Source: Acholeplasma sp. OttesenSCG-928-E16
GTDB taxonomy: Bacteria > Bacillota_I > Bacilli_A > Acholeplasmatales > Acholeplasmataceae
NCBI GenBank assembly: GCA_030266845.1
Contig: JAJDIT010000009.1
Coordinates: 1 to 36,195 of the forward strand
DNA length: 36,195 nucleotides
Direction of reading: 5' to 3'
Shown here: piece by piece, positions 1 through 36,195 of the stretch
How positions within the stretch are numbered: the stretch's first letter is position 1
Layout: every line of letters begins with the position of its first letter
Notes under the pieces: generated by a model
Database searches by the model: none
Told to the model about the DNA's origin: nothing
What the model saw: the letters and a program-made list of their open reading frames with translations, nothing else
Program-made: the position numbers and the translations under genes

Positions 1-62
1 AAGAAAAATGGTGGGTCGAGTTTTATTATTCAAAAAATCGCCCAAAAACGCCCTATAAAATG

Positions 63-93
63 AAAAAAACCATGCTTTTTATGTAGCATAGTT
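63..93 (-). terminator. Intrinsic terminator of tRNA-Arg
   Basis: On the minus strand a 9-bp stem (68-76 with 85-93, one G-U pair) with an 8-base loop is followed by a seven-base U tract at 63-69. It lies 13 bases past the tRNA CCA end and closes a single-tRNA transcript. The remaining 62 bases to the window edge show nothing recognisable. Confidence 0.8.
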
Positions 94-105
94 TCAACTT
101 CAAAA

Positions 106-182
<77 letters not shown>

Positions 183-198
183 AAATCACGCAATAGTA

Positions 199-227
199 AT
201 TATAACTTAAATGCCAATTAAAGTAAA
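199..227 (-). promoter_or_regulatory. Promoter of tRNA-Arg
   Basis: A -35 TTTACT (222-227), a 17-base spacer and a perfect -10 TATAAT (199-204) read on the minus strand. The expected transcript start near 192 lies about 10 bases ahead of the mature tRNA 5' end. Confidence 0.7.
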
Positions 228-290
228 GTTATTTTCACTTTTATTTGGTGATTTGCTAAAGTAATTAAGCATGATAGAGCACCTGCCTTT

Positions 291-1187
291 TTAGTCTGGT
301 TTTTTTGCCATTCTTGTTACTAGTAGATAGATAATTAATAGTGGTATGATAATTATTCCTATCATTAATGACATGCCATAAACAATGCTATTTGATAAAC
401 AGGCAAGCAAAATAGTTACTAATCCCGTAAAAATCAAAACATATTTTCCGATAACTTGGGATATCATCCAGTTATAATCCGAGGTAAATGATATTTTTAG
501 TCTTACCCCGAAAAATTGGCTTTTTGTTTTTGCGAAATCTAGTATAAATCCCATAGAAATAAAAAACAAGCCTATCAAAACATTCGTAATCGGTAAAACT
601 AAAACAGAGGCTCCAGTTAAAGGGCTAACATCTTTAAAGATTAATACGGAAAAGAATAAATGTGTGGACATCAGTATCACATTTGAACCAATAGAAATAT
701 AGGAAAGAACGGTAGAAACCATGTACGTCTTTTTCTTGATTAATACCATACTATATATTAAAAATAAAATTGTGAAAATAAACATAGTAAGTAAAATCCA
801 AAGTCCGTTTTCTTTATTGCCATATCTAATAGGGGTTAAGGAACCATCAAAATATATAGGAATAGTACTTGGATATGTTATGTATAAGATTGCTGAAACA
901 GCTAATAATATTCCTGAGATGACTACATTCAAAGTAAAAGAGATTCTAGATTTTTTTATCGAAGAATCAGATATTTTCTTCTCATCTTCTAAAAAAGAAT
1001 CAAAAAGATCTTCTAGCTCGATATTTAGAACTTCTGAGACTTTCTTAGCCATAAGAACATCTGGTAAACTTCTGCCTGTCTCCCATTTGCTTATAACTTT
1101 ATTAGAAACTCCAAGCTTAGATGCTAGTTCCATTTGGGTCATATTCATTTCTTTTCTTTTTTTAGCTATAGTTTTACAAAATTCCAT
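291..1187 (-). CDS. XRE-family regulator fused to SdpI-like membrane protein
   Basis: The 298-residue protein has an N-terminal helix-turn-helix of the XRE/Cro type (residues 4-60; TQMELASKLGVSNKVISKWE is the classic recognition unit). It is followed by about six membrane segments (roughly 83-105, 129-150, 155-181, 191-213, 243-264, 269-290). Residues 106-125 (IPIYFDG) resemble the DUF1648 motif, and FGVRL at 226-230 followed by W240 resembles the GIRTPWT...W signature of SdpI, the immunity and signalling protein of the B. subtilis SdpC system. The start is placed at the ATG behind AGGTG (spacer CTCT), four codons inside the longest frame. It stands alone after the trmK operon. A membrane-held self-regulating sensor or immunity protein is inferred; the ligand and DNA target are unknown. 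Confidence 0.8.
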   Translation of the reverse strand: MEFCKTIAKKRKEMNMTQMELASKLGVSNKVISKWETGRSLPDVLMAKKVSEVLNIELEDLFDSFLEDEKKISDSSIKKSRISFTLNVVISGILLAVSAILYITYPSTIPIYFDGSLTPIRYGNKENGLWILLTMFIFTILFLIYSMVLIKKKTYMVSTVLSYISIGSNVILMSTHLFFSVLIFKDVSPLTGASVLVLPITNVLIGLFFISMGFILDFAKTKSQFFGVRLKISFTSDYNWMISQVIGKYVLIFTGLVTILLACLSNSIVYGMSLMIGIIIIPLLIIYLLVTRMAKKPD

Positions 1188-1205
1188 AGAGCACCTCATA
1201 ACTTA

Positions 1206-1227
1206 ATAATACAACACAAAACGTTTT
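1206..1227 (-). promoter_or_regulatory. Candidate promoter/operator of XRE-SdpI gene
   Basis: On the minus strand a -10-like TATTAT (1206-1211) lies 19 bases before the chosen ATG. The perfect palindrome AAAACGTTTT (1218-1227) lies immediately upstream, where the spacer would be. No good -35 box is seen. A palindrome there would suit autorepression by the encoded XRE protein, which is inference. Confidence 0.35.
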
Positions 1228-1264
1228 TATAGATTCTCTAAATTGTAGAATTACTATATTACTT

Positions 1265-1900
1265 TTATTTATTGTTTTTTAAGACTGATACTGCATTCTT
1301 ATAGAACATTTGGATTTCCTGATATTTTGATTTAGAATGTAAATCCAAATTATTATAGATACTCTCTATTTGTTTTATTTTATGTTGATAATATTCAAGA
1401 CTCTCTAGCTTATTTTTTAAAACAGGACCAATATATAGTTCTTCATTGGAAAGGATCATTTTTCCTTTTTTAGCCTCGATAATGATATAGTAAAAATCAT
1501 CCAATACAAGATGTTCATCAGTAATTATGAATCCATTATTCATTAAGAATGATCTTAAAACTTCATGCTTTGAATTTGCCTGAAGTATATATTTTGCATC
1601 TTTATTAGCATTTGTTAAAATTTCAGTTATTAGGTGTGCTCCCATTCCAGCAATGACTACTGTATCGAACACTAGTTCTGGTAGATCAAGAAATCCATTA
1701 GATAAATAGTACTCTACATTATAGCCAACAAGATTTTTTTTCGCGTTTAATAGAGGGCCTTCATTGATGTCGGTGGCAAATGCCTTTTTAATATATTTTT
1801 TGTCAAAAGCTTTTTTTAAGACGAGACCGTGATCGCAACCAATATCTAAAACAACCTCACTATTATTTAATAAGTTAGCTATAAAATCTAATCGTTTCAC
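1265..1900 (-). CDS. trmK: tRNA (adenine(22)-N(1))-methyltransferase TrmK
   Basis: This 211-residue SAM-dependent enzyme methylates N1 of A22 in tRNA (B. subtilis YqfN/TrmK family). The SAM-binding loop DIGCDHG sits at residues 19-25, the acidic FATDIN motif near 41-46 and the family motif [10 protein letters not shown] at 82-91. The C-terminal part looks like the usual coiled-coil domain. Translation starts at GTG, whose GTGA overlaps the rpoD stop, so it is coupled to rpoD as last gene of the operon. The nif3-like gene that often follows trmK in Firmicutes is not next to it here. Confidence 0.93.
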
Positions 1901-3159
1901 TTTTTATCCGTATAAAATTCTCTTAGCTTATTCTGTCTTGCCGGAGTCTTTAACTTTTTTAATGCCTTAGATTCAATTTGTCTAATTCTTTCACGAGTTA
2001 CACCAAACTCCCTGCCAACCTCTTCCAAAGTGTGTGTTTTTCCGTCTAATAAGCCATATCTCAGTCTTAGAACCTTTTCTTCTCTATCTGTCAAAACGGA
2101 TACTAATAAATCATCAAGGGCTTCTCTAATATTGTCTTGAACCATTGCCTCATGAGGATTTAGAGCATTTGGATCAGAGATGAAATCTCCTAATGAAGAA
2201 TCTTCCTCTTCACCAACAGGCGCTTCTAAAGAAATTGGTTCTTTTGCCACTCTTTGGATGTTTTGAATTTTTTCTGGAGTCATTCCCATTTTTTCGGCAA
2301 TTTCTTCATCGGTTGGTTCTCTCTCTAGTTCTTGCATCAACTGACGTTTGATTCTGACCATCTTGTTGATGGTTTCTACCATATGAACAGGAATTCTAAT
2401 AGTCCTTGCTTGATCAGCAACAGCTCTTGTTATTGCCTGCCTAATCCACCAAGTCGCATATGTTGAAAATTTAAAACCTTTTTGCGGATCAAACTTATCA
2501 ACTGCCCTCATCAGTCCCATATTACCTTCTTGAATTAAGTCTAAAAGTAACATCCCTGAATTATTATTAGCATAATGTTTAGCAATCGAAACAACTAAAC
2601 GATAGTTTGCCTCAACTAGTTTATTCTTGGCGTGCAATCCCTTTTCAATTAAATCTTCTAATTCTTTTTTATCTTCATCAGATAGGTCTAAATCTCCGTT
2701 TGTACCATCTTCTAATTGTTCAAAAGCGTACCTTCCATCTAAAACGATGTTGGCATATTTTCTTTCATCTTCTAAAGATAGTAGCGGTATTTGCCCAATT
2801 TCTTTTAAATACATTCTTACCGGGTCATCTACCTTCACAGAATTAACAATGGTCTCCAAGTTAAGGTCTTCTTCTTCATAGCTTTCTACTTCTAATGAAC
2901 TTAATGATAAATCATCAGGTTCGTCTTCCAACTCAAAAGAGTCATCCTCATCTTCATCAAGAGTCTCAAATTCAACTGTTTCTTCTTCATCTGATAATGA
3001 ATAGTCGACAAAATACCCTTTTTCAGAAAGGGCTTCTTCTATTTCGGCATAAAGCTCCGATCCTTCTTTGGCATATTTTATTAGTTCATCTTGCTTGATG
3101 CCTTCATCAGCACTTTTTGCGGATGATATAAGTTCCTTAATAATATCTTTTAATTCCAT
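1897..3159 (-). CDS. rpoD: RNA polymerase primary sigma factor
   Basis: This 420-residue housekeeping sigma-70 protein has all group-1 parts: region 1.1 (1-55), a very acidic linker (58-99), region 1.2 ([12 protein letters not shown], 111-122), region 2 with the -10-reading helix ([13 protein letters not shown], 231-243), region 3, and region 4 with the -35-reading helix ([18 protein letters not shown], 386-403). The non-conserved insert of proteobacterial RpoD is absent, as in Bacillus SigA. The ATG at 3159 is chosen over an in-frame GTG at 3171, because the G-rich ribosome site lies between them. The gap to dnaG is 2 bases. It should recognise the near-consensus promoters seen across the window. 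Confidence 0.97.
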
Positions 3160-3161
3160 TT

Positions 3162-4910
3162 TTACCCCCACCCATCTTTATTTTTTTTGATTTCATCTCG
3201 TTTTTTAGCTAGTTCAATTTTTTTTATCGGATCTGGTTCTATGCTTATTTTAATATTAAGCTCATCTATTTCTTGGTCAAGTTTTCTTTTTTCTAAGGTT
3301 TTTTTATATTCTTTAATGCCCTCAGCATCAATTATTGCGGTTTTGTCTTTTAAGATAGCGTTATTGGATAGTTCAATGAGATATTTTCGTGCATTATTAT
3401 CTTTAATATACTTTAATAATGTCTCAATACTGATATTTTCCTCACTATCCTTTATTTGATAAATAGTCTGCAAGATAAAGATACACTCTTCTAATTTAAT
3501 ATCAAGATAGAGTTTAAAACTACTCTCAATGATTGGAATAAGGCTATTGTCTTTAAGGGCAGCAATTATGATTTCTCTTTCAGTATTATCATATATTTTA
3601 GACTCCAACTTTCTTTTTGGGATGTACGGCTTATAGCCTTCAATTTTTTTGCTAATTAGATTAGGATTTAAGACAATGCCAAGTTCATCTTTAATTAAAT
3701 TAATATAAAAATCCTTTGCTGATTTATCTACCTTATTTAAAAATGCGTTCATCGAATCCTTAAACTCTTTGATGTCATTAGCATTTTTGAAATCTTTTCC
3801 TAATTTATTGTATTCATAAATGAAACGGTAACCATCAACTGTATACTCTCCAAAGAGGCTTTCAAAACGTTCAGGACCATATTGTTTTATGAATTCATCT
3901 GGATCTAATCCATCAGGAATTTTCAGCACTTCTACTCTTAGGTTGGCATTCAATAGTTTTTCAATAGCGGAAACCGTTGCTTTTTGCCCGGCATTATCAC
4001 CATCATAACAGATTAATACTTGCTCTGTTACTTTTTGAATCAATTTGACTTGATCATTTGTTAGGGCAGTTCCCATTGAGGCAACAATGTTCTTTATGCC
4101 GATTCGGTAAGGACTAATACAATCGAAAAATCCTTCTACTAAAATAACTTGTTTTTGTTTTCTAATCTCTGATAAACTTTCAAAGTAATTATATAACAAT
4201 AAACCCTTTTTAAAGATGATTGTTTCTGGACTGTTAATATACTTAATTTGCTCCTTAGAATCAATTGCTCTACCACTGAATCCGACGACCCTGCCTAAAT
4301 GATTGGTAATAGGAAACATTAATCTTGCTGTAAACAAATCATAATATTCTCCGTCGTCTCCTTGCTTTACTAGTCCTAAATCAATCATATCCGACACTTT
4401 GTAGTTTTTATCAGACAATAAACGATATAAAGAATCTTTTGCCTTAGGTGATACCCCTATTTGAAAATGGGAAATAGCATTTTCATCTATTTCTCTTTTT
4501 TGTAGATAATTTTGTGCTTCCTTACCTATTTCGCTATTTTTTAATACATATTTATAAAAAGAAGTAGCGTCTTCTAAGATTTGATAATACTTTTCGTTTT
4601 TATCAACTACTTTTTTAATACTTTGCTTAACTTCAATACCGGCTCTTTCGGCTAATTCTGCTGCCGCTTCGCTAAAAGTTATATTCCTAATCTTCCGGTA
4701 AAAATTGATTGGATTTCCTCCCTCTCCACAACCCATACATTTAGCAATATTCTTTTCTGGTGAAACAGAAAACGATGGAGTTTTTTCATTATGAAAGGGA
4801 CATAGTCCACGGTAATTTTTTCCGACCTTCTCTAATGAGACAAACTCGGAAACAAGGGATACAATGTCTGTTTTTTCATTGATTAAATCAAGTGTTTTAT
4901 TATCAATCAC
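3162..4910 (-). CDS. dnaG: DNA primase
   Basis: This 582-residue primase makes RNA primers for replication. The N-terminal zinc-binding domain has C37, H40 (CPFH), C58 and C61 (CMGC). The TOPRIM catalytic core, in the middle third, shows [14 protein letters not shown] and the metal-binding CYDGDNAG. The C-terminal part would bind the replicative helicase DnaB and ends in charged helices. Translation starts at GTG, placed four bases after a near-perfect AGGAGGGG site. It lies between glyS and rpoD, the classical macromolecular-synthesis arrangement. Confidence 0.97.
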
Positions 4911-4933
4911 AATACCCCTCCTAAAATACTAAA

Positions 4934-6301
4934 TTAAAAAATCATAGTTTCTTCAATAATTCTTTTTAAATCACCAACGTGGGCTCTAATTTGCTCCATT
5001 GAATCGCGGTTTCGAACAGTAACGGTATCATCGATAAGTGTTTGATGATCAACTGTTATACAAAGATAAGTACCAATTGAGTCTTGCCTGCGATATCTTT
5101 TTCCAATATTTTGGGTTTCATCATAGATGCAATCAAAGGTTTTGGCTAATTCTAGATAAAGGTCATTGGCATAGTTGGCATGTTCTTTTTTTACAAGGGG
5201 TAATACTGCAACCTTATATGGGGCGAGCCTTGGATGAATATGAAGTACCTGACGGTCTTCGCCTGAATCTAGTTTTTCCATTTCCAGACCATTTAATAAA
5301 AACGATAACACCAACCTTTCAACACCAACAGAGGGTTCGACAACATATGGAATATATCTTTCGTTTGTTTCGGGATCTAGATACTCCATTGATTCTTTTG
5401 ATTGTGTTTGATGAGCCTTTAAATCAAAGTCTGTTCTAGATGCTATTCCCCATAATTCATCAAATCCCCAAGGGAATTTAAAATGAATATCTGTTGTCGC
5501 ATTTGAGTAGTGGCTTAGTGCTTCTTTTGGATGATCATATAAACTTAGATTCTCATTTTTGATACCTAATGAGGTCAAAAATGAAACCATTTTTTCCCGC
5601 CAATAATTAAACCACTTTTTTTCGGTTCCAGGTTTACAAAAAAACTCTAACTCCATTTGCTCAAATTCTCTAGTCCTAAAAACAAAATTCCCAGGAGTTA
5701 TTTCATTTCTAAATGACTTTCCAACTTGACACACTCCAAACGGTATTTTTTTTCTTGATGTTCTTAAAATGTTTTTAAAATTGATAAAAATACCTTGGGC
5801 TGTCTCTGGTCTAAGATATATTTGATTAGCGCTATCCATAACAACACCTTGATATGTTTGAAACATCATATTAAATGATCTAATCGGCAAAAAATCATGA
5901 GCTCCACAGCTTGGACATGGAATTTTATTAGACAGGATATATTGATACATCTTTTCATTAGACCATCCATCAGCATTTGTTTTATCAAACTGTTCTATTA
6001 GGTTATCGGCTCTAAACCTTTGGTTACAACTCCTGCATTCCGTTAAGGGATCAGAAAAATTTCCTAAGTGCCCGCTTGCTTTCCAAACGTCTGTATTTAA
6101 TAAAATACTGCTGTCTAAAAGGACATTCTCTTTAGTCTCTTTTTGAAATTTTGCAATCCAAGCACTTTTGATATTATTTTTCAACAAACTCCCAAGTGGA
6201 CCATAATCCCATGTGTTAGCTAAGCCACCATATATTTCTGAGCCTTGATAGATAAAACCATTTGTCTTGGCATATTGTACTAATTCTTCTAATTTAACCA
6301 T
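4934..6301 (-). CDS. glyS: Glycyl-tRNA synthetase, alpha2 type
   Basis: This 455-residue class II synthetase charges tRNA-Gly. The N-terminus (GSEIYGGLANTWDYGPLG) is the signature of the single-chain homodimeric GlyRS, not the bacterial alpha2beta2 form. A cysteine set (CRSC and CPSC) should bind zinc as in other members. Motif 2 (FRNEITPGNF, TREFEQMELEFF) and motif 3 (EPSVGVERLVL) are intact, and the anticodon-binding domain fills the C-terminus. No T-box leader fits in the 20-base gap after recO, so control is through the operon. Confidence 0.97.
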   Translation of the reverse strand: MVKLEELVQYAKTNGFIYQGSEIYGGLANTWDYGPLGSLLKNNIKSAWIAKFQKETKENVLLDSSILLNTDVWKASGHLGNFSDPLTECRSCNQRFRADNLIEQFDKTNADGWSNEKMYQYILSNKIPCPSCGAHDFLPIRSFNMMFQTYQGVVMDSANQIYLRPETAQGIFINFKNILRTSRKKIPFGVCQVGKSFRNEITPGNFVFRTREFEQMELEFFCKPGTEKKWFNYWREKMVSFLTSLGIKNENLSLYDHPKEALSHYSNATTDIHFKFPWGFDELWGIASRTDFDLKAHQTQSKESMEYLDPETNERYIPYVVEPSVGVERLVLSFLLNGLEMEKLDSGEDRQVLHIHPRLAPYKVAVLPLVKKEHANYANDLYLELAKTFDCIYDETQNIGKRYRRQDSIGTYLCITVDHQTLIDDTVTVRNRDSMEQIRAHVGDLKRIIEETMIF

Positions 6302-6321
6302 TTTTCTTTCTCCGTTCCTTT

Positions 6322-6969
6322 CTATTTTAGTGTTTTTAACGATATTTGTAAATGATATTGATAATATTTTATTAAAAAATATATCAATTTTTCTAAAACA
6401 TCATTTGATAAGTCTAACTTTGTTTGATAACCAGATATTAATCTTAAAAACAAAATGGTTTCTTGATAATCTAAATCCAAGGCAATATATTCATCTTCAT
6501 AGACAATTCCGCCTTTTTCTACACTCATTCCCTTTACTTTTTTACCGTTACCTTTAATGTTTGGGGCAAATCCTAAGTAAAAAAGAATTCTCGCCAAAAA
6601 AGTCAAATATGAAGTTTCAATGTTATTATTAAGAGCTAAGATTAACTCGTTAAATATTTTTTCATGTTCGTTATCTTCATAGATTAGTTTATCAATCACT
6701 TCAAGCATTGTTGATGAATTTTTAGTTAGTTGATAATTATTTTTGATGGTGCTAAAATCATTTATCAATTCACAGTTTTTTAGATTAAACATCATTTTTT
6801 TTGATTCTTCAAAACTGATATGGTTTAAAAACTGAGTCATAATACGCAAGTTTGAATTCATTTTTAAAGCCCCACTCGCCACTAGTGTTCTTTTCCCAGA
6901 TTTAGTATAAACAAAAACTAACTTTGAATTTTCCTGATAGTTTTGGACCTTATAAATAATACCTTCCAA
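6322..6969 (-). CDS. recO: DNA repair protein RecO
   Basis: This 215-residue RecO would load RecA onto gapped DNA with RecR. The N-terminal OB-fold region (1-80) and helical C-terminal domain are recognisable. The landmark LFYLGFAPN is followed, where many RecO proteins carry a four-cysteine zinc site, by KGNGKKVKGMSVEKGG with no cysteine; the only Cys is C66. It is also somewhat shorter than the usual 240-250 residues. The start is TTG, two bases after the era stop, behind AGGTGAT. The context era-recO-glyS is standard. Confidence 0.9.
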   Translation of the reverse strand: MEGIIYKVQNYQENSKLVFVYTKSGKRTLVASGALKMNSNLRIMTQFLNHISFEESKKMMFNLKNCELINDFSTIKNNYQLTKNSSTMLEVIDKLIYEDNEHEKIFNELILALNNNIETSYLTFLARILFYLGFAPNIKGNGKKVKGMSVEKGGIVYEDEYIALDLDYQETILFLRLISGYQTKLDLSNDVLEKLIYFLIKYYQYHLQISLKTLK

Positions 6970-6971
6970 GA

Positions 6972-7859
6972 TTAATCACCTATCCCATATTTCTTGAGCT
7001 CGTTAATGTTGCTTCTCCAGTCTTTGTTAACCTTAACGAATAAAGATAAGTGTATTTTTCTTCCTAAAGTCTTATTTAAATCTTTTCTTGCTTCTGTTCC
7101 TATTTTTTTTAATCTTTCTCCCTTATTGCCAATTAATATTCCCTTTTGGGAATCTCTTTCCACAACAATGATCGCAGAAACATCCAAAGTCTTTGTCTCA
7201 GCATTTTCCTCTAAATGTTCAATTAAGACCGCAACCGAATGTGGAACCTCTTCTTCTGTATGGAACAAAATTTTTTCACGAACAATTTCGCTCATTAATT
7301 TTTCATCAGTCTGATCACTATCCATTTCTTTTGGATAATACATTGGGCCTTCTTTTAAAAATGGGACAAGAGCGTCAATTAGATGATCGATATTTTGATT
7401 ATCCTTCGCTGATATTGGAATCACTGCCGCATAGTCATAATTGTTAATATAGCTTAGGATAATTTTATCGATGCCCATTTTACCTTTAACCAAATCAATC
7501 TTATTTATTACTAAAAATACAGGTTTATTTGTTTCCTTAAAGTGATTGATGATATGATCTTCAGCAAAGCCTCTTTCTTTATCAACCATAAAAATAATGG
7601 CATCCATTCCTTTTAGGGAATCAATTGCCAAATTGTTAATTTTTTTTCCTAATAGGTTTTTCCCTTTATGCATTCCAGGAGTATCAACAAAAACCAATTG
7701 ATAGTTTTCATTTGTAATTATTCCGGTAATCAGATGCCTTGTAGTTTGTGGTTTAGGGCTTGTTATTGCAATTTTCCTGCCAACGATATCATTCATCAGG
7801 GTAGATTTTCCAACATTCGGTCTACCAATTATCGTCACAAATCCTGATTTAAAACTCAT
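6972..7859 (-). CDS. era: GTPase Era, 30S ribosome assembly
   Basis: This 295-residue GTPase binds the 3' end of 16S rRNA during small-subunit maturation. G1 is GRPNVGKS (12-19), the switch region has PKPQTTR, G3 is DTPG, G4 NKID and G5 SAK. The C-terminal KH domain has GILIGNKGERLKKIG. Its ATG overlaps the cdd stop in an ATGA, so the two are translationally coupled. The order ybeY-cdd-era is typical of Firmicutes. Confidence 0.97.
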   Translation of the reverse strand: MSFKSGFVTIIGRPNVGKSTLMNDIVGRKIAITSPKPQTTRHLITGIITNENYQLVFVDTPGMHKGKNLLGKKINNLAIDSLKGMDAIIFMVDKERGFAEDHIINHFKETNKPVFLVINKIDLVKGKMGIDKIILSYINNYDYAAVIPISAKDNQNIDHLIDALVPFLKEGPMYYPKEMDSDQTDEKLMSEIVREKILFHTEEEVPHSVAVLIEHLEENAETKTLDVSAIIVVERDSQKGILIGNKGERLKKIGTEARKDLNKTLGRKIHLSLFVKVNKDWRSNINELKKYGIGD

Positions 7860-8260
7860 TTAGAATCCTCGAAAAGATCAAAAGAAAAAGGGAGCAATTC
7901 ATCAATATTAGTTTCAATAACCTTACCATCTAAATTGCATAGATAAATAACCGCATTCTTTGGAACTAATTCTCTTATAACTTGTCTACATGCTCCACAA
8001 GGAGATATCGCATCTTTTGTATCCCCAATAATCGCAATTCCCTTTATTTTTTTGGTGTCAAAGCCTTGACTTATAGTTGAAAACAAAGCGCTTCTTTCTG
8101 CGCAGTTTGATAATCCATAGGAACTGTTTTCGATATTAGCTCCATGAATAATTGTTCCATCTTCTAGTAAAACAGCTGCGCCAACCTTAAATTTTGAATA
8201 AGGGGCATAGGCTTTTTCCATTGCTTTTTTTGCTTCTAATATTAATGAATTACTGTTCAT
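7856..8260 (-). CDS. cdd: Cytidine deaminase
   Basis: This 134-residue homotetrameric-type enzyme deaminates cytidine and deoxycytidine to uridine and deoxyuridine for pyrimidine salvage. Zinc ligands C53, C88 and C91 and the catalytic proton shuttle E55 lie in NCAERSALF and PCGACRQV. The dgkA gene often found between ybeY and cdd in Firmicutes is absent here. It overlaps ybeY upstream and era downstream by 4 bases each. Confidence 0.96.
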   Translation of the reverse strand: MNSNSLILEAKKAMEKAYAPYSKFKVGAAVLLEDGTIIHGANIENSSYGLSNCAERSALFSTISQGFDTKKIKGIAIIGDTKDAISPCGACRQVIRELVPKNAVIYLCNLDGKVIETNIDELLPFSFDLFEDSK

Positions 8261-8676
8261 TTTTTAGTCCTTTCTAGATTGGCTTTTCCCAAAATCTCTT
8301 TTTGCATTTTTATCATATCTTTCTCTTCTTCAACACTTTGATGATCATAGCCAATCAAATGCAAATAACCATGTACTGCCAAAAATGATATCTCCCTTTC
8401 GAATGAATGACCATTTGAAATTGCTTGTTCCTCTGCTCTTTTTAGACAAATAAAAATGTCTCCTAGTGATTCATCATCTTCTTCGTCTGGAAAGCTTAAA
8501 ACATCAGTAATTTTATCTATTTTACGGAAAAAGTCATTGAGTCTTCTTATTTCTTCCTCAGTAACTAAGATGATTTGCATTTCTTTTTTTTCTTCAATTG
8601 GATCAAAACAATTCTTTAAGACTTTCTTAATTTTAGTGTCTTTATTCTGAGTATAATTATGAACGTTTATTTTCAT
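8257..8676 (-). CDS. ybeY: Endoribonuclease YbeY, rRNA maturation
   Basis: This 139-residue metal-dependent RNase is involved in 16S rRNA 3'-end processing and ribosome quality control. The zinc motif HGYLHLIGYDH gives H102, H106 and H112, and LGDIFI at 71-76 is the usual preceding strand. The start at 8676 gives a normal N-terminus; an ATG three codons earlier (8685) sits only a base or two behind GGAAAGG and is less likely. Either start overlaps the phoH end by about 20-30 bases. Confidence 0.94.
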   Translation of the reverse strand: MKINVHNYTQNKDTKIKKVLKNCFDPIEEKKEMQIILVTEEEIRRLNDFFRKIDKITDVLSFPDEEDDESLGDIFICLKRAEEQAISNGHSFEREISFLAVHGYLHLIGYDHQSVEEEKDMIKMQKEILGKANLERTKK

Positions 8677-9622
8677 ACTCGTCATACCTTTCCAACACTC
8701 TTTGAACAAGGGGATGTCTAATTACATCCATCTTATCAAATTCAATAATCTTAACATCATCTAAATTAGACAATATTTTTGGTATTTCTGATAAACTGTG
8801 TAAATCTTTTCTTGATAAATCTGTTTGACTTGGATCTCCGGTAACAACCATCTTAGAAGAAAAGCCTAAACGGGTCAAGAACATTTTCATTTGACTCCTT
8901 GTAGCGTTTTGCGCTTCATCTAGAATAACAAAAGCATTTTCTAGTGTGCGTCCGCGCATATAGGCTAGTGGAGCAATCTCAATAATTCCCTTTTCAATAT
9001 GTGATTGCATAGTTTGTTTGCCTAAAAATTCTTCTAGAGCATCATATAGAGGTATCAAATACGGATCGATTTTCTCTTTTAAATCTCCTGGAAGAAAGCC
9101 TAAAGATTCTCCTGCTTCCACAGCTGGTCTTGTCAAAATCACTTTCTTTACCTTGTTGTTTTTAAAAGCCGCTACCGCCAGTGCTACTGCTAAATAGGTC
9201 TTACCGGTTCCGGCAGGGCCTATTCCAAAAACAAGATTATTATTATAAATAGCATCAACATATGCCTTTTGATTAAAGGTTTTTGGGTAAATCGCTTTTC
9301 CTTTATCATTTATTATAATCTTCGTTCTACTTTTATACAAATCGATGATCGAGTCATCTAATTTTTCCATCTTAGCTAATTTTGTTAAATAAATAACATC
9401 TCTTTCAGAAAATGAAATTCCAGAGTCACCCAATTTTATTAGATACTTAAAAATAAGCTCTAAAAGTTCTTTATCTTCACCCTTAGCGTCAGTAATGATA
9501 TTGGTTTCCCTTATGCTTACCGTAATCCCTAAGTAATCTTTAAAAATTTTAAGATTGTTGTCATTTATGCCTACTATATTAGCTAGCGTATTAGTATTTT
9601 TGATTTCTAAGTTTAGTTTCAA
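8657..9622 (-). CDS. PhoH-family ATPase (PhoL)
   Basis: This 321-residue PhoH-like P-loop ATPase is the family routinely paired with ybeY and likely acts in RNA metabolism. The N-terminus (1-100) is the small domain typical of the PhoL branch. Walker A is GPAGTGKT (135-142), Walker B is FVILDEAQNA, and the sensor motif is VVTGDPSQTDL. Start is TTG behind AGAGGCGATAAT. It is the first gene of the long operon. Two TATAAT-like boxes lie in the AT-rich stretch 9623-9660, without a convincing -35. Confidence 0.93.
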   Translation of the reverse strand: MKLNLEIKNTNTLANIVGINDNNLKIFKDYLGITVSIRETNIITDAKGEDKELLELIFKYLIKLGDSGISFSERDVIYLTKLAKMEKLDDSIIDLYKSRTKIIINDKGKAIYPKTFNQKAYVDAIYNNNLVFGIGPAGTGKTYLAVALAVAAFKNNKVKKVILTRPAVEAGESLGFLPGDLKEKIDPYLIPLYDALEEFLGKQTMQSHIEKGIIEIAPLAYMRGRTLENAFVILDEAQNATRSQMKMFLTRLGFSSKMVVTGDPSQTDLSRKDLHSLSEIPKILSNLDDVKIIEFDKMDVIRHPLVQRVLERYDEYENKRS

Positions 9623-9719
9623 ATTATCGCCTCTACCTTTATTATAATATACATATTATAAATTTACGTTGTTTTTGATGATTTTTCATAAATTTCAAAC
9701 TGTTTATCCTCATAAGAAA

Positions 9720-9745
9720 GAAAAAACTGCACCGGTGTGCAGTTT
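9720..9745 (-). terminator. Intrinsic terminator of rpsU
   Basis: On the minus strand a perfect 9-bp stem AAACTGCAC/GTGCAGTTT (9737-9745 with 9724-9732) with a 4-base loop runs into a U tract. It begins 2 bases after the rpsU stop and separates rpsU from phoH. Confidence 0.85.
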
Positions 9746-9747
9746 AG

Positions 9748-9921
9748 TTATCTTTTTTTTGATTTTGCCGCGCGACTTCTCATCTTACGGTCAACACTTG
9801 GTTTGACATAAAACTCGCGTTTTCGTGCTTCTTGAAGGTTACCTGATCTTGAAACATCTCTTTTGAAACGACGTAAAGTATCTTCAATTGTCTCGTTTTC
9901 ACGTACTACCGTTTTAGGCAT
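9748..9921 (-). CDS. rpsU: 30S ribosomal protein S21
   Basis: The 57-residue bS21 protein binds late to the small subunit near the anti-Shine-Dalgarno end of 16S rRNA. The sequence ([19 protein letters not shown], then a strongly basic C-terminus ending SKKR) is unmistakable. The start is the ATG behind AAGGAGGGCTGAA, not the ATG seven codons upstream. It forms its own transcript with a consensus promoter and a strong terminator. Confidence 0.97.
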
Positions 9922-9972
9922 TTCAGCCCTCCTTCCACACATGTAATTCTTGAGCCCCTTAGAGCCTTCTAT

Positions 9973-10001
9973 ATTATATATTAAAATGAATTATTTGTCA
10001 A
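9973..10001 (-). promoter_or_regulatory. Consensus sigma-70 promoter of rpsU
   Basis: A perfect TTGACA (9996-10001), 17-base spacer and perfect TATAAT (9973-9978) read on the minus strand. The expected start near 9966 leaves about 45 bases of leader, which contains a GGCTC direct repeat of unknown meaning. Confidence 0.92.
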
Positions 10002-10027
10002 AAAAAACTAAGATTTTATTCCATCTT
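10000..10027 (-). terminator. Weak terminator after rsmE
   Basis: A 5-bp stem AAGAT/ATCTT (10023-10027 with 10010-10014), loop of 8, overlaps the rsmE end and is followed by eight U residues that run into the -35 box of rpsU. The stem is short, so termination is probably partial. Confidence 0.4.
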
Positions 10028-10699
10028 GGACTTTAAGAGGCTTAATGCATAAAGATTAGCAACCTCAGTTGGTAGGATATTTACTCCTAATGAAATAGAT
10101 ATCGCTATCTTTTTTAGGTATTCTCGCTCCTTATCATCGATACCTCCTTCTGGTCCGATAATTACCGCGATTCTTTTATCCTTTAAATTAGAAAGATTTT
10201 CTATCTTTGTTGTTTTCTCGTTTTCATCCGCCAACAAGACAATATCAAACTCTCCTAAATCTATTTTTTTAATTGAATCAGTCATGATAATTGGTGGGAT
10301 AAAACTACGATGTGAAAGCTCTGCAGCTTCTTTTGCGATAGCGTGATATCTTGATACTTTATTATCAATATTGGAGACTTTCGAGATACTTCTTATCATA
10401 TTCACCAAAATTATTTTACTTGCTCCAAAGCAAGTTGAATATTTGATGAAAGTGTCGATTTTATTGTTTTTTGGCAATCCTTGGATGATTGTAATATCTG
10501 CTTGTTTTTTATTTTTTAATGTATCTACAATTTTGTATTCAATCTTATCTGTTATACTAACAATTTCTACTTTATAGCACGAATTATTACAGCAGACAAT
10601 AATAAAATCACCAGCACCCATTCTCATCACATTTTTGATATGATGATAGTCATTGCCAGTGATATAGTTATTTATTTCATTTAAGAAATATCTTTGCAT
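10016..10699 (-). CDS. rsmE: 16S rRNA m3U1498 methyltransferase RsmE
   Basis: This 227-residue SPOUT-class enzyme methylates N3 of U1498 in 16S rRNA. The SPOUT knot motifs are clear: IIVIGPEGG-type VIIGPEGGIDDKE and the C-terminal LGVNILPTEVANLYAL, which here has V where R is common (ILRTETA in many members). The N-terminal PUA-like domain covers about 1-70. It overlaps the preceding membrane-protein gene by 19 bases. The usual partner prmA is not adjacent. Confidence 0.93.
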   Translation of the reverse strand: MQRYFLNEINNYITGNDYHHIKNVMRMGAGDFIIVCCNNSCYKVEIVSITDKIEYKIVDTLKNKKQADITIIQGLPKNNKIDTFIKYSTCFGASKIILVNMIRSISKVSNIDNKVSRYHAIAKEAAELSHRSFIPPIIMTDSIKKIDLGEFDIVLLADENEKTTKIENLSNLKDKRIAVIIGPEGGIDDKEREYLKKIAISISLGVNILPTEVANLYALSLLKSKME

Positions 10700-11181
10700 T
10701 TAAAATATCTTCCTATTGCGATAATTAAGATGGAAATAACAAACGCTGCGAAGTAAGACCCAGAATAGAACATAGCCCCTAAGAAATCATATCCTGTTGA
10801 TAGTCCTGTAAAGAATAAGACAAAATATAAAATTAGAGATCCCACCGCCAAAAACCAGCCAGTGCCTTCTAATACCGCTCCAATGAGTCCATAATTGTTT
10901 CTTTTAATCTTTGAAGTGATATCAATATATTGCTCTTCGGTTAAAGTTTCAATCATGTAAAGCTTAAATCCATAAACACTGTCATTTTCAATTAGTTCTT
11001 CATAAAATCCATACTCTTCACCCTTTTTGAAATAGACTAATTTTGTTGAATCATCTAATATTTCAATGTCCGGTAGTTTTTTGTATTCCTTTATCTCATA
11101 AAGTCCAATATCAAATAATCTTTGGTTTTTTTCTTTTTTTAATTGAGCTTGTTGCTCAGCTTTCCATTCTTGGTATTTCAT
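10681..11181 (-). CDS. Unknown protein with two C-terminal membrane segments
   Basis: I do not recognise the family. The 166-residue product has a charged N-terminus rich in K, E and Q (1-25, possible short coiled coil), a soluble middle (26-95) with many aromatic and acidic residues, and two hydrophobic spans at about 103-128 and 134-160, ending KCKDIS. The short extramembrane ends suggest the soluble part stays in the cytoplasm. It starts 3 bases after secG and overlaps rsmE, so it is co-transcribed with a Sec subunit and an rRNA modifier. No function is assigned. Confidence 0.75.
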   Translation of the reverse strand: MKYQEWKAEQQAQLKKEKNQRLFDIGLYEIKEYKKLPDIEILDDSTKLVYFKKGEEYGFYEELIENDSVYGFKLYMIETLTEEQYIDITSKIKRNNYGLIGAVLEGTGWFLAVGSLILYFVLFFTGLSTGYDFLGAMFYSGSYFAAFVISILIIAIGRYFKCKDIS

Positions 11182-11184
11182 TAC

Positions 11185-11427
11185 TTAATCCCAAGGTCTG
11201 AAACTATCTAACCCGTTTGAAAGCACAACAAAAATAAATAATAAAATAGCAGCAATCATTGTTGTTCTATTTAAAAATAAGTCAAATCCTCTTAACTTTC
11301 TGTTTTTAAATAAATCTGAAGATTCACCAGTAAAAGCTGAAGTAGCATCCTCAGTTGAATTTTGCAACAGCACTGCTACAATTAAAACTATTGAAAGTAT
11401 TAAAACAAAATAATCTGTAACTAACAT
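11185..11427 (-). CDS. secG: Preprotein translocase subunit SecG
   Basis: This 80-residue SecG belongs to the SecYEG channel. It has two membrane segments (about 6-22 and 56-72) separated by the conserved loop starting LLQNSTEDATSAFTGES. The loop usually reads LLQ...GLSGAFGG, so the pattern is kept loosely. Ribosome site AGGAGGGAATTAA precedes the ATG. In many Firmicutes secG is followed by rnr and smpB; here those two lie 8 kb away. Confidence 0.92.
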   Translation of the reverse strand: MLVTDYFVLILSIVLIVAVLLQNSTEDATSAFTGESSDLFKNRKLRGFDLFLNRTTMIAAILLFIFVVLSNGLDSFRPWD

Positions 11428-11450
11428 TTAATTCCCTCCTAAGCCAATTT

Positions 11451-11479
11451 ATTATACAATCATCACACCTTTTTGTCAA
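11451..11479 (-). promoter_or_regulatory. Consensus sigma-70 promoter of secG operon
   Basis: A perfect TTGACA (11474-11479), 17-base spacer and perfect TATAAT (11451-11456) read on the minus strand, about 25 bases before the secG start. It is divergent from the coaD promoter. Confidence 0.92.
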
Positions 11480-11521
11480 TCATTAGAAAATATCTTTAAT
11501 AATATATTTATTAAATCTTTG

Positions 11522-11530
11522 TGATATACT
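11522..11530 (+). promoter_or_regulatory. Extended -10 promoter of coaD
   Basis: TG-A-TATACT forms an extended -10 element, and no good -35 is seen 17 bases upstream. It stands 18 bases before the coaD ATG, with GAGGTGA as ribosome site. Confidence 0.65.
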
Positions 11531-11548
11531 AAATTACGAGGTGATTTC

Positions 11549-12013
11549 ATGAAAGTAGGTCTTTATTCTGGTTCTTTTGATCCAATCACAAACGGGCATT
11601 TAGATATTATCAAAAGATCAGCTGCGCTATTTGATAAGGTTGTTGTTTTAATTGGCATTAATATTGAAAAAAAATATATGTTTTCTCTGGAAGAGAGGAA
11701 AAAGATGGTTTCTGAGGCTTGTATGGATTTTAAAAATGTCACTATTGATTGTACAGACTTATTAACTGTTGAATATTCTAAAAAACATAATATCAATTTT
11801 TTAATTAGAAGTATTAGAAACTCTGAGGATTATTCTGTTGAAAATAAGCTTTCTTATTTTAATAAAGAACTTGATAGCAATCTTGAAACAATCTTTTTAC
11901 TGGCTGATGAAAAATATCGTCATATCTCATCAAGCTCAATTAAAGAACTTCATGCTTATGGTCAGGATATCTCTAAATATGTTCCATATGCCGTTTTAAA
12001 ATATTTTAAATAA
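11549..12013 (+). CDS. coaD: Phosphopantetheine adenylyltransferase
   Basis: This 154-residue enzyme transfers AMP from ATP to 4'-phosphopantetheine, the penultimate step of coenzyme A synthesis. The nucleotidyltransferase signature YSGSFDPITNGH lies at residues 6-17, the family strand FLIRSIRNSEDYSVENKLSY follows in the middle, and HISSSSIKEL is the C-terminal SSS motif. It is transcribed from its own extended -10 promoter. Its end overlaps the convergent HAD gene by 8 bases, with both stop codons inside the overlap and no visible terminator between them. Confidence 0.96.
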   Translation: MKVGLYSGSFDPITNGHLDIIKRSAALFDKVVVLIGINIEKKYMFSLEERKKMVSEACMDFKNVTIDCTDLLTVEYSKKHNINFLIRSIRNSEDYSVENKLSYFNKELDSNLETIFLLADEKYRHISSSSIKELHAYGQDISKYVPYAVLKYFK

Positions 12014-12782
12014 GCTTATTTTTTTGAAAAAAATCATATAAAAGATCATCATCTATCAAAGGAGCGATTAAATTCGCTTTTTCTTTTAGTTCTTCATTAG
12101 ATGAATTCCCCATTGCAATACCAACATCAGCAATATCTATCATCTCAATGTCGTTATGACCATCTCCAGCAGCAATCAAAAAAGAATCCGGATATCTCTC
12201 TTTAATTAGTAAAACCGCAGCCGCCTTGTTAACATTTTTATAAACAAAATGAGCTCCACCTTGATGCCAATAATAAGTTCTAAAATTTTTAAATTCACTA
12301 ATGAAATCATCTATAATTTCTCTCTTGCTTTCTAATAGCCAAGTTTGAAATATTTCATGGTTTATTGGTATAAAATTTTCATTGATCGTTTGATATCCAT
12401 TTGGTAGATCCCATCTTAGGGAGGCTTGCTCCTTAATATTAATAATAAATTCTTCATCAAAAGATGTTAAACCAAAGCTAAGATTATTAATAAAAGCTTT
12501 ATTTATCATTTTTTTTATGTCCTTATTGTCTATAAGACTTCTATATATTACCATGCCCTGATGAATAATAATTGCCCCATTTAAGAAAACTAAATAATCA
12601 AAAAAATGTTCAATATCAGCTATGATTTTTATCTCTGCTGGTCTTCTTCCGGTTGCTAAAATAAGAATGTTATTTGGATCTTCTTTGATCTTTTTTAACA
12701 ATTTGATTGTGTTTTTTGGTACTATTTTATTTTCTCTGCTTAGCAAAGTGTTATCTAAATCAAAACAATAAATTTTTCTCAT
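12006..12782 (-). CDS. Cof-type HAD-IIB phosphatase
   Basis: This 258-residue hydrolase belongs to the Cof subfamily, which dephosphorylates sugar phosphates, FMN or similar small molecules. Nucleophile motif I is FDLDNTLLS (D8, D10), motif II has LATGRRP, motif III uses the Lys near 186 and motif IV is GDGHNDIEM (206-214), with the cap domain between. The substrate cannot be told. The start is set at the ATG giving MRKIYCFDLD; longer frames begin at TTG. No ribosome site precedes it, and a TATAAT box lies 6 bases upstream. Confidence 0.9.
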   Translation of the reverse strand: MRKIYCFDLDNTLLSRENKIVPKNTIKLLKKIKEDPNNILILATGRRPAEIKIIADIEHFFDYLVFLNGAIIIHQGMVIYRSLIDNKDIKKMINKAFINNLSFGLTSFDEEFIINIKEQASLRWDLPNGYQTINENFIPINHEIFQTWLLESKREIIDDFISEFKNFRTYYWHQGGAHFVYKNVNKAAAVLLIKERYPDSFLIAAGDGHNDIEMIDIADVGIAMGNSSNEELKEKANLIAPLIDDDLLYDFFQKNKLI

Positions 12783-12788
12783 AAAAAT

Positions 12789-12794
12789 ATTATA
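12789..12794 (-). promoter_or_regulatory. -10 box abutting the HAD gene start
   Basis: A perfect TATAAT on the minus strand ends 6 bases before the ATG at 12782, so the predicted transcript would begin at or next to the start codon. No clear -35 box is seen. A leaderless mRNA is possible. Confidence 0.4.
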
Positions 12795-12874
12795 CATCAA
12801 AAGACTTTTAATTATTCTTTAAATGTTGTAAAATAAATACGTTAATTAATCGTTTCTTGTTTTAGGAGGTTCTA

Positions 12875-14563
12875 ATGAAAAATAAATTACTAAAAGATGG
12901 CGAAATCGGCATTTTTGCTTTAGGCGGACTTGGCGAGGTTGGCAAGAATACATATATATACGAAATTGAAGATCAAATTTTTATTATTGATGCGGGAATC
13001 TTATTTCCTGATGACTCTTTGTTGGGTATTGACTATGTAATTCCAGATTATGATTATCTAGTTCAAAACGAAGAAAGAATCGTTGGTTTATTCATCACAC
13101 ATGGACATGAAGACCATATTGGGGGAATTCCTTATTTATTAAAAAAAGTAAATATTCCAAGAATTTATGCTTCTGGAATAGCTGTTGACTTAATCGAATA
13201 TAAGTTTCAGGAACATCCAGACATCAAGCCACCACAAATTGAGGAATTTAAGGCTAATTACTCCTATAAGTTTAAAGGAGTCGAAGTTTCCTTTATTCGT
13301 CTAAATCACTCAATTCCAGATATGTTTGGAATCGTTTTAGATACTAAACATGGCCCCTTATTTCATACGGGCGATTTTAAAATTGATTTTACTCCTGTTG
13401 GGCCACCTGCCGAATATGAAAAACTTACCGCTTTATCTAAAAGGGGAGCGCTTTGTTTACTATCAGACTCAACTAATGCTGAAAAAGAAGGAACTACTCC
13501 TTCTGAAGGAAAGATCGGCAAGTCAATAGATGAATTATTTCAAAATATCGATGGCAGAATTATTATCGTTACTTTTGCTTCTAACCTCTATCGGATACAA
13601 CAAATCATCGAAGCTACAGTCTTAACAAATCGAAAAATTGCCGTTTTTGGCAGAAGCATGGAAAGAGCAATTGAAGCCGGACAACAGTCAGGGTATATTA
13701 ATGCTCCAAAAGGAACATTCGTTGATAGTGATAAAATCAATGACTTCCCACCAAGTGAGGTAGTGTTGCTTTGTACAGGGTCACAAGGGGAGCCATTAGC
13801 TGCATTAAGCAGAATCGCTAACGGCTCACACAAGTTCATTAAGACAATGCCAGATGATACAGTAATATTCTCTTCTTCTCCTATTCCAGGTAATCAAGAA
13901 GGAATCAATAAAATCATTAATGCTTTATTTAAGTCTGGTATCAACGTTATCGTCCACTCACCAATAACCGACACACATACATCTGGTCATGGAGCACAAA
14001 ATGATTTAAAAATGATGTTATCGCTAGTTAGGCCAAAGTTTTTCATTCCTGTTCACGGCGAACATCGAATGTTAAAAATCCATCAAAATCTAGCTATTGA
14101 TTGCGGTATTAAGGAAGAAAACACGCTAGTAATGGATAATGGAGATGTTGCCGCATTGACTGCCGATTCAATAAGATTGGCAGGTCGAGTCCAGTCTGGT
14201 GATATTTATATTGATGGAACTGGTGTTGGTGATGTTGGAAACAAGGTCCTAAAGGAAAGAGCTAAGTTAAGTCAAGATGGAATGTTTTCAATTATTGTTT
14301 CAATCAATTCAAAAAATAGAAAACTAATCACGAATCCATCGGTTATTTCAAGAGGCTTCATTTATATGAAAGGAAGCACTGAGCTTACTAGTGAATTAGC
14401 TAACGACGTTGTAGCTTTAGTTAATGAGAAGTTAGCATCAGATGAAATCATAAATATCGAATATTTAAAAACCGATATCACGAAATTTTTAGATGAAAAA
14501 ATATATGAGCTAACACTGAGAAATCCGCTTGTTATCCCAATTATCGTTGATGTTGCAAATTAA
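12875..14563 (+). CDS. rnj: Ribonuclease J
   Basis: This 562-residue metallo-beta-lactamase/beta-CASP nuclease has 5'-exonuclease and endonuclease activity in mRNA decay and rRNA maturation. The zinc motif HGHEDHIGG begins at H76 (H76, H78, D80, H81). FHTGDFKID supplies a further ligand, the beta-CASP part has GQPGAL-like GSQGEPLAAL, and PVHGEH is near residue 390. It is full length, with a C-terminal domain. An AGGAGG site lies 6 bases before the ATG. A TAAAAT -10-like box is at 12829-12834. Whether it corresponds to RNase J1 or J2 is not settled; all catalytic residues are present, which favours J1. Confidence 0.95.
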   Translation: MKNKLLKDGEIGIFALGGLGEVGKNTYIYEIEDQIFIIDAGILFPDDSLLGIDYVIPDYDYLVQNEERIVGLFITHGHEDHIGGIPYLLKKVNIPRIYASGIAVDLIEYKFQEHPDIKPPQIEEFKANYSYKFKGVEVSFIRLNHSIPDMFGIVLDTKHGPLFHTGDFKIDFTPVGPPAEYEKLTALSKRGALCLLSDSTNAEKEGTTPSEGKIGKSIDELFQNIDGRIIIVTFASNLYRIQQIIEATVLTNRKIAVFGRSMERAIEAGQQSGYINAPKGTFVDSDKINDFPPSEVVLLCTGSQGEPLAALSRIANGSHKFIKTMPDDTVIFSSSPIPGNQEGINKIINALFKSGINVIVHSPITDTHTSGHGAQNDLKMMLSLVRPKFFIPVHGEHRMLKIHQNLAIDCGIKEENTLVMDNGDVAALTADSIRLAGRVQSGDIYIDGTGVGDVGNKVLKERAKLSQDGMFSIIVSINSKNRKLITNPSVISRGFIYMKGSTELTSELANDVVALVNEKLASDEIINIEYLKTDITKFLDEKIYELTLRNPLVIPIIVDVAN

Positions 14564-14566
14564 TAA

Positions 14567-14598
14567 ATAGAGGGTCTAGTAAAAACTAGGCCCTCTAT
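14567..14598. terminator. Bidirectional terminator between rnj and exonuclease
   Basis: A 14-bp stem (14567-14580 with 14585-14598, one G-U pair) with an AAAA loop is followed by ATTTCTTTT on the plus side and TTTATTAA on the minus side. It ends both convergent transcripts; the stop codon of the minus-strand gene (14595-14597) lies inside the stem. Confidence 0.88.
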
Positions 14599-15431
14599 AT
14601 TTCTTTTAGTACTTTTAAAAAAGCAATTAAAATATCCTTAGTAATTGTTGCATCCTCCAAGGCATCATGCCTTTGAGGATCAAGTTCCTGATAGTAAATT
14701 TGGTAAGCTTTAAATAATCCTATGTCATCCTTTAATGAGAAAAAATCTTTATGCAGTTTTAATAGATCCATAAAATCATGATTGTTAGTGATCGGTTTTA
14801 CTTTATTTATCTCATATGAATCATTCAAAACCAATCGATCATTCTTGCCCCATGTTACAATTTTTGGGTGATATGTATCGATCATTTTTTTTAATTCTTC
14901 GTAAAATTCAATGTATAAAATTGCTTGGTCTAGATAATCATCAAAATCCAATTTTAAAAACTTTAAAGTTCTCTTATTAATTGCACTTGGTTCAAGCGGT
15001 AAAATATAAGCACTTCTTTCTTCTTTGATATTATATTCTTTATCCATTAAGACATAACCAGCCTGAATAATCTCTGCCTTATATCCTTTTTCTTTATAAT
15101 TTGCCATGGACATTTCAAAGTCTACACAAAGGTAATATTCACAAGATAATAAAACATCTTTCATGTCCTTTTTTAATTTTGCAAGAGAATATACTTCCAT
15201 ATATGGTTCTAGTTGAATGATTTCATTGATGACACTTACTTCATAAGCCTTTCGCTTATTCAAAACCTTTACATTATCATAAGCGACAAAGTCAATTAAA
15301 AAACCAACTTTTAGGTGCTCAAAAAAGATGGATGATAGTCTTTTCGGTAAGTAAAAGAAATATTTTCTTCCACCATCTATTAATCCAAAATATTTGTTTT
15401 TAAAATTTAAATCTGTAATAATTGCCCTCAC
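14595..15431 (-). CDS. DEDDh 3'-5' exonuclease (DnaQ/KapD-like)
   Basis: This 278-residue protein has a DnaQ-type exonuclease domain in its C-terminal two thirds: DFEMS supplies the first D and E, and HDALEDA is the H and D of motif III. The N-terminal ~90 residues form a separate small beta-rich domain (FGLIDGGRKYFFYLP) that resembles an OB or cold-shock fold, suggesting RNA or single-stranded DNA binding. The start is GTG, overlapping the uvrC stop as GTGA. It is the last gene of the rnr operon. Whether it degrades RNA or DNA is open; the KapD comparison is from domain shape only. Confidence 0.85.
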   Translation of the reverse strand: MRAIITDLNFKNKYFGLIDGGRKYFFYLPKRLSSIFFEHLKVGFLIDFVAYDNVKVLNKRKAYEVSVINEIIQLEPYMEVYSLAKLKKDMKDVLLSCEYYLCVDFEMSMANYKEKGYKAEIIQAGYVLMDKEYNIKEERSAYILPLEPSAINKRTLKFLKLDFDDYLDQAILYIEFYEELKKMIDTYHPKIVTWGKNDRLVLNDSYEINKVKPITNNHDFMDLLKLHKDFFSLKDDIGLFKAYQIYYQELDPQRHDALEDATITKDILIAFLKVLKEI

Positions 15432-17158
15432 TTGAGTCCTTCTTTCAAATTGCTAATAGTTTTTTCATCAAATCCTAGTTTTTTTAATTTTTCAACGCTT
15501 GCATTTTTTATTTCATCGATACTTTTAAATTCCATTAAAAGAGCCATTTTTCTTTTTTTGCCAATTCCTTTAATCTCATCTAACGGTGACTTTAAGGCTT
15601 TTTTATCTCTTTTTTGAATATGAAATGTAATAGCGAAACGATGAATCTCCTCAGAGATTTTTAGTAGTAATTTATAAATATTAGATTTCGTATCTAGCAT
15701 TACTACTTCATTATTATACACAAGAGCCTCTAATTTGTGTCTATCATTTTTCTTTAAACCGGCAATCTTGATATCTAAACCGATTGATTGTAATGCTTCA
15801 TACCCACTATTTACTTGGCCTTTTCCACCATCAACTAAGATTAAATCTGGAAGTTGTTTCTCCTCAAATAACAGCTTTTGATAGCGTCTATAGACAACCT
15901 CTCTCATCGCTTGATAATCATCATTTTTTGTCGTTTTTAGATTATATCTGCGATATTCCTTTTTGCTAAACTTATTGTTTTCATATACAATCATTGCCGA
16001 AACAGGAGCCGTTCCAAATATTTGGGCATTATCAAACACTTCGATTCTATCTACTTTGCTTCCGATTAGTTTTGAAAGTTCTTCCAATGCTTCGTTTTCG
16101 CTATCTGTTTTACTCTTATATAAAAGGTTATAGTTTTCTAAATCCAACTTCGCATTTTTAGAAGCTAGTTCTGTTATTTTTTTCTTATCCCCTTTTTTTG
16201 GAATGAATGCTTTATTACCAAATGCTTCATGAACCAACTCCTCATCAAAAATGGTGCTGAATACTAACTCATCTGGCATTTTTTCTTTATCATATAGTTG
16301 TAATAAATAGTTTATAACCGATTCCATCGGAGAATCAATATAGCTAAAAACAAGGTGGTGATTATCGACAATCTTACCAGCTCTCATCATTAATACTTGA
16401 ATTGCAAGTTCATTTTCATTAAATGCATAAGAAACAAAGTCACGATCCTTATAATCATTTAGGGTTATAATTTGTTTTTCAGTTGTCGCTTTGATGTTAA
16501 GGATCATGTCGCGATATTCAACAGCTTTTTCGAATTCCAAGTTATTAGAAGCTTCTTTCATTTTTTTCTCAAGCTCCTGTAGCAACTCTTTATCATCACC
16601 CTTTAAAAATTTGGTGGTTTTTTCAATGAATGGGGAGTAATCGATATTATCAATTATACAAGGTGCTAAACATTGCCCCAAATGGTAGTAAAGACACTCC
16701 TTTTTTGGAATAGTTTCACATTTTCTAAATGGCATTATTCTATTTAATATTCTAACTGTTTCTCTTGCGGCATATGAATTAGGGAATGGACCAAATATCC
16801 TCTTGTTTTTTAAAGCACTTCTAGTTACTCTTAAAACTGGGTTTTTCTCATCAGTGATCTCGATATATGGATATGTTTTATCATCCATCAATCTAATATT
16901 AAATTTAGGTTGATTTTTCTTTATTAGGTTAAGTTCTAATATTAAAGATTCTTGTTCGCTATTTGTTATGACATACTCAAAATCAGCTATTTCACTTACT
17001 AACAAAGTGGTCTTTTCGTTATGAGCTCCTGTAAAATAGCTTTTTACCCTGTTTTTTAAATTTTTAGCTTTACCGACATAAATGATAGTCCCATTTTGGT
17101 TTTTCATTAAGTAACAGCCTGGAACTTCCGGTAAAGTCTTTAGCTTTTCTTTAATCAT
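15428..17158 (-). CDS. uvrC: Excinuclease ABC subunit C
   Basis: This 576-residue dual-incision nuclease of nucleotide excision repair is near full length. The N-terminal GIY-YIG domain shows PGCYLMKNQNGTIIYVGKAK. A cysteine set (KCETIPKKECLYYHLGQCLAPC pattern, C-rich) follows near residue 145-165. The UvrB-binding UVR motif LEFEKAVEYRDMI comes next. The RNase H-like second nuclease has FDNAQIFGT and ILVDGGKGQV, and helix-hairpin-helix motifs form the C-terminus. It overlaps the GNAT gene by 8 bases. uvrA and uvrB are not in the window. Confidence 0.96.
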   Translation of the reverse strand: MIKEKLKTLPEVPGCYLMKNQNGTIIYVGKAKNLKNRVKSYFTGAHNEKTTLLVSEIADFEYVITNSEQESLILELNLIKKNQPKFNIRLMDDKTYPYIEITDEKNPVLRVTRSALKNKRIFGPFPNSYAARETVRILNRIMPFRKCETIPKKECLYYHLGQCLAPCIIDNIDYSPFIEKTTKFLKGDDKELLQELEKKMKEASNNLEFEKAVEYRDMILNIKATTEKQIITLNDYKDRDFVSYAFNENELAIQVLMMRAGKIVDNHHLVFSYIDSPMESVINYLLQLYDKEKMPDELVFSTIFDEELVHEAFGNKAFIPKKGDKKKITELASKNAKLDLENYNLLYKSKTDSENEALEELSKLIGSKVDRIEVFDNAQIFGTAPVSAMIVYENNKFSKKEYRRYNLKTTKNDDYQAMREVVYRRYQKLLFEEKQLPDLILVDGGKGQVNSGYEALQSIGLDIKIAGLKKNDRHKLEALVYNNEVVMLDTKSNIYKLLLKISEEIHRFAITFHIQKRDKKALKSPLDEIKGIGKKRKMALLMEFKSIDEIKNASVEKLKKLGFDEKTISNLKEGLK

Positions 17159-17585
17159 TTAAATCCATTCTAATATGCATGATCCCTTCTTCAAGGAACG
17201 GTTCAAAGACACTCTTAAACCCTAGAGCTTGGTAGAACTGTTCTAGATGAATTTGCGCTGCGATTCTAATTTTTTCTCCCTTTAAATTTTCTATCGCATT
17301 TCTCATTAAACTAGATGCAATACCTTGTTTTCTTTTATCTTTTTTCACGCAAAGCCTACCAATTTTATAGGCATCTTGATAGTAGTTCCCTTTATTTATT
17401 ACTCGTAGATAAGCATAAACTCCACATTCATCAATTAAGAAATAGTGAATAGCATCATAATCCAAATCATCAAAATCAAGATAATTGATGTTTTGTTCAA
17501 CAACAAATACATCACTTCTTAATTTCATGATTTCATACAGTTCCTTATTCGTTAACTTCCAGAAGTTCTTCCTTTGAATCTCCAT
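17151..17585 (-). CDS. ElaA-like GNAT N-acetyltransferase
   Basis: This 144-residue protein matches the ElaA branch of GNAT acetyltransferases. The N-terminus (LYEIMKLRSDVFVVEQNINY) is the family signature, D/H residues follow (DDLDYDAIHYFL), and the acetyl-CoA loop is RLCVKKDKRKQGIASSLM. The substrate is unknown. The start lies 41 bases inside the PAP2 gene but has a good AAGGA site, so coupling is likely. It also overlaps uvrC. Confidence 0.88.
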   Translation of the reverse strand: MEIQRKNFWKLTNKELYEIMKLRSDVFVVEQNINYLDFDDLDYDAIHYFLIDECGVYAYLRVINKGNYYQDAYKIGRLCVKKDKRKQGIASSLMRNAIENLKGEKIRIAAQIHLEQFYQALGFKSVFEPFLEEGIMHIRMDLND

Positions 17586-18558
17586 TAGGATTTCCTTTCT
17601 TTGAGAAAAGCTTTTTAAATAACATTGGAGCTAATAAAGCAGCCCAAATTCCAATCATAAAGTACCTAATAAAGTCTAACAATAAATTGTCAACTTGGAT
17701 CAAATCAAATAAAGCACCAACACCTTTTTGAATCCCAAATGCAACACCTAGTCCGATTACCCCTTTTAATATTTGAAATAATAGAATGTTATTGACATCC
17801 ATTTGAACATATTTTTTTTCAAAATAATAACCAATTAGAAATGCCGAAAATCCACCAGCCGCTAAATAAATATCATGCAGACTATCATATTGTTTGGTAA
17901 GATCATCAAAAAGGATATTTTTTAAAAACGATTCCAATAAAATTACGGCTAAAATAAAGAAACCAGCGATCCCTAATGACCAAATGTGTTCTTTATCACC
18001 CATTTTTTCCACGATTTTAAAGGTTACGAAAGTAACTAAAACCCCAATCGCTAAGCCAGTTAAAACATCAGTTGGATAATGGACGCCTAAATATAGCCTA
18101 GAAATAGGAATTAATATCATGTAAGCAAGCAAAACCCATTTTAACCATTTAAACTTTTTGTTGTATCCCATAAATAGGGCGCTAGATATAGAACCAGTTG
18201 ATGTTGAGTGTCCAGATGGGAAAGAGGAACTTTCTTCAAGCGGGCCAATTAATTTGACACCCTCTTTAGTTGTCTCATTATAAGGATATGCTTGGTATGG
18301 TCTTAATCGATCAGCAGCAACCTTTACTACCCCAGTAACTACTGAACTAGCAATAAATCCCATCGCAAATTTATGAGCAAATTTCTTATCCACAATCCAA
18401 TATAATAAAGCAACTAATACAATAAAGAAATATTGATCTCCTAAAATTGTGATTGTCTTAAAAATAAAATCAAAAAAACCATTTGAAATAGCCTGAATAG
18501 CACGAACTATCTCAACTTCCCAATTAGTAATCCCATCTACAAAACTTAGTACATTCAT
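17545..18558 (-). CDS. PAP2-family membrane phosphatase
   Basis: This 337-residue protein is a type-2 phosphatidic-acid phosphatase. The three motifs are complete: KVAADRLRP (79-87), PSGHS (114-118) and SRLYLGVHYPTD (153-164, catalytic H160). About five to six membrane spans surround them, and residues 185-320 add roughly four further spans that basic PAP2 proteins lack. Substrates in the family are lipid phosphates such as phosphatidate or undecaprenyl pyrophosphate; which applies here is unknown. It follows the patatin gene by 15 bases, so two lipid-active enzymes are made together. Confidence 0.92.
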   Translation of the reverse strand: MNVLSFVDGITNWEVEIVRAIQAISNGFFDFIFKTITILGDQYFFIVLVALLYWIVDKKFAHKFAMGFIASSVVTGVVKVAADRLRPYQAYPYNETTKEGVKLIGPLEESSSFPSGHSTSTGSISSALFMGYNKKFKWLKWVLLAYMILIPISRLYLGVHYPTDVLTGLAIGVLVTFVTFKIVEKMGDKEHIWSLGIAGFFILAVILLESFLKNILFDDLTKQYDSLHDIYLAAGGFSAFLIGYYFEKKYVQMDVNNILLFQILKGVIGLGVAFGIQKGVGALFDLIQVDNLLLDFIRYFMIGIWAALLAPMLFKKLFSKKGNPNGDSKEELLEVNE

Positions 18559-18573
18559 AATTAATATCTCCTC

Positions 18574-19548
18574 TTATTTTTGATTATCTTCTAAGCTATT
18601 AACATCGGAAGCATTATTTTTATTTTTCTTGTTAAGCTTTCTTTTTATTTCTAGTTTTTCTTTAACCTTTACAATTGCTTTTTCTTCTTTCATCGAAAGA
18701 GCAACATAGGTATACCCCTTTGGTTTACTAAATACCCATCTACCTGTTTTATTTCTTATAAGTAATCCTTTGGTCACACATTTTTTTATCACTTTTTTAG
18801 CGGCGTTATATCCTAGTAATAATAGTTCCTCTTCATATTTTTTATTAAATTTAACGGCATCTGCCAAATCAACGAAAAAGTTTTTATGAAAGATAGCATT
18901 AGAACCAAAGTCTATATGTAAAATATCACGATCTTCATATGATTCATTATCAAATCTAGGATCTATTGGTACCGATAAAATAATATTACAATTATCATCT
19001 AGTAATGGCTTAACCGGATAGTTATCTAACAATCCGCCATCAACATAAAACTGTCCATCAATTTCGGTATACCCAAAAATAAGCGGTATTGAAGCTGAAG
19101 CCAATATCGCTTTAAAAGGCTCTTTTACGGTGTTAAGATTAAATACGCTAACCTCCATATTCTTCATATTAAGTTGGGAAATGATCGTATTACCACCTAA
19201 CAATTTACATGCAGTTGCATATCCATTAACCTTTGATTTTCTAATATTTTTTAGTGGTATTTTAGATGTAACGTGGTCTACCAACTTTTGAATATTATAA
19301 ACCCCTTTATGGTCCTTTCTAGTTTCAGCGAACACATACTCCTTATCCATATATTTCCACATTTCTTCCATGTAAGAATATTTTCTTTTAACCATAAATA
19401 AAAGAGCATTTATTGAACCAATCGAGGTTCCCGATACTGATTGTATGTTTGATGTTAAACCTTTTTCTTCTAATGCCTTTATGACCCCTAATTGATAAGC
19501 ACCCTTAGCTCCTCCACCGGCCAACATTAGTCCAATCTTATTTTTCAT
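18574..19548 (-). CDS. Patatin-like phospholipase
   Basis: This 324-residue lipid hydrolase has the oxyanion loop GGGAKG (11-16), nucleophile S42 in GTSIG (40-44) and catalytic D170 in VDGG, the full Ser-Asp dyad. The C-terminus is lysine and asparagine rich (from about 290), perhaps a membrane-binding tail. Its ATG overlaps the smpB stop in ATGA. No signal peptide is seen, so it should act in the cytoplasm, for example on membrane phospholipids. Confidence 0.92.
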
Positions 19549-19994
19549 ATTTTCACCTTATCTGCTATCTTTCTTAACCTTGCTTGTTGGTCTTTTTCTT
19601 TTAGTGACTCGCGTTTATCATAGTCCTTCTTTCCCTTAACTAAAGCTATTTCTAGTTTTGCTAATCCGTTTAGAAAATATAGCTTTATGGGAATCACTGT
19701 TAATCCTTGTTCCTTGGTTTTGCCATATAGCTTTGATATCTCTTTTTTATGTAGAAGCAACTTTCTAGTTCTAAGTTCCTGATGATTAAAGATGTTAGAA
19801 AATTCGTATTTTGCAATATGCATATTCAAAACAAATGCTTCCATATTCTTAAAAACGACATAAGAATCATTTAGGCTTACCTTTCCTTGCCTTATTGATT
19901 TTATCTCGCTACCTACTAATTGTAAGCCTGCCTCATATGTCTCTAAAATAAAATAATCATGCCTTGCCTTTTTGTTTTGTGCGACGACCTTCAT
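19545..19994 (-). CDS. smpB: SsrA-binding protein SmpB
   Basis: This 149-residue tmRNA partner is needed for trans-translation of stalled ribosomes. The conserved N-terminus ([19 protein letters not shown]), the [10 protein letters not shown] loop and the basic tail ([19 protein letters not shown]) are intact. It overlaps the end of rnr by 38 bases, so translation is coupled. The tmRNA gene ssrA is not in this window. Confidence 0.97.
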
Positions 19995-21993
19995 TCTTTT
20001 TTTCCTTTTTAAATATTTTAAAGTTTATTAGTCTTTCAAGCGGATTGACTGATAATACTTCTACTTTTATTGTATCACCTAGTTTATAGATATTACCATA
20101 ATTATTTACTAATGAATAGTTTCTTTCATCAAACTCATAAAACCCTTTAATATCCCTTATTGAGATAAAACCTTCAATTCCGTTACTTAGTTTAACGAAC
20201 ATTCCATGACCACTAATTTTAGTTATTATACCTTGATATATATTGCCTATCTTATCCATAAGATAATTAATTGTCATTAATTTATCTACATCTCTTTCCA
20301 TATCAATCGCTTTTCTTTCGTTTGTGGAAGAATGGCTACAAATCGGATCAAGAATTTCTTCAAAATGAGAAATCTTTTTTCTTAAATCATTGGGTTTAAA
20401 AATCAGTTCATTTAAAAGTCTATGAATAACTAAATCTGGGTATCTTCTAATTGGCGATGTGAAATGTGTATAGTATCTTGCCTGTAGACCATAGTGAATT
20501 CCAAGATGATTAGCATATTTAGCTTTTTTCATCGCCCTTAAAAGCGCATTATGAACAATATATTCATACCTTGTGCCTAATGACTGATCGGTAATCTTTT
20601 GCAATACCTTAGGGTTGAGATTTTTATAATTGATTGGAATTCCTAATGCTTTAATTGTTGTTATTGCATCATCTAGTTTATCTTGATCTGGGTTTTCATG
20701 AATCCGATAAATAGATGGATATTTAAGGGAATTAAGATGAAAAGCTACTGTCTCATTAGCAGCTAACATAAATGATTCAATCAATTCCTCACCGTCTTTA
20801 GTTTCTCTTTTTTCAATGTCGATTACTTTTTCATTTTTAATGATGAATTTTAATTCCTCACTCTTAAAATTAATTGCCCCTCTTTTTCTTCTAATTTTCT
20901 TTAAGATATTGGATAGTTCATTCATCTTGATTAGTGTATTATCAATTTCTTGATTACCCGTTGAGGTTCCATTATATAAAAGATCGTTCACCTCTGAATA
21001 ACTAAGCCTTTTTTTGGATTCGATTATTGATGGATAAATTAAAAAATCCAAAACTTTTCCGGTATCATCAATTTTCATATCACATGTTACTGTCAATTTA
21101 TCTTCAAAAGGATTTAAGGAACAAAGATTGTTAGAAAGATAATGAGGCAACATCGGGATCACTCTATCTGCTAGATAAACACTGGTCGCTCTTTTATAGG
21201 CTTCTTCATTAACTAAAGTATCTTCCCTAACAAAGTAGGACACATCGGCGATATGGACTCCTAAATGATAATAAGTACCATCATAAGATAAATCTATTGC
21301 ATCGTCTAAATCCTTAGCGTCTTTTCCATCGATCGTTATGATGAGTCTATCTCTAAGATCGGTTCTTTCTTTTAGCTCTGCCTCCATGTTTATGTTAAAT
21401 GCGGCGACTTCATCTAAAACCTCTTCACTAAATTCTAAAGGCCAGTTATAACTATAGACGATTTTTAGTATATCTATCCCTGGGTCATTGATATGCCCAA
21501 CGATTTTATTTAATGATGTAATAATTTCATTATCTTTGATAGAAATGATAAAAAGACTTACGACATGCCCATTAACCAAATGAGAAGTATCATCTATAAC
21601 TGTGATGAATCGTTCTAAATCCTTATCAGTATAAAATCTAATTTTTTTATTCTTTATTTTTACGGTCGCAATTATCGATTTTAATGCTCTCCTTAGCACC
21701 TTATCAACGATGAAATCATTCTTGTTTTTTCTTACCAATACTATGTCATCATCTAGCGCATTATTAAAATCTCTTTTTTCTATATAAAAATCTTCTTCAT
21801 CTTGAATTAAAAAGGCAAAGTTCTTTTTTACATCAATTCTTCCAAGATAATATTCATTTTTTAAATGGATATTATCCCCTAAAATCAAAAAATAAGGGGA
21901 CAACTTAATTTCTTCTAATTGCTCCTTAGATACTTCATCTATCGATATTGATCTAATCTTTAAATCATATAATTTTAGTAAAAATTCATTCAT
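19957..21993 (-). CDS. rnr: Ribonuclease R
   Basis: This 678-residue RNB-family 3'-5' exoribonuclease degrades structured RNA and works with SmpB/tmRNA. The catalytic RNB block reads [16 protein letters not shown], with ligand aspartates. Cold-shock-like domains lie before it. The C-terminal S1 domain reads [20 protein letters not shown], and the protein ends in a basic tail. It is somewhat shorter than the 710-810 residues of many RNase R proteins, mostly at the N-terminus. Ribosome site AAGGA precedes the ATG. It leads the operon. Confidence 0.95.
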
Positions 21994-22012
21994 TATAACT
22001 TCCTTCTTTTTA

Positions 22013-22021
22013 ATTATAACA
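22013..22021 (-). promoter_or_regulatory. Extended -10 promoter of the rnr operon
   Basis: TG-T-TATAAT on the minus strand is an extended -10 about 20 bases before the rnr ATG. The -35 region is weak (TTTAGG). Confidence 0.6.
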
Positions 22022-22062
22022 TATAATTAAATAACCCTAAATAATCAAAAAAACAAACACCT

Positions 22063-22094
22063 AAAAAAATGAGGATTGAAATACAATCCTCATT
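22063..22094 (-). terminator. Intrinsic terminator of first diguanylate cyclase gene
   Basis: On the minus strand a perfect 11-bp stem AATGAGGATTG/CAATCCTCATT (22084-22094 with 22068-22078), 5-base loop, then seven U residues. It starts 5 bases past the stop of the upstream gene. Confidence 0.92.
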
Positions 22095-22099
22095 ACTTG

Positions 22100-23542
22100 T
22101 TATTCGTCCTCTGAAAAGAAATATTTTCCTTTTCCTTGTCTCTTTGCTTTATACATCGCTTCGTCAGCACTCTTTAAAACCTTATTAGGGTCAAAATTAT
22201 TCCTATTGAATGTCTTTATCCCAACTGATAGTGAAACACTAAACTCTTGTATTACCCGATTGTCTTTAAAGAATTCTTTAAATTTATCGAATAAACCTTC
22301 AGTAAACGCTAAAGCTTTTTCTTTATCTGAATCATTTAAAATTACAATGAACTCATCGCCACCAAGTCTAGCGATAAAATCAACTGTTCCACCACCTGGT
22401 CTAGATATAAAGTCCTCACTACTTATTGAATGCCTTAAGAAATCAGCAATATCTTGTAAGACCTTGTCTCCAACTAAATGCCCTTTTGTGTCATTAACTG
22501 TTTTAAAATTATCTAAGTCGATAAATAAGGCGGCTGAATATTCTTCTTTTTCTTCCTTGTTTTGATTTTCAACTTCTCTTCCTAACTCACTCATTAATGA
22601 AGCTCTGTTTGGTAGTTTAGTTAGTGTATCATAGTATGCCATTCTCTCGATTTCATCTTGCATTTTTTCGTTTTTCTTTAATATCTTTACGATGAAATAT
22701 CCACATATAGAAAATGTTAGGAATACGACCACCTCAAGGCTAATAATACTAATTAAAAAAGAATTCTTATTTTGGGTAATCAAACTATCTTCAATGTCCA
22801 CACAAATGATTGCAATTACCTCGCCGTTTTCATCTAGTAAAGCCCTAAAGCCCATAAAGAAACTACCGAATTGATCTGTATCACGAGTAATAAATACTTC
22901 ATCTTTATTAGTTATTGCTTGATAAAAGGTTTCAAACAATTCTCTTTCCTCTTTGTCATCTGATTCCTTACTTACGTAAGTATCTCCTAAAGAGAATGAA
23001 GGAAACTCATAATCGTCGCCTCTAGTGTCTATCGCTGGATCAGTATCTAAAACAAACACGAATTGGTCTTTAGTTCCATCCGAATTACTATCATATAGCA
23101 CTAATGTATAAATACCAGTTACAGCGGTTTCCTTAGAGAATGTTGATAGTAAATCAACTAATGATGAAAAGGCGGTTATATCAAAGGCACCAAGTGCTTT
23201 ATTATAATAGTTACTAAACGTTGGATCGTTTTTTAAAAAATCCTCTATTTCTTCTATTGTTTTTCCTGCTTCTTCTAATTCTTCGATCTTTTCATTTAGT
23301 TTTATGTATGTATCATTATATTCCTTAATATAACCATTAAGAGTAATATGTTCATCTAAATGTTCCTCAATTAAAACAGTTGCTGCATTAACATTAGACA
23401 CCAATCTTGATTCTGTACTAGTTATAATTGTATTTTTTGATGATGTATAAAACAAAATAGCAGAAACAGTAAAAAGTGTGATGACTACAACACACATTAC
23501 ACAATAAATCCCTACAAACACTTTATTCTTCATGACTTTCAA
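22100..23542 (-). CDS. Membrane diguanylate cyclase, paralogue 1
   Basis: A product of about 480 residues should make cyclic di-GMP from GTP. There is one membrane span (about 9-31), an extracytoplasmic sensor region (32-261), a second span (262-285), a short linker and a GGDEF domain with intact active site GGDEF (394-398) and FIDLDNFKTVND. The residue preceding by the I-site register is Gly, not Arg (GTVD), so product inhibition should be absent. The sensor ends in a Cache-like block (DQFGSFFMGFRALLDENGEV) and holds an Asp-rich loop DSNSDGTKD (151-159) like a calcium loop. The start is uncertain: TTG 23542 fits the AAAGG site; GTG 23551 and ATG 23533 are alternatives. No EAL or HD-GYP domain is present. 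It is a close paralogue of the next gene. Confidence 0.9.
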   Translation of the reverse strand: MKVMKNKVFVGIYCVMCVVVITLFTVSAILFYTSSKNTIITSTESRLVSNVNAATVLIEEHLDEHITLNGYIKEYNDTYIKLNEKIEELEEAGKTIEEIEDFLKNDPTFSNYYNKALGAFDITAFSSLVDLLSTFSKETAVTGIYTLVLYDSNSDGTKDQFVFVLDTDPAIDTRGDDYEFPSFSLGDTYVSKESDDKEERELFETFYQAITNKDEVFITRDTDQFGSFFMGFRALLDENGEVIAIICVDIEDSLITQNKNSFLISIISLEVVVFLTFSICGYFIVKILKKNEKMQDEIERMAYYDTLTKLPNRASLMSELGREVENQNKEEKEEYSAALFIDLDNFKTVNDTKGHLVGDKVLQDIADFLRHSISSEDFISRPGGGTVDFIARLGGDEFIVILNDSDKEKALAFTEGLFDKFKEFFKDNRVIQEFSVSLSVGIKTFNRNNFDPNKVLKSADEAMYKAKRQGKGKYFFSEDE

Positions 23543-23577
23543 ACCAGACACCCTTTCTTGTTATTAAAAACATTGTT

Positions 23578-23606
23578 ATTTTATCAAATCTACTATCTCT
23601 TTACAA
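23578..23606 (-). promoter_or_regulatory. Promoter of diguanylate cyclase 1
   Basis: TTGTAA (23601-23606), a 17-base spacer and TAAAAT (23578-23583) read on the minus strand, about 35 bases upstream of the start. The spacer end and -10 share ATTTGATAAA with the promoter of the paralogue. Confidence 0.65.
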
Positions 23607-23642
23607 ATGGAACGATAATGAATAATAAATCATTAATATAAG

Positions 23643-25073
23643 TTATTCGTCTTTAGAGATATAGTATTTGCCCTTACCTTGTTTTTTTGCTTTATACATC
23701 GCTTCATCTGCTTTTCTTAATATCTCGTTAGGATCATAATTATTCCGATCATAAAGTTCGATCCCAATCGATAATGAAACAGAAAATTCATTGACTATAT
23801 GATTATACTTGAAATAACTGCTAAAATCTTTATGCAATTTATCAGCGAAACTTACTGAGGAAGCCTCATCTGCATCACTAAGCAATATCACAAACTCATC
23901 GCCACCCAAGCGGGCAATAAAATCAACGTCACCACCTGGTTTTGAAATGACATCAGTTCCCCCAATTGAGTCCCTTAAAAAATCAGCAATGTCTTGTAAA
24001 ACTTTATCTCCAATCAAATGACCTTTTGTGTCATTTACTTTTTTAAAATTATCTAAATCAATAAATAAGATTGCACCAATATTTTTCGCATTTTTATCTT
24101 GGTTATTCTTATCTTCTGTTAAAGCACTCATTAGTGCAGCTCTATTTGGAAGTTTAGTCAATGAGTCATAATAAGCCATTCTTTCGATTTCTTCTTGCAT
24201 ATTATCATTTTTCTTTAAGACTCGATAAATGAAAATGCCAGAAACAATAAAAGTTACTAAGATAACAAGTTCAAAAACAATTATATTTATAAAAAATGAG
24301 TTTTGGTTATTTCTAATCAAACTATCTTCAATATCAACACACATTAACGCAATCACTTCACCATTCTTATCTAGAATAGCTTTAAACCCCATAAAGAAAC
24401 TACCAAATTGATCTTGTTCTCTTGTAATAATTACCTCATTTTTCTTTTCAATCGCTTCATAGAATTTATTATAAAGAGCTATTTCATCCTCATTTGAAGA
24501 TAATTTACTAACATATGGATCTCCAATCGAAAAACCTGGGAATTCATATTCCTCGCTTCTTGGATCAACTGCTTGGTCGGTATCAAAAACAAATACAAAA
24601 GTATCTTTTTCTTGATCATCATCTGAATCAAATGGAACAATAGTATACATTCCAGTAACATCAGTTTCTAATGTGAATTCAGCTAAAATATCTACTATAC
24701 TTGTATATCTTTCATCATCAAAGATGGCTTCTATTTTATCGATTTTAGGAGATAAATTAGGATCACTTCTTAGAATACTCTCAATTTCTTCTGAATCTTT
24801 CCCTAGCCCTTGAAGTCTATCCATTTCATCATAGAGTTCGATATATAAAGGGTAATATTCCAAAATTTTCTCATTAAAATAAATATGATCATCTAGATGA
24901 TCAGTCATAATGACAGAAGCTGCATTAACATTTGAAACAAGTTTTTCCTCTGTGCTAGAGATTATTGTACCTCTTGAGGAAATATAAAAAATACTCGCAA
25001 AAATAGTCAATATGGCTATTATGAAAGTGCACATTAAAACATATATGGTAATGTATAACCTAGTTTTCTTCAT
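23643..25073 (-). CDS. Membrane diguanylate cyclase, paralogue 2
   Basis: This 476-residue protein has the same architecture as its downstream neighbour: membrane span at 8-30, sensor of about 225 residues with Asp-rich loop DSDDDQEKD (149-157) and DQFGSFFMGFKAILDKNGEV, a second span (about 260-284), and GGDEF at 390-394 with FIDLDNFKKVND. The I-site position reads GDVD, so the inhibitory Arg is again missing. The start at 25073 follows AAGGA by 7 bases and gives the same N-terminus as the paralogue; the frame runs 33 codons further without support. The sensor parts have diverged more than the catalytic parts, which suggests related but different inputs. Confidence 0.92.
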   Translation of the reverse strand: MKKTRLYITIYVLMCTFIIAILTIFASIFYISSRGTIISSTEEKLVSNVNAASVIMTDHLDDHIYFNEKILEYYPLYIELYDEMDRLQGLGKDSEEIESILRSDPNLSPKIDKIEAIFDDERYTSIVDILAEFTLETDVTGMYTIVPFDSDDDQEKDTFVFVFDTDQAVDPRSEEYEFPGFSIGDPYVSKLSSNEDEIALYNKFYEAIEKKNEVIITREQDQFGSFFMGFKAILDKNGEVIALMCVDIEDSLIRNNQNSFFINIIVFELVILVTFIVSGIFIYRVLKKNDNMQEEIERMAYYDSLTKLPNRAALMSALTEDKNNQDKNAKNIGAILFIDLDNFKKVNDTKGHLIGDKVLQDIADFLRDSIGGTDVISKPGGDVDFIARLGGDEFVILLSDADEASSVSFADKLHKDFSSYFKYNHIVNEFSVSLSIGIELYDRNNYDPNEILRKADEAMYKAKKQGKGKYYISKDE

Positions 25074-25101
25074 GTTATTTTCCTTTTTGAAATACATAGC
25101 T

Positions 25102-25130
25102 AGTTTATCAAATTTTATTTTTTTTCTCAA
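25102..25130 (-). promoter_or_regulatory. Promoter of diguanylate cyclase 2
   Basis: TTGAGA (25125-25130), a 17-base spacer and TAAACT (25102-25107) read on the minus strand, with an expected start about 22 bases before the ATG. Confidence 0.65.
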
Positions 25131-25158
25131 CTGTTTATAATAAATTATATTAAAATAT

Positions 25159-25187
25159 AAAAGGCGCTTCAAATTGAGGCGCCTTTT
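25159..25187 (-). terminator. Intrinsic terminator of eno
   Basis: A GC-rich inverted repeat (GGCGC...GCGCC, 25163-25183) flanked by AAAA/TTTT gives a long stem that starts 13 bases past the eno stop. The flanks make it usable from either side, but only eno needs it. Confidence 0.85.
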
Positions 25188-25200
25188 ATGTTTAGCAAAA

Positions 25201-26523
<1,323 letters not shown>

Positions 26524-26619
26524 TTATCTTTTTTTATTTATTTTTTTTACTTTGACCATAAACATTATATAATAATTAAATCAAATATAAAACTACTTTG
26601 AAAATAAAAACGCTTACTT

Positions 26620-27123
26620 TTAGAAACTGGAGTTCTTATATACAAATAAGATTGAAAAACTAAAAACTAGAATGTCTAATATAAACTGAAACACCGAAAG
26701 AAATGTTATCTGATTAATCCATGGTCTCCAAAGAAATCCAAATGTATTAAGGGGGTTAAATATTTCATATACATATTTAAAATATGATAGTTTTTGAGTC
26801 AATAACGGGGTGAATAAGAAATCAATAGTGTAAAAGACACTATGCAATAAATAAAAAGAAAAAATAAAGAATAAAACTCCTAATAAACGAAAGACAATAT
26901 GTCCATCTTCCTGCTGTGATTTAATCTTTTTTGATAATAAATATCCAACGATAAATGCTAAAACCAATAAAAAGCTAAATGAAGGGATAAATATCGAAAT
27001 ATAGCCTACGATTCCAAAGGAAACGCCATATATTATTGAAAATAATAAACCACTTTTGACTACTTTTTTTAATGAAATCTTGTCTATTGGTTTCATAAAT
27101 TGAACTTTTAGTTTATTAAACAT
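26620..27123 (-). CDS. Unknown membrane protein, four spans
   Basis: I do not recognise the family. The 167-residue product has a basic N-terminus (1-25), then four hydrophobic spans at about 26-46, 48-64, 79-103 and 139-162. The loop between the last two is aromatic-rich (FLWRPWINQITF). It has a good AGAGGTGATAAA ribosome site and begins 48 bases after ribU on the same strand, so it is probably co-transcribed under the FMN riboswitch. Linkage to riboflavin or flavin use is inferred from position only. Confidence 0.7.
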   Translation of the reverse strand: MFNKLKVQFMKPIDKISLKKVVKSGLLFSIIYGVSFGIVGYISIFIPSFSFLLVLAFIVGYLLSKKIKSQQEDGHIVFRLLGVLFFIFSFYLLHSVFYTIDFLFTPLLTQKLSYFKYVYEIFNPLNTFGFLWRPWINQITFLSVFQFILDILVFSFSILFVYKNSSF

Positions 27124-27171
27124 TTTATCACCTCTTATAATATATCAAAAATAAGGTGAATTTAGTGTTTT

Positions 27172-27909
27172 TTATTCAATATTGGTATCATTCACATTTT
27201 CTTTTTCTAATTTCTTATTTGGCCAAATATCTTTAACATAATTTATAGTCATCAAACGAGCAGCAGTGATTGTTCCCACTAGAGCTGATGATATCCCCTT
27301 AACAAAGTTAAAAGGCACATAAGTAACAATACAAAATATAAAGAATCCAAAAACTGAGATATCTTTGACATTTATTCCCGCTAAAGCCCCTCGATACTGT
27401 GGATCACCAATCATCGAAAATACAGTTACATGGAAGTTGTCTGCCCCAATTAAAAAGTATAGATACATAGGCGTTGAAAACAAGAAGTTAAAGAATAACA
27501 TAGTGACTGCTAGAAAAACTGATGTAAAGGCAACATCAATACCTATTTTGATAAAGATGTTTTTCGCTTTATTTACTTTCTTTAGTATCATGAAGGAAAA
27601 CACATACATAAAAGATGCAAAAAGGGCCATGAATTCTTCAAACATACCCGCCCATGGGCCAAGTTGAGCACCTAGTCTTATTATTAAAAACCGTAAGAGT
27701 GCCTTAATAAAAAGCATAATAGAGGTTCCCTTAAAACCAATAATCCCAATGGATATTACCGTGATAACATCACTAAAATCCAGCCTAAGTCCGATAATTG
27801 ACCCTGGCCAAGGAATTTCCCATAAGCCTAATACTATTGCTAGGGCAGAGAAAATCGCGATTACTGCTACCCTTTTAATGGCAGCCCTATTCTTTTGTTG
27901 TTGATTCAT
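27172..27909 (-). CDS. ribU: Riboflavin ECF transporter S component RibU
   Basis: This 245-residue membrane protein is a substrate-binding (S) unit of an energy-coupling-factor importer. About six spans are seen. WEIPWPG near residue 30 and the LRLDFSDV block resemble the riboflavin-binding face of RibU proteins. An FMN riboswitch directly upstream is the strongest support for riboflavin as cargo. The shared EcfA1-EcfA2-EcfT module is not in the window. It has a consensus AAGGAGG site 8 bases before the ATG. Confidence 0.92.
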   Translation of the reverse strand: MNQQQKNRAAIKRVAVIAIFSALAIVLGLWEIPWPGSIIGLRLDFSDVITVISIGIIGFKGTSIMLFIKALLRFLIIRLGAQLGPWAGMFEEFMALFASFMYVFSFMILKKVNKAKNIFIKIGIDVAFTSVFLAVTMLFFNFLFSTPMYLYFLIGADNFHVTVFSMIGDPQYRGALAGINVKDISVFGFFIFCIVTYVPFNFVKGISSALVGTITAARLMTINYVKDIWPNKKLEKENVNDTNIE

Positions 27910-27929
27910 TTTTAAATCCTCCTTAAAAT

Positions 27930-27960
27930 AAAAAATTTGACCTCAATATCCAAGGCCAAA
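27930..27960 (-). terminator. Riboswitch expression-platform terminator
   Basis: On the minus strand an 8-bp stem TTTGGCCT/AGGTCAAA (27953-27960 with 27936-27943, one G-U pair) and a six-U tract lie between the FMN aptamer and the ribU ribosome site. The position fits transcription attenuation: FMN-bound aptamer lets the terminator form and stops ribU. Confidence 0.7.
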
Positions 27961-27975
27961 AAAATTATCTAAAAA

Positions 27976-28093
27976 AGATTTTCGTTCCATCCAGACTTTA
28001 ACTGTCGGTTCTAGAATTTCACTAGATCAGCTACTAAATGTAGGTCGCGGACTATACCGCCGGTAGAGAATTACACTCTGCCCCCGAAGATAT
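27976..28093 (-). promoter_or_regulatory. FMN riboswitch (RFN element)
   Basis: The minus strand reads the conserved RFN blocks in order: ATCTTCGGGGGCAGAGTG, GTAATTCTCTACCGGCGGTA, GTCCGCGA, a variable arm, TGAAATTC, GAACCGACAGTTAAAGTC and TGGATGGAACGAAAAT. The P1 helix pairs TTCG with CGAA. Binding of FMN should switch off the downstream ribU gene. Confidence 0.95.
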
Positions 28094-28105
28094 TAAGTTA
28101 TCTAT

Positions 28106-28134
28106 ATTATAGTGCACATCACACAATTTGTGAA
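28106..28134 (-). promoter_or_regulatory. Promoter of riboswitch-ribU transcript
   Basis: TTCACA (28129-28134), a 17-base spacer and TATAAT (28106-28111) read on the minus strand, with a predicted start about 6 bases before the aptamer. Confidence 0.82.
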
Positions 28135-28219
28135 GCTTTTTAGTGAAAAAACCGTTTTCATTGGCTTTTTATTAGTATAATAATTAAATTGATGTAAAAT
28201 AAAAGGCGAGGTGACAATT

Positions 28220-29746
28220 ATGAAAGTAAATAAATTTGCAGCGTTAATTATATTAGATGGTTACGGAATAGCTCCTGCATCAAATTCCAATGCAATAAGT
28301 TTGGCAAAAAAACCATTCATTGATGAATTATTTAAAAACTATCCCCATAATACATTGGAAGCTTCCGGTGAAGCAGTAGGTTTACCAGATGGACAGATGG
28401 GTAATAGTGAGGTAGGACATCTTAACTTAGGAGCAGGGAGAGTTGTTTATCAATCTCTAACAAGAATCAATGTTTCTATAAAAGACGGATCATTTTTTCA
28501 AAATGAAGCATTTTTAAAAGCCTGTAACCACGTTAAAAAAAATAATTCAAAATTACATATACTTGGTTTAGTATCTGATGGTGGAGTCCATTCTCACACA
28601 TCACATTTTAAGGCTTTGCAGGATGTTGCTAATCAAAATGGTATTGGTAATAAAACATATTTACACGCTTTTTTAGATGGAAGAGATACACCACCAACAA
28701 GTGGAAAGTCATATCTAAAGACCCTAATAGACTATAATATGCAAGTTGCAACTGTTTCTGGAAGATATTATGCAATGGATAGGGATTCAAATTGGGATCG
28801 TCTACAAAAGGCATATGATGCAATGGTTTTAGGAAAAGGTCCACATTTTAAAAATGCATTAGAAGGTATTGAAAATTCATATAAAGAATCGATTACTGAT
28901 GAGTTTGTCGTGCCATTTGTTGTGGATGATAAAGGATTAATTGGTGATAATGATGCCGTCATATTTGCTAATTTTAGGCCTGATAGAGCTATTAGAATTT
29001 CTACTGCTATTTCGAATCTAGATGGCGTAAAAGATTACTATATGGAAGGAAAAGCTACTTTTAATGCTACTCCTTTAAAAAACATTTTTTATGTATCAAT
29101 GATGCATTATGCTGATACCGTAAAAGGATTAGTCGCTTTCCCTCTTCAAACTCTTGATAATTTATTTGGTGATGCTGTATCGAATGCCGGTTTGAGACAA
29201 CTTAGAATTGCCGAAACAGAAAAGTATGCTCATGTTACCTTCTTCTTTGATGGGGGAGTCGATAAAGAAATTAAAGGCAGTACTAGAATTTTAGTTCCTT
29301 CACCAAAGGTTGCAACCTATGATTTAAAACCTGAAATGAGTGCATTTGAAGTTAAGGATAAAGCGGTAGCAGCTATTAAATCAAAAGAATTTGATACGAT
29401 GGTTCTTAATTTTGCGAATCCAGATATGGTAGGTCACACTGGTGTAATCGAGGCGGCAGTTAAGGCAATTGAAACTGTTGATACATGCTTAAAAGAAGTT
29501 GTTGAAGCAATTAGTTCAATTGGTGGAGTAGCAATTATTCTAGCTGATCATGGTAATGCAGAAAAAATGAGGGAACCAGATGGATCTCCTCATACCGCTC
29601 ATACAACTAATTTAGTTCCAGTTGTCATAACCGATAAAAATGTCAAAATTAACCATGGAGCACTTTGTGATATCGCCCCAACCTTATTAGATATCTTAGG
29701 TCTTCCTATTCCAAGCGAAATGACAGGTAAATCATTAATCAAATAG
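28220..29746 (+). CDS. gpmI: 2,3-bisphosphoglycerate-independent phosphoglycerate mutase
   Basis: This 508-residue alkaline-phosphatase superfamily enzyme interconverts 3- and 2-phosphoglycerate using two Mn ions. D13 (LDGYG) and catalytic S63 in MGNSEVGH, the insert with LHAFLDGRDTPP, NFRPDRA, and the second metal site VLNFANPDMVGHTG and LADHGNAEKM are all present. The ATG at 28220 follows GAGGTGA; the GTG inside that site is not the start. A TATAAT at 28176-28181 is a likely -10. The insertion typical of GpmI separates it from GpmA-type mutases. Confidence 0.97.
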   Translation: MKVNKFAALIILDGYGIAPASNSNAISLAKKPFIDELFKNYPHNTLEASGEAVGLPDGQMGNSEVGHLNLGAGRVVYQSLTRINVSIKDGSFFQNEAFLKACNHVKKNNSKLHILGLVSDGGVHSHTSHFKALQDVANQNGIGNKTYLHAFLDGRDTPPTSGKSYLKTLIDYNMQVATVSGRYYAMDRDSNWDRLQKAYDAMVLGKGPHFKNALEGIENSYKESITDEFVVPFVVDDKGLIGDNDAVIFANFRPDRAIRISTAISNLDGVKDYYMEGKATFNATPLKNIFYVSMMHYADTVKGLVAFPLQTLDNLFGDAVSNAGLRQLRIAETEKYAHVTFFFDGGVDKEIKGSTRILVPSPKVATYDLKPEMSAFEVKDKAVAAIKSKEFDTMVLNFANPDMVGHTGVIEAAVKAIETVDTCLKEVVEAISSIGGVAIILADHGNAEKMREPDGSPHTAHTTNLVPVVITDKNVKINHGALCDIAPTLLDILGLPIPSEMTGKSLIK

Positions 29747-29756
29747 TTATTAAGAT

Positions 29757-29790
29757 ATAATAAAAGCGCTCTATTGGGCGCTTTTATTAT
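29757..29790. terminator. Bidirectional terminator after gpmI
   Basis: A perfect 13-bp stem (29757-29769 with 29778-29790), loop of 8, has GCGC next to AAAA/TTTT. It serves gpmI on the plus strand and the DUF1295 gene, ending at 29804, on the minus strand. Confidence 0.88.
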
Positions 29791-29803
29791 GAATTATAAA
29801 TCA

Positions 29804-30691
29804 TTACTTTGAATATTCTTTTGGTTTTCTTTTTGGTAGTATCAATAGCATGCTTGTTCTTTTTTTATAATCTTGGTACTCAACATACTTGTTAAGATAT
29901 CTTTTTTCTGCCATCGGAATTGAGATAGAAAAGAATAGAAAATAAATAGTTAATACACCAAAGATATTGATAATATCAAAATGATTTAAAGAGGCAATAA
30001 AGACACCTGTCCATATTAATAATTCACCTAGATAATTTGGATGCCTCGAGTATTTCCAAAGCCCGGTATCAATGTTTTTTCCAGTCTTTTGCTTCCTAAA
30101 TTTAAGCATCTGATAATCACTAACAATTTGTAAAATAGTTCCAAGAAGAATTATTGTTGCACCAATAATATAAAACAATAGTTGATTGACTCCTTCTTTC
30201 ATAAAACTAGTAAATAGCGGTGCAGTTCCTAAATATACACAAATAGTAGGAATGATCATAATGCCCATTAGTACTGTTAGTTCCCTTAATACTCTATTGG
30301 TTGTTTTTTCTTTAAGCATTTTATAACGCCAATCTTCAAAAGACATATCAGAAAAACCATTTCCCCAATTGATGGTTAACCTTATTGCCCAAAACAATAA
30401 CGGCAATAAGACGATTAAATGTATTGGATTAAATGGATATTTATCCCCATAAATTATGTAAAAACAAAAAATTAAATAACATGGTTGAACACTCCAATAA
30501 GGATCATATAAGGAAGCATTCTTAAAAAGAAGATTAAAAAGATAGATAGCTATTGTAGAGATAATTGTCCCTAAAAATAGATTAATGTATAAATCCAAAT
30601 AATTTTTCATTAAAAAAGAAAAAAAGAAACCTATTGCATATGCAAAAAGATAAAATATACCTACTAAAATCAACGATGTTGCCTTATTCAT
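29804..30691 (-). CDS. DUF1295 membrane protein (steroid reductase/ICMT-like)
   Basis: This 295-residue integral membrane protein of about seven spans resembles the DUF1295 family, related in fold to isoprenylcysteine methyltransferases and 5-alpha steroid reductases. Family marks are DPYWSVQP, RLTINW, the DWRYKML block, and the C-terminal cofactor region TGLWKYSRHPNYLGELLIW with the RHPNY and E residues typical of the methyl-donor pocket. Bacterial members have no settled substrate; lipid modification is likely. It sits 13 bases after a lipase-like gene and has an AGGGGG ribosome site. Confidence 0.85.
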   Translation of the reverse strand: MNKATSLILVGIFYLFAYAIGFFFSFLMKNYLDLYINLFLGTIISTIAIYLFNLLFKNASLYDPYWSVQPCYLIFCFYIIYGDKYPFNPIHLIVLLPLLFWAIRLTINWGNGFSDMSFEDWRYKMLKEKTTNRVLRELTVLMGIMIIPTICVYLGTAPLFTSFMKEGVNQLLFYIIGATIILLGTILQIVSDYQMLKFRKQKTGKNIDTGLWKYSRHPNYLGELLIWTGVFIASLNHFDIINIFGVLTIYFLFFSISIPMAEKRYLNKYVEYQDYKKRTSMLLILPKRKPKEYSK

Positions 30692-30704
30692 TTATATCCC
30701 CCTA

Positions 30705-31487
30705 TTAGTGTCTATCCAACCAGTTAATACAGTCAGCAATCACTTCTTCTTTGTTTATTTCGTTAAATATTTCATGTTTTGCTCCTTCATAAAGAATGAT
30801 CTCTTTATCTTTTGCTGGAACAACTAAATGCATGTGAGTTGAAAAACTCGCATCCACTATTTTATCTTCTTTGCCATGAAGATACAAAATTGGTACTATC
30901 ATGTTTGAATAGTTTTTCTTCAAATAGCGATACCCACTAACAAAGACTTCACCTGCTAAAGAAAGGTAATATTTCCGAAGATTGTAAGGGTCGCTTTCAT
31001 ATTCAATAACAACATTAGGATCTCTTGACAATTTGTCTCCAAGCTCATTTTTGACGGATACCCATCTTAACCACCAAAATCCAATTTTTCTTAGTATTTT
31101 GGCTTGTTCAGGAGTATTGGTTGCAGCTGCTGACGATATAATTCCATCTACATCATGATATTTTGCATCATAAATATTAACCACGCTCCCCCCCATGCTG
31201 TGTCCTAACAAAAAGACTTTTTTGCTTCTAGCTTTTTCTAATTTCACCAACTCGTGTAAATCATCCACCAAATTATGAAAAGATTTTAATTTTCCTCTTT
31301 TGCCTGATGATTTTCCATGTCCGCGGTGATCATATCTCAAACAATCATATTGAGCCTTATTTAATGCCTCAACTACATGATCATATCTACCACAATGTTC
31401 GGCTAATCCATGGACTATTATTACAGTTCCTTTTGGATTATCTACATAATCTTTTTGAACAAAAACTTCATTTCCGTTTATTCTCAT
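30705..31487 (-). CDS. Monoacylglycerol lipase-like alpha/beta hydrolase
   Basis: This 260-residue serine hydrolase belongs to the Hydrolase_4/PldB group (lysophospholipase, monoacylglycerol lipase). The oxyanion HGLAEH (26-31), RYDHRGHGKS (51-60) and nucleophile elbow GHSMGG (S97) are intact; D208 in HGKEDKIVD and H238 in GAKHE complete the triad. No signal peptide is seen. Together with the DUF1295 gene it forms a two-gene lipid-related unit. The substrate is not determined. Confidence 0.92.
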   Translation of the reverse strand: MRINGNEVFVQKDYVDNPKGTVIIVHGLAEHCGRYDHVVEALNKAQYDCLRYDHRGHGKSSGKRGKLKSFHNLVDDLHELVKLEKARSKKVFLLGHSMGGSVVNIYDAKYHDVDGIISSAAATNTPEQAKILRKIGFWWLRWVSVKNELGDKLSRDPNVVIEYESDPYNLRKYYLSLAGEVFVSGYRYLKKNYSNMIVPILYLHGKEDKIVDASFSTHMHLVVPAKDKEIILYEGAKHEIFNEINKEEVIADCINWLDRH

Positions 31488-31527
31488 ATTTTGTTCCTCT
31501 CTTTATATTTTTATTAATTACTTCTTT

Positions 31528-31557
31528 TTGATTCTTTTATAGTTTTTATTATATAAT
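31528..31557 (+). promoter_or_regulatory. Promoter of chrA-chrA-hibD unit
   Basis: TTGATT (31528-31533), an 18-base spacer and TATAAT (31552-31557). The predicted start near 31564 leaves a leader of only about 8 bases before the ATG at 31572, and no ribosome site is present. The AT palindrome here also offers a TATAAT on the minus strand (31548-31553) for the divergent hydrolase gene. Confidence 0.5.
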
Positions 31558-31571
31558 AATAATTGATAAAT

Positions 31572-32132
31572 ATGAAGAAAGAAAAAAAATTAACCGCTCT
31601 CTTCTTAACGTTCTTAAAAATCGGTGCCTTCACCTTTGGTGGCGGTTATGCGATGATTTCCATCATGGAAAGAGAAGTCGTTGAAAAAAGAAAATGGGTA
31701 ACAAAAGAAGATATTTCTGAGATGCTTATTATCTCAGAGTCAACACCTGGCGTTTTATCAATCAATGCTGCTACTTTCATTGGTTATAGAATCGGGAAGT
31801 TTAAGGGGGCATTATTGGCTACTTTAGGAGCTATTTTACCTTCTTTAATCCTTATTTCCATAATTGCCTATTTTTTGGTTTGGTTCCAAGAGTTTGAAAT
31901 ATATCAAAATGCTGTTAAAGGCATAACATGTGGTGTTGCAGTATTGATTACCACTGCGGTTTTCAAACTAGGAAAAAACAAGAAAATGACTCTTTTTTCC
32001 TTTATCATCATTATTGCTTCTTTCTTGATATCATTTTTTCTTGGTATAAATGTACTTTTCATTTTGTTAGGTTCCGCAATCCTTGGTGTTTTATATGGAT
32101 TAATTAAACCAAAGAAGGGAGCTAATAAATAA
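31572..32132 (+). CDS. chrA: Chromate transporter ChrA half-protein 1
   Basis: This 186-residue membrane protein is one half of a split CHR-family transporter (short-chain CHR). It carries FTFGGGYAMI, the WVTKEDISEMLIISESTPG block and INAATFIGYRIGKFKGA, all CHR signatures, and about five spans. CHR proteins expel chromate or exchange it for sulfate, but many paired short forms have unknown natural substrates. Start is the ATG at 31572, without ribosome site; an in-frame TTG at 31563 is less likely. Its stop overlaps the next gene by one base. Confidence 0.9.
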   Translation: MKKEKKLTALFLTFLKIGAFTFGGGYAMISIMEREVVEKRKWVTKEDISEMLIISESTPGVLSINAATFIGYRIGKFKGALLATLGAILPSLILISIIAYFLVWFQEFEIYQNAVKGITCGVAVLITTAVFKLGKNKKMTLFSFIIIIASFLISFFLGINVLFILLGSAILGVLYGLIKPKKGANK

Positions 32133-32770
32133 TGGATGCTCTACTTCTTATCTTAGATTTATTTTGGAGATTTTTCGTTATTGGATTAACGACATTTGGT
32201 GGTGGAGCAGCGATGATTCCTGTAATCCAAGATCTAATTGTTGAAAAAGGTGGTTTTATATCTAACGACTTATTTATGCAAGTTATAGCAGTTGCCGAAT
32301 CTACACCAGGTCCAATCGCTGTAAATACCGCCACTTTTGTTGGAAATCACGCATTGATGAGTCTTACAGGTAATTCATTTTTAGGTATTATAGGAGGAAT
32401 AACATCCACTTTAGCCGTTGTTTTGCCTTCATTTATAATTATTTATTTAATTGCTGCATTAGGCACTAAAATTATTAAATCTAAGGGAGTACAGATGGCA
32501 TTTTTAGGCTTAAACCCTGCTGTGATTGGACTTATTGGTGCTGTTGGGGTAAATATCGCATTAGATTCCACTTTCAAAAAGCCTGATGATGCAGAGGTTA
32601 ATTTCAGCTTTGAATGGTTTGATTGGAGAGCCTTATTTATTATAGTTATCTTAGTTTGCTTTTACACACTAAGCCCAAGGGGGAAAAAACCTATTTTGAT
32701 TATCTTACTATCCGCCTTTTTAGGATATATGTTATACGGTGTATTTAATAAAGAAATATTGGGGTATTAA
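32132..32770 (+). CDS. chrA: Chromate transporter ChrA half-protein 2
   Basis: This 212-residue second CHR half has TTFGGGAAMIPVIQ, AVAESTPGPIAVNTATFVG and about six spans; the longer C-terminus distinguishes it from the first half. Paired short CHR proteins are thought to work as a heterodimer with opposite membrane orientation. The TAATG junction with the first gene supports equal expression. AAGGGAG lies 11 bases before the ATG. Confidence 0.9.
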   Translation: MDALLLILDLFWRFFVIGLTTFGGGAAMIPVIQDLIVEKGGFISNDLFMQVIAVAESTPGPIAVNTATFVGNHALMSLTGNSFLGIIGGITSTLAVVLPSFIIIYLIAALGTKIIKSKGVQMAFLGLNPAVIGLIGAVGVNIALDSTFKKPDDAEVNFSFEWFDWRALFIIVILVCFYTLSPRGKKPILIILLSAFLGYMLYGVFNKEILGY

Positions 32771-32771
32771 T

Positions 32772-33617
32772 ATGAAAATTGCATTTATCGGAACGGGTGT
32801 TATGGGAGCTCCTATGGCGCTCAATCTAGCAAAAGCATCTTATGATGTTTCTGTTTATAACAGAACATATCAAAAAGCAAAGAAATTGGAGCCACAAGTT
32901 GTGGCATATGATAATCTATTGGAATGCATCAAAGATAAAGATGTAATCTTTACGATTGTTGGATATCCAAATGATGTTAAAGAAGTTTATCAAACGATAA
33001 TTCCTCACGCAAAAAAGGGAGCAATTCTAATCGATATGACTACTTCTTCACCTAGCCTTGCAAAAGAGTTATCCTTGTTAGCAGAGGAGCACGATCTAAG
33101 CATCCTAGATGCTCCCGTTACAGGAGGAGATATTGGGGCAGTTAATGGAACCCTTTCAATCATGGTTGGAGGTAGTAAAGAAGCTTATTTAAAAGCCTAT
33201 CCTTTATTTGAGGTTTTAGGTTCTACCATTTCTTACATGGGAGAGTCTGGCAATGGTCAATACACTAAGTTAGCCAATCAAATTGCTATTGCAGGAGCAA
33301 TCGGTGGATTAGCTGAGGCATTATCATTTTCAAAGAATAAAAATTTAGATTCTAATGAAGTTTTGAAAATATTAAATAGCGGTAGCGCATCAAGTAATCA
33401 ATCGAAAATTAATGGTCCAAAAATGATATCAGGTAATTTTGAACCAACTTTTTTCATCAAACACTATCTTAAAGATTTGGAACTAGCTATAAAAGAATTG
33501 GATGGCATAGATCTAGATATATTAAAACATGTGAAAAATGTCTATAAATACCTATCTGAACTTGGCGATGATAACTTGGGAATTCAGGCAATTATCAAGT
33601 ATTATTTACATAAATAA
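32772..33617 (+). CDS. 3-hydroxyisobutyrate dehydrogenase-family oxidoreductase
   Basis: This 281-residue beta-hydroxyacid dehydrogenase has the NAD(P) loop IGTGVMGAPMALNL (6-19), substrate motif DAPVTGGDIGAVNGTL (113-128) and catalytic K166 in GNGQYTKLANQ. Members reduce or oxidise 3-hydroxyisobutyrate, tartronate semialdehyde or succinic semialdehyde; the sequence does not decide which. The start is the ATG one base after the chrA2 stop region, behind GGGG, not the frame-extending ATG eleven codons earlier. Co-transcription with the transporter pair suggests that a small carboxylic acid or aldehyde may be the common theme, which is inference. Confidence 0.9.
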   Translation: MKIAFIGTGVMGAPMALNLAKASYDVSVYNRTYQKAKKLEPQVVAYDNLLECIKDKDVIFTIVGYPNDVKEVYQTIIPHAKKGAILIDMTTSSPSLAKELSLLAEEHDLSILDAPVTGGDIGAVNGTLSIMVGGSKEAYLKAYPLFEVLGSTISYMGESGNGQYTKLANQIAIAGAIGGLAEALSFSKNKNLDSNEVLKILNSGSASSNQSKINGPKMISGNFEPTFFIKHYLKDLELAIKELDGIDLDILKHVKNVYKYLSELGDDNLGIQAIIKYYLHK

Positions 33618-33671
33618 ATAACTTTCCTGCCTAGACAATATGTGCCGACTAAAGGACATAATGACAACGAT

Positions 33672-33707
33672 AAACCCGTGCCAAATAATGCACGGGTTTC
33701 TATTTTT
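33672..33707 (+). terminator. Intrinsic terminator after the dehydrogenase gene
   Basis: A perfect 10-bp stem AAACCCGTGC/GCACGGGTTT (33672-33681 with 33690-33699), 8-base loop, then CTATTTTTA. It closes the chrA-chrA-dehydrogenase transcript and marks the border to the accessory patch. Confidence 0.88.
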
Positions 33708-33746
33708 AGTTACCTATGAAAAGAGTACTAGGCTACATACTGCTCA

Positions 33747-33762
33747 ATCACAGGGTTGTTGT
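33747..33762 (-). repeat. 16-bp direct repeat, copy 1 (Rhs junction codons)
   Basis: ATCACAGGGTTGTTGT (plus strand) is repeated exactly at 35385-35400. On the minus strand this copy is in a short open stretch reading VYNNPVIEQYVA then TAG, with a TAA 8 codons before the NNPV. NNPV is the end of the Rhs/YD-repeat core. It lies about 20 bases after the recombinase remnant's stop. Confidence 0.75.
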
Positions 33763-33779
33763 ATACAGAGTTAAGTACA

Positions 33780-34130
33780 TTACATATTTATTATACCAAC
33801 ATTCTTAAAATATATAACTATATTTCTATCTTCTTTTATTATGATTTTATCAACTAAATCATGAAGTATTTCTTCTGTCAATATTTCGACAACTCCATAG
33901 TCGGTAACTCTATTAATAAACTCTTCTAAGTCTCTTTTTCGCTTTTCTTTTGTTTTTTCTTCGTTATTAATGTTAATTAGTTGTCTTTTGAGTTCTTTTA
34001 TTTCTTTTTCATAGCTATTTATCATTTCATTATATGTTTCTACTTCTATTCTATCTAATGCATAATCTTCATATAGTTTTCTATAAATAATTGTTATTTC
34101 CTGTTGTCTTTCCAACCCAAATGATAACAT
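33780..34130 (-). pseudogene. Large serine recombinase, C-terminal remnant
   Basis: The 116-residue frame matches only the C-terminal end of large serine recombinases (phage or transposon integrases). A helical and charged stretch (about 30-72, EKEIKELKRQL) looks like the coiled coil, followed by the typical tail VEILTEEILHDLVDKIIIKE and a last beta strand NIVIYF. The catalytic resolvase domain with its Ser, the recombinase domain and the zinc ribbon are all missing; a stop lies 7 codons upstream of the first Met and no ribosome site is present. A full protein would have about 450-550 residues. It is therefore a decayed mobile-element trace. Confidence 0.78.
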
Positions 34131-34191
34131 ACTAAAACATTCATTACATTAATAATGATTAATCGCTTTATTATCCAGTTTCAAAGAGTGA

Positions 34192-34225
34192 AATAGGCAA
34201 TCAAACTATTGCTTGATTGCCTATT
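34192..34225. repeat. 13-bp perfect inverted repeat
   Basis: AATAGGCAATCAA (34192-34204) and its exact complement (34213-34225) flank an 8-base loop. It lies 53 bases beyond the lipoprotein stop and could end that transcript, but the following bases (TTCACTCTTTG on the minus strand) are a poor U tract. The rest of 34131-34278 shows no gene. Confidence 0.7.
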
Positions 34226-34278
34226 ACTGAAAGTCTATTTGTTGATCTAATTATACCATTTATTACTTAAATGCACCC

Positions 34279-34770
34279 TCACTTCACCTGAAAGGCAAAA
34301 TTAGAATTCACCAGTTTATTGAAATCTGCAGAGGTAACAAATCTTGCTGTTAGTCCTTTTTTATTACCTTCAGCATCATATTCCCCAACAAAATTACTAA
34401 ACTCTGAGGAACAAATTGTCAATATGTCTCCATTTTTATATCTTATCATTATTGAATTACCCGTGGGAGAATTCGAAAACTTTGTCATTTTATCAGATAA
34501 ATGAAAGTGTACCTTAGATAGATCATTAAGAAATCTTTCATGATTTTCACTCTTCATAACTTCTAAGAACTCAACTTTTTCAAAATCAAAAGGTTCTATA
34601 TCTTCTAATCCCTTAACAGTGTTTATATTTGGAAAATCATAATTGATAAGTGATATTTCGGCCATTTTTCTTTGCAATTCATGCGTATCAAAAAAGTAAT
34701 CTGACGGATCACAGGCAACCATCGTTAAACTAAATAAAAATAGTGTAAAAATCAAAAATATTCTTCTCAT
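34279..34770 (-). CDS. Putative lipoprotein next to Rhs tip (candidate immunity)
   Basis: The 163-residue product starts with a lipoprotein signal: MRR, a hydrophobic core and TMVAC with lipidated C20, followed by Asp. The mature part (21-163) is soluble, with acidic and aromatic residues and no family I recognise. It starts 10 bases after the tip gene stop, with an AAGGAG site overlapping the junction. That strong site contrasts with the lack of one for the tip. Immunity genes of Rhs tips sit exactly there, so protection against the tip is a reasonable inference, unproven; an ordinary membrane lipoprotein is the alternative. Confidence 0.75.
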   Translation of the reverse strand: MRRIFLIFTLFLFSLTMVACDPSDYFFDTHELQRKMAEISLINYDFPNINTVKGLEDIEPFDFEKVEFLEVMKSENHERFLNDLSKVHFHLSDKMTKFSNSPTGNSIMIRYKNGDILTICSSEFSNFVGEYDAEGNKKGLTARFVTSADFNKLVNSNFAFQVK

Positions 34771-34780
34771 ATAACTCCTT

Positions 34781-35389
34781 TCAGTCCCAAAGCAAAAATA
34801 AGAACGCTGCTGGAGGACAAATCATACTTGTTGCGTAATATAACCATGCCCTAGCCTTTACCTCATTACTGTGTACCCTTCCTTGAACTCCCCCAAGAAT
34901 GTCTGCCAATGTTTCCCAAGGAGCAGAATAGTATCCAGACCCTCCAGGCTTATCCCAAGGTCCAAGTGCTGGTGGAGATGTGATTCCAACAGTTATTCCA
35001 TATGTTCCAATCCCCATCATCATTGCTTGCCAATTGTGTCCTCTTTCGTGTCTTAGTGTATCTATACTCGAATATCTATTCAACGAAATGGCATAAATCG
35101 AGCCTGATCTTCCACTATCCTTTAAAAAAATCGGAACCCCTTTATAGAACGATACTTTATTTGAACCATAAACACTCGATTCATTTGTATTAAATGGATT
35201 CCATCCTATGGCATTCATATCACTTCTAATGTCCTTATCCCAAATTGAAGCCACTGCCATTCCAACATAACTGCCCGTTGATACTACTACTTGAGCTAAA
35301 ACGCCACCAACTGGTGTGAATAATAGTATTCCTAGAGTAATTAACAAAGCCAATATTGGTAAATGCCCGCTTAAATCTGTATACATCAC
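34781..35389 (-). CDS. Detached Rhs-type C-terminal tip with HExxH protease motif
   Basis: The 202-residue frame begins in the Rhs/YD-repeat end motif: minus-strand codons from 35413 read IAYCHNNPVMYTDLSGH, but a TGA precedes them (35414-35416). A hydrophobic stretch (9-47) with glycine follows. The C-terminal half has LRHERGHNWQ (H114, E115, H118), a zinc metalloprotease HExxH motif, and WETLADILGG (E159, D163) as plausible third-ligand segment, a layout known in Rhs tips of other bacteria. The start would be GTG or ATG at 35389/35386 without ribosome site, so free translation is doubtful. It is best read as an orphan toxin tip cut from its core. Confidence 0.75.
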   Translation of the reverse strand: MMYTDLSGHLPILALLITLGILLFTPVGGVLAQVVVSTGSYVGMAVASIWDKDIRSDMNAIGWNPFNTNESSVYGSNKVSFYKGVPIFLKDSGRSGSIYAISLNRYSSIDTLRHERGHNWQAMMMGIGTYGITVGITSPPALGPWDKPGGSGYYSAPWETLADILGGVQGRVHSNEVKARAWLYYATSMICPPAAFLFLLWD

Positions 35390-35400
35390 AGGGTTGTTGT
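35385..35400 (-). repeat. 16-bp direct repeat, copy 2 (Rhs junction codons)
   Basis: An exact copy of 33747-33762, on the same strand and coding in frame NNPVM at the start of the tip. Similarity reaches a few bases further upstream (CTGT before the repeat in both). Confidence 0.75.
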
Positions 35401-35485
35401 GACAGTATGCAATTCAATATATAAAGTCTAGTACTTTCTTTTATTACTACACTTATATTTAATCATAATTATATTGTAAAAGTCC

Positions 35486-35491
35486 ATTATA
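35486..35491 (-). promoter_or_regulatory. Possible -10 box ahead of the Rhs tip
   Basis: TATAAT on the minus strand within GATGATATAATGGAC, about 97 bases before the tip frame. No -35 is seen. It could drive the tip-lipoprotein pair, but with weak support. The rest of 35417-35545 holds only a 15-base hairpin GGACA/TGTCC (35516-35530). Confidence 0.3.
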
Positions 35492-35545
35492 TCATCTACA
35501 TTTAGGTTAGTGTTAGGACAGAAATTGTCCGATTCGCTATTATAT

Positions 35546-35578
35546 ATAAAAAATGCATATCCCTCTTTGGACATGCAT
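35546..35578 (-). terminator. Intrinsic terminator of the Mrp gene
   Basis: On the minus strand a 10-bp stem ATGCATGTCC/GGATATGCAT (35569-35578 with 35553-35562, one G-U pair), 6-base loop, then UUUUUU. It begins 16 bases past the stop codon. Confidence 0.88.
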
Positions 35579-35594
35579 CTATATTGGTTTCTTT

Positions 35595-36195
35595 TTATAA
35601 ATTCAACTTCGCTATCACTTTTTTGGCCAATCTATCATAAATAATGCCATTTTCTTCATCATTTTCATAAGTGAATTGTCCTTCTCGTTTAGGTTGACCA
35701 ATAGGAATTTGAGCCAATAGATCTGTTTGAAGCTTACTAGCTACTATTAATCCACCACCTTCACCAAAGATATGTTCTCTAGCTTTACTGACGGGATTGA
35801 CATAATAACTCATATTTTCAACTACTCCAATAATCTCATGCCCAAGTTCTATACTACCAGTACCAGCTTTAAATGCTACTACAGATGCATTAACATGAGG
35901 TGTAGTAACAACCAATACTTTAGTTTGAGGAAGCATTCTTTGAACGTCGATTGTCACATCTCCTGTCCCAGGAGGTAAATCGATAATCACAACCTCAGTC
36001 CCATCTGCCCATTTGACTCCATGAAAAAAATGATCTAGCATTTTTCCAAGCATTGGACCACGCCAAAGGAGTGGTTTATCACCCATAAAAAAATAAACTG
36101 ACATTACCTCTATTCCCTCTCCAACAAGAGGGATCATCGCTTCATTATCATCTGTTTGGACCTGTTGTTTCGGGACATTTAGAATTTGAGGAATG
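35595..36195 (-). CDS. Mrp/ApbC-family P-loop ATPase, 5' end cut by window
   Basis: The last 199 or so codons are present; the frame stays open to the window edge (IPQILNVPKQQV upstream of the first Met), so the N-terminal Walker A part lies outside. Family marks are MIPLVGEGIEVMSV, the GPMLGKMLDHF segment, VVIIDLPPGTGDV, KAGTGSIELGH, and the C-terminal GGGLIVASKLQTDLLAQIPI. Mrp/NBP35 proteins act as iron-sulfur carriers, but the usual CPxC after ENMSYF reads NPVS here, so the cluster-binding cysteines are missing. An ATPase without a bridging cluster, or another role, has to be considered. AT-rich spacing separates it from the accessory patch. Confidence 0.92.
   Translation of the reverse strand, partial: IPQILNVPKQQVQTDDNEAMIPLVGEGIEVMSVYFFMGDKPLLWRGPMLGKMLDHFFHGVKWADGTEVVIIDLPPGTGDVTIDVQRMLPQTKVLVVTTPHVNASVVAFKAGTGSIELGHEIIGVVENMSYYVNPVSKAREHIFGEGGGLIVASKLQTDLLAQIPIGQPKREGQFTYENDEENGIIYDRLAKKVIAKLNL

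Follow-up and report, generated by a model that had tools for sequence, protein, structure and literature searches.

The analysis showed that an Rhs toxin tip, a lipoprotein gene and a fragment of a large serine recombinase, which lie one behind the other in the window, are quite probably the decayed remnant of a small mobile element; such an element would carry a tip, its immunity gene and a recombinase, and would displace the older tip of an rhs gene. The window is the whole analysed stretch of 36,195 nucleotides, contig C34 of a 1.13-Mb MAG that consists of 34 contigs. The features of the locus are collected in Table 1.

Table 1. Features of the locus and their positions in the window.
Feature	Position	Strand	Basis or remark
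Leader-like region; resembles the leader that the complete rhs operon has on contig C10	35486..35600	(-)	115 bp; shares TCGGACAATTTCTGnCCTAAC
Rhs toxin tip, metallopeptidase-like	34781..35413	(-)	frame of 210 codons, counted from the stop before it
Rhs core-end piece, 37 bp	35375..35411	(-)	matched to the complete rhs genes on contigs C30 and C10
Proposed left attachment junction	at CCTGTGATG in the core-end piece 35375..35411	(-)	position from comparison with relatives
16-bp direct repeat ACAACAACCCTGTGAT, left copy	35385..35400	(-)	exact match
HERGH motif, residues 122-126 (counted in the 210-codon frame; 114-118 in the earlier numbering)	35036..35050	(-)	predicted helix 117-133, pLDDT >90
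ExxxD (E167...D171), candidate third zinc ligand and partner	34901..34915	(-)	conservation
Candidate immunity protein of immunity family A, a lipoprotein of 163 aa with lipobox cysteine 20	34279..34770	(-)	homologues behind the same tip
Perfect hairpin AATAGGCAATCAA...TTGATTGCCTATT, terminator-like, past the lipoprotein gene	34192..34225	(-)	sequence
DUF4368 large serine recombinase, C-terminal 116 aa	33780..34130	(-)	Pfam DUF4368, E 5.5e-10, 39.8 bits, cut-off 25
Right copy of the 16-bp direct repeat ACAACAACCCTGTGAT, proposed to be what remains of the right attachment site	33747..33762	(-)	exact match

The tip frame (35413-34781) opens directly past a stop codon with IAYCHNNPVMYTDLSG, which is the end of an Rhs core, and contains the motifs HERGHNWQ (as LRHERGHNWQ) and PWETLADILGG. 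The locus has the arrangement of a polymorphic-toxin tip-immunity cassette, with a variable tip that starts from the core-end motif and a small candidate immunity gene immediately behind it. The original prediction that the tip is an orphan was supported: just six core residues (18-20 bp) stand upstream of PVM, the NCBIfam profile Rhs_assc_core (TIGR03696) covers only the last 16 of its 76 positions (18.7 bits against a cut-off of 32.5, and 16.3 bits in the genome search), and a complete Rhs core with the associated core domain was not found before the tip in the NCBIfam profile search. Full rhs genes that share the NNPV sequence, which the same prediction had proposed to look for, are present elsewhere in the genome, on contigs C30 and C10, and their core ends are 97% and 95% identical to that of the window over 37 bp, respectively. 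The genome-wide search for the core-end sequence with at most two mismatches returned only these two genes, the two sites of the window and one weaker match. The complete rhs genes were considered as recent donors of the tip and rejected, as their tips differ and neither has a recombinase beside it.

The annotated GTG start of the tip falls within the NNPV codons, and a Shine-Dalgarno sequence is absent. Since no ribosome site precedes it, the tip of the window is probably silent, that is, not translated on its own. Promoter-like matches in this region were no commoner than in shuffled sequence. The comparison of synonymous and non-synonymous changes (pS 0.65-0.74, pN 0.28-0.37) is near saturation and points only to past constraint on the tip family, saying nothing on the activity of the window copy.

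The recombinase fragment aligns to residues ~413-536 of relatives of 526-547 aa and is only 24-32% identical to the intact ones; the N-terminal resolvase catalytic domain, which the relatives have, is absent from it in the alignment to full-length recombinases. The fragment, the right copy of the repeat and the leader-like region are additions to what the original prediction had noticed. No other DUF4368 match was found in the same genome, so the remnant lacks any obvious helper of its kind. The 16-bp repeat brackets the tip, the lipoprotein gene and the recombinase fragment, so that copies of the putative attachment sequence stand at both ends. The CC of the right copy sits 25 bp past the recombinase stop, and the corresponding distance in related elements is 23-24 bp. 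The right copy is not followed by a tip start, and therefore the displaced tip must have been lost there; similar losses were found in the genomes G330, G340 and G336. Moreover, the left flank of the right copy is TATACAACAAC instead of the usual CATnACT. The missing displaced tip and the atypical flank are weak points for the window copy, not for the family. With its core absent, its recombinase truncated and no second DUF4368 match in the genome, this copy looks decayed, and its layout would fit a 3-kb element minus ~1.4 kb of recombinase. The hairpin listed in Table 1 is absent from the list of the consensus scan.

Around core-less tips of relatives, the same order was found repeatedly: rhs core, tip, immunity gene, large serine recombinase, displaced tip and immunity gene. 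Such arrays are present in the loci L077, L102, L067, L104 and L074, the first of which adds a second recombinase and a third tip. The full-length relatives of the recombinase possess the Resolvase, Recombinase, zinc-ribbon and DUF4368 domains. The displaced tips start at the codons PVM, and their left flank is not core but belongs to the recombinase ahead (VISDYIT, GYRHMT, LYNT and others). The distance from the recombinase stop to the junction CCnGT is fixed for each subtype at 98, 110, 117 or 23-24 bp.

The ends of the elements were located by comparing genomes of different genera. In G016 and G027, members of two genera, one and the same element sits in different rhs genes and ahead of different displaced tips. 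Their rhs cores share ~77% mean identity before the first CCnGTnATG, from where the identity is 100% over the 260 bp that were tested; the match stops at the next CCnGTnATG, 3220 bp further on, behind the recombinase. As both ends are mapped in this pair, the element, on sequence comparison, is a unit of tip, immunity gene and recombinase that ends at the core-end codons. A second pair of genera, G027 and G325, shares a block of 2574 bp with 98.6% identity that also stops at the junction, where the left 60 bp are 100% identical up to CC and the right side only 43%. The sequences show the boundaries of the elements, the order of their parts and the association of recombinase and tip, and the pattern is consistent with the attL and attR sites expected of a serine integrase with a crossover inside ~TCCnGTnATG. 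Neither an excised circle nor an empty and occupied pair of otherwise identical strains was seen.

Several further observations concern the same sites. Exactly six core residues (18-20 bp) before PVM, preceded by non-core DNA, were noted for seven core-less tips in unrelated places (window 35413; L068, L073, L101, L104, L110), and this stub and the conserved right side add up to roughly the length of a minimal serine-recombinase attB. In L066 (G273:C30), two direct repeats TTATCTCTGACTACATTACTCCnGTnAT at 17743 and 18913, an element-type half-site, flank a cassette of HExGH tip and lipoprotein. One chromosomal place, which by eye lies between a DnaB-like helicase gene and Dps/release-factor-like genes, is occupied by a recombinase array in L101 (G330:C42) and by a single HExGH orphan in L072 (G337:C61); these are two species of one genus and a natural pair for working out insertions. 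The arrays of the loci L067, L071, L077 and L101-L110 contain many further Rhs tips that have been displaced, and the small immunity candidates beside them are diverse; some are, by eye, RDD-like membrane proteins.

The survey of DUF4368 recombinases across 160 genomes of the order gave 22 matches. A displaced Rhs tip follows directly after 11 of them, and an Rhs core end after one. Four others, that of the window among them, retain the half-site but have no tip that can be recognised, and the remaining six are followed by nothing of the kind. On these counts, the association of the recombinase with displaced tips in relatives is far beyond chance. The broader rule that any DUF4368-type recombinase stands beside tips was rejected, since only the clade closest to the L077 recombinase does so and 22 of the 28 scored class homologues do not. 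The Rhs-linked recombinases are therefore a specialised group and not serine recombinases at large. The six matches without a tip count against tip displacement as an explanation of the locus, as do the description of DUF4368 recombinases as multi-targeting (PMC10083194), the low identity of the fragment in the window to intact recombinases and the failure to see an excised circle or an empty and occupied strain pair.

In the proposed mechanism, the recombinase would join the site of a circular element to the conserved rhs core end, between the codons YCxNN|PVM. The site of the circle would consist of the recombinase stop, a spacer of ~25 to 120 bp, the crossover in TCCnGTnATG and the tip start. 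Upon integration, the incoming tip would be fused in frame to the core with its immunity gene and recombinase behind it, and the old tip would come to lie downstream of these, orphaned from its core and flanked on its left by DNA of the element. Repeated rounds would produce arrays of the type core-tip-immunity-recombinase-tip-immunity-recombinase-tip. The window copy would subsequently have lost the rhs core, the catalytic part of the recombinase and the displaced tip. The circular form, and the recombinase as the agent of this reaction, are the parts that we infer.

The original prediction had described such cassettes as kept to exchange tips by recombination, which was not supported as stated. 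If this recombination were homologous, the locus would be an ordinary stored orphan, displaced earlier and held for recombination with complete rhs genes, and the recombinase fragment would be unrelated debris. Orphan arrays are generally well known, the 37-bp near-identical core end is common to both complete rhs genes, and homologous recombination between an orphan and rhs is documented in Salmonella according to the account in PMC4927057, which cites that work. However, neither complete rhs gene is on the contig of the window, and homologous recombination would have only a short stretch of 37 bp to act on. The second 16-bp copy, moreover, occupies the attachment-site position of intact elements to within one or two base pairs, and the association found in half of the surveyed matches is far beyond chance, which makes a stored cassette unlikely. 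The junctions point instead to a large serine recombinase as the agent of an insertion that displaced the older tip, and this copy looks decayed.

The motif TCGGACAATTTCTGnCCTAAC was found in only two places in the genome, the leader-like region upstream of the tip and the leader of the C10 operon with its complete rhs gene. Because the upstream region resembles the C10 leader and the motif occurs nowhere else in the genome, the locus suggests that a whole rhs operon was once present in this place, and that its deletion reached to six codons short of the junction. It could then be supposed that the operon was deleted in place and that the tip and the immunity gene had been active there without ever being recombinase-borne. 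The leader fits equally as part of the host of an element and is thus compatible with the mobile-element explanation, whereas deletion in place leaves the second 16-bp copy and the recombinase fragment behind the immunity gene unexplained, and we regard it as very improbable. The arms GGACA...TGTCC, at 35512-35536 of the window and at G000:C10:73-97, occur at two genome sites only and may be an operator or leader element.

The tip of the window is, judged by its homologues, a real Rhs tip. A complete Rhs protein of 1781 aa in G051, from the same order, ends in this tip with 55% identity over its whole length, and the homologous tips in G051, G064 and other genomes come after a complete core. 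Further members were found in the order and in the class and in named MAGs of Acholeplasmataceae, Anaeroplasmataceae, Bacilli and Clostridia, in keeping with the Mollicutes-like lineage that had been proposed from the letters. The pairing of HExxH with a downstream E/D pair, noted in the original prediction, was borne out: H122, E123, G125, H126, Q129, W166, E167, A170 and D171 are invariant in 11 of 11 aligned members, all of which thus conserve the zincin-type combination of HExxH and a downstream acidic ligand. In two divergent members, WYERWAT replaces PWExxAD and the glutamate is retained.

The AlphaFold2 model of the tip, built from the family alignment, reached a pLDDT of 84.6 and a pTM of 0.81. 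It consists of three strands (87-112), the HERGH helix (117-133) and a helix (165-174) bearing E167, with long hydrophobic helices both before and after this part. The peptidase reading had been staked on H114, H118 and E159 (earlier numbering) not lying far apart; HERGH and E167 do stand on neighbouring helices of one confidently predicted domain, but a solved fold to match it was not found. Foldseek against the PDB gave no significant match for the tip model, the best weak one being a zinc peptidase (E 4.8). Likewise, searches of Pfam, NCBIfam and PDB sequences with the tip returned nothing significant, and Pfam over the 11 members gave no meaningful family and nothing above threshold. The tip is most likely a zinc metallopeptidase, a role that we infer from the conserved motifs and the predicted layout because no solved fold matched.

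The lipoprotein gene begins 10 bp after the tip stop, and its ATG is preceded by AAAGGAG, so that the strong ribosome site reported earlier was confirmed and the gene looks translatable. The protein has a lipobox (VAC) with the cysteine at residue 20. The AlphaFold2 model of the lipoprotein (pLDDT 82.3) had no significant Foldseek match in the PDB, and family and PDB-sequence searches (Pfam, NCBIfam) with this protein gave nothing significant. Homologues beside Rhs tips were looked for and found repeatedly: the lipoprotein of the window is 35% and 34% identical to those behind the same tip in G152 and G273, and it aligns with others too. G051 and G064 carry a second family (B) in this place, which is unrelated in sequence to family A and whose two members share 44% identity. 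Among the fetched loci, a lipoprotein gene comes next after the HExGH tip in 14 of 14 cases and after other Rhs tips in 6 of 50 (Fisher p 8e-10), where the p-value serves only as a guide since the loci are partly related, a few control rows are spurious and L045 holds a tip-like frame outside the 14 that has no lipoprotein behind it.

This linkage supports the proposed role in immunity; given its contrast with the other tips, the lipoprotein is very probably the immunity protein of the tip. The control also rejected the notion that lipoproteins trail any Rhs tip. A lipid-anchored partner, which had been called unusual, is the rule for this tip, and the cassette is more than a chance arrangement, with the motif and the same neighbour recurring in more than 15 other loci. 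Because the partner is lipid-anchored, the tip likely acts outside the cytoplasm, at the outer face of the membrane, and two unrelated lipoprotein families behind one tip family would be expected from selection for the same place of action. That the lipoprotein is an unrelated surface protein and the tip not a peptidase would suit the lack of a family match for either, but it is the least probable explanation of all in view of the invariant HExGHxxQ and ExxxD and of two sequence-unrelated families linked to the same tips.

Displaced tip-immunity modules are known, and integrase and transposase genes have been noted between orphan modules (PMC4927057). The orphan CdiA-CT/CdiI and Rhs-CT/RhsI pairs are likewise core-less tips with an immunity gene, displaced 3' ends standing in arrays (PMC4927057). 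In those systems recombinases are noted in general terms, whereas here a specific clade stands at a fixed offset from a defined junction, the element ends are mapped to a precision of a few bases, and every element brings a tip, an immunity gene and a recombinase of its own. For effector genes of the Vibrio T6SS, sequential displacement has also been proposed (PMC5361080). Large serine recombinases of the TndX-like DUF4368 type have the same architecture with a C-terminal DUF4368 (PMC10083194); that clade is described as multi-targeting and Rhs is unmentioned in the main text, while the subset found here is tied to one target, the rhs core end.

As regards the toxin, PVC-metallopeptidase is described with the signature HExxHxxQ-E and is reported to follow Rhs repeats as a tip (Zhang et al. 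2012, PMC3482391). Both PVC-metallopeptidase and Tox-MPTase1-5 are Rhs-linked zincin-like tips, and the tip of the window has the HExxHxxQ-E signature; it is likened to PVC-metallopeptidase by this described signature only, as a profile relationship was not obtained with Pfam. In the survey of PMC3482391, lipoprotein immunity is given only for Imm65 with Tox-JAB-1. The pair VgrG2b-PA0261 (Tpe-Tpi) combines an HExxH effector that acts outside the cytoplasm with an envelope-exposed immunity protein, which is a lipoprotein in Enterobacteriaceae (PMC6899460); VgrG2b is, however, a Gram-negative T6SS spike protein, and no sequence or fold match to the tip was found. TslA-TilA of the type VII secretion system joins a Gram-positive toxin to an extracellular immunity lipoprotein (PMC10730906), yet this toxin is a lipase and not an Rhs protein. 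Given the relatives of VgrG2b-PA0261 and TslA-TilA, lipid-anchored or envelope immunity to exported peptidase and lipase toxins has precedent.

A published recombinase that targets the rhs core end and carries a tip and an immunity gene was not found in the literature covered, mostly without subscription papers, which is weak evidence. The exchange of polymorphic toxin tips is usually ascribed to homologous recombination or noted as 'integrase genes nearby', and recombinase-borne replacement of Rhs tips appears to be a mechanism that we did not find described. We consider it likely that 'tip-replacing elements' form a class, in which a dedicated large serine recombinase, with the rhs core end as its target, would travel with a tip and the matching immunity gene, replace the resident tip in frame, shelve the old one and spread between genera; such a class would explain many of the core-less tips in Mollicutes-like Bacilli. 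Junction, enzyme and product can each be seen in the sequence, which makes the mechanism directly testable, with a defined recombinase, a candidate attachment site of ~40 bp and the in-frame fusion as a readout. The junction rule helps to locate element ends and new tip-immunity pairs, and the consistent link of lipid-anchored immunity with one peptidase tip suggests that the tip acts on the outer face of the membrane.

The complete rhs genes of the same genome (L004 10289-13125 on C30 and L005 146-2666 on C10) stand in an operon behind a small protein that is holin-like by eye and has no Pfam match. The same operons carry a Mur-ligase-like enzyme (Pfam Mur_ligase_M) ahead of rhs, and a similar order is present in L074. 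The pairing of the Mur-ligase-like protein with Rhs is conserved.
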